Source: Pseudomonadota bacterium | Lineage (GTDB): Bacteria; Desulfobacterota; Desulfobacteria; Desulfobacterales; Desulfobacteraceae | Reading direction: 5' to 3' | DNA: 60,748 nucleotides | NCBI GenBank assembly: GCA_018821715.1 | Contig: JAHJLN010000049.1 | Span: forward strand, 1-60,748 | Shown here: positions 1 through 60,748 of the stretch, piece after piece | How positions within the stretch are numbered: the first letter of the stretch is position 1 | Layout of the letters: each line of letters begins with the position of its first letter | Position numbers and translations under genes: made by a program | Notes under the pieces: generated by a model | The model's database searches: none | The model's input: only the letters and a program-made list of their open reading frames with translations | What the model was told of the DNA's origin: nothing

Positions 1-1
1 G

Positions 2-160
2 GAAGTGGAAAAAATCCTTGGTATCCCCATCCACGCCATTGTTACCATCACCGATATAAAAAAATACCTTCATAATAAAAAAATCAATGGAAAAATAATT
101 CTGGATGACCGCATGCTTGAAAAAATCAATGCTTATCTTGAAGAATATGGTGCCGCATAA
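2..160 (+). CDS. pyrE: Orotate phosphoribosyltransferase, C-terminal fragment
   Basis: This is the last 52 codons of a gene that begins before the window, ending with TAA at 158-160. The peptide runs from an EVEKILGIPIHAIVTITDIKKY stretch to EEYGAA at the end. That matches the C-terminus of PyrE as I remember it in E. coli (an EVE...VISIITLKDLIAYL segment, then a terminal EEFGV). PyrE makes orotidine 5'-phosphate from orotate and PRPP in pyrimidine synthesis. The catalytic loop and PRPP-binding motif lie outside the window, so the call rests on the C-terminal helix and strand only. Confidence 0.7.
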   Translation, partial: EVEKILGIPIHAIVTITDIKKYLHNKKINGKIILDDRMLEKINAYLEEYGAA

Positions 161-390
161 AATTGTATCCGCCATACGATTTTATGCCTGGACCCTGAAG
201 CGTTGTTTCCTGCTTGCCTGAAATTTATGGGGTATGGACAGTTTTGCGCTGACGATCAAATTCAATTTTCATGAATACGGATTGAAATGTAACCCATCCT
301 GATACTTAAGAATTATACAGAACCATCAAGGATTTAAAGATGGCCACCTGTTTTACACCGCCCAAAAAAAGCAAGTAACGAAAAGCGTGT

Positions 391-2667
391 TTGACATCCA
401 ACCAAGAGCGATATAATAATGAAGGAAACAAAATAAATTATTGGTCATCCATGTTTAAACAACTATACCTGAAATTTTCGCCCAAAGGTGTTTTAGATCC
501 TGATGATACTAATCATTGGAAAGAAAAAATTCTTTACACATTCATATTCATCTCAGTCTTCTTAATATTTATAATGTGCCTAGCAAATTTTCCTTACCTG
601 ATTAAACAAAACTACTGGGCAATTATCAGTACGGTAACCATTTCCTATTTAGGCTGCTTGATCCTGTTCTTTTTTCCGACAATCGGTTATAAAAAACGGG
701 CAACTATCACTTCATTTTTTATTTACGCTGTTGGTATTTCAATCATATTATCAGTGGGACCATTTGTGGCACCACGGGAATATTTATTTTTCTTTAGTAT
801 TGTCACCTCTGTATTGCTCGGTTGGCCTGGTGCGATTATTTCAATAATAACGAATACAATCACCCTTATCGGCATTGGAATTTTTATAAAAATCGGACTT
901 TGGAAAGATCTTTTTATGCCAACAGACCCTCTTGATTTATGGTTTCAGACTTCAACAGACCTGTTTTTTATAAATGTCTGTACGACATTATTTGTTGCTT
1001 TTCTTTTTCAAGAGATTGAAAAATCAGATCGCGAGGCCAAGGCGAGTTCAAAACTTTTACTCGTAGAGCAGGTAGATTTGATAGATTCTAAAAATAAACT
1101 TGAAAAAGAGTTTAAGGAGCGCAAACAGTCGGAGAAGGCGTTACTGGAAAACAATGAGTTGCTCACGTTGTTCATAAGGCACTCACCTGTTTACTGCTAT
1201 ATCAAAGATGTGAACCCAACAAGGAGCGTTGTGCTGCAGGCAAGTGACAATTACCAGCAGATGATCGGTATTCCAAGCAGCAAAATGATCGGCCGGGCGA
1301 TGGAGGATCTTTTTCCCCCGGAATTTGCCGCCAAGATAACAGCAGATGACTGGGATGTCGTCTCCAAAGGGGACTTGCTCAGGCTGGATGAGGAACTGAA
1401 CGGCAGAAGCTATACCTCCATAAAATTTCCTATAGTCCAGGGAGACAAAATTTTATTGGCCGGTTACACTATTGACATCACTGAACGCAAGCTGGATGAA
1501 GCAGAAAAGTTAACCGCCCAGAAAATTGCCGATGAACATGGAAAGCAGGCCCTGATCGGTAGGATTGCAGGAAAAATGGCCCATGATTTTAATAATATTT
1601 TAGGTATTATAATGGGGAATACAGAACTATCGCTTGTTGATTGTAAAGACGCTGAAACAAGAAAGACCTTGGAATTAATATTTGAACAGACTGTACGGGG
1701 AAAAAATTTGACAAAAAACCTGGTTGCGTTTGCCAAAGATCAGGAACCCAAACAGGAATTTTTTAGAATCAGCGAAAAAATCGATCTTGTTTTAAACTTG
1801 ATGAGAAAGGATCTTACGGGAATTGAGCTGTTGAAGGAAGAACGTCCGGGCGTCCCGGAACTGCTTGCCGATCCTGGAATGATCGAGCATGCACTTGTGA
1901 ATCTGATCCAAAACTCAATCCATGCTATAAGCATGGTTGAAAACCCCAGGATCACCCTTAGAACTTACAGCCGTGAAAACCATATCTGCTTTGAAATTGA
2001 GGACAATGGATGTGGAATTTCAAAAGAGAACCTGGAAAATATTTATGAACCTTCTTTTACTTTAAAAGGAAGCAAGGATGTATCAGGTTCATATAAAGCC
2101 GGGATTAAAGGGACCGGGTATGGCATGTCCAACATAAAAAAATATATTGAACAACACAACGGCATTATTTTTGTTGAGTCGGAATTAGGATCGGGTACCA
2201 AGTTTACAATCAGCCTGCCTGTCATTAAAAAAGAATTAACAAGTGAAGAGAAAAAAGAAATTCAAAAAGAAATAGCACATTTTAAAAAACATATCCTTGT
2301 TGTTGAGGATGAAACAGCCATCGCAGAGGTACAATACACAATATTGACACAAAAGCCCTGCAACCACAAGGTTGATATTGCCAATAACGGGCAGGTTGCA
2401 TTAGACTTATTGAATAGAAATGAATATGATTTAATAAGCTTGGATTATGTTCTTCCGGGAAAATTTAACGGTATGGATATCTATCATCACGTCCGGGAAA
2501 CAAATAAAAACATTCCAATCTTTTTTATTTCCGGTAACATAGAATTTTTAGAGTCCATTAAAGACTTAAAGAAAAAAGATCCATATATTGGTCATCTGTC
2601 AAAACCTTGTAAAAATATCGACTATGTAAACGGCATAAATCAATTGTTTGGAACAGTGGCAATTTGA
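391..2667 (+). CDS. Membrane-bound PAS hybrid histidine kinase with receiver domain
   Basis: A sensor kinase of 758 residues. About six hydrophobic segments fill residues 46-206. A short coiled coil (212-255) leads into a PAS domain (about 256-365, ending in the usual DITERK). The HisKA helix carries HDFNNILG with His398. The ATPase domain shows an N box ending at Asn508, a G1 box DNGCGI (538-543) and a GTGYGM box near 574-579. A receiver domain follows, with acidic residues at 639-641, phospho-acceptor Asp685 and Lys738. It should phosphorylate its own receiver or pass phosphate to an unlinked partner. The first codon is TTG and no clear ribosome site precedes it; ATG at 451 (residue 21) is an equally good start and keeps every domain. 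No cognate regulator is adjacent and the signal is unknown. Confidence 0.88.
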   Translation: MTSNQERYNNEGNKINYWSSMFKQLYLKFSPKGVLDPDDTNHWKEKILYTFIFISVFLIFIMCLANFPYLIKQNYWAIISTVTISYLGCLILFFFPTIGYKKRATITSFFIYAVGISIILSVGPFVAPREYLFFFSIVTSVLLGWPGAIISIITNTITLIGIGIFIKIGLWKDLFMPTDPLDLWFQTSTDLFFINVCTTLFVAFLFQEIEKSDREAKASSKLLLVEQVDLIDSKNKLEKEFKERKQSEKALLENNELLTLFIRHSPVYCYIKDVNPTRSVVLQASDNYQQMIGIPSSKMIGRAMEDLFPPEFAAKITADDWDVVSKGDLLRLDEELNGRSYTSIKFPIVQGDKILLAGYTIDITERKLDEAEKLTAQKIADEHGKQALIGRIAGKMAHDFNNILGIIMGNTELSLVDCKDAETRKTLELIFEQTVRGKNLTKNLVAFAKDQEPKQEFFRISEKIDLVLNLMRKDLTGIELLKEERPGVPELLADPGMIEHALVNLIQNSIHAISMVENPRITLRTYSRENHICFEIEDNGCGISKENLENIYEPSFTLKGSKDVSGSYKAGIKGTGYGMSNIKKYIEQHNGIIFVESELGSGTKFTISLPVIKKELTSEEKKEIQKEIAHFKKHILVVEDETAIAEVQYTILTQKPCNHKVDIANNGQVALDLLNRNEYDLISLDYVLPGKFNGMDIYHHVRETNKNIPIFFISGNIEFLESIKDLKKKDPYIGHLSKPCKNIDYVNGINQLFGTVAI

Positions 2668-2732
2668 GATCAGCCATCAATTTTTTTTATCAGTTTCCGG
2701 CAGGTTTTGCAGAGTCAGGATTAATTATCCTG

Positions 2733-3734
2733 TCAGGGCAATGGTCGTGATGTCCGGCCTTTTATATACAGCCCCCGTCCCTGATTTTGAATGTCCTCTT
2801 TCCTTCGTGCCCGTGAGATGATATTGCGCAATGCCAAATCTGAAAGTCCGGTATTCTCTTTGATTTCCCGGAAACTGATGCCGTTTACCCGTCTCCGGCG
2901 GATCAGTTTGATCACTGTTTCATAGGAATCGACGTCTTGGGGGATTTTTGAAGACACGGGTTTGTTTTTTGGGGGTGACGCGGCTCGAATGACCGGTACT
3001 GAATCATCCAGGTTAATACCAAAGGCGGATGACAGATCTGCATCCCTGATAATCCTTTTGGAAGTGCGGGTTTTTGCCTTTTTCAGCAACTGATCGGCTT
3101 CACTGCGAATGACGCTTGACACAAGGTCTTCCTTGTTTGCCTTCCTGAGAAGAAAAAACAGGGAGGGGTCTGTATCCAGCCGTGCTCCCACTCCATAAAG
3201 CGTTGCGGCAACGTGCTTGCACATGTAGGCCCAGTCCGGGCAGGAACAGTCAAAGACGATGTCTTTCGGGGAGGGGAAAATACCGTTCCCCTGCTGTGTC
3301 AGGATGGTTTCCATGGCCTGGGGCAATGCCCCGTTTAAGAGGGCATCAAGGGAATCAATTTTTCCTTTGCACTGGTCAATAATTTTTTCCCATACAGCTT
3401 TTTTTAATGGTTTGATGGTTATTTTTACCTGGTACGGCGCAGCGTAAGACCCCTGGACAAGGGCAGAAATATTCCCGGATTCAATTTTCAGATCCAGAAC
3501 AGCGCCATGTCTCACATAGGAGCGGCCCCGTTCGATACGGTTGCTGAAGTCGGCATACCCTTCCAGGTTTGTATTCCATGCCTTGCCCCACCAGGATGCT
3601 GCCAGGGTGTTGCCGCAAATTTTCACGGGTGACAGGCCTGGATTTTTTTTCATGAGCTGTTTGATTTTTTTTTCTGCCCTGGCCTTTTTTTCAGCCACAC
3701 TGACATACTTTGGATATCCAAAACGATTGCCCAT
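2733..3734 (-). CDS. SWIM zinc finger protein, partner of the SNF2 ATPase
   Basis: A 333-residue protein with a SWIM zinc finger: Cys163, Cys165, Cys172 and His174 in a CSCPDWAYMCKH motif, the CxCx(n)CxH pattern expected. The N-terminus has a basic helix and an ASWWGKAWN motif typical of bacterial SWIM proteins encoded beside SNF2 helicases. The C-terminal ~70 residues are basic with a helix-turn-helix look (about 285-325), suggesting nucleic-acid binding. It lies 31 bases downstream of the SNF2 gene on the same strand, so the two are probably one transcript. A role with SNF2 in chromatin or RNA-polymerase remodelling is inferred from that pairing; the exact job is not known. Confidence 0.8.
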   Translation of the reverse strand: MGNRFGYPKYVSVAEKKARAEKKIKQLMKKNPGLSPVKICGNTLAASWWGKAWNTNLEGYADFSNRIERGRSYVRHGAVLDLKIESGNISALVQGSYAAPYQVKITIKPLKKAVWEKIIDQCKGKIDSLDALLNGALPQAMETILTQQGNGIFPSPKDIVFDCSCPDWAYMCKHVAATLYGVGARLDTDPSLFFLLRKANKEDLVSSVIRSEADQLLKKAKTRTSKRIIRDADLSSAFGINLDDSVPVIRAASPPKNKPVSSKIPQDVDSYETVIKLIRRRRVNGISFREIKENTGLSDLALRNIISRARRKEDIQNQGRGLYIKGRTSRPLP

Positions 3735-3765
3735 TATTTCCCTCTTTTTTAATTTGATTTTCTTG

Positions 3766-6432
3766 TCACAGCGTAAGGCTGAACATCTTCAACAGTTTTT
3801 TATCATCAAACTCTGTCATCCATCCCCCGGTGGTGTCCGGGATCACGGCTGCCGCCATCTCCTTTTTGCTTTCAATCATGGCATCAATATGGTCCTCAAC
3901 GGTCCCTTTTGTTATAAACTTGTGCACCAGCACCCCTTTTTGCTGGCCGATGCGAAAGGCCCTGTCCGTGGCCTGATTTTCAACTGCAGGATTCCACCAC
4001 CGGTCAAAATGGATCACATGGTTTGCCCGGGTCAGGTTGAGTCCGACACCTCCCGCTTTGAGGGAAAGAACCATGAAGGGAACATATCCCGGCCCCTGGA
4101 ACAGCTCGACAGCCTCAGCTCTTTTTTTTACAGTCATACTGCCATGGAGAAAGCAGCCCTTTTGATGAAAAATATCTTCCATAAAATTCACCAGGGGCAG
4201 GATCATTTCCTTGAACTGGGTAAACACAAGAACCCGTTCCCGCTTTGCATAAATGGTGTCGCACAATTCTTTGAGACGAATGAATTTCCCGCTTTCCTTT
4301 GGGTCAAATCCGCCGGTTCCCAGGTACTGATCCGGATGGTTACAGATCTGCTTGAACTTGATCAGGGACGTCAGAATAAGCCCCTTACGTTCTATTCCCC
4401 TGCCGGCCTGGGCCAGGCGTTTTTTTAACTGCTCTACAAAATCCATATACAGCACCACCTGATGCCGGCTGAGTTCAGGAAAGGTTTTCATTTCCACTTT
4501 GGCCGGCAGATCAGGTGCAATGGCAGGATCGGTTTTCATCCGCCTCAGAATATAGGGAGAGATGATTTTTTTCAAGCGCCTGTATCCTGAAGGATTTTTC
4601 TTTAACCCTGAAGCAAATGTTTTAAATGCCTTTGCACTGCCCAGAAATCCTGGATTGAGAAAATCAAACAGGGACCATAGGTCTGACAGACTGTTTTCAA
4701 TAGGGGTGCCGGTCATGATAATCCGGGTGTCGCCCTTAAGTTTTTTTACGCATTTTGTCTGTTTTGTTGACGGGTTCTTGATGGCCTGGGCTTCGTCCAG
4801 GATAATGCACCGCCAGTTGATTTTTTCCATCCATGGAACCCTTTGTGCCATGGCATAGGTGGTGATGACCAGATCAAACAAAAGGGAGTCGGGTGGTTTG
4901 GGCCCATTTTTTATAACTGCATCAGTGCTTCCGGGATGGGCCACGGCATAGGAAAGACCGGGCAGAAACCGTTGGATTTCATGTTCCCAGTTGGCAATCA
5001 GGGATGCCGGGACAATCAGAAGTGACATCCTGTCCGGTTCTTTCTTTTGAAGAAGGCTCAGCATGCCCAGCACCTGCAGGGTTTTGCCCAGGCCCATGTC
5101 GTCGGCCAGGCAGGCCCCGAATTTCAGGGAATCCAGGAATGAAAGCCAGTTGAGCCCTGTCTGCTGGTAGGGTCGCAGGGTTGCCCTGAAGGTTTGGGGT
5201 GCGATGGCGGTTCTTACCAGTTCCGGGTTTGACAATTGTTTTACCACCGCGCTCAGCCAGTTCCCATGGTCAATGGAAAGGTCGGTTTCATTATCTGTCA
5301 ACCGGAACCGTTCCGGGTGAAGCTGCAGCAACAGGGCATCTTTTATGGTTAATGCACCCTGGTCAGCCATTTCCATGGCTTTTTCATAGGCTTCAAGGAT
5401 CTGTTCAAGTCTTTTTGTATCCACTTCAACCCATCGGTTTTTGATCCAGGCAAGCCCGGCACTCTGGGACAAAATCGTCTTGGCTTCTTCCAGGGTGACA
5501 GGGTCATCCCCGATTAACAGATGAGCGTTAAAATCCAGGAGCGCGTCCATACCCACGTGGGTCGGTTTCAGATTTCCCATGCTGACGGACAGCCGCACTG
5601 CCGGTCGCTGGTTTTTCCACCAGTCCGGTATGCGGCAGATGATGCCGCAGGTTTCGAAAAGCGCCACCTGCAAAAGGAATTCATAGGCCTCCCGGCTGTC
5701 CCAGGCCAGGTGATGAAATAACTCCCCGGTGTCCATGAGATCTTTTATCAAGGGGCTTTGTTTTGCAGCCAGTGTTACCGTGGTCAACAATTCCAGGATG
5801 GATTCCCCGGAATATTCTTCAAGCGCATGGTGCAGGGGACGATGCTTTTTGGGGCTGTTTCCTTTTTTATCATCTGCATAGGTGGCAAGGAACTGGAAGG
5901 GGTAATCATCCTCCCGGCTTTCCACCAGATGAAAATAGACCCTTCCAGCCAGGTGAATATGGGGGCATAATTCTTTGAAATAATCCTTCACACTCCCGGG
6001 ATACCCCTGTATGCCTTGGATAAAGGTCCGGGTTAAGCCTTCCCAGATATGAGAAAGCAGATCCTGGGTAAGATATTCTCTCCCGATCATGAGTGGTGCC
6101 GCGTCAACAAAGCTGTTTAATTCTTTCGGATCACAGGAAAGGTCCGCACAATGCCGAACCGCTTCAATATCCGGATACCGGGCAACCGTGTCCAGAAATT
6201 GTCGCGAAACAGACCGGAAAAAGTCAAGGGAAGGGGACAATGCAATACGATCCTGGGAGCCTCCCAGATACAGAAGCCAGGTGTCAGGGGTCTTGCAATA
6301 GTGCTGATGGATTTGCCGGTTCAACAGGTGCTGCTTTTGACTGACCCGGTCGCCACTGCTTTCCCATGTGAGGCACAGGTCCCTGGGGGGAAGAATTTCA
6401 ACAACCAGTTCCTGATGGTTTTCAGCACCCAT
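3766..6432 (-). CDS. SNF2-family DNA-dependent ATPase/helicase
   Basis: An 888-residue Swi2/Snf2 ATPase. The N-terminal ~410 residues form the bacterial SNF2-associated region. The ATPase core follows: Walker A in ADDMGLGKT (443-451), Walker B DEAQ (546-549), motif III MTGTPIENS (573-581), and in the second RecA lobe a GGVGLNLTRA stretch and the motif VI segment ATDRAFRIGQ. Such proteins translocate on double-stranded DNA and displace bound proteins; bacterial relatives such as HepA/RapA act on RNA polymerase. The SWIM gene lies just downstream in the same direction. All catalytic motifs are present, so it should be active. Its target is not visible from sequence. Confidence 0.9.
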   Translation of the reverse strand: MGAENHQELVVEILPPRDLCLTWESSGDRVSQKQHLLNRQIHQHYCKTPDTWLLYLGGSQDRIALSPSLDFFRSVSRQFLDTVARYPDIEAVRHCADLSCDPKELNSFVDAAPLMIGREYLTQDLLSHIWEGLTRTFIQGIQGYPGSVKDYFKELCPHIHLAGRVYFHLVESREDDYPFQFLATYADDKKGNSPKKHRPLHHALEEYSGESILELLTTVTLAAKQSPLIKDLMDTGELFHHLAWDSREAYEFLLQVALFETCGIICRIPDWWKNQRPAVRLSVSMGNLKPTHVGMDALLDFNAHLLIGDDPVTLEEAKTILSQSAGLAWIKNRWVEVDTKRLEQILEAYEKAMEMADQGALTIKDALLLQLHPERFRLTDNETDLSIDHGNWLSAVVKQLSNPELVRTAIAPQTFRATLRPYQQTGLNWLSFLDSLKFGACLADDMGLGKTLQVLGMLSLLQKKEPDRMSLLIVPASLIANWEHEIQRFLPGLSYAVAHPGSTDAVIKNGPKPPDSLLFDLVITTYAMAQRVPWMEKINWRCIILDEAQAIKNPSTKQTKCVKKLKGDTRIIMTGTPIENSLSDLWSLFDFLNPGFLGSAKAFKTFASGLKKNPSGYRRLKKIISPYILRRMKTDPAIAPDLPAKVEMKTFPELSRHQVVLYMDFVEQLKKRLAQAGRGIERKGLILTSLIKFKQICNHPDQYLGTGGFDPKESGKFIRLKELCDTIYAKRERVLVFTQFKEMILPLVNFMEDIFHQKGCFLHGSMTVKKRAEAVELFQGPGYVPFMVLSLKAGGVGLNLTRANHVIHFDRWWNPAVENQATDRAFRIGQQKGVLVHKFITKGTVEDHIDAMIESKKEMAAAVIPDTTGGWMTEFDDKKLLKMFSLTL

Positions 6433-6726
6433 ATCTCTTACCTTTTTTTTACGCCGTTGTATGACAACTATAAGGTTTCATGGAGAATCTGAATATCAGA
6501 TAAGGCGGAAGGACGCAACCCGTCTGAATATAATTTATGCAGCAAAATTCAATTGATGAATACCTGAAATTACAGAATATGGAATATAACTTGATAGTTA
6601 AAAACAGTATATGATAAGCGTAATGATTAAACCAATGAATGAACAATGATAATTTGGATGCACCATGGTAATACATAAGGTGATCATTTTGAAAAATGGG
6701 GCACTTTTTAAATATAAAAGGGCATA

Positions 6727-7524
6727 ATGAAACTGATTGCTGATAATCTTCGAATTACAAAGCCGAAGATCCAGGCTGCGCTTTTGGCCCTTGATCCAGA
6801 GCCGTTACAGGATCTTGTCAGACAGTGCGTGGCAAAGCAGGCCTTTGCCATTGATGTAAATACAGGGCCTCTGGGGAAATCACCCGAAGAGGGCATGCGG
6901 TTTTTCATTGAGGCGGTTCAGATGGTGACAGATCTGCCGTTGCTCATTGATACCTCCAATTCTGATGCCATGAGGGCAGGGCTTGAGGCTGCCAAGAACC
7001 CGGTGATGATCAACGGATTTTCCCTTGAACCTGAAAAACTTGAAAAAATATTGCCTCTGGCAAAAGAGTTTGATGCCGATATTGTGGGGTTTTTATTGTA
7101 TCCTGACAGCCGGGTGCCGAAAAATGAGGCAGAGCGGTTTGAGATCGCCCTTGAGTTGATCGGGCAGGCTGAAGCTGCCGGGGTTGCAAAGGAGCGGGTC
7201 ATTATTGATCCTGTGGTGCCGCCGCTGGCATGGGATGACGGGATTGTCCAGGCAAGGGCGGTGCTGAAGGTGATACAGATGCTGCCGGATTTATTGGGGT
7301 TTGATGTTCAAACCATTGGCGGGATTTCTAATCTGACAACAGGTGCAGGGGACAAAGACAAAAAAAATCTTATGGAGCAAAGTTATTTGGCCATGCTGGC
7401 TGCGGCAGGATTGAGTTTTGCGCTCATGGATATCCTGAACCCGGATCTGGTCAAAGCGGCAAGGGCTTCAGGGATTCTGACAAAAGAAGAGATTTTTTCC
7501 TGGGCCATGGTGCCAAGGGGTTAG
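6727..7524 (+). CDS. Methyltetrahydrofolate:corrinoid methyltransferase-like (pterin-binding) protein
   Basis: A 265-residue protein of the dihydropteroate-synthase-like pterin-binding TIM-barrel family. The length fits AcsE/MetH-type methyltransferases (about 262 residues). Typical blocks are AIDVNTGP near residue 40, LLIDTSNSDAM near 75, a MINGFS strand near 97, IIDPVVPPLAWDD near 157, and IGGISNLTTG near 199. Members move a methyl group between tetrahydrofolate and a corrinoid protein, as in the Wood-Ljungdahl pathway that many sulfate reducers use. No corrinoid protein or CO dehydrogenase gene is adjacent, so the acceptor cannot be named. The next gene starts 31 bases downstream. A true folate-synthesis DHPS is unlikely given this block pattern. 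Confidence 0.78.
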   Translation: MKLIADNLRITKPKIQAALLALDPEPLQDLVRQCVAKQAFAIDVNTGPLGKSPEEGMRFFIEAVQMVTDLPLLIDTSNSDAMRAGLEAAKNPVMINGFSLEPEKLEKILPLAKEFDADIVGFLLYPDSRVPKNEAERFEIALELIGQAEAAGVAKERVIIDPVVPPLAWDDGIVQARAVLKVIQMLPDLLGFDVQTIGGISNLTTGAGDKDKKNLMEQSYLAMLAAAGLSFALMDILNPDLVKAARASGILTKEEIFSWAMVPRG

Positions 7525-7555
7525 AATGACCCTGATGTGACAGGAGATTGACGGG

Positions 7556-8089
7556 ATGGACTACCAGAAATTCAAGATGGCCACAGGATGCCTGATTCCT
7601 TGTGTGCTGTTTGTCGTGGCGGCGGCAGCGGTATTTGTGCCGATGTTTACTCATGAGACCGGTTACGGGCTCTGGACCATTGGCGCACCGCTTTTAACGG
7701 GGTTATGTGCCGCAATTGTGGCGGTTTTCTTAAGTCGGCCCCTGCATCACTGGATGTTGACCCGGGAGCTTAAAAATGAGAACAGCAGGGTCAGACTTGC
7801 GGCTTGGCAGTCCGATGACCCGGCAGTGGAATTCTATGCATCAGCAGATGGAATCTGGTTTAACAAGAAACGGTACTACTGGCTTCACAGCCTTTTTCTG
7901 GAGCTGGAGGATCTGTTTGTCCAGCCAAAATCAGGGCAGATGTTTTTAATTTTCAAGTTCAGGGAAACCCACGGCCGTTCGGCCCATTATTTTGACATTG
8001 AAGTGCCGGTTCCTACAGGGTGTGAAAAAAAGGCCAAAACCCTTGTCGGCCGGATTTTAAAGGAGATAAAATATGGTATGGATGAATGA
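7556..8089 (+). CDS. Small membrane protein of unknown function
   Basis: A 177-residue protein with two N-terminal membrane segments (about 10-32 and 40-60, the second ending in LSRPLHHWM), then a soluble ~110-residue domain rich in aromatics (WFNKKRYYWLHSLF, then FRETHGRSAHYF). I do not recognise the family. The start is supported by an AGGAG sequence about ten bases before the ATG. Its last 17 bases overlap the TerC gene, so translation is probably coupled, and it may be an accessory to that membrane protein. Both may share a transcript with the methyltransferase gene upstream. Confidence 0.7.
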   Translation: MDYQKFKMATGCLIPCVLFVVAAAAVFVPMFTHETGYGLWTIGAPLLTGLCAAIVAVFLSRPLHHWMLTRELKNENSRVRLAAWQSDDPAVEFYASADGIWFNKKRYYWLHSLFLELEDLFVQPKSGQMFLIFKFRETHGRSAHYFDIEVPVPTGCEKKAKTLVGRILKEIKYGMDE

Positions 8090-8795
8090 TCCCCATGCCT
8101 GGATAGCGCTTGCAACCTTAACCGCACTTGAAATTGTTCTCGGGATAGACAATATCATTTTTATTTCCATCCTGGTGGAAAGGGTTGAAAAAGCAAAACG
8201 CAATAAGGCCAGGATTATCGGTCTTTCGCTTGCCATGATTACCAGGATCTGCCTGCTGTTGTCTTTAACATGGGTGATGGGATTAACAGATCATCTGTTT
8301 ACGCTTTATGGTCTTGATATATCCGGTCGGGATCTGATTATGATTTCAGGCGGCCTTTTCCTTATCTGGAAAAGCACCCATGAGATACATGCAAGTGTCG
8401 AGGGTGATAGGGCGGTAACGGCTGTCAAAGGCAAAAAAGCGTTTGGCGCTGTTTTGATCCAGATCGCTTTGATTGACATTGTTTTTTCGCTGGATTCGGT
8501 CATCACTGCCGTTGGAATGGCATCTCATATTCAGGTCATGATTGCTGCCGTTGTTATATCGGTCGGTGTCATGATGATCTCTGCCAAAGCCATTGGGGGG
8601 TTTGTTGAAGCGAATCCCACTATCAAGATCCTTGCCTTAAGTTTTTTGATCATGGTGGGCGTGGCACTCATTGGAGAGGGATTTGAATTTCATATTCCCA
8701 AAGGATATATTTACTTTTCCATGGCCTTTTCCATTGGTGTTGAAATCCTGAACATGAAGATGAGAAAAAAACGAAAGCGGATGGTTGATTTTTAA
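8073..8795 (+). CDS. TerC family integral membrane protein
   Basis: A 240-residue polytopic protein of the TerC/Alx family. The signature stretches are EIVLGIDNIIFISI near residue 20 and the mirror-image IDIVFSLDSVITAVGM near 150, each placing acidic and Asn/Ser residues within a membrane helix. Seven to eight hydrophobic helices are visible. Family members are linked to tellurite resistance, Mn2+ export and metal loading of exported proteins. The gene overlaps the preceding membrane-protein gene by 17 bases. The substrate is inferred from family only. Confidence 0.9.
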   Translation: MVWMNDPHAWIALATLTALEIVLGIDNIIFISILVERVEKAKRNKARIIGLSLAMITRICLLLSLTWVMGLTDHLFTLYGLDISGRDLIMISGGLFLIWKSTHEIHASVEGDRAVTAVKGKKAFGAVLIQIALIDIVFSLDSVITAVGMASHIQVMIAAVVISVGVMMISAKAIGGFVEANPTIKILALSFLIMVGVALIGEGFEFHIPKGYIYFSMAFSIGVEILNMKMRKKRKRMVDF

Positions 8796-8959
8796 TTTTG
8801 TTTTTCATTTAAACGGATCAATTTGTTTGTCCGGGATTTCAGTGGTATCATCCTGAAAATTGATTCACCTTGTAAAGATGGAATGATTTTATGGGGCAGG
8901 GTTTTTTAATAGTGGCTTTAGATATAAACTAATGGCAAAAATTAATATTAAAGGAATGG

Positions 8960-11323
8960 ATGTCAATTTTTGAACAAAATAAAGTAAAAAACAAACCCAT
9001 CAATGGACAAGGCGGGTTAGGGAATGTGTCGGCACAGTTAAATCATTCCCTGGAAAATTTAATGAAAACAAAAGCAAGTCGAAATCGAGTTGTTGAGGAA
9101 ATAAAGGATTTTAATAGTTATGAATTGAGTGTTAACGGGCAGACGGTCAGTTGGTATCAATTGGAAAACGGGTTTAATGGTGCGCCCAAAGAAGGCATCA
9201 TCTGGGCCAAAAAACGTGATGGGGCACTCGAGATTTGTATTACCAGGAATCTTGTTGATCTTTTTGATTTTAACTACAAAGAATTTGATGAAAGAAAAAA
9301 GCATCTGCAAAAAACATCATGGCATGAAGACGATGAATTGAGCCTGCTGTCAAAAGGGATAAGCCCAGAAGAAGCGCATCAAAAGATGGAAGAAACGCTT
9401 CCGCTTGTGCCTATATGGATGGCAAATATTAAAGAGGAACCAAAGAGTGTTATTGAAAGGGTCAGGAGATTAAACGCTTTTGTGAAAACCCCGGAATTGG
9501 TCCGTACGTATTATCCTTATCCAATAAACGATCAAAAAGATTTCGAGGAATATACGCTATGGCTCACAACGCATAGCGGTATTAAGGTATGTCGCAAGCA
9601 GAATGCGGATTATCGTGAATTTTTAATGAATGCCCTTTGTTGGTTTTTTGACCGTTACTTTCGAGCAAGGGGTGAATATGACAACCCTCAGATTCTTCCG
9701 CCGGTGGCGTTTAGAGATACCAATTTTTATTTTGTTTATATTGACGGATATAAGGGTGTCCCGCAATATTATGGCGGTGGTATCATGACCATTACCGTGG
9801 AGTTGCCGGCTGAATACAACAAAGCAAGATCTGTTTTTGCCAAGGCCGGCATTAAGGTGGGTATGGAGGGCAGTGGATACAGGAATATTATCTATCCAAG
9901 GGAGGATGCCAGATTTTTAAGACTGCTCAATAAAATAGCCACCGTGAAAATCATTAATTTCATGGAACCCAATACTGTTATTGATAGTGAAGAAGTAAAA
10001 CGATATTTTTTATTTCACTCTGGGGATATCAAAAAAAGTTTAGGGGAAAAAGCGTATCAGTTTATGCAAAAAATACTCTTCATCCTTGATGAAGAATATT
10101 TGGATTGGAATAAAAAAGAACGACTGAGTCAAGATTTTATGACCTATGTTTCAACTTGGTTGATCGGCCATATAAAAGAATTTGAGGACAATAAAAATTG
10201 GCAAGTAAAAGTGATAAGAAAAACCGAAATAATATTGGAACAAGAAGAGAAATTTATTGAAAAAGAGGGGAGTGGGGATGATGAATTAAAGGATGAAAAA
10301 ACAAAAGCGGAAAAACTTGCAGAAATTGAGCAGCAAAGAATCGTTAAGCGTGCAGCACTCAGGCATGGTAACAGGGCATGGACTGAAGTAAAGCGCGCAG
10401 TGAAAATGCCGGACCTGATGAAAGGACAAAATCCAAATAAATTATTAAAAAGAACATTAACCATACCCGAAGAAAAAGCGTTAATTAAACTGTATCAGAA
10501 GTTTAACAATGGATTGGCCTTGGCTGTATTGATTCATGAATCAAGAAGTCGTTTGAGAAGCTATGTAGACTCAATTGCCCAGTATCGCCCGCATTTTCAA
10601 AAACATCTTCACGATTTGTTTGGCGTTGCCGAAGAAGTAATGCTGAAAAACGCTGATGAATATAATCTTAAATATGATGTTAAATTTATTTCCTTTGTCA
10701 GGGCTAAAGGAGACGTTAAGGGAGAGTTGATAAAATATGTTATCGCCCAGGGTCACATCACACAGCATTATACTTATATTTTAAAGGCCATACACGAAGT
10801 AGAGAATTTATTTTATCAAAAAAAGGGATATTATCCTAAATCATATGAAGCGCTGCAATCCTTTGATCCAAAATTCACTGAAAAAACGAAGATTACAAAA
10901 ATTACCTATAAGAATGCCATACTGTTAAGATCTGATAAACATGTTTCTTTGACGGATCGACACAGTCAAGGCGGTTCAGATGAGAGGTTGTGGCAGGATT
11001 TTATTGAAGATGAGACAGACAATTCACAAGAGAGGATAGAGCTGCATGAATTGATTGTAATCGCTTTTCAGCTGTTATACAACCATGATGATTGGGGGAG
11101 AAGTCAAAACAAGGACCGCGATTATGAATTTGTGTGTTTGCATAATGGGTTTGACCCTCAAACAGGCATTGTTCACAGACCTATAAATCTTGCTGCCATT
11201 GGCCGGACGAGCGGGCTTTCCAGAGAAAGGCAAAGACAAATTGCATCAAAATATACTGAGACCTTAAAAGGTATTCTGCTCGGGCTTTTAGATGTAACAA
11301 AAACTGTTTCAGAAAAGAAATGA
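8960..11323 (+). CDS. Large sigma-70-like protein with a long N-terminal extension of unknown function
   Basis: A 787-residue protein. Residues 1-480 resemble nothing I can name: soluble, aromatic-rich, with a YYGGGIMTITVELPAEYN block near 270-286 and a charged helix or linker at about 425-480. From about 500 it follows sigma-70 order. LTIPEEKALIK (500-510) fits the end of region 1.2. LRSYVDSIAQY (532-542) and a DLF...F block (552-576) fit 2.1-2.2. Residues 576-632 align without gaps to regions 2.3-3.0 of E. coli RpoD as remembered. SLTD...DERLWQDFIED (663-684) resembles the sigma finger (3.2). NLAAIGRTSGLSRERQRQI (743-761) fits the region 4.2 helix-turn-helix. The Trp pair of the -10 melting region (RpoD W433/W434) is Ala582/Lys583 here. 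The gene looks more AT-rich than the RND genes after it. No anti-sigma gene is adjacent. The start has AAAGGA four bases upstream. Active sigma function is inference. Confidence 0.72.
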   Translation: MSIFEQNKVKNKPINGQGGLGNVSAQLNHSLENLMKTKASRNRVVEEIKDFNSYELSVNGQTVSWYQLENGFNGAPKEGIIWAKKRDGALEICITRNLVDLFDFNYKEFDERKKHLQKTSWHEDDELSLLSKGISPEEAHQKMEETLPLVPIWMANIKEEPKSVIERVRRLNAFVKTPELVRTYYPYPINDQKDFEEYTLWLTTHSGIKVCRKQNADYREFLMNALCWFFDRYFRARGEYDNPQILPPVAFRDTNFYFVYIDGYKGVPQYYGGGIMTITVELPAEYNKARSVFAKAGIKVGMEGSGYRNIIYPREDARFLRLLNKIATVKIINFMEPNTVIDSEEVKRYFLFHSGDIKKSLGEKAYQFMQKILFILDEEYLDWNKKERLSQDFMTYVSTWLIGHIKEFEDNKNWQVKVIRKTEIILEQEEKFIEKEGSGDDELKDEKTKAEKLAEIEQQRIVKRAALRHGNRAWTEVKRAVKMPDLMKGQNPNKLLKRTLTIPEEKALIKLYQKFNNGLALAVLIHESRSRLRSYVDSIAQYRPHFQKHLHDLFGVAEEVMLKNADEYNLKYDVKFISFVRAKGDVKGELIKYVIAQGHITQHYTYILKAIHEVENLFYQKKGYYPKSYEALQSFDPKFTEKTKITKITYKNAILLRSDKHVSLTDRHSQGGSDERLWQDFIEDETDNSQERIELHELIVIAFQLLYNHDDWGRSQNKDRDYEFVCLHNGFDPQTGIVHRPINLAAIGRTSGLSRERQRQIASKYTETLKGILLGLLDVTKTVSEKK

Positions 11324-11386
11324 TACAAAACGCAGAAGTCTATCCGGGCTTTGAAGAATTCAAGCTACAACTATCAGGGGAACCCT

Positions 11387-12742
11387 ATGAAAATTATAAA
11401 AAAACTGTTGATCATTATCCCTGTCGTCTGCGGAATTGCGTTTTTTGCCGTAATGACATTAAATAAAAAACCGCCGGTTCGCCTTGAGAACCGGGAGCGG
11501 GTCCAGGCTGTCCGGGTGATCCCTTTGGAAAAGATGGCGGTTGTACCCCGGGTGATTTCCTATGGGTATGTTGAGGCAGACCGGACCTGGCAGGCGATTT
11601 CCGAGGTCAGCGGTAAAATTGTTTCAGTGAACGAGAACTTAAAAAAAGGCCATTTTATAAAAAAGGACGAGATCCTGTTTAAGATTGATACCACATCCTA
11701 TGGTTTGGCTGAAAGCCGAGGGGAGGCGGAGTTGATGAATGTGGATGCCCGGCTCAAGGAACTGGATCAATCCCGGAAAAATACGGAACGCCTCCTGGCC
11801 ATTGAAAAAAAATCCCTTGCCAGTGCCGGCCAGGAGCTGAGACGCAAACGCGAATTATTTAAAAACGGGTATATTTCCACATCTGATCTTGAAAAAGAAG
11901 AAAGAACCTTTTTAGGTCATCAGACCACTGTGAATAATCTGCAGAATGCTCTGGATCTGATCCCGTCCCAGAAAAAGGCGCTGCTGGCCCAGAAAAAATC
12001 CGGGGAATCCACAGTGACGGAGCGAAAGCTGGATGTTGCCAGAACGGAAATTAGAGCCCCCTTTGACTGCAGGTTGTCTGTTATCAATGTTGAACTCTAC
12101 CAGTTTGCAGCCGCCGGAACCGTTCTGGTTGAGGCTGAAAGTATTGACAGTGCGGAAATCCCGGTTTCACTGACCCCTAAAAGTTTTTTAAGCCTCCTGC
12201 CGCGGGATCATCGGGCCAGTATTGATCAGATGCTGGATATGGAAACCATCCGCCGGGCCATCGGCATTACCGCCAGGGTCAGGCTTCCCATGGATGTGGA
12301 ATTTCCCATTGAATGGGAGGGGACGTTTTCCCGGACCAGCGAATCCATGGATCTTAAGACCGGCGCCCTTACCATCTATATTACGGTGGATAAACCCTAT
12401 GAAAATGTGATTCCAGGCAAACGGCCGCCCCTTATGACCAATATGTATGTTCAAGTGGAACTTAAAGGCAGGTCATTGTCGGAGCGGTTTGTGGTGCCCA
12501 GAAGTGCGGTTCACGATACTGCAGTTTATATCTGCACGTCTGAAAACCGGCTTGAAATACGGCCGGTGAAAGTTGAGTTTTATATGGGGAATGTGGCGGT
12601 GCTGTCCCAGGGACTTGAGGTCGGCCAGCGCCTTGTGCTGGCGGATCTTATGCCGGCCATAGAGGGGATGCTGTTGAAACCGGTTGAGGCAAAAGAGGTT
12701 GTGGCATCCTTGAAGCAACAGGCAACAGGGGAGACCGATTAA
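11387..12742 (+). CDS. RND efflux periplasmic adaptor (membrane fusion protein)
   Basis: A 451-residue HlyD/AcrA-type adaptor. The N-terminus is a lysine-rich start and one membrane anchor or signal segment (IIKKLLIIIPVVCGIAFFAV). A split biotinyl-lipoyl domain (first half with SGKIVSVNENLKKGHFIKKDEILFK) flanks an alpha-hairpin of about 110 residues, then beta-barrel and membrane-proximal domains (RFVVPRSAVHD). It links an inner-membrane RND pump to an outer-membrane channel. I chose ATG 11387 rather than the upstream in-frame TTG 11351 because AGGGGAA lies just before it and the signal segment then begins normally. The permease starts one base after its stop. No TolC-type channel gene is in the window. 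Confidence 0.88.
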   Translation: MKIIKKLLIIIPVVCGIAFFAVMTLNKKPPVRLENRERVQAVRVIPLEKMAVVPRVISYGYVEADRTWQAISEVSGKIVSVNENLKKGHFIKKDEILFKIDTTSYGLAESRGEAELMNVDARLKELDQSRKNTERLLAIEKKSLASAGQELRRKRELFKNGYISTSDLEKEERTFLGHQTTVNNLQNALDLIPSQKKALLAQKKSGESTVTERKLDVARTEIRAPFDCRLSVINVELYQFAAAGTVLVEAESIDSAEIPVSLTPKSFLSLLPRDHRASIDQMLDMETIRRAIGITARVRLPMDVEFPIEWEGTFSRTSESMDLKTGALTIYITVDKPYENVIPGKRPPLMTNMYVQVELKGRSLSERFVVPRSAVHDTAVYICTSENRLEIRPVKVEFYMGNVAVLSQGLEVGQRLVLADLMPAIEGMLLKPVEAKEVVASLKQQATGETD

Positions 12743-12743
12743 G

Positions 12744-15700
12744 ATGAACGCCTTTAAACAGATCATCTCCTACATGTGTGCCCATCCCACGGCAGCCAAT
12801 CTCCTGATGCTGTTGTTCCTGGCCCTGGGTGCCATCTCTGTGACCGATTTGAAACGGGAAACCTTTCCGGATTTTTCCATCAACGCAGTTGAAATTTCGG
12901 TCACCTATCCCGGGGCCACTGCCGATGATGTGGAGTCCTCGGTATGCCGGCGCATTGAAGATGCCATTGACAGTGTGGGCAATATAGCCGAGATCAAGAG
13001 CACGGCCATGGAAAACCGGGCGTCTGTTCTGGTGGAAATGGTGGAAGGCAATGATATGATTGAGTTTTTCAATGACATTAAAACCCAGGTAGAGTCTATC
13101 CGTGATTTCCCGGGTGAAGTGGAAGATGTGATTGTCAAACGGGTCAACCGGACAGATCAGGTGGTGTCTGTGGCAGTGACAGGCCCCATGACCCCGCTGC
13201 ATTTAAAGGCGTTCTGCGAAGATTTAAAAGACCGGTTAAAGCGAATTGACAGGGTCTCTCAGGTGGAAATCCTGGGATTTTCCGATCATGAATTTTTAAT
13301 TGAGATCCCGTTTTACAACATGATGCGGCTGGGTCTTTCCGTGGCAGATATTGAAGCGGCTGTGGCGGCCCAGAACCTGGATCTGCCGGCCGGCAGCCTG
13401 GAAACCAGGGAGTCTGATATCCTGATCCGGTTTTCAGAAGAAAGAAAAACCCTTCATGAAATGGAGAATCTCGTTGTGGTTTCCTCTGAAACAGGGGCTG
13501 AAAACCGCCTGGGGGATATTGCAAAAATTTTTGACCGGTTCAAGGATGATGAAAATAAGATCCTGTTTGACGGAAAACGGGCCGGGCTTCTCCAGATTAA
13601 CAAAACCAAGTCTGAAGATGCTTTGAAAATCATGGATGCAGTAACGGTATTTTTGGCACAAGAGCAGGCCCGGGCACCTTCGGGGGTTGTGTTTGCCATT
13701 ACCCAGAATGTGTCCAAGATTGTCCGGGACCGGCTGTTGATGTTGATAAAAAATGCCGTCCAGGGGCTGATCCTGGTGTTTCTGGCCATGCTGCTCTTTT
13801 TTCCGTTCGGCTTTTCCTTCTGGGTGGCCATGGGATTGCCCGTGTCTTTTTTCCTGACCTTTTTCTTTATGAAACACCTGGGGCTTTCCATCAATATGCT
13901 TTCCATGGTGGGGCTGTTGATCGGACTGGGGCTTCTCATGGATGATGCCATTGTGATTGCTGAAAATATTGCTTCTCACCTTGAGAAGGGCAAAAATGCG
14001 TTTAACGCCACGGTGGACGGTATTTCTGAAGTGGCAGCAGGGGTGTTTTCCTCGTTTTTAACCACTGTGTTTATTTTCGGGGCCTTAGGGCTGAGCATGG
14101 CCGGGGATATTGGAAAGGTGCTTTATGTCATACCCGTTATATTGATTTTGACCCTTAGTGTCAGTATTGTGGAGGCGTTCTTTATTCTGCCTAACCATTT
14201 GTCCCACTCCCTTTCAAAGCATTCAGGCGGCATACAGAAAGGCAGGTTTCGTCAGAAGGTGGATCAAGGGCTTGACTGGATAAAAGAAACGCTTCTGGGA
14301 CGGATCGTTGATGCGGCAGTGAATTACAGATATCTGTTTATCGGACTGGTCGTCTTTGCCTTTATCGCATCTGTTGCCATGATTGCCGGCGGGCGCCTGA
14401 AGATTCAAGCCTTCCCGGATATTGAAGGGGATGTCCTGCAGGCAAGGATTCTGTTTCCCCAGGGAACACCCCTTGAAAGGACCCAAACCTATGTGGACCA
14501 GATGGTGACGGCAGCGCAAAAGATGAATGAAATGCTTTCCTCGTCCCAGCCGGACAAGGCTGATGTGGTAAAGCATATCAGTGTATTGTACAACACCAAT
14601 GCAGATGCAGGGGAAACAGGCACCCATGTGGCAACCATATCTCTGGATCTGCTAAATGCAGAAAACAGGTCCGGTACCATGGAGGATATCATCACCACGT
14701 GGCGTACTTTTGCCGGGGATATCCCGGATGCCCTTGCTATTGCATTCAAGGAACCGGGTATCGGGCCCGGCGGGCTGCCCATAGAAATCCGGCTCAAGGG
14801 AAAAACCCTTTCTGACTTGAAGCTTGCGTCAACCCGGCTGATCAACTGGTTTTATTCCTATGAAGGAGTGTCGGACCTGTATGATGATCTTCGGCCGGGA
14901 AAGCCTGAAATCCAGGTAAAACTCAAAGAAGGCGCAAAGATCAGGGGGTTTGATGCCAGGATGGTGTCAAAGCAGTTAAGAGCTGCCTTTTATGGTGCCA
15001 CGGCAAGTGAAATAATTGTGAAAGATGAATCCTATGAGGTCAATCTTCGCATGGCAGGGGCTGACAGGGACAGTATGGACGGCCTTGAAAATTTTTATCT
15101 CATGGACGGCAAGGGCGGGCGGGTTCCGTTGAACACGGTGGCATCCATTACCCAAAGCCGGGGCTATGCCGGGATAAAAAGGGTGGATTCTGACAGGACC
15201 GTTACGGTGACAGGGGATGTGGACACACGCATTGCCAATGCCGTAAATATTATCGCAGATACAAAGGCAAGATTCCTGCCGGAATTAAAAAAACAATTTC
15301 CAGATATCATGATCGAACTTCAAGGCCAGGAAAAGGAACTGAAATCCTCCATGGGCGGGATGATAAAGGCCTTTGCCATCGGTATTTTCGGGGTGTTCTG
15401 TCTGTTGAGCTTCCAGTTTCGGTCCTTTCAGGAGCCCCTGGTGGTCATGGTGACCATTCCCTTTGCCTTTATCGGTGTTGTCTGGGGTCATGTGATCATG
15501 GGGATAGATCTGTGCATGCCCAGCATCCTGGGGTTTGTATCCCTGGCCGGCATTGTGGTGAATGATTCCATCCTCCTGATCAGTTTTATTAAATTAAATA
15601 CTGCCATGGGGAACTCCGCAAAAGAAGCGGGGAAGCTTGCATCAAGGGAGAGATTCAGGGCGGTGATGCTGACTTCGGTGACCACCATTGCAGGGCTTTT

Positions 15701-15869
15701 ACCCCTTCTTTCTGAAAGATCCATGCAGGCCCAGATTCTTATCCCCCTTGCCTGTTCCATTGTGTTCGGGCTGTTGATGTCCACGATACTGGTGCTGGTG
15801 GTGGTGCCCTGTCTTTACACCATTCTGGCGGATTTTAACCTGGTGAGGATTAAGACTCAGGATCTTTAA
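12744..15869 (+). CDS. RND family efflux transporter permease (AcrB/MexB-like)
   Basis: A 1041-residue inner-membrane pump of usual RND length. It has the duplicated architecture: a first membrane helix near residue 14-35, a large periplasmic loop (to ~335), helices 2-6, a short linker, helix 7 (~530), a second periplasmic loop (~560-855) and helices 8-12. Helix 4 carries LIGLGLLMDDAIVIAEN, with the acidic pair needed for proton coupling. FPDFSINAVEISVTYPGA near the N-terminus is a standard RND block. The gene sits one base behind the adaptor, with which it should form a tripartite pump for drugs, lipids or metabolites. The substrate cannot be read from sequence. Confidence 0.92.
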   Translation: MNAFKQIISYMCAHPTAANLLMLLFLALGAISVTDLKRETFPDFSINAVEISVTYPGATADDVESSVCRRIEDAIDSVGNIAEIKSTAMENRASVLVEMVEGNDMIEFFNDIKTQVESIRDFPGEVEDVIVKRVNRTDQVVSVAVTGPMTPLHLKAFCEDLKDRLKRIDRVSQVEILGFSDHEFLIEIPFYNMMRLGLSVADIEAAVAAQNLDLPAGSLETRESDILIRFSEERKTLHEMENLVVVSSETGAENRLGDIAKIFDRFKDDENKILFDGKRAGLLQINKTKSEDALKIMDAVTVFLAQEQARAPSGVVFAITQNVSKIVRDRLLMLIKNAVQGLILVFLAMLLFFPFGFSFWVAMGLPVSFFLTFFFMKHLGLSINMLSMVGLLIGLGLLMDDAIVIAENIASHLEKGKNAFNATVDGISEVAAGVFSSFLTTVFIFGALGLSMAGDIGKVLYVIPVILILTLSVSIVEAFFILPNHLSHSLSKHSGGIQKGRFRQKVDQGLDWIKETLLGRIVDAAVNYRYLFIGLVVFAFIASVAMIAGGRLKIQAFPDIEGDVLQARILFPQGTPLERTQTYVDQMVTAAQKMNEMLSSSQPDKADVVKHISVLYNTNADAGETGTHVATISLDLLNAENRSGTMEDIITTWRTFAGDIPDALAIAFKEPGIGPGGLPIEIRLKGKTLSDLKLASTRLINWFYSYEGVSDLYDDLRPGKPEIQVKLKEGAKIRGFDARMVSKQLRAAFYGATASEIIVKDESYEVNLRMAGADRDSMDGLENFYLMDGKGGRVPLNTVASITQSRGYAGIKRVDSDRTVTVTGDVDTRIANAVNIIADTKARFLPELKKQFPDIMIELQGQEKELKSSMGGMIKAFAIGIFGVFCLLSFQFRSFQEPLVVMVTIPFAFIGVVWGHVIMGIDLCMPSILGFVSLAGIVVNDSILLISFIKLNTAMGNSAKEAGKLASRERFRAVMLTSVTTIAGLLPLLSERSMQAQILIPLACSIVFGLLMSTILVLVVVPCLYTILADFNLVRIKTQDL

Positions 15870-16235
15870 GAAAACCGATTTTTTTCAGGATCACTGGCAC
15901 TGGGTGAAAGTTACATGGACGGGTGGTGGGATTGCGATGCCCTTGACCGGTTATTTGAAAAACTCTTGAAAGGCCGGATGGACCTGAGGGTGAAAGCAAC
16001 CGACGGATCAGTGATGTGGAGAAGGCTTACGGCAAGGATGATCAATCTCCAGAATCGGGCCAGGGCGTTTATTATCGGCCAGCGCCATTATGATATCGGC
16101 AACAGCCTGTTTTTAGTCATGCTGGACAAGGGGATGAATTATTCCTGTGCATTCTGGCACAAGGCTCAAACCCTTGATAAGGCCCAGGAAGCCAAACTGG
16201 ACAGAGGTGTCCCTTTAGCAGGGCTTGAATCCTAA
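15870..16235 (+). pseudogene. cfa: Fragment of cyclopropane-fatty-acyl-phospholipid synthase
   Basis: About 120 codons match the middle of Cfa: FFSGSLALGESYMDGWWDCD, then FIIGQRHYDIGNSLFLVML and MNYSCAFWHKAQTLDKAQEAKL, all N-terminal Cfa blocks. In E. coli these are followed by the SAM-binding DIGCGWGG domain, which is absent; after AKLDRGV the frame leaves homology and ends at TAA 16233-16235. The first ~45 residues of Cfa are missing too. The fragment is in the same frame as the permease and begins right after its stop codon; the first ATG is at 15915. Cfa methylenates unsaturated phospholipid chains; this piece cannot bind SAM and is best read as a remnant. Confidence 0.72.
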
Positions 16236-16277
16236 AAAAACAGGATACGCCATGGCACCCTGCTTCTGCCATCAGGT

Positions 16278-17549
16278 TTACTTCAGCGGCGGGAAAATAT
16301 GAATATCAGGGGCATTCCCACTATGATGGAGTTCGTTTTCAAGGTTGAATCCAACCCATTTTCCCAGGGAAGCTTTTGGGGAATCAACAGCAATCCAGAA
16401 ATCAAGAGTATTTGAATTAAAAACAGCAGAATGAATATTTATCCATACGATAGCGTGCAATTTGCTGATGAGGGTCTGTCGATTCAGTTCAATTAATTTT
16501 TCTTCAGTCATCTGGCGGTTAAACTGTTTTAAAAAGGATACAGCTTCCTGATACCGAGCAAGACTGTTGTCGGATCTTCTGCCAATATTCAAGGCGCGGG
16601 TATGATTGGTCAGGATGAGAGAATCGTGTTCCATTTTAACGGATTTGACATTTTTTGAATTAAATTCAAAGATTGCCGCATGGGTTGCATCCGTTACCAT
16701 GGCCATCTGCGGGAGGCATCTGGATGCTTTTTTTAACAGGTATCCTGCATCATCCACTGTATTCGCGTTCTGAATGATAGTCCGGTATAAAAGCCCTGCA
16801 GGCAACCCTTCCCAGCCGGGAGTAGATCCGGAAATGTCGTGAACACCAAAGGTCAACCCTTTTTCGTTCATAGCGGTAAAGACACTGATATTGCCGACAG
16901 GCCCCACAGAGGCAAAAGCATTTCCCTGGTCCGGCTGATAAAGCGAAAGAATGGATGGCTTGAGATATTCCAGATTTTTAAAGTCAAGGGTACGGCTTCG
17001 AATTAGATGCCCGTTTTTGTTTTTTACCGCAACAGATGTACAGGCAAATTGTTTCCCAATGGTATCAAGGACATTGAGCATTAAAATAGTTTGATAGTCT
17101 AATCCGCAACCTGCTGAAAGTCCGTTTAATTCATCTTTGAAAACAGAGGGGATGAACGGTTCAATTTTTTTTGCCCTTGAAAGGGCCATGTTCAGGCCGA
17201 TATCACCAAATGCCATTTTTTTAATCATATAAGTGCAGTCTATTGTCCATTGCCGTATCTGATGTTGAAGAAGGATACCTCTTGCATACCCCATTTCATA
17301 GGGGGATCCTTTTAACACGAGAACAAGGATGCCGTTTTTTTCATATGTTTTTGAGTGATTGAAAATGAGTTCCCCATCTTTTTCAAGCGGGGCCATGGAT
17401 TGCATTTTTTGAAGCTCTGCATGCGGTAATGGAACTGACAACGGCAGTGTGATCTCTGATTTTTTTACAGCGCAGCTGTAAAACATTAAAAATATGGAAC
17501 AAACGGCAATGAATGCTAACTTTGTGAAACAGATGTGAAAGAGTTTCAT
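16278..17549 (-). CDS. C45-family autoproteolytic acyltransferase/hydrolase, exported
   Basis: A 423-residue exported protein. Residues 1-26 form a signal peptide ending in FYSC, a weak lipoprotein site at Cys26. The motif GSPYEMGYARG near 81-91 and ACTSVAV with Cys170 are features of the acyl-CoA:6-aminopenicillanate acyltransferase / bile-salt-hydrolase-like C45 family, in which the Cys becomes the N-terminal nucleophile after self-cleavage. Further blocks include RSRTLDF near 184 and NEKGLTFGVHDISGS. Family members cleave or transfer amides; the substrate here is unknown. It lies downstream of the acyl-CoA synthetase pseudogene on the same strand, about 220 bases away with a hairpin between them. 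Confidence 0.82.
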   Translation of the reverse strand: MKLFHICFTKLAFIAVCSIFLMFYSCAVKKSEITLPLSVPLPHAELQKMQSMAPLEKDGELIFNHSKTYEKNGILVLVLKGSPYEMGYARGILLQHQIRQWTIDCTYMIKKMAFGDIGLNMALSRAKKIEPFIPSVFKDELNGLSAGCGLDYQTILMLNVLDTIGKQFACTSVAVKNKNGHLIRSRTLDFKNLEYLKPSILSLYQPDQGNAFASVGPVGNISVFTAMNEKGLTFGVHDISGSTPGWEGLPAGLLYRTIIQNANTVDDAGYLLKKASRCLPQMAMVTDATHAAIFEFNSKNVKSVKMEHDSLILTNHTRALNIGRRSDNSLARYQEAVSFLKQFNRQMTEEKLIELNRQTLISKLHAIVWINIHSAVFNSNTLDFWIAVDSPKASLGKWVGFNLENELHHSGNAPDIHIFPPLK

Positions 17550-17726
17550 TTTATCTTCCTTTATGGGTGGCCAGCTAACTGACGGTAAAATTATTTCTAA
17601 AGAAAGATAGTATGAATAACAGGATATATCAATCGGTGAAAACCCTGATTTTATGAAAAAGTTAAGTTGGTATGGTCAAAAATAAAAAACAGGGGGCAGA
17701 CAAGTTTGTGAAAGGCTGTTTCCCTT

Positions 17727-17760
17727 CCTTATCCCGGCAGGCTTGTCTGCCGGGATAAGG
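17727..17760. terminator. Perfect 14-bp hairpin between acyl-CoA synthetase pseudogene and C45 gene
   Basis: Arms 17727-17740 and 17747-17760 are exact reverse complements (CCTTATCCCGGCAG) around a six-base loop. No T-tract follows on either strand, so it may be a processing or attenuation hairpin rather than a classic terminator. The ten bases at 17695-17704 (GGCAGACAAG) are also the exact complement of 17742-17751, which overlap the loop and second arm, so two exclusive structures can form. Confidence 0.5.
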
Positions 17761-17771
17761 GATATGTCTGG

Positions 17772-19277
17772 TTATGCTGTGGCAACTGCGGCATCCTCCT
17801 GCCGTTTCAGATAGTGTGTGGCCTGTTCCCGCAGTTTGTATTTTTGAATTTTTCCAGATGCAGTGGCTGGATATTCATCAACAAAAAAGAAGAATTCCGG
17901 GATTTTGTGAAAGGCTATTTTATTTTTGCAAAATAAAGTAAACTCTTTTTGCTGTGCTGTTTCCCCGGCTCTCAGCTTGATGTAGGCGGCGGATTCTTCT
18001 CCGTATTTTTTACTGGGAATGCCGACGACCTGGACATCCAGGACTTTGGGATGGGTGAATAAAAATTCTTCTATCTCTCGTGGATAAATATTTTCACCTC
18101 CCCGGATGATCATATCTTTGATACGGCCCGTAATCTTGCAATAGCCGTTTTTATCCATCACACCAAGATCGCCCGTATGAAGCCAGTTTTCGTTGTCAAT
18201 GGCCCGGGTTGTTGCTTCAGGCATTTTGTAGTATCCTTTCATGACATGATAGCCACGGGTACATATTTCCCCTTGAACACCGCAGGAGACGTTTTGGCCG
18301 GATTCAGGGTCCACGATTTTGACCTCAATTCCCGGCAGGGATCTGCCAACCGTAGTCACCCTTAAATCAAGGGAATCTTCAGGCCGGGTCTGTGTGATGA
18401 CAGGCGAGGCCTCGGTCTGTCCGTATGCAATGGTCATCTGGGTGATGCCCATTACATCAATCACTTTTTTCATTACTTCAATGGGACAGGGAGATCCTGC
18501 CATAATACCCGTGCGCAGGCTCGAGGTGTCATACTGCTTTTTTTCCATTTCCTCAAGTTCGGCAATAAACATGGTGGGAACACCATGAAGCGCGGTGCAG
18601 CGATTTTTTTCAACGATTTCCAGTACCTTGTCGGGTCTAAATTGCGTCACTATGGACATGGTTGCTGCCGATACCACACAGGTCAGCGTACCAAGGACAC
18701 AACCAAAACAGTGAAAAAGCGGCACAGGAATGCAGAGATTGTCCTCACAGGTCAGGTCCATGCATTCTCCAATGCTTTTTGCATTACCGATGATATTGGT
18801 ATGCGTCAGCATGACCCCTTTGGGAAAGCCTGTGGTACCTTATGTATACTGCATATTGAGATATTCATCAGGTTCCCGGACCCCGCCGATAAAAACCAGG
18901 GTTGTGGCATCAGACTGGGACATGAGATATTCCAGTTCAAAGCTTCTGTAGCTGGTATTTACAGTTACCAGTACTGCTCCCATTTTACCGGTAGCAAATT
19001 GAGAGTAAAGCCATTCCGGCACATTGTTTGCCCAGATGGCGATTTTTTCCCCTTTTTTAATGCCAAGTGCCATAAAGGCCTTGGCAACGTCATTGCAGAC
19101 ATCTTTGAACTGGCCCCAGGTGTGTTCAATGCCATATTCATAATAGTTTATGGCTTTTTGTGTATTGAATTGATCTGCCACAAGATCCACCAGCTGTCCG
19201 ATGGTGGTTTGACCGATACCTTCTTGTAGGTGAACCTTTAAGAGGAACGAATTTAAAACCAGGTGACAAAAAAAATG
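17772..19277 (-). pseudogene. Acyl-CoA synthetase (AMP-binding, FadD-like), interrupted by a nonsense codon
   Basis: The upstream part (19277-18843) and downstream part (18839-17772) are in one frame and together give a normal acyl-CoA synthetase of about 500 residues: an N-terminal LQEGIGQTTIGQLVDLVADQ, the AMP-binding motif, AYGQTEASP, the hinge region GRIKDMIIRGGENIYP, and a C-terminal ASGKIQKYKL with the acetylatable Lys. Within the P-loop motif the order is YT-stop-GTTGFPKG: the TAA at 18842-18840 stands where the family has a Ser codon, a one-base change from TCA. No ATG, GTG or TTG precedes the conserved N-terminus; the first is GTG at 19190, inside it. These two lesions point to a dead gene, though a sequencing error at the stop is possible. 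It lies directly behind the EamA gene. Confidence 0.8.
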
Positions 19278-20165
19278 TCAGCCTAAAATAGTGAGAAAGG
19301 CACCGGTCAGTGCCAGGAGTATGGCAATGCTCTTGTTTACAGTGATTTTTTCCTTGAGAAAAACCGCAGCCAGGATAAAGATAAAGATGGTGGACATCTG
19401 GTTTAAGATAGCAGCCCGGGATGCGGTCGTATATTTCATTCCACCCATCCAGCAGAGCAATGCCAGATAATTGCCTGCAATAGAAGCGGGTAGCGCGATG
19501 AACCAGGCTTTTGAAAATTTGAGCTCGTTGAAATAAAGTTTTCGTTTGGGGTGGCATAAGACAAGGATTAAAAGGGAAACGATTGCCGCAACGACTCTGA
19601 CAAGGGTTGCCCAGAGGACATCGGTTCGGTCCAGCAGCTCTTTTATGAGCACAATGCCGGCTGCTACAAAGATCATGGAGAGACAGCCGATAAAAATGCC
19701 GGACAGAGAAGTCTTGACTTCCGGAGGGGCATTTAATGCCCTCTTTTTTTTTATTGAACCGACAAAAACAGCGGCTAATACCAAAAGCCCTCCGATAATG
19801 GCATTAATGCTTAAACTTTCTCCCAAAAGGATAAATGAAAAAAAGATCACGCTGGGAAGATAAAGGCATTCTACAATGGCCACAATGCCTGCGCCTAGCC
19901 GGTTTAAGGCCATGAAAAAGAAAAGATCTGCCAGGGTAATGCCAATAAAGCCTGAGACGGCAAGCAACAGCCAGTCATTGACAGGTTTGTCAGGAAAAAA
20001 CGGGATATTAAACATCAGCATGGTCAGGCTGACCAGAATCAGCGCCACAATACTTTTGTAGAGATTCAGGGAAACAGGTGAGAAAACTTCCCCGCTCTTT
20101 TTAAACAGAATTACTGCGCTGGCCCATAAAAAGGCTGCGCACAAAGATAATATGGCACCCAGCAT
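19278..20165 (-). CDS. EamA/DMT-family transporter
   Basis: A 295-residue membrane protein with ten predicted helices in two EamA repeats, the usual drug/metabolite transporter length. The first repeat starts at MLGAILSLCAAFLWASAVILFKKSG and the second at about residue 150 (LSGIFIGCLSMIFVAAGIVLIKELL). Typical end blocks are SIAGNYLALLCWMGGMKYT and LNQMSTIFIFILAAVFLKEKIT. The substrate is unknown. It is six bases downstream of the MaoC-type gene and shares its stop codon position with the first in-frame codon of the broken acyl-CoA synthetase, so the three form one transcription unit. Confidence 0.88.
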   Translation of the reverse strand: MLGAILSLCAAFLWASAVILFKKSGEVFSPVSLNLYKSIVALILVSLTMLMFNIPFFPDKPVNDWLLLAVSGFIGITLADLFFFMALNRLGAGIVAIVECLYLPSVIFFSFILLGESLSINAIIGGLLVLAAVFVGSIKKKRALNAPPEVKTSLSGIFIGCLSMIFVAAGIVLIKELLDRTDVLWATLVRVVAAIVSLLILVLCHPKRKLYFNELKFSKAWFIALPASIAGNYLALLCWMGGMKYTTASRAAILNQMSTIFIFILAAVFLKEKITVNKSIAILLALTGAFLTILG

Positions 20166-20171
20166 AGTTAT

Positions 20172-21116
20172 TTACCTTGGTAACGGTTTGAGAAGCCTTC
20201 CTTTTATATGGGGCAGTCCTTTTTGTTCATCGCGAAGTTCAAAATTCACAAGGATTTGATCGGTTTCTTTGTCGGTCGTGCATTCATATCCCAGCGTTGT
20301 TGTTGCCGGCATGAAAATCGGCAGTTTAAAGGATGCTTCAATGCGTGCTGAATCGTGAATTCCAAATTTTTTATTAAGTCTTGCAATAACGCTTGCAAGG
20401 CTCCACATGCCGTGGGCAATGGCTTTTTTAAATCCAAAAAGCTTTGCCAGTACCGTGTAAAGATGATGGGGATTATAATCCCCTGAAACAGCTGCATATC
20501 GTCGCCCAATACCTGGCGGAACAAAGAGGGTTTCTTTTTTTTCTAAAAAAGTCTCTTGTTTGTTCTTTGCTGTTTTTTCTTTTTTTGCCGGGCTTCGTGT
20601 GAAAAAAACAGATATGCCATGCCAGACAAGGATGCCGCCTGACAGGACTTCCAGGTTAAAACTGCTTTCAATGCCTTTTTGAGTTTTTTTAATGCCAATA
20701 AGGCTGCAGGCAAGATCAAGGGGCTCATCGGTTGTCACAGGTTTCTTTTGGTCAAAGGACTGAAAAATATGGATCAGTCCCAAAGGATTGACAGGAAAAA
20801 AAGAAGCGGTAATAAATCTGCCCAGAAGACCGATAAAAAGTGTCTGAAAATAAGATATGGGAATAATGTCAGGTCGGTCTTGCGAAAAACCACAGACTTG
20901 CCGGTAACGTTTAATCTGTTTTTTATCCGGTAAAAAGTTTTTTAAAACCATACGGGTTTTATTGACAACGGCACCATCTGCAATCGTATCGGGACGAAAA
21001 AATGACAATAAAACTGCCTTGAAAAAAATAAATCCCATAAAGGGATGTGTTTTGATTTCCAGGGATGTTTCAGGGCCTGTCATTGCAGCCTGTCCGATAT
21101 GTTGATCCTTTTCCAT
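20172..21116 (-). CDS. MaoC-type double hot-dog dehydratase-like protein
   Basis: A 314-residue protein whose second half is a MaoC / R-hydratase hot-dog domain with SGDYNPHH at 211-218 (the catalytic Asp and His of the family) and AHGMW near 234. The first half has no such motif and probably forms the inactive hot-dog of a double hot-dog fold. Enzymes of this kind hydrate enoyl-CoA or dehydrate hydroxyacyl-CoA. It heads a minus-strand unit with a transporter and a fatty acyl-CoA synthetase pseudogene, consistent with acyl-chain metabolism. A 25-bp palindrome lies 28 bases upstream of its start. Confidence 0.78.
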   Translation of the reverse strand: MEKDQHIGQAAMTGPETSLEIKTHPFMGFIFFKAVLLSFFRPDTIADGAVVNKTRMVLKNFLPDKKQIKRYRQVCGFSQDRPDIIPISYFQTLFIGLLGRFITASFFPVNPLGLIHIFQSFDQKKPVTTDEPLDLACSLIGIKKTQKGIESSFNLEVLSGGILVWHGISVFFTRSPAKKEKTAKNKQETFLEKKETLFVPPGIGRRYAAVSGDYNPHHLYTVLAKLFGFKKAIAHGMWSLASVIARLNKKFGIHDSARIEASFKLPIFMPATTTLGYECTTDKETDQILVNFELRDEQKGLPHIKGRLLKPLPR

Positions 21117-21143
21117 AAGCAGCTTACTCTATCCTTGTTTAAA

Positions 21144-21168
21144 ATTGAAGTCAATAATTGACTTCAAT
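21144..21168. promoter_or_regulatory. Perfect 25-bp palindrome, candidate operator
   Basis: ATTGAAGTCAAT, one central base, then ATTGACTTCAAT: 12-base arms that match perfectly. On the minus strand it contains a TTGACT that could serve as a -35 box, with TAGAGT 17 bases on as a weak -10, leading into the MaoC-type gene. A repressor bound here would block that promoter. The size and symmetry suit a TetR/FadR-like dimer; the regulator is not in the window. Confidence 0.55.
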
Positions 21169-21491
21169 AATGGTTTAATAAAGACAAACCATGTTTGTTT
21201 TAAAAAAATTCAGATTAGGGTTGACCAACAATATCGCAGGGTATAATTCCATGACCGAAATTATAATAAATTTATTGAATTATAATAGTGTTATTTGATG
21301 ATGAAAAGTGTTAGTTTACACAAGGATTAATACGGCATTTGATCAAACAAAGCCTCAATCCGAAGGAACAGATGAACTATCGAATACATCGATTTGGATA
21401 CCAAAGGATACAGACATAATTGCAAAATTTTTAACACGTTTATAATAGAAGTATTTGAATGGTCACACCATTTAAAATATGCTTTCAGAAT

Positions 21492-21509
21492 GAACAATGG
21501 GGTTTGTTC
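21492..21509. promoter_or_regulatory. Short inverted repeat upstream of gdhA
   Basis: GAACAA, six bases, TTGTTC, about 70 bases before the gdhA start. Exact 6-bp arms; could be a regulator half-site pair. Such short dyads also occur by chance. Confidence 0.25.
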
Positions 21510-21578
21510 CGGAAGATAAACAATGAAGTTTATGCTGGATTATACTAATCCAAAACGTATTTTAACAGGAGACAGAAA

Positions 21579-22928
21579 ATGGGTACAATAATGGATATTG
21601 TCATTGCAAGAGATCCGTTTGAAAAAGAGTTTCATCAGGCTGTAACAGAGGTTGCCGAGTCTGTAAAACCGGTTCTGGACCGGAATCCTGAATACCGGCA
21701 TGCCGGAATCATGGAAAGAATAGTTGAGCCGGAACGGCTGGTTCAGTTCAGGGTTCCATGGGTGGATGATCAGGGAACAGTCCGGGTCAACAGAGGTTTC
21801 AGAATCCAGATGAACAGCGCCATCGGACCTTACAAAGGCGGTCTTCGTTTCCATCCTTCCGTAAACCTGTCTATCTTGAAATTTCTTGCCTTTGAACAGG
21901 TGTTTAAAAATGCATTGACCACCCTGCCCATCGGCGGTGGAAAAGGGGGGTCAGACTTTGATCCCAAAGGCAAATCAGATAATGAAGTCATGAAATTCTG
22001 TCAGAGCTTCATGAGTGAACTTTTCCGTCATATCGGCCCTTTTACAGACGTTCCTGCCGGTGATATCGGTGTCGGCGGAAGGGAGATCGGGTATCTTTTC
22101 GGAATGTATAAAAAATTAAAAAATGAATTTTCAGGAATTCTGACCGGAAAAGCCCTTAACTGGGGCGGAAGTTTGATCAGGCCTGAAGCCACCGGGTATG
22201 GATCCGTGTTTTTTGCCGATGAAATGCTGGCAACAAAAAAAGAAACCCTTAAAGGAAAAACCTGTCTGGTATCGGGTTCAGGAAACGTGGCCCAGTACAC
22301 CAATGAAAAATTGAACCAGCTGGGGGCAAAGGTTGTCACCCTGTCGGATTCTTCCGGATACATTTATGATGAAAAAGGAATTGATCAGACAAAGCTTTCC
22401 CATGTCATGTATATCAAAAACGTCAAACGCGGCAGAATCAAAGAGTATGTTGAAAAGTATCCAGAAGCGGTCTATACGGCGCTGGATGGGTCAACCGATC
22501 ATAACCCGCTTTGGAACCATAAAGCAGACTGTGCTTTCCCAAGTGCAACCCAGAATGAAATCAATGCCAAGGATGCCCAGAACCTGGTAACCAACGGTGT
22601 TTATCTGGTCAGTGAAGGTGCAAACATGCCGACCATGCCCGAGGGGATTGATATTTTTCTGGACAATAAAATTCTCTATGCACCGGGCAAGGCAGCCAAT
22701 GCCGGCGGCGTCGCCGTATCAGGACTTGAAATGTCCCAGAACTCAATGAGAATCAAATGGTCCCGTGAAGAAGTGGAAGCCAAACTCAAAGGCATTATGA
22801 AGAGCATACATTCGGCTTGTCTGTCTGCTTCAGAAGAATATGGAACCCCTGGCAATTATGTGAATGGCGCCAACATCGCAGGATTTGTTAAAGTGGCGGA
22901 TTCAATGATGGATCAGGGCGTTGTTTAA
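21579..22928 (+). CDS. gdhA: Glutamate dehydrogenase (NADP-type, hexameric)
   Basis: A 449-residue enzyme, the length of bacterial hexameric glutamate dehydrogenases such as E. coli GdhA. It makes glutamate from 2-oxoglutarate and ammonium. Conserved blocks include GPYKGGLRFHPSVN, the catalytic LPIGGGKGGSDFDPKG with its Lys, DVPAGDIGVGGREIGYLFG, the Rossmann glycine motif VSGSGNVAQY, and a C-terminal NAGGVAVSGLEMSQNS. A ribosome site ACAGGAG lies ten bases before ATG 21579. A strong terminator follows. It is monocistronic and likely ammonium-regulated, though no known nitrogen-control site is evident. Confidence 0.95.
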   Translation: MGTIMDIVIARDPFEKEFHQAVTEVAESVKPVLDRNPEYRHAGIMERIVEPERLVQFRVPWVDDQGTVRVNRGFRIQMNSAIGPYKGGLRFHPSVNLSILKFLAFEQVFKNALTTLPIGGGKGGSDFDPKGKSDNEVMKFCQSFMSELFRHIGPFTDVPAGDIGVGGREIGYLFGMYKKLKNEFSGILTGKALNWGGSLIRPEATGYGSVFFADEMLATKKETLKGKTCLVSGSGNVAQYTNEKLNQLGAKVVTLSDSSGYIYDEKGIDQTKLSHVMYIKNVKRGRIKEYVEKYPEAVYTALDGSTDHNPLWNHKADCAFPSATQNEINAKDAQNLVTNGVYLVSEGANMPTMPEGIDIFLDNKILYAPGKAANAGGVAVSGLEMSQNSMRIKWSREEVEAKLKGIMKSIHSACLSASEEYGTPGNYVNGANIAGFVKVADSMMDQGVV

Positions 22929-22961
22929 TTTTTTCTGATGGTTTGACATAACTGGATTCGA

Positions 22962-22993
22962 TAAAGGCCGGTTGATTTTTTTACCGGCCTTTA
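22962..22993. terminator. Intrinsic terminator after gdhA
   Basis: Arms 22962-22972 (TAAAGGCCGGT) and 22983-22993 pair exactly over 11 bp with a T-rich loop, followed by TTTTT. It ends gdhA, and the opposing gene ends four bases later at 22997. Confidence 0.85.
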
Positions 22994-22996
22994 TTT

Positions 22997-23404
22997 TTAC
23001 ATATCCGCAAGATAGGGGTTGATTATGGCAAGCTCATTGGGCATGATGGGCCGCCAGGGGATGGAATAAAGTGTTGCAGAAACTACTTTTGGGTCTGGAT
23101 GCAGCCGGGTCACTTGGATTGTATCATCTATTTCAACCCACAGGGTCTTTTCCATATCCAGATCATATTCTTTTGAAATTTTTTGCGCAAAATTATGGAT
23201 ATAATTTCTTAAGGATGTATTCATGGTCGGGTTGATTCTGGCATTTTTCAGGATAACGGCAAAAGGAACAAGGTAGCTGATATCTTTAGTGTCTGTTGCA
23301 AGCTTTACAATTTTCACATGGTATGATCCCGGCCACCAGGAAACGGGTTTTTCACCGTCAGTGCTTTTCCCGTCCCATTCGTAAATAAAATCATGCAGAA
23401 TCAT
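22997..23404 (-). CDS. Conserved-looking protein of unknown function, 135 residues
   Basis: A 135-residue soluble protein, aromatic near the start (DFIYEWDGK, SWWPGSYHVKIV), with no signal peptide and no motif that I recognise. It is the last gene of a three-gene minus-strand unit (cupin, 541-residue GalT-like protein, this protein), 15 bases after the middle gene. Such tight spacing suggests it works with that protein. Confidence 0.65.
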   Translation of the reverse strand: MILHDFIYEWDGKSTDGEKPVSWWPGSYHVKIVKLATDTKDISYLVPFAVILKNARINPTMNTSLRNYIHNFAQKISKEYDLDMEKTLWVEIDDTIQVTRLHPDPKVVSATLYSIPWRPIMPNELAIINPYLADM

Positions 23405-23419
23405 TTTTAACGTCCTTAT

Positions 23420-25045
23420 TTAAATATGTTTAAGTTCCATCCGGCATGCATGGGCAACATCCTCTGGATAACATCCGCTGATCCATCTTAACTGGGCTTC
23501 TGAAAAGGTTCCGGGCGCATAGGGAAGTCTTGGGATAAATGAATATACAAGGTGCTGGTCATCGTCTTTTGAATCAAACCGCTTTGAGAATTCAATTGAG
23601 GTCACAAATTGTGACCCCAAAGACTCAAGAAGTTTAACTGCAGTCAGAATGGCCTTGTCAAGGGAATGCCTCAGGGCTGTGTCCGCTTCAAGAATATTGC
23701 CGCAAGGGGTTTTGGGCACAAGCTGCAGTTCCCACTCACAAACCTGAGCCTTTGGTACAAACAATATCGTGTGATCATCTTCCATCAGAACCAGTGAGGA
23801 TGCTTTGTCTGTTTTTCCATCTGTCCTTGTGTTGTTTTTTATGGCAGTCAGGTAATTTTTAAAAAAGCATTGCTTTGTTTGTTTTTTGTATTGCTGTATA
23901 AACTCACTGATCAGGTCACCGCAGGCAAAAGAGGGTATCTTTTGGCCGGATTGGGTTTGGACATATTTGGGGATCATGGCATTCTGCTGGTGGATCATCT
24001 GATGTGAGGCATGGAGCCTGTGGCCGGACTGGGCATATCCATAACCAAAGTTCCACCCCCACAGGGTATTATCAAATTCCAGGGCAGGGCAGGGGGATTT
24101 TCTAAGTTTTACACCTATTTTTTTTCTTAAGTCTTCAAGTTCGTTTTCAGTCAAGCACCCTCTTTTTTCCGGCCCGGGAATATCAAGATTTGCTGCAAGT
24201 CTTACAAAGGCGCGCTGGTAATAAAGGTGGCGGATGCCTTTCATGTCTTCAATACTGAGATCTTGAGTGCTGTACCGTATGGCATCATTGGCCATATTGG
24301 ATGCAAAATGTCCCCAGGGAATATAGGAATTTCGTCTTAAATATTCAAATACGTGGGTGTTTCCTTTGGAGGACAGGTATTCTCCTGTGATTTCATTGGT
24401 TCCCTGCACACCGGGTTTCAACACCAGGGCATTTTTATAGTCATCCGGAAGATACCGGTTGTTCACCAGCACTTCAAAAAGTTCAGAATCAAAAATGTCC
24501 GGCACAGCTTTGTTGTGTCGATTTTTTTTATATCCAATGCCGACAGGAAAAAAATTTTTAGGATCAAACACGATGTTGCAGGATTTTTTTGCCAGAAAAA
24601 TTAATTCTGCAGGATCAGTGGAGGCTTGTGCAAGTGCGATGAGCAGCGGGTGGGGAAGGATGTCCAGAAGAGCCGTCTTGTTTTTAATATCTAAGTTTTT
24701 GATTTTTTTGGACTGTTCATAGTTTTGGAGCAAAGAGCAGGGCTCAGGTTTTGCAATACGGATGGTTTCAGGATGATCGGCTTTTTGATTTGCCCATGCC
24801 GAGTTAATATAGGTTGCCCCCCTGAAGGGAAAGGGGTTGGCAATTTCATAAATGATGTCGGCATCTGGTTCATAAAAATCGGCTGCAGGAAAATTGACGC
24901 GGTTGTCGATCACGGTGCCGTCTTCCAGCTGCCCAAGGGATGCAAAATACTCATGGTCTCTTAAGTTTTTCACCGTGAATTCAGGTCTGTGTACCCCGAC
25001 AATAAACCGGCCGTCTTTTCCTACACAGGATCTTTGGTCCCTCAT
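23420..25045 (-). CDS. Unknown 541-residue protein, possibly GalT/HIT-superfamily
   Basis: A large soluble protein I cannot assign firmly. Its central part has a SGHRLHASHQMIHQQNAMIP run, with several His residues spaced as around the active site of HIT-superfamily nucleotidyltransferases. The C-terminal 120 residues contain EWELQLVPK, then a helix and a closing CYPEDVAHACRMEL, which recalls the second half of galactose-1-phosphate uridylyltransferases (a PEDxAxxLR-like end). The N-terminus (VGKDGRFIVGVHRPEFTV) is unusual. The 4-base ATGA overlap with the upstream cupin gene shows translational coupling. A nucleotidyl- or phosphoryl-transfer role is only a suggestion. Confidence 0.6.
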   Translation of the reverse strand: MRDQRSCVGKDGRFIVGVHRPEFTVKNLRDHEYFASLGQLEDGTVIDNRVNFPAADFYEPDADIIYEIANPFPFRGATYINSAWANQKADHPETIRIAKPEPCSLLQNYEQSKKIKNLDIKNKTALLDILPHPLLIALAQASTDPAELIFLAKKSCNIVFDPKNFFPVGIGYKKNRHNKAVPDIFDSELFEVLVNNRYLPDDYKNALVLKPGVQGTNEITGEYLSSKGNTHVFEYLRRNSYIPWGHFASNMANDAIRYSTQDLSIEDMKGIRHLYYQRAFVRLAANLDIPGPEKRGCLTENELEDLRKKIGVKLRKSPCPALEFDNTLWGWNFGYGYAQSGHRLHASHQMIHQQNAMIPKYVQTQSGQKIPSFACGDLISEFIQQYKKQTKQCFFKNYLTAIKNNTRTDGKTDKASSLVLMEDDHTILFVPKAQVCEWELQLVPKTPCGNILEADTALRHSLDKAILTAVKLLESLGSQFVTSIEFSKRFDSKDDDQHLVYSFIPRLPYAPGTFSEAQLRWISGCYPEDVAHACRMELKHI

Positions 25046-25392
25046 ATTTCAGGCGCTGCTGACGGAATAAGGCAGACAAAGGTAAAAATCTTATCTGAAG
25101 TGTTCCTGAACTGGTGCTCTATATTTGCCGGAACAAAAATAGCAGACCCACTGGATAATGGATACCATTTATCCTCAATAAAGACTTCTCCTGTTCCGGC
25201 ATGAACAAATACTTCATGTTCCCAGTCATGGGCATGTTTCGGCGTAAAACCGTCTTCACCCATTTCAAACACTCTCATGCAAAAGTTTTCTGCCCCGTCC
25301 TGTTTACCGATCATCACTCTGCCGGCAACATTTTTAACCATTTCATTGTCCATGACAATGGGCAAAACATCCTTGTAATTTGCAACTTTCAT
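25042..25392 (-). CDS. Small cupin-domain protein
   Basis: A 116-residue single-domain cupin. Motif 1 is the FTPKHAHDWEHEVFVHAGTG stretch, with three His and a Glu placed as metal ligands; motif 2 is GSAIFVPANIEHQFRN. Such small cupins bind Fe, Mn or Zn and act as sensors, isomerases or dioxygenases. It leads the three-gene unit and overlaps the next gene by four bases, so it probably assists or regulates the 541-residue protein. The start has an AGGAT sequence upstream. Confidence 0.85.
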   Translation of the reverse strand: MKVANYKDVLPIVMDNEMVKNVAGRVMIGKQDGAENFCMRVFEMGEDGFTPKHAHDWEHEVFVHAGTGEVFIEDKWYPLSSGSAIFVPANIEHQFRNTSDKIFTFVCLIPSAAPEI

Positions 25393-25571
25393 TTAAGATC
25401 CTCCCTTTTCCCGGCGCACTTTATCTTCAACATTTTTTTTAATGTTTGATATCAATGCTTAAAAATATGCTATCACTTATGGAATTGTCAATAAGATTGG
25501 ATTTTAGGCAAAAGCGTTGCCTTAGGATTTTATGGATTGATTTTTGTTTGTTTTACAGGCATGAATGCAGG

Positions 25572-26459
25572 ATGAAACCGAACAACACTGCTCTGGATTT
25601 AAAAGGGATGATGTTGCTGATCATCCTTTGCGCAAGCTGGGGCATTAATCAAGTGGCCATCAAGGTGGCAATTTACAGCGTCCCGCCGGTGCTCCAGGCA
25701 GGCCTCAGGTCAATCGGCGCAGCCCTTCTTGTTGTTGTATGGATGAAGCTGCGCCGTGTTCCGATCCTTGCAAAAGACCATACCCTTTGGTGGGGGATTC
25801 TTGTGGGGCTTCTTTTTTCAGTTGAATTTATTTTGATTTACTGGGGGCTTGAGTTTACCAATGCATCCCGGGCAGTTATTTTTCTGAATACATCACCCTT
25901 TGTTGTTGCCTTAGGTGCCCAGCTTTTTATTCCCGGAGAAAAACTCAACAAGATCCAGGTGTCCGGCCTTTGCCTTGCCTTTGTCGGCATTATGGTGGCA
26001 TTTAATGAATCTTTAAACCTTCCCACCCGGCAGATGCTCATCGGCGATATCATGCTCATGATTGCGGCAGTCTTATGGGGTGCAACAACCGTTGTAATAA
26101 AATCAGGCCCCTTGGCAGTTATTTCACCGAGCAAAACACTTTTATACCAGCTTGCTGTTTCCGCATTGGTTCTTCCGTTGTCATCACTGGCACTTGGAGA
26201 GCCCGGGATGACAACGCTTTCACCACTGGTTATGGCCAGTCTTTTTTATCAAATAGTCTGGATCGCTTTTATCACTTATATTGCCTGGTTCTGGCTGATC
26301 AGCAATTATGCGGTATCAAGGCTGGCATCCTTTACTTTTTTAACGCCCCTTTTCGGGGTATTGGCCGGGGCCGTGTTTTTGAACGAGCAGATAACCCTGT
26401 ATCTTGTGTGTGCGCTTTTTATGGTGGGAACAGGGATATATCTGATAAACCGACGGTGA
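25572..26459 (+). CDS. EamA/DMT-family transporter
   Basis: A ten-helix drug/metabolite transporter of 295 residues from ATG 25572. The first EamA repeat opens with LIILCASWGINQVAIKVAI and the second near residue 150 with LIGDIMLMIAAVLWGATTVVIK; the end FLTPLFGVLAGAVFLNEQIT is classic. The frame is open further upstream to TTG 25446, but the extra 42 residues (basic, Cys-rich) do not belong to the family, so I use the later start. It is divergent from the cupin operon. The substrate is unknown. Confidence 0.85.
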   Translation: MKPNNTALDLKGMMLLIILCASWGINQVAIKVAIYSVPPVLQAGLRSIGAALLVVVWMKLRRVPILAKDHTLWWGILVGLLFSVEFILIYWGLEFTNASRAVIFLNTSPFVVALGAQLFIPGEKLNKIQVSGLCLAFVGIMVAFNESLNLPTRQMLIGDIMLMIAAVLWGATTVVIKSGPLAVISPSKTLLYQLAVSALVLPLSSLALGEPGMTTLSPLVMASLFYQIVWIAFITYIAWFWLISNYAVSRLASFTFLTPLFGVLAGAVFLNEQITLYLVCALFMVGTGIYLINRR

Positions 26460-26567
26460 AAAAATCTTTTCTTGTGCTTACCCCCTGAATTCGCTAATAA
26501 TGGTAAAGATTCCTGACAAAACGCCAGGATATTTTGCCATTTCTAACACCAAAACTGGAGACATACC

Positions 26568-26942
26568 ATGGGCGGTAACAGCGGAACACCCAACAGCATA
26601 GATTTTACAGTCGACAAAAAAAACCTCTTTCGGGAGGAGTCAGTCACTGATCTTAAGATTGCCACCATACGGCAATTGATACCCATACACCTTGACGGCA
26701 CCTTGGACGGCAGCCGGGAAACGATTTTTATTGGAAGTTCACAGCTTGGCACTCCCCAGGGCCCTATCCCCATTCAGGCGAAACTTGAGGTTAACACGCT
26801 TGAACAAGCCCTGGATATTTTTCCAAAAGCCATGGAAGCTGAAACCCAAAAGGTTATTGAAAGTTTTAAAAAGATGCAGGCACAGCAGGAACAGAAGAAA
26901 AAAGCAGAAAAATCCAGGATCATTGTACCCGGCGTTAATTGA
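26568..26942 (+). CDS. Small cytoplasmic protein of unknown function
   Basis: A 124-residue soluble protein. The first ~85 residues look like a compact beta-rich domain (TIRQLIPIHLDGT, then ETIFIGSSQLGTPQGPIPIQAKL). The last 40 form a charged helix (ETQKVIESFKKMQAQQEQKKKAEK). No family recognised. It is the only open frame between the EamA gene and the convergent thioredoxin-HEAT gene, and its codon use resembles its neighbours, so I consider it real. Confidence 0.65.
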   Translation: MGGNSGTPNSIDFTVDKKNLFREESVTDLKIATIRQLIPIHLDGTLDGSRETIFIGSSQLGTPQGPIPIQAKLEVNTLEQALDIFPKAMEAETQKVIESFKKMQAQQEQKKKAEKSRIIVPGVN

Positions 26943-26954
26943 TCCGTGTGATGT

Positions 26955-27935
26955 TTAACAGCTTTTAGACTCCAGGGCATTTAAGGCCTCTGTTGCTGCG
27001 TCAATAAGATCCTGATGCTCAAGCGCAGGAAGCATGGCTTTGATCCATTCTTTTGTTTCACTATCGCCTGCTTCTCCCAGGGCATAGAGGATGTCTCCTT
27101 GTATGGAGATATCTTTTTCATCAAACCGGTTTATAAGTACAGGGCACAGCCGGGCTGCAAATTGTGGGTCAGTTTCGACAAGTTCTTCAACCACCACCAT
27201 TGCACCCAATCTTACGGACCAGGTTTCATGAAGCAGAAGATCGGTAAAAGCATTAAATATTTTTTGCTTTTCAATCATCTGCCGGGCGATCCATGCGGCA
27301 TCCCCCTGTTCAAGGATTGTCGTTAATGTTTTGGTACTCAATTGTGACGGATCACGGTTGGTGATCATTTTAACAATTTCTTCTCCTGAAACACTTCCGG
27401 TCCATCTGAAATCATCATCAAGGATCAGGCAGGGTGCCGACAAGACAGCATCTTTTTGTGCCGTTTCTTTAAACAGACTGCCGTCAATGATATGAAGGTG
27501 AATGTTTTTGCAATAGAGTGCCAAAGGAATGACCGTTCGAACCACAAAGGGACAATGGGGGCATTGAAGGGCAATATACAGGGTTAACCGGACCGGGATG
27601 TCTATAGTATCAAGGGATTGCCGGATGGATTCCGACAGAATCGAACCATTGCTGTTCAGTTGCGATAAAGCTTCAAGAAAGGGTTCAAGCTCCTTTTCAA
27701 GGGGAAACGCCGAATAGGTGATATTCTCCTTGAGCAGGAATCCGGGCAGGCCTTTTTCAGCTTTTTCAGGTTTGATGACCATATTGGATGCTGTGTGCAG
27801 AAGATGATCGGCAATAGCCTTAAATTCATTGTCTTCAGTGTGACCTGTTGTGATCAATTTTATGTGGATCTGTTTTTCAATGGTTTGATTCCAGTTTCGG
27901 ATCAAGGCTTCTGATGATGGATTAAATAGGGGCAT
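26955..27935 (-). CDS. Thioredoxin-fold protein fused to HEAT-like repeats
   Basis: A 326-residue protein. Residues 1-95 and 100-200 look like tandem thioredoxin folds as in protein disulfide oxidoreductases or the AhpF N-terminal domain; only the second has a redox motif, CPHC at 125-128, followed by a cis-Pro loop (LSAPCLILDD) near 182. Residues about 205-326 are helical repeats of HEAT type (WSVRLGAMVVVEELVETDP; IQGDILYALGEAGD). No signal peptide, so it should act in the cytoplasm, perhaps as a redox partner docking on another protein. It is 11 bases downstream of the diguanylate cyclase gene on the same strand. Confidence 0.75.
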   Translation of the reverse strand: MPLFNPSSEALIRNWNQTIEKQIHIKLITTGHTEDNEFKAIADHLLHTASNMVIKPEKAEKGLPGFLLKENITYSAFPLEKELEPFLEALSQLNSNGSILSESIRQSLDTIDIPVRLTLYIALQCPHCPFVVRTVIPLALYCKNIHLHIIDGSLFKETAQKDAVLSAPCLILDDDFRWTGSVSGEEIVKMITNRDPSQLSTKTLTTILEQGDAAWIARQMIEKQKIFNAFTDLLLHETWSVRLGAMVVVEELVETDPQFAARLCPVLINRFDEKDISIQGDILYALGEAGDSETKEWIKAMLPALEHQDLIDAATEALNALESKSC

Positions 27936-27946
27936 GGTACCTTCTT

Positions 27947-29581
27947 TTATAGGATTAATGTTTTAACGGTGTTTCCCCCCTGCTCCATGGCAGAGGTTAA
28001 CGCATCCAAAGCTCTTTTTACCAGAAGGGAGCAGCTTGTGTCCGTATCCGGGATATAGGGGGCAATCCCGATGCTGACGGTCAGTTTCAACAGGGTTGAA
28101 TCTTTTTTAAATTCATGGTTGGCAATTTTTTTTCTCATCCTTTCCGCCAGCATCCTGGCACCGTTCAGCGCCGTGTTCGGCAGCACAATGCCAAATTCCT
28201 CCCCCCCGTATCTGCAGACCACATCATTGTTTCTGACCATGCTTTGGATCAATGCGGCACTGGTGGTGAGGATGGCATCTCCTGTTTCGTGTCCATGGGT
28301 TTGAGTCAGGGTGTTAAAATGATCAAAATCAACGATAAGAATGGATAATGCTGTGTTATACCGTTTTGCCTTGGATGTTTCCGATTCCAGTTCCTGGTCA
28401 AAGCATTGCCGGTTATAAAGCTTGGTAAGAGGGTCTTTTTTTGAGATCATGACGATCCTGTTCTGGGCATCTTCCACATCCTGGGTGATCTTTGCCTTTT
28501 CCAGGGTGCTGTAAATAATGGAAAGAATATTCGCGCTAGAGATTTCTTCTTTTATAAAATAGGTAAAGGCTCCTTTTGACACGGCTTCAGGACCCTTATG
28601 GAGATGGGCTTTGTCCATGGTGAAAATTACAGGAATATCCGATCGCATCCGGTTTAACCGGGACAGAAGGTCAAATCCGGTTCCGTCGGGTAAAAGGTGT
28701 GCAATGAAAATCAAATCAAACCTGTTGCCGGCAATACGTTCCAGGCTTTGCTCAAGTGTCTTTGCCTGGATTAAGGTACAGGTTATAACGCTTTTCATTA
28801 AATGGTTGAAGATGCTGAAATCTTCATCTGAATTTTCAACATAAAGAATACGATAGGTCTGATCAGCCATTTGAGCTGCAGCCTTTTGTGGGAAAATCAT
28901 TTTTGATTTTCCCGGAAAAGCCAGAAGTTTTTTGTTGATCTGAGAAATTCTTTCAGCAGCAGTCTTGATGGCGCCAAGGTTTGATTTGACAGCAGGGGTG
29001 ACATCTTTGTTTCGGAGCAATTGATTGACATTCCCCTGGAGGGTTCTCAGGGGTTGCTGCATCTGGTTGCCTGCAATGGTTGAATGGTTTATCATCTTAT
29101 TTGTTGAGACATCTTCATTCATGAATCGTTCATGCTGTGCAACAATTTTTTTGTACACTTTATCCAGCTCATCAATACTCTGGTCAACTGCCTTTTTTTG
29201 TTTAAAGAGATCAAAAAATATGTTTATTTTTGCCTGGATCAATTGTTCGTCAAAAGGCTTTACAATATAGTCGATGTGGAGGGCTTTAAAATCTGTCAAA
29301 AATTTTTGCGGGTTAATGGTGCCCGTGATGATGAGCAACGGTGTATTATGGGTGTTTTTATGGCTGAGAAGCATGGCCCCGATTTTATACATATCGATGT
29401 GAACAAGGGTTTCATCAACAATGACCAGAACGAAAAAATGATTATAGATCAACTCAAACGCCTTGTTTTCTGAATCTGCTTCAAGGATTTCAAGCCCTGA
29501 ATTATCTTTGAGAGAATTGGAAATAGTTTCTTTGGATTCTGTTTTGGCTATCACAAGAATTTTATCACAAATAATGTTCAT
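27947..29581 (-). CDS. Double-receiver diguanylate cyclase
   Basis: From ATG 29581, which has AAAGGG just upstream (ATG 29596 has none), 544 residues. Order: receiver 1 (about 3-125, Asp in VIVDE, Lys in VKPFD), a helical region (~150-220) resembling a histidine-kinase dimerisation hairpin but without the His, receiver 2 (~240-360) in which the phospho-acceptor Asp appears replaced by Ala (FIAHLLPDGTG), then a GGDEF domain. The active site is GGEEF, and RNND sits in the position of the inhibitory I-site. It should make cyclic di-GMP and be product-inhibited. The preserved receiver 1 suggests control by an unlinked kinase. Confidence 0.87.
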   Translation of the reverse strand: MNIICDKILVIAKTESKETISNSLKDNSGLEILEADSENKAFELIYNHFFVLVIVDETLVHIDMYKIGAMLLSHKNTHNTPLLIITGTINPQKFLTDFKALHIDYIVKPFDEQLIQAKINIFFDLFKQKKAVDQSIDELDKVYKKIVAQHERFMNEDVSTNKMINHSTIAGNQMQQPLRTLQGNVNQLLRNKDVTPAVKSNLGAIKTAAERISQINKKLLAFPGKSKMIFPQKAAAQMADQTYRILYVENSDEDFSIFNHLMKSVITCTLIQAKTLEQSLERIAGNRFDLIFIAHLLPDGTGFDLLSRLNRMRSDIPVIFTMDKAHLHKGPEAVSKGAFTYFIKEEISSANILSIIYSTLEKAKITQDVEDAQNRIVMISKKDPLTKLYNRQCFDQELESETSKAKRYNTALSILIVDFDHFNTLTQTHGHETGDAILTTSAALIQSMVRNNDVVCRYGGEEFGIVLPNTALNGARMLAERMRKKIANHEFKKDSTLLKLTVSIGIAPYIPDTDTSCSLLVKRALDALTSAMEQGGNTVKTLIL

Positions 29582-29711
29582 TAAAAGCCCTTTCATTTTT
29601 ATTGTTGGGTCGGATAATTACCTTTTAGCAGAATCCTGCTTTTAAATTAAGTGCAAATCGTGTAAATTGTTAAACCGGTATATAATTTTAACGCTTAATC
29701 CAGGCAAAAAA

Positions 29712-32700
29712 ATGAAATTTATTGCTGACCTTCATATTCACTCCAAGTATTCAAGGGCAACAGCCAAAAATCTTGATTTTGAAAATCTTTATTATGCCGC
29801 CCAGATTAAAGGGGTCACGGTTGTCGGAACAGGAGATTTTACCTATCCTGCCTGGATCAATGACATTGAGTCCAAGCTCGAAGCAGCGGAACCGGGATTG
29901 TTTTGTCTTAAAAAACAGATTACAGAACAGATTGATAAAACCATCCCGGAAAATTGCAGGCACCCGGTCCGGTTTCTTCTGCAGACGGAGATCAGTAATA
30001 TTTACAAGAAAGATGACCGGGTAAGGAAAAATCATAACCTGGTCTATTTTCCTGATATTAAAAGTGTTAAAAAATTTAATGCCAGGCTTGATGCCATTGG
30101 AAACATCAAATCCGACGGGCGCCCCATACTTGGACTTTCTGCGGCAGACCTGCTAAAGATCATGCTGGATATCAATGACAAAGGGTTTTTTGTCCCGGCC
30201 CACATCTGGACACCCTGGTTTTCCATGTTCGGCTCAAAATCAGGGTTTGATACCATTGAAGAGTGTTTCGGGCCTTTAAAGGATTATATCTTTGCCGTTG
30301 AAACCGGATTGTCTTCAGATCCCCCCATGAACTGGCGTGTTGAAGATCTGGATAATATCCGGCTGATGTCTAATTCCGATGCCCATTCCCCCGGGTATCT
30401 GGGACGGAATGCCTCTGTGTTTGATACAGAGTTGAGTTTTTCTCATATCCGTCAGGCCCTTGAAAAAAATGACCTTGAAAAATTCCAGGGCACCCTGGAT
30501 ATGTATCCCCACCAGGGAAAATATCATTATGACGGACACAGGAAATGCAATGTCTGCTTGAATCCTGCCACCACTGCCCAAATTGACGGGATCTGCCCCG
30601 AGTGCGGACGTAAAGTTACCTATGGGGTATTAAACAGAGTCCAGGAACTTGCCAACCGGCCCGAAGGGTATGTGCCCGAAAACCGGCACGGATATAAAAG
30701 CATTATTCCCCTTTCAGATATCCTGGCGGAAATAGTTGAAGCAGGCCCTAAAACAAAAAAGGTGACGGCTTATTATAACAAGGCGATTGAAATGCTCGGG
30801 CCCGAGCTTGGCATTCTTTTGGACGCCTCTTTTGAAGAAATAGAAACCGCCAAAGTGCCGCTGCTTTCAGAAGCCATCCTGAAGATGCGAACAGGGGATA
30901 TCACCATTGACCCCGGGTATGATGGTGAATTCGGCAAAGTAAACCTTTTTTCAAGACAGGAAAAAGAGCGGTTAAAAGGAGAGAAAAACCTTTTTTTTGT
31001 TCTTCCCGTGAAAAGAGAAAAAAAAATACCGGTAAAAAAAGGTGTTGTAAAAACAGCGGTCAAAAAAACAAATAAAAAAAAAAGCATGAAGACAAAGGCA
31101 CCTTTACAGAACCAGGATCTTTTAGCCGGTTTGAACCCTGAACAGCAAAGAGCCATTGAATCCCCGGCAAGCGCCATGGTGATACAGGCCGGACCCGGGA
31201 CAGGCAAAACAAGAACCTTAGCAGCAAAGATTGCCCATCTTGTATCAAAAAAAGGGGTTGATCCATCCGCCATCCTTGCACTTACCTTTACCAACAAAGC
31301 GGCAAAACAGCTTGAACTCAAAATTGATAAATATGTATCCCAAACAAAGGGGGCTGTGCTGGCGGCAACCTTTCATTCTTTTTGTTTAAACCTGTTAAAA
31401 GAGTACAAAGGCTTTAATGGTGCCATTGTTGATGACACGGTTCGGCGGTCATTGATCAGGGAAGCCATGGGAGAAGATGTTAAGGCCGGGGCGGTAAATA
31501 AGGTGGATCAATTGATTTTTCTTTGCAAGCAAAAGTTATTGGGCCCTGATGATAATCTTGAAAAAATAGTACCGGATGATGATGCAGGTTTGTTTAAAGC
31601 GACCTATCGAGCCTATGAGAACCTGTGCAAAGAACAGAACCTGGTCGATTTTGAAGACCTGATTCTAATGACCATCAGACTGCTGACTCAGGATGAACAG
31701 ATCCTGTCAAACGTCCGGCAAAGGTATGGATATATTTTTATTGATGAATACCAGGACTTGAATTTTGGCCAGTATGCGCTTGTAAAACTGATTTCAAAAG
31801 GGAATCATATTGTTGTGATTGGTGATCCGGATCAGTCCATATATGGGTTCAGGGGATCGGACAATACCTATTTCAAACAGGTTGCAGATGATTTTTTTGG
31901 ATGTGAAAAGATTCTTTTGACTAAAAATTACAGGTCCACCCAGCTCATTCTTGATGCTGCTTTTCAGATGATCAGCAAGTCTGTTGAAACTGGAGAAAAA
32001 GTGAAGATTTTTTCAGATGTGGACAGCACCAAAAAACTGATCATCAAAGCGGCTGCCACAGAACAGGCAGAGGCTGTTGCCATTGGTAAGATGATCGAAA
32101 AGCTTGTGGGCGGGACTTCTTTTTTTTCAATAGATGCCGGTAAAACCGATTTTGATGAAAAAAAAGAGTATTCCTTTGCAGATTTTGCCATCCTTTATCG
32201 AACCCGACGGCAGTGCGAGGCGTTTATCAATGTGTTTGAAAAAGAGGGAATCCCCTTTCAGACCGCAAATAAAAAAAACATGCTGGAAATCAACGGCATC
32301 CGACAACTCATCAGTCTGTGCAGAATGATGGTGCAATGCGAAAGTTTTTTTGATGTACAAATTGTTTTTGATTATTTGGGTGTAAAGCTGGGCAAAAAAA
32401 GCAAAGCCGTGTATCATGAGGTATATAAAGCGTCCTGTGTTCTGAACCACGATTTTCTGGATGCAGTTGGTCACATAGATATGAATGGGGTTAAAGAGAC
32501 ATTAAAAGAAAGCATTGTCTTAATTGCCAAAACCCTTCAGGCGCTTAAGGATGAGATTAAAAAATGCGACAATGAAACAGGGTTAAGACTTTTGTGTGAA
32601 AAAACACAGTTGAATCAGATCATTGGAGAAAATGACAAAACAAACCAGGTTTTTGAAAAACTTTTATCCATTGCAGGAAGTCACAATGATTTAAAGGGTT

Positions 32701-33089
32701 TTCTGGATGCCCTTGCCTTAAACCAGGACGTGGACACACTAGAGGTGAATGTGGAAAAGGTATCTTTGATGACCCTTCATTCCGCTAAAGGTCTTGAGTT
32801 CCCTGTGGTATTTGTTGCAGGATGTGAACAGGGACTTATCCCCTTTGCAAAGGATGGTGAAAATATTGATGACCTTGAAGAAGAGCGGCGTCTGTTCTAT
32901 GTCGCCATGACAAGGGCAATGGATATTCTTTGTTTGACTTATGCCCAAAAAAGAACCATATATGGCAAACGTTTAACAAGACAACGCTCTTTTTTTATTG
33001 ACGATATTGAAAAAAAACTGACACAGGTTGTAAAAAGCCCTGTTCAATTGCCGGTGATAAAAAAAGAAAAGCAGTTGGAATTATTTTAA
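29712..33089 (+). CDS. Endonuclease Q-like nuclease fused to UvrD/Rep-type helicase
   Basis: A 1125-residue fusion. Residues 1-430 match endonuclease Q in size and order: a PHP nuclease domain (ADLHIHSKYS with His8 and His10; NSDAH at 221-225), a four-Cys zinc finger (Cys279, 282, 295, 298) and a helical end. A lysine-rich linker (about 435-462) joins a complete UvrD/Rep SF1 helicase: Walker A GPGTGKT (494-500), FIDEYQDLN for Walker B, GDPDQSIYGFRG, LTKNYRST, LMTLHSAKGLEFPVV and YVAMTRA. EndoQ nicks DNA 5' of deaminated bases and abasic sites. The joined helicase could unwind from the nick; that is inference. ATG 29712 is preferred over TTG 29667 because the PHP motif sits at the N-terminus in this family. 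Confidence 0.85.
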   Translation: MKFIADLHIHSKYSRATAKNLDFENLYYAAQIKGVTVVGTGDFTYPAWINDIESKLEAAEPGLFCLKKQITEQIDKTIPENCRHPVRFLLQTEISNIYKKDDRVRKNHNLVYFPDIKSVKKFNARLDAIGNIKSDGRPILGLSAADLLKIMLDINDKGFFVPAHIWTPWFSMFGSKSGFDTIEECFGPLKDYIFAVETGLSSDPPMNWRVEDLDNIRLMSNSDAHSPGYLGRNASVFDTELSFSHIRQALEKNDLEKFQGTLDMYPHQGKYHYDGHRKCNVCLNPATTAQIDGICPECGRKVTYGVLNRVQELANRPEGYVPENRHGYKSIIPLSDILAEIVEAGPKTKKVTAYYNKAIEMLGPELGILLDASFEEIETAKVPLLSEAILKMRTGDITIDPGYDGEFGKVNLFSRQEKERLKGEKNLFFVLPVKREKKIPVKKGVVKTAVKKTNKKKSMKTKAPLQNQDLLAGLNPEQQRAIESPASAMVIQAGPGTGKTRTLAAKIAHLVSKKGVDPSAILALTFTNKAAKQLELKIDKYVSQTKGAVLAATFHSFCLNLLKEYKGFNGAIVDDTVRRSLIREAMGEDVKAGAVNKVDQLIFLCKQKLLGPDDNLEKIVPDDDAGLFKATYRAYENLCKEQNLVDFEDLILMTIRLLTQDEQILSNVRQRYGYIFIDEYQDLNFGQYALVKLISKGNHIVVIGDPDQSIYGFRGSDNTYFKQVADDFFGCEKILLTKNYRSTQLILDAAFQMISKSVETGEKVKIFSDVDSTKKLIIKAAATEQAEAVAIGKMIEKLVGGTSFFSIDAGKTDFDEKKEYSFADFAILYRTRRQCEAFINVFEKEGIPFQTANKKNMLEINGIRQLISLCRMMVQCESFFDVQIVFDYLGVKLGKKSKAVYHEVYKASCVLNHDFLDAVGHIDMNGVKETLKESIVLIAKTLQALKDEIKKCDNETGLRLLCEKTQLNQIIGENDKTNQVFEKLLSIAGSHNDLKGFLDALALNQDVDTLEVNVEKVSLMTLHSAKGLEFPVVFVAGCEQGLIPFAKDGENIDDLEEERRLFYVAMTRAMDILCLTYAQKRTIYGKRLTRQRSFFIDDIEKKLTQVVKSPVQLPVIKKEKQLELF

Positions 33090-33128
33090 TGCATTTAAAT
33101 CGGCCAGGCAAAAAGCCACAGGGAAATA

Positions 33129-33500
33129 ATGGAAAACACGATAGTAAAAAAGATAGAACTTGATAATAACCAGCTGCTGATCCTCTCGGACTTGTCCAGA
33201 AAGATCAGTGAGGATGCCTATGTGGTCATCATGAAGGCAAGTATTGAAATTAAAATTGAAAAAGACCTTTTCCCCGACGATTCGTTGTCTGATTTTAAAT
33301 TTCAGGATATTCTGGACAAGATAGGTGACAAGGTGGTCTATGAATACAAAATTACGCGCAATTTCATTTTGAATCATCAAAAGGATGAGGTGTTTGACGC
33401 ACAGGTCAAAATTTTTCTGGATAACCTGGGCCACTATGTTGCCAAAAAAGATTTCCCTGGGAAATTTATCCTTAAAAAATATAAAGACAAGATGAAATAA
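33129..33500 (+). CDS. Small protein of unknown function
   Basis: A 123-residue soluble, charged protein (MENTIVKKIELDNNQLLIL at the start; FPGKFILKKYKDKMK at the end). No motif recognised and no signal peptide. It lies 39 bases after the EndoQ-helicase gene and just before the lytic transglycosylase, all on the plus strand, so it may share a transcript with either. An upstream AGGGAAATA acts as ribosome site. Confidence 0.65.
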   Translation: MENTIVKKIELDNNQLLILSDLSRKISEDAYVVIMKASIEIKIEKDLFPDDSLSDFKFQDILDKIGDKVVYEYKITRNFILNHQKDEVFDAQVKIFLDNLGHYVAKKDFPGKFILKKYKDKMK

Positions 33501-33509
33501 TTAAGAAAA

Positions 33510-34088
33510 ATGTTTAAGAAAACCATCATCATTCTGTTTTTTGGCTTATGTATCGGTTGCCTTGACAACCCTGCCGTTGCAGATATTTACACCTTTATTG
33601 ACAGTGAGGGCGTTGTCCATTTTACAAATGTGCCCACCTCATCGGATTATAAATTGTATATCAGAGAAAGGCCCAAAAAAATAAAGCGCTGGTTCAGTAC
33701 CCAAAGATATGATGATCTTATTAAAAAAGCACAAAAAAAATATGGTGTGGAGTTTTCTTTGATTAAAGCGGTGATTAAGGTTGAGTCAGGGTTTAATGCA
33801 AAGGCTGTCTCGAAAAAAGGCGCCAAAGGACTGATGCAGATAATGCCGGACAATTTTAAATCCCTTCTGGTGAATGATCCGTTCAACCCATTAGAGAATA
33901 TCATGGGCGGGACCCTTTATCTTCAGCGCCTTTTAAAGCGGTACGAGTATAAACTGCCCCTGGTCCTTGCAGCGTATAATGCAGGGCCTGAGGCAGTTGA
34001 CAGATACAATCGGATTCCGCCGTTCAGTGAAACGCAGAATTTTGTCAGAAAAGTGATGGAAACCTACAGTCTGTATAAAAATTCCTGA
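33510..34088 (+). CDS. Lytic transglycosylase (SLT family) with DUF4124-like N-terminus
   Basis: A 192-residue exported wall enzyme. Residues 1-24 are a signal peptide, with possible cleavage at AVA-DIYTF. YTFIDSEGVVHFTNVPT (about 27-43) is a DUF4124-like beta domain. The SLT domain follows with VIKVESGFNAKAVSKKGAKG, where the Glu is the catalytic acid, LMQIMP, and a C-terminal AAYNAGPEAVDRY. It cleaves the MurNAc-GlcNAc bond of peptidoglycan with anhydro-ring formation. It is shorter than E. coli Slt70 and closer to EmtA/MltC-type single-domain enzymes. Confidence 0.9.
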   Translation: MFKKTIIILFFGLCIGCLDNPAVADIYTFIDSEGVVHFTNVPTSSDYKLYIRERPKKIKRWFSTQRYDDLIKKAQKKYGVEFSLIKAVIKVESGFNAKAVSKKGAKGLMQIMPDNFKSLLVNDPFNPLENIMGGTLYLQRLLKRYEYKLPLVLAAYNAGPEAVDRYNRIPPFSETQNFVRKVMETYSLYKNS

Positions 34089-34094
34089 AGGCTG

Positions 34095-34967
34095 TTAAAC
34101 GTCTTTTTGAATCTCTTTAATAAAATTTATCAGCCGGTCTCTCATATCCGGTCTTTCTAAGGCAAAGGCAAGGTTGGCCATCTGGAATCCTACCTTGTCG
34201 CCGCAGTCAAAGCGTTTTCCATGGAATTTATATCCAAAGATCGGTTGTTCTTTTAGAAGTGCTTTCATGGCATCGGTGAGCTGGATTTCTCCGCCGGCTC
34301 CTTTTTTTTCTTTTCCCAGATGTTGAAAAATTCTAGGTGTTAAGATATAACGGCCGACAATGGCAAGATTGGATGGCGCGTCCTCAGGCTTTGGTTTTTC
34401 TACCATATCATCGATTCGAAAAATATCTTCTTCCACCTGCTGGGCATCAAGAATACCGTATTTGTCGGTCTGGTTTTTTTCAATTTCCATGACAGCAGCC
34501 ATGGAAGCCCTTAACCGATCGAATTTTTTTACCATTTCGGCAAGAACCGGTTTGTCTGTCTGGATGAGGTCATCAGCCAGAAGAACGGCAAAGGGTTCGT
34601 CGCCGACAATATCCCTTGCACACCAGATGGCATGGCCCAGCCCTAAGGGTTGGTTCTGGCGGGTATAAATAATGGTGCCGGTTTTTGGAACAAGCTCCTG
34701 AATTTGCTTTAAAAGATCTTCTTTTCCTTTTTCCATCAGAGAGTGTTCTATTTCAAAAGATCTGTCAAAATGATCTTCCAATGCTTTTTTCCCACGGCCT
34801 GTAACAAAAATAATCTGTTCGATACCGGCGGCAAAGGCTTCTTCAACAGCATATTGAATAATGGGTTTGTCAACAACCGGAAGCATCTCTTTTGCCATGG
34901 CTTTTGTAGCAGGTATAAATCGAGTGCCAAGTCCGGCAACAGGGAAAACTGCCTTTTTAATCTTCAT
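34095..34967 (-). CDS. galU: UTP-glucose-1-phosphate uridylyltransferase
   Basis: A 290-residue GalU. It starts KIKKAVFPVAGLGTRFIPATKAMAKEM, the nucleotide-binding signature with G-x-G-T-R-F and the active Lys region, followed by MLPVVDKPIIQYAVEEA, GLGHAIWCARD, AVLLADDL and RFDCGDKVGF. It makes UDP-glucose for envelope polysaccharides. It ends six bases from the convergent lytic transglycosylase gene. The start has AGGAG about seven bases upstream. Confidence 0.95.
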   Translation of the reverse strand: MKIKKAVFPVAGLGTRFIPATKAMAKEMLPVVDKPIIQYAVEEAFAAGIEQIIFVTGRGKKALEDHFDRSFEIEHSLMEKGKEDLLKQIQELVPKTGTIIYTRQNQPLGLGHAIWCARDIVGDEPFAVLLADDLIQTDKPVLAEMVKKFDRLRASMAAVMEIEKNQTDKYGILDAQQVEEDIFRIDDMVEKPKPEDAPSNLAIVGRYILTPRIFQHLGKEKKGAGGEIQLTDAMKALLKEQPIFGYKFHGKRFDCGDKVGFQMANLAFALERPDMRDRLINFIKEIQKDV

Positions 34968-35128
34968 GAAAACTCCTTTGGGCGATTTGGTGATTCATTG
35001 TCAACGCTTACAATGCTCAGTCTTTTTAATGTCTTGATATGTATTTGGAAAAAAAGCATATGTCAAATATATTTTGACCACTAATGTGCGGACAGGATGT
35101 CAAAGCCATGGGGAGTAGTCGTAATTTG

Positions 35129-35157
35129 TTGACATTATTGTATTATTTTTGTATGTT
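35129..35157 (+). promoter_or_regulatory. Sigma-70-type promoter for the cysteine-cluster gene
   Basis: TTGACA at 35129-35134, 17-base spacer, TATGTT at 35152-35157. Transcription would start near 35164, which favours translation from ATG 35202 rather than ATG 35169. Confidence 0.55.
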
Positions 35158-35201
35158 CCTCTTTTTAAATGACCATAACAACTTTAGACAAGGAAGTTTT
35201 A

Positions 35202-35993
35202 ATGACTGATACAACCCAGAAAACATCCGGAATACCGCCGGAACAGCTCAACCTGAAAAGCAAGTTTCAGTTTAAATGCCATAAAGGTGTAAACTGTTTT
35301 ACCGACTGTTGCCGGGGAATTGATATTATGCTTACCCCTTATGATATTCTAACCATGCGTAAAAAGCTCGATTTAACGTCGGAACAGTTTCTTGCCGTAT
35401 TTACCACGCCGCAGATTCTTGAGAAAGCCGAGCTTCCCGTGGTAACGCTTAAGCTTTTAGATGATGAAAGAAAATCATGCCCTTTTGTGGAAGACAAGGA
35501 CGGGTGTGCCATATATGAGGATCGCCCCACAACCTGCAGATACTATCCCTTAGGTGTCGGATCCTTAAGCTACTCTGGTGAAAAAGGCAAAAAAGAAGAG
35601 TTCTTTTTTACGGTAAAAGAGGACCACTGCCTGGGATTTGAAGAGGATAAAACGTGGACGGTTGCTGAATGGAGAGAAGATCAGGGGGTTGACCTTCGCG
35701 ATGAAGTCAATGACGGCTGGATGGATTTGATTGTCAGGAAAAAATCATTGCCGTTGAGCATGAAGCTTTCCGAAGAGAGTAAAAAGATTTTTTTCATGGT
35801 GTGCTATAACATTGACAAGTTCAAAGATTTTGTTTTTAACAGCACCTTTCTAAAACGATATGATCTTTCAAAACAAAAGATTGAAGAAATCGAATCCGAT
35901 GATGTCAAACTGCTGCAGTTTGGATTTGAATGGCTTAAAGCAGAATTTTTTCAAACAGGCCGGGAAAAATTTAAAGTAAAACAAGAAAAGTAA
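35202..35993 (+). CDS. YkgJ-family cysteine cluster protein
   Basis: A 263-residue protein with the YkgJ (zinc/iron-chelating) pattern: FKCHKGVNCFTDCCRG near the N-terminus, then CPFVEDKDGCAIYEDRPTTCRYYP. The Cys residues probably bind an Fe-S cluster or zinc. The C-terminal ~130 residues are charged and not recognised. ATG 35202 has AAGGAAG seven bases upstream and fits the promoter; a longer form from ATG 35169 is possible. A large terminator follows. The function of the family is not settled. Confidence 0.8.
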   Translation: MTDTTQKTSGIPPEQLNLKSKFQFKCHKGVNCFTDCCRGIDIMLTPYDILTMRKKLDLTSEQFLAVFTTPQILEKAELPVVTLKLLDDERKSCPFVEDKDGCAIYEDRPTTCRYYPLGVGSLSYSGEKGKKEEFFFTVKEDHCLGFEEDKTWTVAEWREDQGVDLRDEVNDGWMDLIVRKKSLPLSMKLSEESKKIFFMVCYNIDKFKDFVFNSTFLKRYDLSKQKIEEIESDDVKLLQFGFEWLKAEFFQTGREKFKVKQEK

Positions 35994-36009
35994 CCCATAC
36001 CGGATTTTC

Positions 36010-36056
36010 ACAGCCCCGGCCATGTCGCAATGGACATGGCCGGGGCTGTTTTATTT
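36010..36056. terminator. Bidirectional terminator between cysteine-cluster gene and dapA-like gene
   Basis: Arms 36010-36026 and 36033-36049 pair exactly over 17 bp with a six-base loop, followed by TTTTATTT on the plus strand. The DapA-family stop lies inside the tail, so it serves mainly the plus-strand gene. Confidence 0.88.
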
Positions 36057-37089
36057 AATAGGTATACCAGAGGCCTTCCTGGAACTTGGGATCCGTCAGC
36101 CTTTTTTCAATATCCACATTAAAAAATGCAGCAATGGGTTCAAAGATTTCAGGGGTATTGGCCTGAACACTTTTTGCCGCATCCAGAAGAACCTGAAAGC
36201 CGTTTTGTGTCATTTTACCCAAAGGTTTCCGGCAGGGGCCGGAGGGCATGCCCAATAACTGCATTAAGGTTTTTAACGGCAGCGGGTTTCTTGCTCTGCA
36301 GCTGACAGGGCCGAATTGACAGTCTTCCTGTGTGGTCACCACCACAAGATCCAGCAGTGGTTTTAAGGCGGCCTGAAGCTTTGCGGCCCCATTTGTATCC
36401 CCCTGGTTGAGAAGTGTTACCATTTGTGTGAGAAATTTCGGGGCAATATTGGACATCACGGAAATTCCGCCGCATGCCTTGATCTCAGGATCTGTCATAA
36501 TATTGTAAATCAGGGCATCGTCTCCGGATAATATTTTAAAGTCATTCCCGCAGTATTTCCGGGTGAGTTTCATGTTTTCTATATTGCCGGTAGCTTCTTT
36601 GACGCAGAACACATTTTTGCAGTTTTCTGCCAGAATGGCCAGATCCTGGGGCAGCATCTGTGCACCGGTTCTGCCCGGAATAATATAGGGTATAATAGCC
36701 ATATCAGGGAACTTTTTTGCAACCACTTCATAATATTCTCTCCTGATTTCAAGGGAGCTTGGGCCATTGTAATACGGGTCCACCATAAGAACTGCATCGA
36801 CCTCTTCTCTGGCGGCATGTCCAATGGCTTCAAGGGCTTCAGCAGTATTATTGCTTCCTGTTCCGGCTATTCTAAGGCATTTGTTTTTGGCCAGTTTTGC
36901 AACCAGGGCAATAACATGATCGTGCTCTTTCCATTTGAAGGTAGGGCTTTCTCCAGTTGTTCCGGTTGCAAGTATCCCTGTGACACCATTTTGAATCTGG
37001 AAGTCGATAAGTAGTTCAAGCCCTTCCTGATCGAGTTCTCCTGCCTCATTAAATGGGGTGATTAATGCTGTATAGCATCCTGGTTTCAT
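36055..37089 (-). CDS. dapA: DapA/N-acetylneuraminate-lyase family aldolase
   Basis: A 344-residue aldolase from ATG 37089 (AGGAG nine bases upstream; an earlier in-frame start at 37125 adds 12 unlikely residues). The TIM-barrel motifs are present: ATGTTGESPTF (pyruvate-carboxylate binding), DPYYNGPSS with the catalytic Tyr, CVKEATG with the Schiff-base Lys, and ILSGDDAL. 4-Hydroxy-tetrahydrodipicolinate synthase for lysine and wall synthesis is the best guess, given lysA in the window. It is about 50 residues longer than typical DapA; the extension ends in DPKFQEGLWYTY. Another keto-acid aldolase is possible. Confidence 0.85.
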   Translation of the reverse strand: MKPGCYTALITPFNEAGELDQEGLELLIDFQIQNGVTGILATGTTGESPTFKWKEHDHVIALVAKLAKNKCLRIAGTGSNNTAEALEAIGHAAREEVDAVLMVDPYYNGPSSLEIRREYYEVVAKKFPDMAIIPYIIPGRTGAQMLPQDLAILAENCKNVFCVKEATGNIENMKLTRKYCGNDFKILSGDDALIYNIMTDPEIKACGGISVMSNIAPKFLTQMVTLLNQGDTNGAAKLQAALKPLLDLVVVTTQEDCQFGPVSCRARNPLPLKTLMQLLGMPSGPCRKPLGKMTQNGFQVLLDAAKSVQANTPEIFEPIAAFFNVDIEKRLTDPKFQEGLWYTY

Positions 37090-37208
37090 ATCTAACTCCT
37101 GGCATAAAAATAAATTATTCCGCAATGGATTTTCCTAGATCCACGTGCTATCACAAGTCTTGAATTGGTTCAAGTCCAAATTAAAAATGTGATTATTTTT
37201 CAGGGGTC

Positions 37209-37237
37209 TTGACACAAAGTTGTATCGGAAATATTAT
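37209..37237 (+). promoter_or_regulatory. Sigma-70 promoter for the TPR gene
   Basis: TTGACA at 37209-37214, 17-base spacer, TATTAT at 37232-37237: close to consensus. The start point near 37244 would leave a leader of about 49 bases before the TPR gene. Confidence 0.7.
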
Positions 37238-37292
37238 ACTTAGTTTTAAAAAGATTTGAATTTTATATCAATTATTAAAAGGATATTCTAAG

Positions 37293-37970
37293 ATGAGTGA
37301 TGCCGATCAGGGAAAAAACCTGCCAAAAGATGCGGATGAGCATATTGAACGATTAAAAAGCCAGCTTTCAAAAAATGAAGAGTGCGGAACTACCCATTAC
37401 AATCTTGCGGTAGCCCTTATGGGAAAGCAGGAGTATATCGAGGCTGAAAAGGAACTCCATGAGGCCATTGACTGCAGCCCGACACTTGCTGAGGCCTATG
37501 TTCTTCTGGGCGGTATCTGTCTTCAGAGAAAGGATCTTGAAGGGTGTTACCGGTTTAACCAGCGTGCCGTAAAAGCCAGGGCCGGCTTTGCAGAAGGGTA
37601 TGGCAACATGGCCTTTGTCCTTCTTCAGCTGGTGGACGGAAAAGATCCCAAGGAAGATGAAGAAAAAGTGGACAAAGCCATTAAAAATCTCAAAAAAGCC
37701 ATTATTCACAATAAAAATTTTGTTCAGGCCTATACAACCCTGGGAACTGCTTATTTCATGAAAGGGCTTGTGCCAGAAGGCATCAAGGCAAATCTTGAAG
37801 CCATTAAAGTACAGCCTGATTTTCCCGTGGCCCACAACAATCTGTCTGTTGCCTATCTTGAAATCGGTGAATTCGATAAAGCCATCACCCATTGTGATAA
37901 AGCCGTAGAACTTGGTTTCGAAGTTGCCCAGGAGCTGAAAGAAGAGCTGTTGCCTTACAGAAAAGCATAA
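37293..37970 (+). CDS. Tetratricopeptide repeat protein
   Basis: A 225-residue TPR protein with about five repeats; clear ones are TTHYNLAVALMGKQEYIEAEKELHE-like (from ~33), SPTLAEAYVLLGGICLQRKDLEG, FVQAYTTLGTAYFMKGLVPEGI and FPVAHNNLSVAYLEIGEFDKAI. No signal peptide, so a cytoplasmic adaptor. It lies upstream of an unknown gene and dsrAB; TPR proteins in that spot may help assembly or regulation of the sulfite-reducing system, but that is inference. Ribosome site AAAGGA lies about 14 bases before the ATG. Confidence 0.85.
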   Translation: MSDADQGKNLPKDADEHIERLKSQLSKNEECGTTHYNLAVALMGKQEYIEAEKELHEAIDCSPTLAEAYVLLGGICLQRKDLEGCYRFNQRAVKARAGFAEGYGNMAFVLLQLVDGKDPKEDEEKVDKAIKNLKKAIIHNKNFVQAYTTLGTAYFMKGLVPEGIKANLEAIKVQPDFPVAHNNLSVAYLEIGEFDKAITHCDKAVELGFEVAQELKEELLPYRKA

Positions 37971-37982
37971 TGGCATCCAATT

Positions 37983-39146
37983 TTGTTTTGCTTTTTTATA
38001 TCGGGTGAAGAAAAAGAAGTATCCCCTGGTTCTTGTTTGTGGGAAATTCCATTGTCAGGGGAAAACAAAGGGTTTTGTTTTGACCGCCTTTCTGAAGAAC
38101 CTGCCCAAGATCCGGCTATAACGGTTGGAGATTATTATACTGCCGCCTGTCAATTTTTATCGGGCAATGATTTTTTAATATTGAAAACAGGTCTTGCGGC
38201 TGTTTTAGATAAAGCTGTCCTGACGGATCAAATACGCCGGATTATCGTTTCCCTTGAAAAACACGGTGCTTTTTATCATCCGCTGAAGGTACAGGTTGCT
38301 CTCAGTGACAATTCCACCTGTTATTTTGTTCTTAACGGAGCTGTATCACGTCCGGGCCTTAATCTGATAGAAAAAGAGTATCAACTCCTGGCCAGCTTGA
38401 ACAAAACCCATTTGAAACACTATCTTCCACCTGTTTTTGGGGTTGACGTCATAAAAACAGACACTGGCAGGGTTGGATTCTTTTTAGGAGAATGGTTTGA
38501 CGGGTACAAGGAATTTCATGTCACTAGAGACAAAAGCAAAAGCCAGGTCGTGATATGGGAGTCTGACGGAAGGTGTCACTATATCTCACAGACAAAAGCG
38601 TTGCCGATATATCATGAGATATCAAGGATTCTGACCTATTACTATGATATTGAAACCTTTGAACAAATTTTTCCCTGGCATCATGCAGCAGGGGATTTTG
38701 TCGTCAAAAAGGAAGATGACAAGGTTCATGTCCGGTTGATTACAGTGAGAGGATATTCATCCTTAACCGAATTTGGTGCACAAGGAGAAGACAGCAAAAT
38801 ATATATTTTACCCTCTTTGTTGATTTTCTTTTTGACCCTGACCTTAAGAATTCGTCTGGATCGGTTAAATGGTACCGGCAAAACCATGCTGCTTGGGGAA
38901 AAAATTGTAACAGCAGCAGTGGAAGGTTTTTTTATAGGACTGGATGAAAAAACTCCAGCGTATGATTACGGTAATTTAAAAATGATATTTATTGAATTTT
39001 TCAAACAATTCGATGTAAAGCAGGTCGCAGAGCTTCTGGAAAACATATTAGCAACCGGCTCTTTTGCTCCATCAGAACTGTTGGTGATACAAGAAAATCT
39101 TGAATCTCATGGCAAGATCCTTGATTCAATTTTCAAAACCTTGTAA
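37983..39146 (+). CDS. Unknown protein encoded upstream of dsrAB
   Basis: A 387-residue protein, family not recognised. Residues 105-185 have a loose resemblance to a kinase-like (APH/choline-kinase) N-lobe and hinge: an EKEYQLLASL helix, then FFLGEWFDGYKEF; a WHHAAGDFVV stretch sits where the catalytic loop would be but the expected Asp-x-Asn set is not clear. Treat as speculation. The start is ambiguous: the open frame begins at TTG 37983, but ATG 37970 overlaps the TPR stop (TAATG) and runs in another frame until a six-T run at 37992-37997; removing one T would join it to this frame as MASNFVLLFISGEEKE. A homopolymer error or slippage site is possible. Confidence 0.68.
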   Translation: MFCFFISGEEKEVSPGSCLWEIPLSGENKGFCFDRLSEEPAQDPAITVGDYYTAACQFLSGNDFLILKTGLAAVLDKAVLTDQIRRIIVSLEKHGAFYHPLKVQVALSDNSTCYFVLNGAVSRPGLNLIEKEYQLLASLNKTHLKHYLPPVFGVDVIKTDTGRVGFFLGEWFDGYKEFHVTRDKSKSQVVIWESDGRCHYISQTKALPIYHEISRILTYYYDIETFEQIFPWHHAAGDFVVKKEDDKVHVRLITVRGYSSLTEFGAQGEDSKIYILPSLLIFFLTLTLRIRLDRLNGTGKTMLLGEKIVTAAVEGFFIGLDEKTPAYDYGNLKMIFIEFFKQFDVKQVAELLENILATGSFAPSELLVIQENLESHGKILDSIFKTL

Positions 39147-39162
39147 AAAAAACCTTTTTTAA

Positions 39163-39191
39163 TTGACATGTTGAAACAGAAATTTTATATC
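39163..39191 (+). promoter_or_regulatory. Likely dsrAB promoter
   Basis: TTGACA at 39163-39168, 17-base spacer, TATATC at 39186-39191. A transcript from here would carry a leader of about 145 bases before dsrA. Confidence 0.6.
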
Positions 39192-39228
39192 TGCAATGTT
39201 ATTTTGCTTAAGGTGTTCATTGGAAAAA

Positions 39229-39246
39229 TGTTATGTTTTTATAACA
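39229..39246. promoter_or_regulatory. Inverted repeat in the dsrA leader
   Basis: TGTTAT, six bases, ATAACA (exact 6-bp arms) lies between the promoter and dsrA. It may be an operator or a small leader hairpin of the sulfite reductase operon. Confidence 0.35.
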
Positions 39247-39343
39247 GATTGGAATAACAACAGATTAGACTATTGAATGAAAAGTTTGGATAACCTTTTC
39301 ATTAATGAATGAATGTAAATTAACTATTAACGGAGGTAAGTAA

Positions 39344-40672
39344 ATGGCAAAACATGAGACTCCTTTACTGGACCAGCTGGAATCCGGCCCATGGCCTAGC
39401 TTTGTCTCTGACCTGAAAGAACAGGCTGAAAGAAGAGCAAAGAATGTAGAAGGCGTTGAATTCCAGATTCCCCAGGATTGTGTTGATGATCTTTTGGGTG
39501 TTTTGGAGCTGTCTTACAAGCATGGCAGAACGCACTGGAAACATGGTGGTATTGTAGGTGTTTTCGGTTATGGCGGTGGTGTTATCGGCAGATATTGCGA
39601 TCAACCCAAAATATTTCCCGGTGTAGAGCATTTTCATACAATGCGTGTGAATCAGCCTGCTGGTAAATACTATACTACTGATTACCTGAGATCATTGACC
39701 AAGCTTTGGGACCTTAGAGGTTCCGGTGTGACCAATATGCATGGTGCAACCGGTGATATCATTCTCCTGGGTACCACTACACCTCAAATTGAGGAAATAT
39801 TCTGGACACTGACCCATGACATGGGCCAGGATCTTGGTGGATCAGGTTCCAACCTGAGAACTCCTGCAGACTGTCTTGGCCAGTCAAGATGTGAATATGC
39901 ATGTTATGATACCAATGCATTGGTTTATTTTTTGACCAACAATTACCAGGATGAGCTTCATCGCCCGGCGTTCCCGTACAAGTTTAAATTCAAACTTGAT
40001 GGCTGCCCCAATTGTTGCGTTGCATCTATTGCACGTTCGGACATGTCCTTTATCGGTACCTGGAAAGATGATATAAGGATTGATCAGGATGCCGTCAATA
40101 AATATGTTGAAAATGATGCCGCATATCCTGCAAATGCCGGTGCTTACCGCGGCAGCAGAGACTGGGGCGCCTTTGACCTTGAAAAAGAGGTCCTAGGGCT
40201 GTGTCCAACAAAATGCATGATGTTTAAAAACAAAAAACTCTTTATCGATAATGCCAACTGTACTCGTTGCATGCATTGTATCAATGTAATGCCAAGAGCC
40301 CTGAAAATCGGAAAACAAACCGGTCTTTCAATTCTTGTCGGTGCAAAAGCACCGATTCTTGATGGTGCCCAGATGGGTTCCCTGCTTGTTCCTTTTGTTG
40401 AAGTTAATCCTGACAATGATTACGAAGCAATTACAGAAGTCATTGAAAATGTATGGGATTGGTGGATGGAAGAGGGTAAAAACCGTGAAAGACTTGGTGA
40501 ACTGATCATGCGTCAGGGATTCCAGAAACTTCTTGAAGTAACTGGTATAGATGCAATGCCACAGCACGTACAATACCCGAGAACCAACCCCTATATCTTC
40601 TGGAAAGAAGATGAGGTTGAAGGCGGCTGGGAACGTGATGTTGACGAATACAGAAAACACCATCTTAGATAG
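39344..40672 (+). CDS. dsrA: Dissimilatory sulfite reductase alpha subunit
   Basis: A 442-residue DsrA. With DsrB it reduces sulfite to the sulfur level using siroheme and [4Fe-4S] clusters, the terminal step of sulfate respiration. The siroheme-cluster Cys residues are in CLGQSRCEYACYD and LDGCPNCCVASIARSD. A ferredoxin domain is inserted near the C-terminus (LCPTKCMMF; CTRCMHCINVMP). The start has GGAGG nine bases upstream, and codons are of the highly expressed kind. dsrB starts 15 bases after its stop. Length and motifs are normal, so it should be fully active. Confidence 0.98.
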   Translation: MAKHETPLLDQLESGPWPSFVSDLKEQAERRAKNVEGVEFQIPQDCVDDLLGVLELSYKHGRTHWKHGGIVGVFGYGGGVIGRYCDQPKIFPGVEHFHTMRVNQPAGKYYTTDYLRSLTKLWDLRGSGVTNMHGATGDIILLGTTTPQIEEIFWTLTHDMGQDLGGSGSNLRTPADCLGQSRCEYACYDTNALVYFLTNNYQDELHRPAFPYKFKFKLDGCPNCCVASIARSDMSFIGTWKDDIRIDQDAVNKYVENDAAYPANAGAYRGSRDWGAFDLEKEVLGLCPTKCMMFKNKKLFIDNANCTRCMHCINVMPRALKIGKQTGLSILVGAKAPILDGAQMGSLLVPFVEVNPDNDYEAITEVIENVWDWWMEEGKNRERLGELIMRQGFQKLLEVTGIDAMPQHVQYPRTNPYIFWKEDEVEGGWERDVDEYRKHHLR

Positions 40673-40687
40673 AAAGGGAGAATTATA

Positions 40688-41836
40688 ATGGCATTTATTT
40701 CTACTGGTTATAATCCAGCCAAACCGATGGAAAACAGAATTACCGACATCGGTCCAAAAGACTATAACGATTTTTATCCTCCTGTGATTGCTAAAAACAA
40801 AGGCAAATGGTCTCATCATGAAATTCTTGAGCCGGGTGTCCTTGTGCATGTTGGTGATTCCGGAGATGAATTATATACCGTAAGAGTTGGTGGTGCCCGC
40901 CTGATGTCTACCGGTCATATCAACGAAATTTGTGATATTGCTGATAAACATTGTGACGGTTATGTTCGTTTTACCACCCGTAACAATATTGAATTCATGG
41001 TTGACTCAAAAGATAAGGTTGAACCCCTTAAAAACGATCTGGCTTCCAGAAAGTTTGAGGGTGGTTCCTTTAAGTTCCCCATCGGCGGAACCGGGGCCGG
41101 CATCACCAATATCGTTCATACCCAGGGCTGGATTCACTGCCACACCCCTGCAAGTGATGCATCCGGTACGGTAAAAGCTACCATGGATGAATTGTTTACT
41201 GATTTCCAGGACATGAGACTTCCGGCACAGCTGAGAGTTTCCATGGCATGCTGCCTGAACATGTGTGGTGCGGTTCATTGTTCTGATATCGCTATTCTTG
41301 GCTATCACAGAAAACCGCCAATGCTGGATCATGAATACCTTGATAAAGTTTGTGAAATTCCTTTGGCTGTTTCTGCCTGCCCGACAGCAGCGATCAAACC
41401 TGCAAAAGTAAAACTTGCCGACGGCAAAGAAGTAAAATCCGTTGAAGTTAAAAACGAAAGATGCATGTACTGTGGTAACTGCTACACCATGTGTCCTTCC
41501 ATGCCTCTTGCTGATACAGAAGGTGATGGTATCGTTCTCATGGCGGGTGGTAAGGTTTCCAACAGAATTTCCGATCCAAAATTCTCTAAAGTTGTTGTCG
41601 GCTTTTTGCCCAATGAAATGCCAAGATGGCCTTCAATGACAAAAGCGATCAACCAGATTGTCAACGCATATTCAAATGGTGCGAACAAGTATGAACGTCT
41701 GGGTGACTGGGCAGAAAGAATCGGATGGGAAAAATTCTTTGAAGCATGTGAACTTGAATTTACACATCACCTGATCGATGATTTCCGTCAGCAGGCTTAC
41801 ATGAGCTGGCGTCAATCAACTCAGTTCAAGTTCTAA
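40688..41836 (+). CDS. dsrB: Dissimilatory sulfite reductase beta subunit
   Basis: A 382-residue DsrB, partner of DsrA in the alpha2-beta2 enzyme. It has the cluster-binding [14 protein letters not shown] and [13 protein letters not shown], plus a ferredoxin domain [17 protein letters not shown]. Active siroheme is normally bound by this half of the enzyme. An AGGGAGAA ribosome site precedes the ATG. A strong hairpin lies between its stop and dsrD, which likely sets the subunit ratio of the transcripts. Confidence 0.98.
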
Positions 41837-41877
41837 TATGATTCGTTTATTGGACTTTAGCTGATAAATATGATGAT

Positions 41878-41908
41878 AAGCCGGAGTGCACGTTGTGTAC
41901 TCCGGCTT
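41878..41908 (+). terminator. Hairpin between dsrB and dsrD (attenuator or mRNA 3'-end stabiliser)
   Basis: AAGCCGGAGT (41878-41887) pairs exactly with ACTCCGGCTT (41899-41908), and the inner GCA/TGT add three pairs including one G-U, giving a 13-bp stem with a five-base loop. It is followed by CATCCATTTTGATTT rather than a clean T-run, so it probably ends only part of the transcripts or protects dsrAB mRNA. Confidence 0.7.
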
Positions 41909-41938
41909 CATCCATTTTGATTTCAAAGGAGTATGATA

Positions 41939-42196
41939 ATGAGTGATCTTCTTGCTGATAAGGAAGCTGCAACCAAAGCGGTTGTGGATTGGATGACAAA
42001 AAAAGCCGGATCAAAAACCAAATTTTATTTCAAAGATTTTAATAAAGTTTTCCCGGATGATAAACCAAGAGAGATTAAAAAAGTTATCAATAAAATGGTG
42101 CAGGATGAAGTGCTTGAATACTGGTCTTCCGGAAGTACGACCATGTACGGACTCAAAGGTTCCGGTATCCAGCACTCTTCTGAAGGCGAAGAGTAA
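41939..42196 (+). CDS. dsrD: DsrD, small winged-helix protein of the sulfite reductase operon
   Basis: An 85-residue DsrD. Known DsrD is a small winged-helix protein of about 78 residues and has been reported to stimulate sulfite reductase. The sequence shows ATKAVVDWMTKKAGSKTKFYFKDF and a basic second helix (REIKKVINKMVQDEVLEYWS). ATG 41939 is chosen because AAAGGAG lies seven bases upstream; ATG 41933 overlaps that site's spacing. The slightly longer C-terminus (GSGIQHSSEGEE) is acidic. Confidence 0.95.
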   Translation: MSDLLADKEAATKAVVDWMTKKAGSKTKFYFKDFNKVFPDDKPREIKKVINKMVQDEVLEYWSSGSTTMYGLKGSGIQHSSEGEE

Positions 42197-42225
42197 GATT
42201 AAGATATTAAACGCTTTTAGTTTTC

Positions 42226-43644
42226 ATGCAAAAAGCTGGTAAAAGAGTCCCGGGAATTGTTATCGCCGGTCTTAGGGGTGGATCAGGCAAGACAGTCATT
42301 TCTTTAGGGATTACTGCTGCGTGGAAAGAAAAAGGCCTTAAGGTCTCACCCTTTAAAAAGGGACCTGACTATATTGACGCCGGCTGGCTTTCAAAGGCAG
42401 CCGGTCGTCCTTGTTATAACCTGGACACCTTTCTTTGTACCCCATCTGTTGTTACACAATCCTATCATGAAAATTCCATACAGTGCGATATTGCTGTTGT
42501 TGAAGGTAATCGCGGCCTTTATGACGGGATTGATATGGATGGAACCACTTCGACTGCAGAACTCGCAAAATTATTAAATCTGCCGATTTTATTGGTACTG
42601 GACTGCACCAAAAGTACGCGTACCATGGCAGCATTGCTTCTGGGGTGTATGAAGTTTGATCCTGATATCAATATCTGTGGTGTTATCCTTAATCGGGTGG
42701 CCGGTAAAAGACATGAAGGAAAGGTCAGGACAAACATTGAAAAATTTTGTAATATACCAGTCTTTGGAGCGGTTCCGAAATTAAAGGCCAAAGATTTCCC
42801 TGAACGGCACATGGGGCTTGTGACCTCGGAGGAACATGCGTTTTCCGATACTGCAATCCGGGCTGCCGCTAAAGTTGCCCGGGACACGATTGATTTAGAT
42901 GCACTCTATCAGACTGTGACCCGTCAACATCACGGTTCTGATTCCAAAGAAATAATAAAAACCAACCTTAAAAAACAGAGACTGACCCAATCTGATCCTG
43001 TTACTATCGGTATTATAAGAGATTCAGCCTTTCAGTTTTATTATCCTGACAATATTGAAGCCTTAAAAAAGCTGGGCGCCACTATTGTTTATATCAGTCC
43101 TTTAAATGAAAACAGCATACCGGATGTTCATGCCATTTACATGGGCGGGGGATTTCCTGAAACCCATGCCCCCCAGCTTGCTCAGAATAAAACGTTCCGG
43201 GATGATTTAAAAAAATTATCACAGAACGGGCTTCCCATTTACGCAGAATGCGGGGGGCTCATTTTCCTTGGTCAAAGTATTCAGTTGGGAGATCAGGAAT
43301 TTCCCATGTCAGGAATTTTCCCCATTAAATTCGGACTTTCCCTTCGACCCCAGGGTCATGGCTATACCAAGGTAGAAGTGGTCCATGAAAACCCGTTTTT
43401 TAAAGCAGGTGAGCTTTTAAAGGGACATGAATTCAGATATTCCAGTATTTTAGAGATTGAGTACAAGGACCATGAAATGGCCTTTAAGATGGAGCGGGGA
43501 AAAGGAATTATTGACAAAAAGGATGGATTTTATAAACTCAATACCTTTGGCACCTACACCCATATTCACGCCCTTGGCAGTCCTTCCTGGGCACCGTCTC
43601 TGATCGAAAAGGCAAAAGCCTTCAAGGCAGGTCTTGCCGGATAA
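42226..43644 (+). CDS. dsrN: Glutamine-dependent cobyrinate/siroheme amidase (CobB/CbiA family; DsrN)
   Basis: A 472-residue cobyrinic acid a,c-diamide synthase homologue. The N-terminal half is a BioD-like ATPase: a P-loop in AGLRGGSGKTVIS, FKKGPDYIDAGWL, and VVEGNRGLYDG. The C-terminal half is a glutamine amidotransferase: MGGGFPETHAP and YAECGGLIFLGQ with the nucleophile Cys; the catalytic His is probably in THIHALGSP. Its place 29 bases after dsrD indicates the DsrN role, amidating siroheme for sulfite reductase, rather than B12 synthesis. A terminator follows. Confidence 0.9.
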   Translation: MQKAGKRVPGIVIAGLRGGSGKTVISLGITAAWKEKGLKVSPFKKGPDYIDAGWLSKAAGRPCYNLDTFLCTPSVVTQSYHENSIQCDIAVVEGNRGLYDGIDMDGTTSTAELAKLLNLPILLVLDCTKSTRTMAALLLGCMKFDPDINICGVILNRVAGKRHEGKVRTNIEKFCNIPVFGAVPKLKAKDFPERHMGLVTSEEHAFSDTAIRAAAKVARDTIDLDALYQTVTRQHHGSDSKEIIKTNLKKQRLTQSDPVTIGIIRDSAFQFYYPDNIEALKKLGATIVYISPLNENSIPDVHAIYMGGGFPETHAPQLAQNKTFRDDLKKLSQNGLPIYAECGGLIFLGQSIQLGDQEFPMSGIFPIKFGLSLRPQGHGYTKVEVVHENPFFKAGELLKGHEFRYSSILEIEYKDHEMAFKMERGKGIIDKKDGFYKLNTFGTYTHIHALGSPSWAPSLIEKAKAFKAGLAG

Positions 43645-43666
43645 TAAGAATCGAACAGGGGTTAAA

Positions 43667-43703
43667 AAAAGAGGTTTTCCAAAACCAATAGAAAACCTCT
43701 TTT
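43667..43703. terminator. Bidirectional terminator between dsrN and cytochrome c3
   Basis: Arms 43667-43679 (AAAAGAGGTTTTC) and 43691-43703 pair exactly over 13 bp. An A-run precedes and a T-run closes the stem, so on the minus strand the hairpin is followed by TTTTTTT, ending the cytochrome c3 gene, and it can also end dsrN. Confidence 0.85.
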
Positions 43704-43739
43704 AATGTTTCTAATAAATATTATTTTTTAGAAAACGGG

Positions 43740-44198
43740 TTATTCCCCTTTTTCATGGCATTTATTACAGGACGCAGGAGCAGGACCTTTCATCCCTTTA
43801 GGATCACCGGCTTTTTTGTTCACATCTTTGTGACAGTCGACACAGTTTCCATGCATGGCGTTTTCAAGCACCAGAGGATCGTTTTTGTCTTTTTTGTCTT
43901 TTTCAAGTTTGGTATGGCATTCCACACATTTCTGGACATTGTCACCGATTTTAAGATCCAAAGGTTTCTTGTCCTTGTCATGATGACAGTCACCACAGGA
44001 AATCTTGAATTCTTCATTGTGTTTTTTGTGGGTGAATTCGATAAATTTAAATTTTGGGGGTGCTTTTACGCGTTTTGTATAATTGTTGTAATCCATTTTT
44101 ATTGTATCAGGCACTTCAGTTCCCGCTTGGAGACCTGTCGCAACAAAAACAACCGCAATACCTGCCGCCAAAAGCCAAGTCAGCAATTTTTTGTTCAT
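43740..44198 (-). CDS. Tetraheme cytochrome c3
   Basis: A 152-residue periplasmic multiheme cytochrome. Residues 1-25 are a signal peptide (KKLLTWLLAAGIAVVFVATGLQA). Four CxxCH haem sites are visible: CGDCH, CVECH, CVDCH and CNKCH, with extra His residues (FTHKKH, HHDKD) for bis-His ligation, the class III cytochrome c3 layout. It takes electrons from periplasmic hydrogenase or formate dehydrogenase to membrane complexes in sulfate reducers. The mature protein is slightly longer than the usual ~107 residues. It is convergent with dsrN. Confidence 0.95.
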   Translation of the reverse strand: MNKKLLTWLLAAGIAVVFVATGLQAGTEVPDTIKMDYNNYTKRVKAPPKFKFIEFTHKKHNEEFKISCGDCHHDKDKKPLDLKIGDNVQKCVECHTKLEKDKKDKNDPLVLENAMHGNCVDCHKDVNKKAGDPKGMKGPAPASCNKCHEKGE

Positions 44199-44372
44199 AA
44201 TCGATTTTACTCCTTTAAAATTAACTATTTGTGTTGCCTTTAATTCAGCAGCAGTTCATACCACTGCTTGTTTCCATAAAATTTTACTTAAGTTTCTACA
44301 CCCAAGTCAGTTGAAATGTCAATACAAAATACAAGTCAAAATTTATGTCTATTCCTCTTTATCTTTTTTGTA

Positions 44373-45152
44373 TTAGGGTGATGTAGTCTCCTTTTTTGGG
44401 GTCGCTTCATCATCGGTTTCAACAGTTTTCTTCTTCCCGAAAATCTTGGCGCCAAGGATGCTGATTTCATAAAGGACCATCAATGGCAGGGCCATCATGA
44501 TCTGGGTTACCACATCCGGTGGCGTAATGACAGCAGCACCGATAAAAAAGATCAGGATGGCATATTTTCTATTCTTTTTTAAAAATTGAACATTCACCAG
44601 CCCCATCCTGGCCATAAAGGTCAGAACCAGTGGCAGTTCAAAAACAAATCCAAAGGCCAGGAGCATTTTTGAAGCAAAAGACAGGTATTCCTTCATGGAC
44701 GGCATGGCATAAATGGTGTCTGTTGCAAATCCTAAAAAGAATTTAAACCCATAAGGAAAAACAATAAAATATCCAAAAGAGGATCCAATGGCAAAGAAAA
44801 AAACAGACAGAAATACAATGGGTAAAAAGTATTTTTTTTCCGTCCTGTAAAGGCCGGGGGAGACAAACATCCAGAATTCATAAAACAGAACCGGGGTTGC
44901 CGCAACAATTCCGGCAAGCAGGGAGACTTTAAGATAGGTAAAAAAAGCTTCCGGGAGCCCTGTAAAAATCATCCGGGTGTTTTCGTTGTCACCCATGGCT
45001 GTTACAAGAGGAGCCACCAGGATGTCAAATAATTTTTCCTTGAAAAAGTAAGCCACCAAAAACCCGATGCCCACTGCAATAAAGGAACGAACCAGCCTGT
45101 CTCTGAGCTCACCCAAATGCTCTGTAAAAGGGCTTTTCTCTTCTGTACTCAT
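44373..45152 (-). CDS. tatC: Sec-independent protein translocase TatC
   Basis: A 259-residue TatC with six membrane helices. The N-terminal FTEHLGELRDRLVRS motif binds twin-arginine signals, and FELPLVLTFMARMGLV and FFIGAAVITPPDVVTQIMMA are standard family blocks. It forms the receptor core of the Tat pathway, exporting folded cofactor proteins such as periplasmic dehydrogenases. The C-terminus carries a charged tail. It starts three bases after the TatA/B gene and completes a minimal tat operon. Confidence 0.96.
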   Translation of the reverse strand: MSTEEKSPFTEHLGELRDRLVRSFIAVGIGFLVAYFFKEKLFDILVAPLVTAMGDNENTRMIFTGLPEAFFTYLKVSLLAGIVAATPVLFYEFWMFVSPGLYRTEKKYFLPIVFLSVFFFAIGSSFGYFIVFPYGFKFFLGFATDTIYAMPSMKEYLSFASKMLLAFGFVFELPLVLTFMARMGLVNVQFLKKNRKYAILIFFIGAAVITPPDVVTQIMMALPLMVLYEISILGAKIFGKKKTVETDDEATPKKETTSP

Positions 45153-45155
45153 CTG

Positions 45156-45536
45156 TTAATCGGTTGTGTGTTTTTCTGATGAATTATCTGTCTTATCCGG
45201 TTCTTTATCTTTTGGAGAAGTCTCTCCATTATTATCCGGAACGTCTTTGCCTGGTGTTTTGAAATCAGAATCTGTTTTGGAATCAGAAGGGGTCTCTGGA
45301 TTAATATTGGCATCTTTAAAAATTGCTTTGAGATCTGTTTTCGGATCTTCAATATCCTTCATGTCTTTTACCGTTGTTTCAATATCAATGCTGCGTTTGA
45401 AATCCTGGGCAGAACGTTTGAATTCCCCCATGGCGCGGCCCAGTGTTTTGGCAAGGTCAGGCAGCTTTTTCGGCCCGATGACAATGAGTGCTATTGCCAG
45501 AATTAATAAGATTTCAGGCATTCCAAGACCAAACAT
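45156..45536 (-). CDS. tatB: Twin-arginine translocase TatA/TatB-type subunit
   Basis: A 126-residue protein with one N-terminal membrane helix (MPEILLILAIALIVIGPKKLPDLAKTLGRAMGEFKRS), the amphipathic helix after the GPKKLP hinge, and a long acidic, Ser/Thr-rich tail. The length and tail resemble TatB; the MPEILLI/GPKKLP region is TatA-like too, so the subtype is uncertain. It precedes tatC in the same direction. No second TatA gene is nearby. Confidence 0.85.
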   Translation of the reverse strand: MFGLGMPEILLILAIALIVIGPKKLPDLAKTLGRAMGEFKRSAQDFKRSIDIETTVKDMKDIEDPKTDLKAIFKDANINPETPSDSKTDSDFKTPGKDVPDNNGETSPKDKEPDKTDNSSEKHTTD

Positions 45537-45634
45537 TCTCTATTTTAACTCCTTATTGTATAAAATACCGATAATTCAGAATCTAAGTTTTACACTGAAT
45601 GATGGCGGAGTGTCAAGAAAGGATATCTTATGCT

Positions 45635-47116
45635 TTACGTCTGCTGGGTTGATCTTCTTGCCCCTGTTGTGTTTGAGCGATTATTTTGCCGGGTTCTGTC
45701 TGTAGTTGCATCTGGTCTTCGTTTCCCTTTGAAGGGTTGTCTTTTTTTAGCCTTTGGTTTTGAATAATATTTTTTCCGCGGCGGGGGAAGGGGTTTGTCC
45801 AGTTCTTCAGACGGATACTCGCAGATGATTTTATTGCCCAGCACTTCTTCTATTTTAGGAATATAAAAAGAGCTCATCTCATCGGCAAAGCTGATGGATA
45901 TCCCGGTTGCACCCGCTCTTCCGGTTCTTCCGATTCGATGGATATAATGTTCGGGTTCCTGGGGCAGATCATAGTTAATGACATGGCTGATATCTTTAAT
46001 ATGTAATCCCCGGGCAGCCACATCGGTTGCAACTAATATATTGATTTGGCCGTTTTTAAAATTTTCCAGAACTTTAAACCGTTTATCCTGGGAGATATCC
46101 CCTGAAAGAACACTGCATTTCTGGCCGTATCGTTCAAGCTTTTCCGACAGAATTCTTGCCGTGTCTTTACGGTTTACAAACAAAAGCACGCGGGTCAGCT
46201 GCTCAGTGTTGATCAGATTATAGACATGTCTGAATTTATCTTTTTCAGCTGAAATATAGACAATCTGCTGAATGCTGTCAGCTGCGGCCTGATCAGGGTC
46301 TGTTTCTATCTTGACGGCTTCTTCGGTTGTCCAGCTTTGGGCAAGTCTTAAAACATCCTCTGTCAGTGTTGCTGAAAAGAACAGGGTCTGGCGATTGTTT
46401 TTATGGGGTGTTTTTAAAATGATTCTTCGGACATCGGGAATAAATCCCATATCCAGCATACGATCTGCTTCATCAAGGACAACAATTTCAACCTTGGAAG
46501 GGTTGATCAATCCTTTACCCATAAAATCAATGAGACGTCCGGGCGTTGCAACAATAACGTCAACCGGTTTTTCCGTAAGCTGGGTCTGCTGCTGTTTATA
46601 ACCGGTACCGCCAAAAATGGATATGATTCTGATATTTGTATATTTGGCAAGGCCCATGAAATCTTTTTCAATCTGATAAACAAGTTCTCTTGTTGGCGCA
46701 AGAATTAATGCTCTCGGGCTTCCATTCCTGTTTTTAACCGGTTTTTTTAAAAATGCCGTCAAAATCGTTATAATAAAGCTGGCACTTTTTCCGGTGCCTG
46801 TCTGGGCCTTGGCAGTGGCATCCTTTCCTTCCAGGGTGTGGGGTAAAAGTTTTGCCTGGATAGGGGTGCAGTAATTAAATTTTAAATCGGCAATGGCATG
46901 CATGACAGTTAACGGCAGATCAAAATCATGAAATCTTGTTTCCCCTTCCTTGGGGTCTACTGGAAAATCATCCATGGACCATATTTTTTTCTTGGGCTTA
47001 GGCAATCGTTGTTTTTGGATGGTGGCTTCTGGGCTGGAAGGTGGCGGAGTCAAAACGGATTGTATGGTAGGCTTTTTGCTAAAAAGCGTTTTTAAAAATA
47101 TAAAAAATTGTTTCAA
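45635..47116 (-). CDS. rhlE: DEAD-box ATP-dependent RNA helicase (RhlE-like)
   Basis: A 493-residue DEAD-box helicase. Visible motifs are the Q motif region (FDLPLTVMHAIADLKFNYCTPIQ), AKAQTGTGKSAS, PTREL, VATPGRLIDFM, VVLDEADRMLDMGF, FFSATL, LLFVNRKDTARIL, ATDVAARGLHI and YIHRIGRTGRAG. The N-terminal ~45 residues and the C-terminal ~70 (KKYYSKPKAKKRQPFKGKR) are basic, low-complexity RNA-binding tails. RhlE proteins remodel ribosomal and structured RNA, often at low temperature. It stands alone on the minus strand between tat and the MoaD gene. Confidence 0.92.
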   Translation of the reverse strand: MKQFFIFLKTLFSKKPTIQSVLTPPPSSPEATIQKQRLPKPKKKIWSMDDFPVDPKEGETRFHDFDLPLTVMHAIADLKFNYCTPIQAKLLPHTLEGKDATAKAQTGTGKSASFIITILTAFLKKPVKNRNGSPRALILAPTRELVYQIEKDFMGLAKYTNIRIISIFGGTGYKQQQTQLTEKPVDVIVATPGRLIDFMGKGLINPSKVEIVVLDEADRMLDMGFIPDVRRIILKTPHKNNRQTLFFSATLTEDVLRLAQSWTTEEAVKIETDPDQAAADSIQQIVYISAEKDKFRHVYNLINTEQLTRVLLFVNRKDTARILSEKLERYGQKCSVLSGDISQDKRFKVLENFKNGQINILVATDVAARGLHIKDISHVINYDLPQEPEHYIHRIGRTGRAGATGISISFADEMSSFYIPKIEEVLGNKIICEYPSEELDKPLPPPRKKYYSKPKAKKRQPFKGKRRPDATTDRTRQNNRSNTTGARRSTQQT

Positions 47117-47222
47117 TCGTTACTTTCTATTAAGGGTTAAAATATTAACAGCCTGACAGTTAACAATGATTCTTAACAGACAGTCCGTTATTTGTGAAGC
47201 TAAAATTGTGAAAACTTAAAAT

Positions 47223-47420
47223 TTATCCTCCGGCAACCATAGGCAAAAGTTGGATTTTTGAGTTGTCGGGGATGATGGTTTCATCAAACTTTGGACTTGA
47301 AACAAGGGTGCCGTTTAAACGGACAACCGAGCAGAATTCAACATTATCAAGTGTTGTTAAAAGAGATGCAATGGTCAAGTCTTCTGACCACTGCATCTTT
47401 ATTCCATCCACTTCTATCAT
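47223..47420 (-). CDS. MoaD/ThiS-family sulfur carrier, linked to AOR
   Basis: A 65-residue ubiquitin-like protein ending in VAGG, the C-terminal Gly-Gly that is adenylated and thiocarboxylated in MoaD and ThiS. The fold pattern is beta (IEVDGIKMQW), helix (IASLLTTL), beta (CSVVRLNGTLVS), beta (KIQLLPMVAGG). It starts three bases after the aldehyde oxidoreductase gene. MoaD-like genes are often paired with AOR genes and may supply sulfur for that enzyme's tungstopterin; which target it serves here is inference. Confidence 0.85.
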   Translation of the reverse strand: MIEVDGIKMQWSEDLTIASLLTTLDNVEFCSVVRLNGTLVSSPKFDETIIPDNSKIQLLPMVAGG

Positions 47421-47423
47421 GGG

Positions 47424-49562
47424 TTATTGAACCCCGTTTTTCCTCAGAATTTCCAAAACATCCGGAAAATCAATGCCAAGTCGTTTAACGGTTTTAACGG
47501 TGGGAATCCCGTTTCGGGTCCATCCGCGCCGTTCATAAACTGCATCCTTTAGCAATTCATACTGTTCTTCTCTTTTTTGTCTTAATGCAGCAACTTTTTC
47601 TTTGGAGCTCATGCTGCTGATGTCAAGGCTGTATTTTTCTTTGAGCTGCCCGTCATATCGATCTTTTCGTGATTCGTATTCCTCAACGGTCACAGGACCG
47701 ACGGCCCTGTAGGGTAAGGTGTCGTGTTCTCTTGTGCCGTACCCCATTTTCAGGTTGAAAATTCTCTGGAAGTTATACACTGCCTCACTCATTAAAATGA
47801 GATCATCAGGACTTGATTTTCGGCCGGTAACGGCACTGAAGAAATCCGCATACCATCCCAGATGCTTTTCAACTTTGGCAGGTTCTGATGTTGTTTTATT
47901 GTCTTCAGGAACAATATCATTCCAGGGCAGTTTGCAAAGACCGCAAAGACCGAACCAGGTCCTGAACATGGGGAACCAGTGCAGGGCCTCTGCTTTGTTT
48001 TCAAAGGTCGGCATGAAATTGTGAACCATATCCAGGAAGATCAGCCAGGCTTCATCGTGCTGGGGGCCTTTGAGGGCAAGTCCGTATCCGCCCTGCTGGG
48101 CAAGGGATTCCTTGGTGATGTATTCGGAAAACTCAAGGCCCTTGGATTCCATGCCAATGTCCTGCATAAAAGCGCTGTCGGCACCAAAATCTTTTGCAAA
48201 AATGTCTTTCATCTGTCTGATACCTTTGCCGACAATGGCGCCGAATCCTTCTCCCCTTGCCATCTGGTGAATGATTTCTAAAGCATTAAATCGGCTGCCA
48301 AAGCTTAAATCCATTCCGCCGGTATGGTCGGTGGTAATCAACTTGTTTTCAAAACATTCCATGACAAACCCCAGGGACGTCCCGACAGAAATGGTGTCCA
48401 GGCCATATGCATCACAATAAAAATTAATTTCAAGAATGGTTTGGGCATCAAAAATACCCAGGTTGGAACCGCAACCGGCTACGGTTTCATACTCAGGGCC
48501 GTCGACAAAAACCTTTTTCCCTCTGTAGGGACCTGTAAAGGGTGAAAAATCTTTCACTCCGTGGGCACAGGCAACGGCACAGCCTCTCCAGCAGCCGTCA
48601 AAACCTTTGTCAAAGATATGTTCAAACACGTCTTCTCCGATGACACGGCTTTGAGGATGTGATCCAAACTTGAAGTTATGGACGGGCAGGCAGTCATGAT
48701 CATTCATTATGGGCACAAGGTGGGTGGTTCCGACAAGAGCCATCCTGTTCTGTTTGGGATCAAGTTCATTGATTTCTTTTGCATGGCTTTTGGTAACAAG
48801 TTTTAGACCATTAAAATCAGCAGGATTGTTGGATTTCATGGAAATGGCACCATATCTTGCCACAATGGCTTTAATTTTTTTATCGGCAAAAACAGTTCCG
48901 ATCCCACCGCGGCCGGCTTGTTTGTAGCGGACCATTTTACGCCCGGCATCCCACCAGGAAAAGTTCAGGCACCCGAAAAACGTATGTTCTGCCCCCGGAC
49001 CTGCCGTGACAACAGACACATTGACCGGTTTTTCTTCATCAAAATGATGGGTTAAAGCTTTTGAAAGTTCATAGGAATCTACTGGCAGGTCTTTTGCTTC
49101 AAATACTTTGATTTTATTTTCAATCCCGTCAATGAAAATAACGGTATCGGTTTTGGCTTTGCCATCAACCTGTATTACATCAAAGCCGGAAAATTTTTTA
49201 TAGGGTCCGAAATATCCCCCCACATTTGAATCAATGGGAGCACCGGTTAAAGGGGAAATGGCAGTCACAATACTTTTCCCGCCGCCGGGGTATCCCGGAG
49301 TACCGCCCAATGGGCCCGAAGAGATACAAATCGCGTTTTCAGGATCATTCCATTTGGTACTGCCTGAAACAGCATTCCACATCAGCCACAGATCATACCC
49401 CTTTCCGCCGATGAATTTGTTTTTAATTTTTTCTTGGATAGGGTTGATCATGATCTCGGTTGAATCTAAATTAACGCGAAGGGATTTATCAGTATACCCT
49501 TTTTTAACTTCTGATTTTTCATAAGAGATGGATTTTATCTCTTTAAGGTTGATTTGACCCAT
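47424..49562 (-). CDS. aor: Aldehyde:ferredoxin oxidoreductase (tungsten-pterin family)
   Basis: A 712-residue AOR-family enzyme. N-terminal pterin-domain blocks include FIGGKGYDLWLMWN, ISSGPLGGTPGYPGGGKSIV and VGGYFGPYKKFSGFD; then GRGGIGTVFADKKIKAIVA. The [4Fe-4S] Cys residues are in CWRGCAVACAHG near 320 and in GLCGLCKLPWNDI near 535. Such enzymes oxidise aldehydes to acids (or the reverse) with ferredoxin, using tungsten bis-pterin. It is about 100 residues longer than the classical Pyrococcus AOR (about 605). Paired with a MoaD-like gene. Confidence 0.9.
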   Translation of the reverse strand: MGQINLKEIKSISYEKSEVKKGYTDKSLRVNLDSTEIMINPIQEKIKNKFIGGKGYDLWLMWNAVSGSTKWNDPENAICISSGPLGGTPGYPGGGKSIVTAISPLTGAPIDSNVGGYFGPYKKFSGFDVIQVDGKAKTDTVIFIDGIENKIKVFEAKDLPVDSYELSKALTHHFDEEKPVNVSVVTAGPGAEHTFFGCLNFSWWDAGRKMVRYKQAGRGGIGTVFADKKIKAIVARYGAISMKSNNPADFNGLKLVTKSHAKEINELDPKQNRMALVGTTHLVPIMNDHDCLPVHNFKFGSHPQSRVIGEDVFEHIFDKGFDGCWRGCAVACAHGVKDFSPFTGPYRGKKVFVDGPEYETVAGCGSNLGIFDAQTILEINFYCDAYGLDTISVGTSLGFVMECFENKLITTDHTGGMDLSFGSRFNALEIIHQMARGEGFGAIVGKGIRQMKDIFAKDFGADSAFMQDIGMESKGLEFSEYITKESLAQQGGYGLALKGPQHDEAWLIFLDMVHNFMPTFENKAEALHWFPMFRTWFGLCGLCKLPWNDIVPEDNKTTSEPAKVEKHLGWYADFFSAVTGRKSSPDDLILMSEAVYNFQRIFNLKMGYGTREHDTLPYRAVGPVTVEEYESRKDRYDGQLKEKYSLDISSMSSKEKVAALRQKREEQYELLKDAVYERRGWTRNGIPTVKTVKRLGIDFPDVLEILRKNGVQ

Positions 49563-49866
49563 TTATTACTCCTTGGCTATAAAATCTTTTTTTCATTTTT
49601 TGATTAAAGCTTGCAACCCCTAATTTTGTAAGCTTATTTGATTGAAGTCTCTATATCATAATTTTGGATTTAAGTATAGAAACAACCAAACAATTCATAT
49701 TGATTTGAAATGGTTAAACCATTAATAATATATTCTTCCATGGATGTCAACGATGAAAACCAAATATTTAATAAAGCTAAATAGGTAAAAAAACTTGACT
49801 TTTTGCACTATTCATAGTTAACCAGAACATTGAAAGCTACCAAATTATTGAAAAAAGGTAATATAA
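49563..49866. other. Divergent intergenic region between AOR and YggT genes
   Basis: A 304-base AT-rich gap. It contains a perfect 15-bp palindrome (49709-49723) and a TTGACT at 49795-49800 facing the yggT gene, for which I see no good -10 partner. No reading frame worth calling. Confidence 0.55.
49709..49723. promoter_or_regulatory. Perfect 15-bp palindrome between divergent genes
   Basis: AATGGTT, one base, AACCATT: 7-base arms, perfect. Central position between the AOR and YggT genes suits an operator, perhaps for aldehyde or tungsten response. Direct evidence is only the symmetry. Confidence 0.4.
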
Positions 49867-50166
49867 ATGCTCATATTAGCCAATCTTTTTGAAGCCATAG
49901 CCGTTGTGATGGATTATGCACTGACATTTTATATGTGGATTGTTGTCGCGGGTGCTGTTTTGTCATGGGTGAGTCCTGATCCTTATAATCCTATTGTACG
50001 GTTCATCAATACAGCAACAGAGCCGGTTTTCCATCAAATTAGAAAAAGACTTCCTGTCAGTTTCGGAGGACTTGATATATCTCCTGTTATCGTGATTTTA
50101 GCTATTATTTTTCTTCAGACATTTGTTGTAAACAGCCTTCATGGGCTGGCACGCTCAATAGCATAA
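49867..50166 (+). CDS. YggT-family membrane protein
   Basis: A 99-residue protein with two membrane helices (around 5-33 and 75-95) and the YggT motif LSWVSPDPYNPIVRFINTATEPVFHQIRKRLP. Family members are found beside cell-division and wall genes and may help osmotic and envelope integrity. It is followed 19 bases later by the DivIVA-like gene, an order known from division gene clusters. Confidence 0.88.
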   Translation: MLILANLFEAIAVVMDYALTFYMWIVVAGAVLSWVSPDPYNPIVRFINTATEPVFHQIRKRLPVSFGGLDISPVIVILAIIFLQTFVVNSLHGLARSIA

Positions 50167-50185
50167 TAAAAAGTGAGGTATTCTT

Positions 50186-50686
50186 ATGGGCATAACACCA
50201 CTGGTTGTTAAACAAAAAGAGTTCACAACAAGATTCAGAGGCTTTGATGTTCAGGAGGTGGATTTTTTTCTTGAAGAGGTAAGCAAAGAACTTGATAAAC
50301 TGAATCATGCCATTCAAAGTCTTCACGAAGAAAATCACCGGCTTAACCTGGAAAATCAGGGCTATAGGAAAAGAGAAAATTCCATGAAGAACGCCATGAT
50401 CCAGTCCCAGAAAGTCCTGGATCAAATGAAGGAAAATGCTCAAAAATCTTCACAGTTAACTATGGCCAATGCTGAAGTGGAAGCGGAAAAAATATTGAAC
50501 CGGGCTCATAAAAGACTTTCACAGCTCCACAGTGATATTATTGAGTTGAAACGGCAACGGATTCAGCTTGAAATGCAGATCAGTGCAGTACTTGAATCCC
50601 ATTCAAAAATGCTTGAGATGACAAAGGAAGAAAACAAGGCTGCTGATGAAACCGATTCTACATTGAAGTTTATCAAACAGGCATAG
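50186..50686 (+). CDS. DivIVA-domain protein
   Basis: A 166-residue coiled-coil protein. The N-terminus (PLVVKQKEFTTRFRGFDVQEVDFFLEEVSKEL) is the lipid-binding DivIVA domain; long heptads follow from about 35 to 155 (KILNRAHKRLSQLHSDIIELKRQ). DivIVA proteins sense membrane curvature and recruit partners to poles or septum. The pairing with YggT and with downstream pilus retraction ATPases and wall genes suggests a pole-organising role. GAGGT precedes the ATG. Confidence 0.88.
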   Translation: MGITPLVVKQKEFTTRFRGFDVQEVDFFLEEVSKELDKLNHAIQSLHEENHRLNLENQGYRKRENSMKNAMIQSQKVLDQMKENAQKSSQLTMANAEVEAEKILNRAHKRLSQLHSDIIELKRQRIQLEMQISAVLESHSKMLEMTKEENKAADETDSTLKFIKQA

Positions 50687-50757
50687 TTTTTCAATACGTC
50701 TTTCCCTGGCTTGTGCAGGGAAACGTCAGAACCATTAAATAAATAAGGGTATGGAAA

Positions 50758-51840
50758 ATGGCTGAAATTGATGCTTTTTTTAAGCTGATGCATGAGCAGG
50801 GCGCTTCCGATCTCCACCTGGCTTCGGGCCAGCAACCCGCCATCAGACTTCATGGTGATATTGAACGCATTAAATACGAGACCCTGACCAGTGATAAACT
50901 CAGAGGGCTGTTGTATGAAATCACTTCCCAGGAGAAAATCAAGACCTTTGAAGAAACAGGAGATGTGGATTTCGGTTATGAGATTCCAGGGCTTGCCAGA
51001 TACAGGGCAAATTATTTTATGCAAAAAAGCGGTGTTTCAGCAGTTTTTCGTGAGATCCCGTCTGAAATATTGACAGCAGAACAGCTGGGGCTTCCCCCGG
51101 TTATTTCAAAACTGGCTGACCTTCCAAGGGGACTTGTCCTGGTTACGGGACCAACCGGTTCCGGTAAGTCGACCACCTTGGCCGCTATTATTGATCAGGC
51201 CAACAGAAACAGAAAAGATCATATTATCACTGTGGAAGACCCCATCGAGTTCGTGCACAGAAGTCAGAGCTGTATTGTGAACCACCGGGAGGTGGGACTG
51301 CACACACAGACCTTTTCAGCAGCACTTCGGGGGGCATTGCGTGAAGACCCGGATATTATTCTTGTGGGTGAGCTAAGGGATCTTGAAACGATTTCTCTTG
51401 CCATAGAAGCGGCATCCACAGGTCATCTGGTCTTTGGAACCCTGCATACCTCTTCTGCCGCCAAAACCGTTGACAGAATTATTGAAGTGTTTCCCTCCAC
51501 GGAACAGGCCCAGATACGATCGACATTGTCGGATGGCCTGCGGGCGGTTGTCGCCCAGACATTGTTTAAGAGAATTGATAAAAGGGGTCGGTGTGCGGCT
51601 CTGGAAATTCTTGTGGCAACCCCTGCTGTACGAAATCTTATCCGGGAAGCTAAAACACACCAGATCCCCTCCATGATTCAGACAGGAAAACAATACGGGA
51701 TGCAATTGCTGGATGATGCCATCATGCAGCTGTATAAAAAAGGGTGGATCAGCCCGGATGAGGCATATGGCAAGGCAAATAACAAATCCTTGTTCAGACC
51801 GTTCTTAAAGAATCCGCCGGCTGATTTTACAGAAGCTTAA
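50758..51840 (+). CDS. pilT: Type IV pilus retraction ATPase PilT
   Basis: A 360-residue PilT. It has the N-terminal ASDLHLASGQQPAIRLHGD block, Walker A GPTGSGKSTT, the Asp box HIITVEDPIEFVH, Walker B DPDIILVGELRD, the His box SLAIEAASTGHLVFGTLHT, and the PilT signature AVRNLIREAKTHQIPSMIQTG needed for retraction. It powers pilus retraction and twitching. No pilin or PilB gene is in the window. A second paralogue follows 38 bases later. Confidence 0.94.
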   Translation: MAEIDAFFKLMHEQGASDLHLASGQQPAIRLHGDIERIKYETLTSDKLRGLLYEITSQEKIKTFEETGDVDFGYEIPGLARYRANYFMQKSGVSAVFREIPSEILTAEQLGLPPVISKLADLPRGLVLVTGPTGSGKSTTLAAIIDQANRNRKDHIITVEDPIEFVHRSQSCIVNHREVGLHTQTFSAALRGALREDPDIILVGELRDLETISLAIEAASTGHLVFGTLHTSSAAKTVDRIIEVFPSTEQAQIRSTLSDGLRAVVAQTLFKRIDKRGRCAALEILVATPAVRNLIREAKTHQIPSMIQTGKQYGMQLLDDAIMQLYKKGWISPDEAYGKANNKSLFRPFLKNPPADFTEA

Positions 51841-51878
51841 AAACCAGTCTTTATCCGTTTAATTTTAAGGAAGACGGC

Positions 51879-53042
51879 ATGAAAAAACAACAGATTGACC
51901 ATATTCTTTCCAAAATGCTGGACTCCCATGACAATGTTTCAGATTTGAACTTCACCCCGGGCAAACCGCTGCAGGTTGAAAGTTCGGGAGAATTGGTTGC
52001 AGTGAACATAGAGCCGGATTTTAAATTACTGACACCCTTTCAGACTGAAATATTTGCTTTGAATTTGATTAATAACAACCGAAAATTAACTGAAACGCTT
52101 ATCAGAGAAGGATCTTGCGACCTGTCCTATCAACTGGGAAATAAAGCGCGGTTCAGGGTGAATATATTTTCAAGATCCGGCAAGTATTCCATTGTCCTAA
52201 GAAAGCTTGAAACAAGAATCCCCACAATTGATGAGCTGAATCTGCCCAAGGCATTTCATAAAATGTCTGAAGAAAGAAACGGTATTATTTTTGTTACAGG
52301 AGCGACCGGTTCCGGAAAATCAACATCCCTTGCAGCGCTGTTGGATAAAATAAATGTAACCAAGTCCGTTCATGTCATCACCCTTGAAGATCCCATTGAA
52401 TATCAGCATTCCCAGAAAAAAGCCACATTTAACCAACGAGAGCTGGGAGCTGATTTTGATGCCTTTGCAACGGGATTGAGGGCTGCATTGCGGCAGGCAC
52501 CAAAAGTGATCCTGGTGGGGGAGATGCGTGACAGGGAAACCGTGGAAATTGGTCTTTCTGCCGCTGAAACAGGTCATCTGGTTCTTTCAACATTGCATAC
52601 CGTAGATGCCGGCCAGACCATTAACCGTGTTCTGGGCATGTTTTCCACTGAAGAAGAAAAACAGATCAGAATCCGACTGGCAGATACCATCCGATGGATT
52701 GTGTCCCAGAGATTATTGCCAAAGATCGGCGGCGGCAGGGTGGCGGCCTTTGAAATTATGGGGTCCAATCTGAGGGTAAAAGATTCCATTCTCCATGGGG
52801 AATCTGAAGGAAAGACATTCAATGATATTATTACCTCAGGAAAGGCACAGGATATGGTTTCTTTTGATGAATATATTGTTTCTCTTTATGAAGAGGGAAT
52901 GGTCAGTGAGGATATTGCATCGTCCTATGCATCCAGGAAAGACATTGTCGGCAGAGGGCTTGATTCAATAAAAAGCTCCCGTGGCGAGACCACAACAAAG
53001 ATTGATTCATTGGAAATTGATCATGGATATCAAGGAAGTTAA
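51879..53042 (+). CDS. pilU: PilT/PilU-type ATPase
   Basis: A 387-residue second PilT-like ATPase. Walker A GATGSGKSTS, Asp box HVITLEDPIEYQH, Walker B APKVILVGEMRD and His box IGLSAAETGHLVLSTLHT are intact. The AIRNLIRE signature of PilT is not seen (GSNLRVKDSILHGESEGK stands near that position), and a ~45-residue C-terminal tail (SRKDIVGRGLDSIKSSRG) is added, both more like PilU. PilU assists PilT in retraction against load. It is probably co-transcribed with pilT and the next genes. Confidence 0.85.
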   Translation: MKKQQIDHILSKMLDSHDNVSDLNFTPGKPLQVESSGELVAVNIEPDFKLLTPFQTEIFALNLINNNRKLTETLIREGSCDLSYQLGNKARFRVNIFSRSGKYSIVLRKLETRIPTIDELNLPKAFHKMSEERNGIIFVTGATGSGKSTSLAALLDKINVTKSVHVITLEDPIEYQHSQKKATFNQRELGADFDAFATGLRAALRQAPKVILVGEMRDRETVEIGLSAAETGHLVLSTLHTVDAGQTINRVLGMFSTEEEKQIRIRLADTIRWIVSQRLLPKIGGGRVAAFEIMGSNLRVKDSILHGESEGKTFNDIITSGKAQDMVSFDEYIVSLYEEGMVSEDIASSYASRKDIVGRGLDSIKSSRGETTTKIDSLEIDHGYQGS

Positions 53043-53045
53043 GCT

Positions 53046-53654
53046 ATGAATGTGACATGCCATAATTGTAAAACAAAACTCAATATTCCGGATCACAAAA
53101 TTCCCAAGGATAAAGAGGCGTCATTTAAATGCCCCAAATGCAAAGAAACCGTCCTGGTCCCCGCCCTAGCTCAGCAAAAACCTGCCGGGGAAATTAAAAG
53201 ACAACCCAATCCCATCTCTTTTGAAGAACGGCAAAATGCCCTTGTTTGCATTGAAGATTCTGAATTGAAAAAAAAGGTGTACGCAATCATTCAACAGATG
53301 GGATTCAATGCTGAAGCTGTAACTGATACCAAAGCCGCATTAAATAAAATGGAATATCATATTTATCATCTGGTGATCATTGATGAGGCCTTTGAACCCA
53401 CAATGGGGATATCCGGTATTATTGACCGGATGAATACCATTGACATGTCTTTAAGACGAAGGATCTGTCTTGTTTTGGTCAGCAGCAAGTACAATTCCAA
53501 TGATAATATGGTTGCCCTGCATTCCAGTGTGAATGCGATCATTCACCGGGACGATATCCCCCATCTTGAACCGTTTTTATCCAAAGTACTAATAGAACAT
53601 AAAAATTTTTATACGGTCTATAGTGAATCCTTGAGACTGGCCGGGAAAGCGTAA
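53046..53654 (+). CDS. Zinc-ribbon protein with degenerate receiver-like domain
   Basis: A 202-residue protein starting three bases after the PilU-like gene. Residues 1-40 are an MJ0042-type zinc ribbon (CHNCKTKLNIPDHKIP, then CPKCKETVL). After a linker, residues 60-195 look like a receiver fold (NALVCIEDSELKKKVYAIIQQMGF; HLVIIDEAFEP; RICLVLVSSK), with the key aspartates only partly kept. It may be a signalling adaptor for the pilus ATPases. The function is unknown. Confidence 0.72.
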   Translation: MNVTCHNCKTKLNIPDHKIPKDKEASFKCPKCKETVLVPALAQQKPAGEIKRQPNPISFEERQNALVCIEDSELKKKVYAIIQQMGFNAEAVTDTKAALNKMEYHIYHLVIIDEAFEPTMGISGIIDRMNTIDMSLRRRICLVLVSSKYNSNDNMVALHSSVNAIIHRDDIPHLEPFLSKVLIEHKNFYTVYSESLRLAGKA

Positions 53655-53680
53655 AGGAACGGTGCATATAAAAATTTTTT

Positions 53681-54556
53681 ATGATCCGGCAATGGTATGA
53701 GCCTCTAAATTTTTCTGAAAGGTTAAAAAGAACCTTTTCTTTTCTGAATATTGCCATCTTTATGGTTACGGCCATCTTTGTTTTTTCTGAATTCAGGTTT
53801 GACTGGGCTGAGAATCTTGTCGGCACTTACCTTGCTTCCACAAATGACCTTCGTCCTGAAACAGGAGCTGTCTGGGAAGCGGGAAAACAAACCTCCAGTG
53901 CCCACGAGTCCCTTAATAAGATTATCAGTAAAAAAGAAGATACCCGCCAAACTGTTCATCAGGCATCCACGTTTTCTTTCCTTGCATCAAGCATAGTGCC
54001 GGGCGAGTGGGTTACCTTGGAAAAGCAACAGTTCAAGTCCCTTTACCTGGCCCTTGAAAAATCCACGGCTTTAAAAATTATTGAACCTGCTCAGTTGGTC
54101 TGGTTGCTCAAAGGCAGTTCCCTTGACCGGATATTCTGTGAAGGTATCATCGGGGGAATCAAGATATATTTTATTGATTCTGAAAACAGGGTGATCAAAC
54201 AGATTGATCTTAAAAAGGAAGATATCCTTGAGATTGAAAACGGTGACAAGCCTGTTTCAGGAAAACTTGCGGATATGGCAGGGTTTTCAGGGCGTACCTA
54301 TCCGGCCAGGAACTTTTTTGACGCATTGTTTAAACTGCCGCCTGATATGATTCCCGATTTGATCGTAAACCCTGAAGCATTACTTGCCCAGGAGGGGAAA
54401 ATCACCCGTGTCGGGATCTGGAATGAAGCTGAAAATGGGTATATAAAACTTGGTTTTGAATTCCAAGAAAAAAACAGCACACAGGTTGTGTTTGTAAAAG
54501 GTCGTGAATGGGCAGTCTGGCAGGTGAGTCTGAATCTTAAGGGGGAAGAAAATTGA
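53681..54556 (+). CDS. Membrane-anchored protein of unknown function before the PBP gene
   Basis: A 291-residue protein with one N-terminal membrane segment (FLNIAIFMVTAIFVFSEF, about 22-40) and a periplasmic domain of about 240 residues that I do not recognise. Its stop overlaps the start of the penicillin-binding-protein gene (TTGA at 54553-54556), a sign of translational coupling, so it may be a partner of that enzyme in wall synthesis. That role is inference from position only. Confidence 0.7.
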   Translation: MIRQWYEPLNFSERLKRTFSFLNIAIFMVTAIFVFSEFRFDWAENLVGTYLASTNDLRPETGAVWEAGKQTSSAHESLNKIISKKEDTRQTVHQASTFSFLASSIVPGEWVTLEKQQFKSLYLALEKSTALKIIEPAQLVWLLKGSSLDRIFCEGIIGGIKIYFIDSENRVIKQIDLKKEDILEIENGDKPVSGKLADMAGFSGRTYPARNFFDALFKLPPDMIPDLIVNPEALLAQEGKITRVGIWNEAENGYIKLGFEFQEKNSTQVVFVKGREWAVWQVSLNLKGEEN

Positions 54557-56553
54557 CGCTTATTTCAAGGGGGCTGACATTTGCCCGGCTCTGTCTGTTT
54601 TCAGTCCTGATTTTTGTTTCTCTGGCAAGTCTTTCCGGGATGTTTCTGGTTTTTTATATTGCAAAGGATCTTCCAAAGCTGCCGTCGCCTTTAAGCAGAA
54701 TTATTGAAACGCCCCAGACCCAGATTTTTGCCTCAACCGGACAGGTGCTGGTCACCCTTGGAGAAAGAAAGACCATTCCTTTGAACATGGTGTCCCAGGA
54801 TTTTATCAATGCAATTCTTGCAACAGAAGACCATCTGTTTTTTGAGCATCGCGGGATCAATAAGTTAAGGACCTTAAAAGCACTTTACGTGACACTTTTT
54901 AAACCCGGTAAGGTTCAGGGGGCATCCACCATTACCCAGCAGCTTGCAAAAAATCTGTTTTTCAGTTTTGAAAAAACATATGCAAGAAAAGTCAAGGAAC
55001 TGCTTGTTGCTCTGCAGATTGAGACCTCCAATACAAAGGAGGAAATTTTGCATGCCTATATCAACCAGATCCACTTTGGCGCAGGGGCTCAAGGTGTTGA
55101 AAAGGCTGCAAGGGTATTTTTCGGAAAATCTGCACTTGATTTAAGCCTGCCCGAGGCCGCACTTCTGGCAGGTCTGCCGAAATCGCCCACCAATTATAAT
55201 CCTTACAGACACTATGACCGGGCGTTAAAAAGACGGGAAGTTGTCTTGAAAAGAATGGCACAAGTGGGTCTCATATCTGATCTTGAAGCCCGCCAGGCCA
55301 TGCTGATAAAACCAGAACTTTACCAAGAACAATCCGACTCAAGAACCGGCAGTTATTTTTTAGATGCACTGATAAACGAGTTGATCCAAACCTATGGGGA
55401 AGATGTCGTCTATCACGGCGGTATCAAGGTGTTTGCAACGATAGATACTCGACTTCAATCCTATGCTCAGGAATCTGTGAAAAACGGCCTTGAAAGGCTT
55501 GACGTCATGATGGGGATCAAGAATGAGACCTTGGATCACCCCCAGGGAGCCCTTGTGGCCATTGATGCAGGTTCAGGTGCCGTAAAAGCCATGGTAGGCG
55601 GCAAGGATTATTATCAAAGCGAATTCAACAGGGCCATGAAAAGCAGACGGCAGCCGGGAAGCGGTTTTAAACCGTTTGTATATTATACTGCCTTTAAAGA
55701 GTTAGGATTCCATCCTGCAACTCTCATGACGGACAAACCCATCATCATAAAGGTAAAAGGGACACCAGACTGGGAACCTGATAATTTCAACCATATTTTT
55801 TCAGGAGATATGATTTTAAAAAAGGCCCTGACCCATTCTGTGAATACAATTTCAGCTCAGCTTGTTGAAAAAACCGGTCCTATAGCAGTTAACCAGACAG
55901 CTAAAACCTGTGGTATCAAGAGCCCGTTAGACGATGTATATTCTGTGGCCTTGGGCACTTCAAGTGTGACACCCTTTGAAATGGCATCTGCATATGCAGT
56001 TTTTGCAACCCTTGGTGTCCGGCATGACCCTTTTCTTTTCTGGCGGGTGGAAGATGCATTCGGCAGAATTATTTTTGAGCACATTGTTCAGGAAAAAAGA
56101 GTGCTTGAACCCTCTACTGCCTACCAACTGGTGGATATGATGAAATCAGTTATTGAACAAGGATCTGCAAAAACCATCCGGCAACTGGGATTCAATCGGC
56201 CTGCTGCCGGGAAAACCGGCACGACGGACAGCTATAATGATGCTTGGTTTACAGGGTTTACACCAACGTTGTGCACCTCGGTCTGGACTGGTTTTGACAA
56301 GAAGAGAAAAATGATTGATGTTCATAATGTCGGCATTACCGGGGGCAAAATTGCCGCACCGATCTGGGCTGAGTTTATGATGAATGCCTTGAAATCAGAA
56401 CCTGAAAGAGATTTCCCCATTCCGGATAATATCCGGTTTGAAACCGTGGATACGGCAACAGGGTGTAACGCAACAGATGAAAACAAGGCTGCTGAGGTTT
56501 TAACCGTCCCGTTAAAATCCGGACAACGATTGTGCGAAAAAGAGGAACAATGA
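54553..56553 (+). CDS. Class A penicillin-binding protein (PBP1A-type)
   Basis: A 666-residue bifunctional wall synthase. After a membrane anchor (about 10-40), the GT51 glycosyltransferase has EDHLFFEHRG, GASTITQQLAKNLFFS, KVKELLVALQIE and LLAGLPKSPTNYNP. The transpeptidase has the SxxK motif in QPGSGFKP, SVN in THSVNTISAQ, and the KTGTT box in AAGKTGTTDSYNDAWF. It polymerises glycan strands and cross-links stems. It is shorter than E. coli PBP1A (850). Start is TTG 54553, overlapping the preceding stop; the SPOR gene overlaps its own stop by four bases. Confidence 0.93.
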   Translation: MTLISRGLTFARLCLFSVLIFVSLASLSGMFLVFYIAKDLPKLPSPLSRIIETPQTQIFASTGQVLVTLGERKTIPLNMVSQDFINAILATEDHLFFEHRGINKLRTLKALYVTLFKPGKVQGASTITQQLAKNLFFSFEKTYARKVKELLVALQIETSNTKEEILHAYINQIHFGAGAQGVEKAARVFFGKSALDLSLPEAALLAGLPKSPTNYNPYRHYDRALKRREVVLKRMAQVGLISDLEARQAMLIKPELYQEQSDSRTGSYFLDALINELIQTYGEDVVYHGGIKVFATIDTRLQSYAQESVKNGLERLDVMMGIKNETLDHPQGALVAIDAGSGAVKAMVGGKDYYQSEFNRAMKSRRQPGSGFKPFVYYTAFKELGFHPATLMTDKPIIIKVKGTPDWEPDNFNHIFSGDMILKKALTHSVNTISAQLVEKTGPIAVNQTAKTCGIKSPLDDVYSVALGTSSVTPFEMASAYAVFATLGVRHDPFLFWRVEDAFGRIIFEHIVQEKRVLEPSTAYQLVDMMKSVIEQGSAKTIRQLGFNRPAAGKTGTTDSYNDAWFTGFTPTLCTSVWTGFDKKRKMIDVHNVGITGGKIAAPIWAEFMMNALKSEPERDFPIPDNIRFETVDTATGCNATDENKAAEVLTVPLKSGQRLCEKEEQ

Positions 56554-57821
56554 TCTGGATTTTGAGACATATCAGCGTACACCTGTGGATCGCCACTCTC
56601 ATTACCCTGCCGGTTTGTTTTTATATCATGCCGTGGCTCACACGGCTTTTTCCCGGGATCAATCCTGTCATCACAGGCGTTGTAATCTTTTCAGGTGTGG
56701 GGATTGTGATCGGCTTTTTAATGGATGTCACAGCAAAAAAAGCTGTGATAAATTTGATTAAAGAAGGCCAGACCTGGGAGAGGTCAGGGATTCTCAATAA
56801 GGCTGAAAAAAATTATATCAATGCAGTAAGGATTTTTGATACCTTTCTTCTCTGGCCGTTTTCCGCCAAAAAAACAGCTCAGAAAATTTTCAGAGCCATT
56901 GCTGAATTTAAACTGAACACAACGACTGAAAATCAAAATTTCAAATTAATTTCAGCAAGTTATCTAAAGATGAATCCTGAGGATGTTGATATCGCACAGC
57001 TCTGGCTTAAGCAGCTGAGACAATCGACCCTGGTTTCATCAGTTGATCAGGAGGTCTTATCACTTCTGGCTGAAACACATTATACCCATCAAAAAATATC
57101 AGCTTTATTGGTCGATATTTTTCTTGGGTTGGAAAGAAAAGATTTTACAGCAATAAAACTTTATCAACAGGTGCTTAGCCACCCGGTGTCGGAAAAACGG
57201 TACGCCAAAAAAATTGAAGATATAATGGGTCCTCCTGATCAAACCATTCAAAAACAAGTTTCGTTTTTCCAACCTGAAAGGCCTCCTGTTATCCCAGTAA
57301 AGAAGTTTGAGATCACAAAAAAGATACAATCAATACCTAAACACCTTATTTCTTATTTAAAACGATCAGGGGCCTTTTTGGGGTCTGTTTTAAGTTTTTT
57401 GATCTTATCTGTGTCAAAGGGTTACGCCTATATAAAAGAACATGAAAAGATCCGATTCTATTTAAAGGCGGGTTTCCTTTTAATTGTTTCGATCTGGCTT
57501 GCGTTTTTCATGATCAGCACGGTGTCCCACATCTTTAAATCAAGGGCAATTGAAAAGGAAAAGGTAAAATTAGAAATTCAGGTGCCCAAACCGTTTACCA
57601 TACAGGTCGCAGCATATTTAACCCAGAAACATGCTGACCGGTATGTTGATCGGTTAAAGAAAAAAGGGATTGATGCAACGGTTAAAAAGGTGGCTGGCGG
57701 TGGAAAAACCTGGTTTGTGATCCGGGTATCTGAATTCATTGATAAAAAAAGTGCAACAGAATACGGCCAGAAACTAAAGAAAGAAAAGATTATAGATGAT
57801 TTTTTTGTGAACAATAAATAA
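56550..57821 (+). CDS. Membrane protein with C-terminal SPOR domain
   Basis: A 423-residue protein from ATG 56550, which overlaps the PBP stop (ATGA) and has GAGGAA upstream; an earlier GTG at 56532 is less likely. Membrane segments lie near the start (about 6-30, 37-58) and at about 306-330. Between them is a soluble region with helices (possibly TPR-like, 70-200). The C-terminal ~75 residues are a SPOR domain (FTIQVAAYLTQKHADRYVDRL; FVIRVSEFIDKKSATEYGQKL), which binds denuded glycan at the septum. It fits a division or wall role next to the PBP. Confidence 0.85.
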   Translation: MIWILRHISVHLWIATLITLPVCFYIMPWLTRLFPGINPVITGVVIFSGVGIVIGFLMDVTAKKAVINLIKEGQTWERSGILNKAEKNYINAVRIFDTFLLWPFSAKKTAQKIFRAIAEFKLNTTTENQNFKLISASYLKMNPEDVDIAQLWLKQLRQSTLVSSVDQEVLSLLAETHYTHQKISALLVDIFLGLERKDFTAIKLYQQVLSHPVSEKRYAKKIEDIMGPPDQTIQKQVSFFQPERPPVIPVKKFEITKKIQSIPKHLISYLKRSGAFLGSVLSFLILSVSKGYAYIKEHEKIRFYLKAGFLLIVSIWLAFFMISTVSHIFKSRAIEKEKVKLEIQVPKPFTIQVAAYLTQKHADRYVDRLKKKGIDATVKKVAGGGKTWFVIRVSEFIDKKSATEYGQKLKKEKIIDDFFVNNK

Positions 57822-57918
57822 ATGGTTTCCGGCAAAAAAGAGCGGATGGTTTAAAATCAAGCTGTTCTCTGCCGGGTATTATGGGGTATCCAATTATCAT
57901 CTTATCAAGCAACTCACG

Positions 57919-58533
57919 CTATAAATTGATGACTTTGTCCGCCAGTTGCATGGCGGTGACAATGTCCAGCATATTGGTTGTTTCACCGATTTTCTTTTCA
58001 TCCATCAACCCCAGGTGGGTCAGGCATGCGCCGCAGACAAGGATACCGATGCCGGATTGTTCAAGGGTTTTGAGTTCTTCAAGGATGGCTGAGTTTTTTG
58101 TGGAAAATTTTACACCGTGGTTGACAAAAACGATTCGCCAGAGGTCGTGCCCCATTTCATTCAAGGTTTTGAAAAAATTGACCATCAGTTTTTGACCCAG
58201 TTCGTCATCTCCTTTGCCGATAGTTTGAGAAGAAATCATTAAAAGAATTTTTTGATTGTCTGATAATGTTTTTCCTTTTTTTTGTTCTGAGGCAGGGCTG
58301 AGTTTTTTTGCTTTTTTTGAATCTCTTTGGCCGGAAACAGTCGAAGTGATGCCGTCAGAGTCAACAGACACATCAAACCCATTAAAATTTAAGAATCGGC
58401 TTACATTCTCCACAGCAGCATCGTTGTCAACAATGACATCGATCATGGTAACTGCTTCTTTTTCAAGCGCTTGTTTCGTTTTCAGCACTGGTGCCGGACA
58501 TTGAAGTGTTCTGCAGTCAATTTTTTTTGTCAT
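57919..58533 (-). CDS. yedF: YedF: TusA-like domain fused to DsrE-like domain
   Basis: A 204-residue protein. Residues 1-75 are a TusA fold with the sulfur-carrier Cys in RTLQCPAPVLKTKQ. Residues 95-204 are a DsrE-like domain: KILLMISSQTIGKGDDELGQKLMVNFFKTL, then VNHGVKF and a CGACLTHLG motif holding Cys residues. This order and length match YedF, tied to selenium metabolism in many anaerobes; sulfate reducers also use TusA/DsrE proteins in sulfur trafficking. It is minus-strand, convergent with the SPOR gene. Whether it carries sulfur or selenium cannot be told here. Confidence 0.85.
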   Translation of the reverse strand: MTKKIDCRTLQCPAPVLKTKQALEKEAVTMIDVIVDNDAAVENVSRFLNFNGFDVSVDSDGITSTVSGQRDSKKAKKLSPASEQKKGKTLSDNQKILLMISSQTIGKGDDELGQKLMVNFFKTLNEMGHDLWRIVFVNHGVKFSTKNSAILEELKTLEQSGIGILVCGACLTHLGLMDEKKIGETTNMLDIVTAMQLADKVINL

Positions 58534-58665
58534 GGTCTCTTCCCTTTTTGAGCGATTAAAATGATAGTGTAAAAAGACTTCAACACTAAGTCAAATAGCT
58601 ATATTATATATAAATTTTAATTGCCATTGAAAATACGGATAATAAATGAGAAAAAGAGGTTCTTA

Positions 58666-58678
58666 TTTGACAGTCAAA
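58666..58678. promoter_or_regulatory. 13-bp palindrome TTTGAC/GTCAAA with a nearby repeat
   Basis: TTTGAC, one base, GTCAAA, perfect. The same TTTGACAG recurs 23 bases later at 58689-58696, which also offers a TTGACA box for the next plus-strand gene. A regulator could bind both between the divergent yedF and small-protein genes. Confidence 0.35.
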
Positions 58679-58766
58679 GCTAAAACTGTTTGACAGCCAG
58701 GGCCTTATATGACAATACTTTTACTGAACTTCAGTAACAAAAATGGTTAAAAAAAGGAGAGACAAC

Positions 58767-59063
58767 ATGGTCATTATTTCAAATGTTACTTACCCCCCTG
58801 AAGGTACGAAAGAAATTGCAAAACGATATCTTAAGGCGCCTGTTCTGCCGGAATTTTTAAATAAAAAAGGGCCTTATGTCTCTTCCAGTATGACAGGCGG
58901 CATGAATTCCATCACTTTTTATGAACTGGATAATGACAGACTTGCAGAAGGGTTGAAAGCCATTGGTGAGAGTCTGGCCATCTATTTTGGTGTGCCCGGC
59001 TATAAATATGATCTTAAGCCATACTTTGAACTTGAAGAAGGATTGAGTATTCTTGGTTTGTAA
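58767..59063 (+). CDS. Small protein of unknown function
   Basis: A 98-residue soluble protein starting at ATG 58767, with AAAGGAGAG about nine bases upstream (an earlier in-frame ATG at 58743 lies before that site and is less likely). The sequence ends LAIYFGVPGYKYDLKPYFELEEGLSILGL and has an SSSMTGGMNSITFYEL block near the middle. I do not know the family. It is divergent from yedF and convergent with the YkgJ-type gene. Confidence 0.7.
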   Translation: MVIISNVTYPPEGTKEIAKRYLKAPVLPEFLNKKGPYVSSSMTGGMNSITFYELDNDRLAEGLKAIGESLAIYFGVPGYKYDLKPYFELEEGLSILGL

Positions 59064-59070
59064 TCATGGA

Positions 59071-59472
59071 TTATTTTTTTAATTCTTTTTTTGCCCAGGC
59101 GCAAATGGTCTCAAATGCCTTGAATTTCCATTTAAAAGGAAATTCAAGGCATTGTAAGGGCTTTACATTATGAATACAGCATCCTTTGGCGGTTAAAAAT
59201 ATACACTCGCCATTGTCTTTGTCAATTAATGAGAGTGTTTGCCGGTCTTTTGTAAGACGGGTATAGGTTTCAATGAATTGAAAGACATCCATATTCAAGT
59301 ATGATGCAATGATGTCCGGCTCGTTTTTTTTAAGTCTGACATATCCATCCTGCCTGCAGCAGGCACCACATCCCAGGCAGTTGAATTGTGACAGGTTCAA
59401 AAGTTTCATGCTGTTTAAATCAATTATGGTATCAAAATGTTGTGACGGATTACAATACCGGCAGCATATCAT
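59071..59472 (-). CDS. YkgJ-family cysteine cluster protein (small)
   Basis: A 133-residue protein with FNCLGCGACCRQDGYV and a later ECIFLTAKGCCIHNVKPLQCLEFP, the YkgJ pattern of Cys ligands for Fe-S or zinc. The start at 59472 has AAGGAA eight bases upstream and overlaps the end of lysA by 23 bases, so translation is probably coupled; a shorter form from ATG 59409 keeps the cluster but has no visible ribosome site. The extra N-terminus adds MICCRYC, which could hold another ligand. Confidence 0.78.
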   Translation of the reverse strand: MICCRYCNPSQHFDTIIDLNSMKLLNLSQFNCLGCGACCRQDGYVRLKKNEPDIIASYLNMDVFQFIETYTRLTKDRQTLSLIDKDNGECIFLTAKGCCIHNVKPLQCLEFPFKWKFKAFETICAWAKKELKK

Positions 59473-60685
59473 GACTTTCCTTGAGTATCAAGGCAATGAG
59501 CTCATCAGGGGTCAGCCGTTTCCTGGACAGCCGTATCTTTGTTTTTTCTACAACAACTTCGGCCGGCATGGGACGCAGATTATAAAAGCCGCCCATGGAA
59601 TAGCAGTATGCACCCGCATCATTGATGGAAAGAAGATCGCCCTCTCTTATTTTATTGACAAGCCGGTCCCTGGCAAACAGGTCACCTGTTTCACAAATAT
59701 TTCCGCAGATATCATATCTTATTTTTTCTCCATCTGGATTACTCAGATTGTCAATGTGATGATAGGCATCATAAAACATGGGCCGGATCAATTGAGGAAA
59801 TCCTGAATCAGTTCCGCAAATGGCCCTTTGTCGATTGTTCTTGATGGTATTTACTTCAACCAGAAGATGGCCTGCCTGGGCGGTAAGAAATTTTCCAGGC
59901 TCAAAATACAGCCCTAGTTTTTTTCCATACGCATCACAGAAATTTGAAAACAAAGAAACAATGTCATGGCCCATTGTTTTATAATCAATCGGTTGTTCAT
60001 CCGGGCTGTAGGGGATTTTAAAACCGCCACCGAAATCCATGAATTCAAGGTCTGGGAAATTGGTTTTTTTTGCAATGGACATCATGTTTTTCATGGCGGC
60101 TAAAATGGAGTCGGATTTGATAAGTCCTGAGCCCGTATGTTCATGGAGCCCTATTACTTTAAGGTTGTGTTCTTTTGTAATTCGGATGACCTGGTCCGTA
60201 TCTTCCAGGAGAATTCCGAATTTTGTCAGGTCACCACCTGTTTTGATTTTATCATGTTCACCATCCACGACATCTGGGTTGAATCTGATACAAACCCGGG
60301 TTCCTGGATATTTTTTGGCATATTTTTCAAGACGGGACAATGATCCGATATTCATAAGGACACCGGTTTTCATAACCACATCGACTTCAGCATCTTTCAT
60401 GTTGTTTGCCGTATAAATGATCTGTGACGGTTTAAAACCGCACTTCAAGGCCAAGGAAAGGTCTCCCGGACTTACGGCATCAATGAAGGCGCCCAATGAT
60501 TTCATGGTGTTTAGTATGGCCGTGTTATAGTTGGCTTTCATGGCATAGCAGATCCTTAAATCAGGCCATGGGAAAGCCGCCTTAAAATAGTTGTATTTGG
60601 ATTTTATCAGATCCAGATTATAGACATATGTCGGGGTTCCATATGTTTCGGCAATTTTTTTTAATAATTGATTTTCAAGTTTCAT
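59450..60685 (-). CDS. lysA: Diaminopimelate decarboxylase
   Basis: A 411-residue PLP enzyme, the last step of lysine synthesis. The alanine-racemase-type barrel has CYAMKANYN with the PLP Lys, GLHEHTGSGL, FMDFGGGFKIPY, LYFEPGKFL, and CGNICETGDLFARD with the catalytic Cys; AYCYSMGGFYNLRPMPAEVV closes the active site. I chose ATG 60685 with GGAG seven bases upstream; a TTG at 60697 would add four residues. A near-consensus promoter lies just upstream at the window edge. The cysteine-cluster gene overlaps its end. Confidence 0.94.
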   Translation of the reverse strand: MKLENQLLKKIAETYGTPTYVYNLDLIKSKYNYFKAAFPWPDLRICYAMKANYNTAILNTMKSLGAFIDAVSPGDLSLALKCGFKPSQIIYTANNMKDAEVDVVMKTGVLMNIGSLSRLEKYAKKYPGTRVCIRFNPDVVDGEHDKIKTGGDLTKFGILLEDTDQVIRITKEHNLKVIGLHEHTGSGLIKSDSILAAMKNMMSIAKKTNFPDLEFMDFGGGFKIPYSPDEQPIDYKTMGHDIVSLFSNFCDAYGKKLGLYFEPGKFLTAQAGHLLVEVNTIKNNRQRAICGTDSGFPQLIRPMFYDAYHHIDNLSNPDGEKIRYDICGNICETGDLFARDRLVNKIREGDLLSINDAGAYCYSMGGFYNLRPMPAEVVVEKTKIRLSRKRLTPDELIALILKESHDMLPVL

Positions 60686-60715
60686 AACTGTCTCCAAAAT
60701 TACTTTTATTCAGAT

Positions 60716-60743
60716 ATATTATCTTAATAAAAGGTATTGTCAA
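60716..60743 (-). promoter_or_regulatory. Near-consensus sigma-70 promoter for lysA
   Basis: On the minus strand: TTGACA (60743-60738), 16-base spacer, TAATAT (60721-60716). The start point would fall near 60709, leaving a leader of about 24 bases before lysA. Confidence 0.75.
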
Positions 60744-60748
60744 GAATA

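Follow-up and report, generated by a model that had tools for sequence, protein, structure and literature searches.

A strongly diverged sigma-70-like core behind a long N-terminal region without recognized relatives in a 787-residue protein of Desulfobacteraceae

Is the C-terminal part of a 787-residue protein in which Pfam finds nothing a sigma factor, and if so, what might be the role of the long region preceding it? This question is raised by the coding sequence located at positions 8960-11323 (+) of the window, i.e., the whole stretch of 60,748 nucleotides analyzed here. A sequence-only reading had placed an unannotated sigma-70-like core at residues ~500-775 of this protein (P0001), with the regions in the order 1.2, 2, 3, 3.2, and 4.2. 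The gene is preceded on the same strand by a TerC-family gene (8073-8795) and followed by RND efflux genes (11351-15869), and promoter- or terminator-like sites are no more frequent around it than in shuffled sequence. Since an SNF2 helicase is encoded 2.5 kb away, a defence role was considered for the 787-residue protein, for which PADLOC gave no match. At 2733-6432 (-), this DUF3670/SNF2 helicase, which also obtained good scores against the ZorD and DpdE defence models, lies beside a protein showing a sub-threshold SWIM zinc-finger match, the C-terminal part of which matched an ECF sigma weakly (E 0.0019). Elsewhere in the window, two adjacent nitrite/sulfite reductase-domain proteins, which we take to be probably the dissimilatory sulfite reductase DsrA/DsrB, as would fit a sulfate reducer, are encoded at 39344-41836 (+), and a tandem pair of type II/IV secretion ATPase genes is present at 50758-53042 (+).

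As had been proposed, sigma-70 regions 1.2 to 4.2 have homologous counterparts, arranged in the same order, in the C-terminal ~290 residues of the protein: the NCBIfam, BLASTP, hhalign, and structural results all agree on this point. Among the 18,950 NCBIfam models, the three matched at E up to 1 by the full-length protein and the two matched by its homologue (see below) are all sigma factors, as are the 9 and 10 models matched at E up to 10 by the C-terminal fragments of the two copies. The best match of the full-length protein was TIGR02980 (SigB/SigF/SigG; E 4.6e-6, 26.5 bits); this model gave E 0.018 and 14.8 bits with the full-length homologue, the best model of which was a SigC one (E 1.8e-4). 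TIGR02393 (RpoD_Cterm) matched the two C-terminal fragments with E 6.3e-5 and 9e-4. No curated NCBIfam cut-off was reached by either copy: the scores obtained with TIGR02980 are to be set against a cut-off of 234.35 bits, so neither protein can be filed under SigB/SigF/SigG, and the fragments scored 18.9 and 22.7 bits against the 354 bits of TIGR02393. In a BLASTP search on 150 ORFs taken from the fetched loci, residues 481-787 matched residues 51-248 of the 254 residues of L004 (E 9e-7), an ORF which, like L003 and L011, we take from its sequence to be FliA-like; the identity with L004 and L003 amounts to 22-25% over the aligned stretches.

A profile comparison between the C-terminal part and sigma-70, which the earlier reading had put forward as a check, also gave a positive result. 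With hhalign, the two-sequence C-terminal alignment (A5) matched 18 reference sigmas (A6) with a probability of 93 and a P of 3.4e-7 over 241 columns. None of 100 column-shuffled controls did as well (best score 29.2 vs. 54.1 for the real alignment), and the probability was 0.1 with the reversed profile and 0.2 when the N-terminal half was compared with the sigmas. The reference sigmas were picked by eye for diversity: from 541 confirmed loci, 80 were kept and 30 prepared, 26 of them being used in alignment A4 and 18 in A6. In the case of the AlphaFold model of the C-terminal part, 50 of the 50 PDB matches listed belong to RNA-polymerase-sigma entries, the top VIA match being S. aureus SigB; model residues 164-192 (659-687 of the protein, including the 3.2 finger) have pLDDT values below 50. 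The full-length model, based on two sequences, has a mean pLDDT of 35 and an unusable N-terminal half, and its five best Foldseek matches are chains of RNA-polymerase-sigma entries (E 0.08-0.23). No sigma family was matched in the Pfam searches, no sigma was found among the PDB sequences by phmmer, and with an HMM of 27 full-length Desulfobacterota RpoDs, the protein and its homologue scored no better than shuffled copies. The fact that Pfam and the RpoD profile both miss the sigma core indicates that the divergence is large; since the RpoD HMM and the PDB search were negative and no curated cut-off was reached, the core is that of a strongly diverged sigma rather than of a close relative of RpoD.

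Sigma region 1.2 and domain 2 (residues 496-599; 10445-10756, +) come after a charged linker (residues 431-495; 10250-10444, +) which was predicted, with low confidence, to be helical. Domain 3 (residues 600-660; 10757-10939, +), recognized in both the alignments and the fold model, and the 3.2 finger are collinear with those of the sigmas in the MAFFT and hhalign alignments, where the DFIED motif (residues 680-684; 10997-11011, +) faces the DFIED/DFIxD of other sigmas. The helix-turn-helix of region 4.2, which carries the residues reading the -35 element, is located at residues 743-770 (11186-11269, +); these residues align with RpoD in MAFFT as the sequence-only reading had claimed, and LSRERQRQI was aligned with VTRERIRQI by both MAFFT and hhalign. 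The gapless alignment with RpoD suggested for residues 576-632 had to be abandoned, since all three methods require a 2-residue insertion at 582-585, directly after K583 (MAFFT and BLASTP) or at 582-583 (hhalign); MAFFT and hhalign also place a 3-residue deletion near 598-602. The columns of the Trp pair of region 2.3 are occupied by Ala582-Lys583, as previously stated, according to MAFFT and BLASTP, and by Gly584-Asp585 according to hhalign, and there is no Trp either way. As judged by eye, these columns contain Leu-Arg in the FliA-like L003 and L004, Tyr-Arg in L011, and Phe-Trp in L010. Since the three FliA-like ORFs also lack the pair, its absence seems to be nothing special, and it was no longer taken as a sign that the protein acts without melting or uses a different promoter class. 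The DLIQEGN sequence of region 2.2 is the contact motif for the beta-prime clamp: D552 and L553 are kept here, while I, Q, E, and N are changed. The FliA-like ORFs also depart from this motif, most of the residues of which are missing in L003 and L004.

A second copy of the gene, encoding 838 residues with 78% identity, was identified in contig JAAEKY010000264.1 (locus L002) of the MAG Desulfobacteraceae bacterium Bco_6 (genome G611), which belongs to the same genus as the window. No third copy was found in 86 genomes of the family (26 of them from the genus), 291 of the order, 389 of the class (searched with a profile), and 297 of the phylum, these sets overlapping. Otherwise, the taxon-wide searches produced two hits to ordinary sigma ORFs (E 3.6e-4 and 5.5e-4) and, in genome G338, one to the leader of the second copy (E 0.005), and a scan of genome contigs, which reaches close relatives only, returned the second copy alone. 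No relative was detected in viral contigs using close-relative patterns, nor was anything found there with two single-sequence sigma queries. The 50,697 phage and 72,556 plasmid records contained no relative at E up to 0.01, and a search of phages and plasmids with the two halves of the protein, in which matches were accepted up to E 10, gave no more than three scraps (E 4 to 9).

The two loci are unrelated. When 16.8 kb of the second locus was compared with the window by blastn, the only match was that between 9004-11311 (+) and 6473-8777 of L002 (81.5% DNA identity), to which tblastx added scraps of at most 30 bits. The shared DNA is almost exactly coding: in the window copy it begins with codon 17, leaving the start codon outside, and it fades at the stop; the flanks are unrelated, and no evident repeats were seen at the borders of the block. 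The second copy sits between genes which look permease-like and oxoprolinase-like by eye, and apart from the sigma-like gene, no gene common to both loci was found within the reach of L002, which extends 6.3 kb to the upstream side and 8 kb to the downstream side; hence nothing points to a conserved anti-sigma gene. The leaders preceding the shared block differ in sequence and length: they consist of 16 codons in the window copy (8960-9007, +; absent from the homologue in alignment A1) and 54 in the second copy (L002 6312-6476). Residues 14-56 of the latter protein match the start (~12-55) of the ORF L045 with 44% identity (E 4e-10 in a small set), and a search of G611 with L045 gave the leader match with E 2e-6. 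Based on its HTHSDH motif, we assume L045 to be a metallo-beta-lactamase-fold hydrolase; in the homologue, the sigma-like block looks as if it had been joined in frame to the beginning of a metallo-hydrolase gene. For the remainder of this hydrolase, there was no match in the 20 kb around the second copy or in the window. Codons 17-35 are translated in both copies, since all five differing codons are synonymous.

Selection was assessed by comparing the window copy with the second copy over residues 17-784 (767 aligned codons, NG86 method). The whole block showed a dN of 0.115 and a dS of 0.836, and the resulting ratio of 0.14, which is that of a sequence under purifying selection, indicates that the ORF is a genuine gene and that both copies are functional. 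The values were 0.132 and 0.797 in residues 17-480, and 0.090 and 0.896 in residues 501-784. The strongest constraint was observed in region 2 (dN 0.055, dS 0.995, ratio 0.055), and residues 601-660 had a ratio of 0.058 (dN 0.072, dS 1.236). The dS of RpoD between the same two genomes is 1.40, as compared with 0.84 for the sigma-like gene. The GC3 of the latter in the window (0.359) is the lowest of the 22 ORFs measured, its TerC and RND adaptor neighbors having values of 0.477 and 0.556, whereas that of the second copy (0.319) is in line with its five neighbors (0.29-0.39) in a GC-poor context. The dS below that of RpoD, the one reference gene used, and the contrast in composition hint that the gene was transferred horizontally once the two species had diverged, its source being GC-poor. 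Homologues of the TerC gene were found in 3 of the 25 other genomes of the genus, one of them being a 42-residue piece with a stop, and a tblastx comparison of 18 kb around each of the two full-length ones with the first 25 kb of the window revealed no other clear shared gene.

Nothing in Pfam, NCBIfam, PHROGs, or PADLOC matched residues 17-480 convincingly, including the part preceding the linker (residues 17-430; 9008-10249, +). Depending on the sub-segment, the amino acid identity between the two copies ranges here from 0.72 to 0.80, and dN/dS is well below 1. Residues 1-480 include three cysteines. No nucleic-acid-binding domain was recognized in the Pfam searches on this region. A LAGLIDADG-like domain considered at ~255-330 was rejected: using a LAGLIDADG_3 profile of 8 sequences (8 of 9 loci, L162 having been left out because of its truncated flank), hhalign gave a probability of at most 1.7 in the wrong register, and there was no Pfam match.

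Since all the domains are present, region 2 is the most constrained, and region 4.2 is intact, the most fitting interpretation of the protein is that of a functional alternative sigma. We therefore lean, if modestly, toward a strongly diverged alternative sigma-70-family factor nearest group 3, carrying an N-terminal control region of ~480 residues and encoded by a horizontally moved coding cassette. The C-terminal core would most likely bind core RNA polymerase, and the holoenzyme might be directed to promoters read by region 4.2, which is close to the -35 reader of sigma-70, together with the divergent region 2. Given that no other gene is common to the two loci, the role of an anti-sigma would most likely be played by the N-terminal region, which would mask or expose the core in response to a signal. 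This region, itself constrained, would be a natural candidate for control by analogy with ECF41 (PMC3426412) and OrbS (PMC9023288), where the controlling element is C-terminal. The gene may have passed from one lineage to another in the form of a coding cassette, perhaps out of a GC-poor one. We give little weight to the proposal of a one-protein "sensor-sigma," in which a new N-terminal fold of ~450 residues replaces the anti-sigma and a cassette with no start of its own comes to be expressed when it is fused in frame to the start of a local gene, as the leader of the second copy might suggest.

The changes in the contact residues of region 2.2 and a divergence so strong that Pfam and the 27-RpoD HMM miss the core might also be those of a sigma-derived protein which binds DNA through region 4.2 and the helical core, has lost the beta-prime clamp contact, and regulates or marks sites, opening no promoter. 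We find this rather doubtful: a lost interface does not explain why constraint between the two copies peaks in region 2, the motif of the 3.2 finger, which is useful inside RNA polymerase, has been kept, and the FliA-like L003 and L004 also lack most of the region 2.2 residues.

Whether the gene is the sigma of a mobile element or a phage (a late-gene sigma, for example) left behind in two genomes was also considered, in view of the two unrelated loci, the cassette-like borders, the GC3 contrast in the window, and the dS lower than that of RpoD. The lack of any relative in the phage and plasmid records at the threshold given above, or in the viral contigs as far as close-relative patterns reach, the absence of a PHROG match and of any tRNA in the window, and the metabolic, transport, signaling, or helicase appearance of the other window genes scanned make this origin quite improbable. 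It is very unlikely that the N-terminal region serves for targeting rather than sensing, binding DNA, RNA, or protein and bringing the sigma core and RNA polymerase to chosen sites: its size and independent constraint would be in keeping with this role, and other accessory modules have been described on sigma cores (PMC11119718), but the Pfam searches and the rejected LAGLIDADG-like candidate provided no binding domain, and no Rfam family reached the gathering threshold in the window.

If the C-terminal part does work with RNA polymerase, the protein would be an alternative sigma, as we prefer to think, and its control would probably be exerted within the same polypeptide via a region without known relatives. 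It would then be a tractable case of how a sigma comes to be regulated when there is no anti-sigma partner, and would offer a new domain for structure determination. Annotation based on Pfam may overlook a complete sigma core extending from region 1.2 to 4.2.

As regards the known classes, the protein differs from the group 1 sigmas (RpoD) in that it scores no better than shuffles with the RpoD HMM, remains below the TIGR02393 cut-off, and has no Trp pair in region 2.3. ECF (group 4) sigmas have sigma 2 and 4 without sigma 3, whereas a domain-3 region is present here. The extension of ECF41 is of the SnoaL type, and Pfam gave no SnoaL match in the 787-residue protein. Group 3 (FliA, SigB/SigF/SigG) is the closest: the protein has the sigma 2-3-4 order reported as usual for this group (PMC4598750), its best full-length NCBIfam model is the SigB/SigF/SigG one, its best BLASTP match is the FliA-like L004, and the Trp pair is absent, but it has ~480 extra N-terminal residues and only 26.5 of the 234.35 bits required. 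Like ECF41, it combines a sigma core with a large fused extension and no obvious anti-sigma partner; unlike in ECF41, where the regulatory extension is C-terminal (PMC3426412), the extension is N-terminal, matches no family searched, and accompanies a sigma 3. OrbS, an ECF sigma, is described as having an on-board iron sensor composed of C-terminal cysteines (PMC9023288); regulation within the sigma protein would be common to both, whereas the present protein has a large N-terminal region with the three cysteines mentioned above. In cyanobacteria, sigma-70 proteins bearing accessory domains at either end have also been described; they share an accessory region outside the sigma core with the present protein, but the domains named in that study are recognized ones (DUF6596, NB-ARC, WD40, and others), unlike the N-terminal region here (PMC11119718). 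The claim that no sigma of such an architecture has been described is therefore too broad, given these accessory-domain sigmas and ECF41 (PMC11119718, PMC3426412); it holds for the N-terminal region in the libraries and open-access papers searched, none of the titles and abstract openings listed describing the 787-residue protein. The novelty lies in this N-terminal region and in the fact that it is combined with a core which is complete, diverged, and group-3-like.
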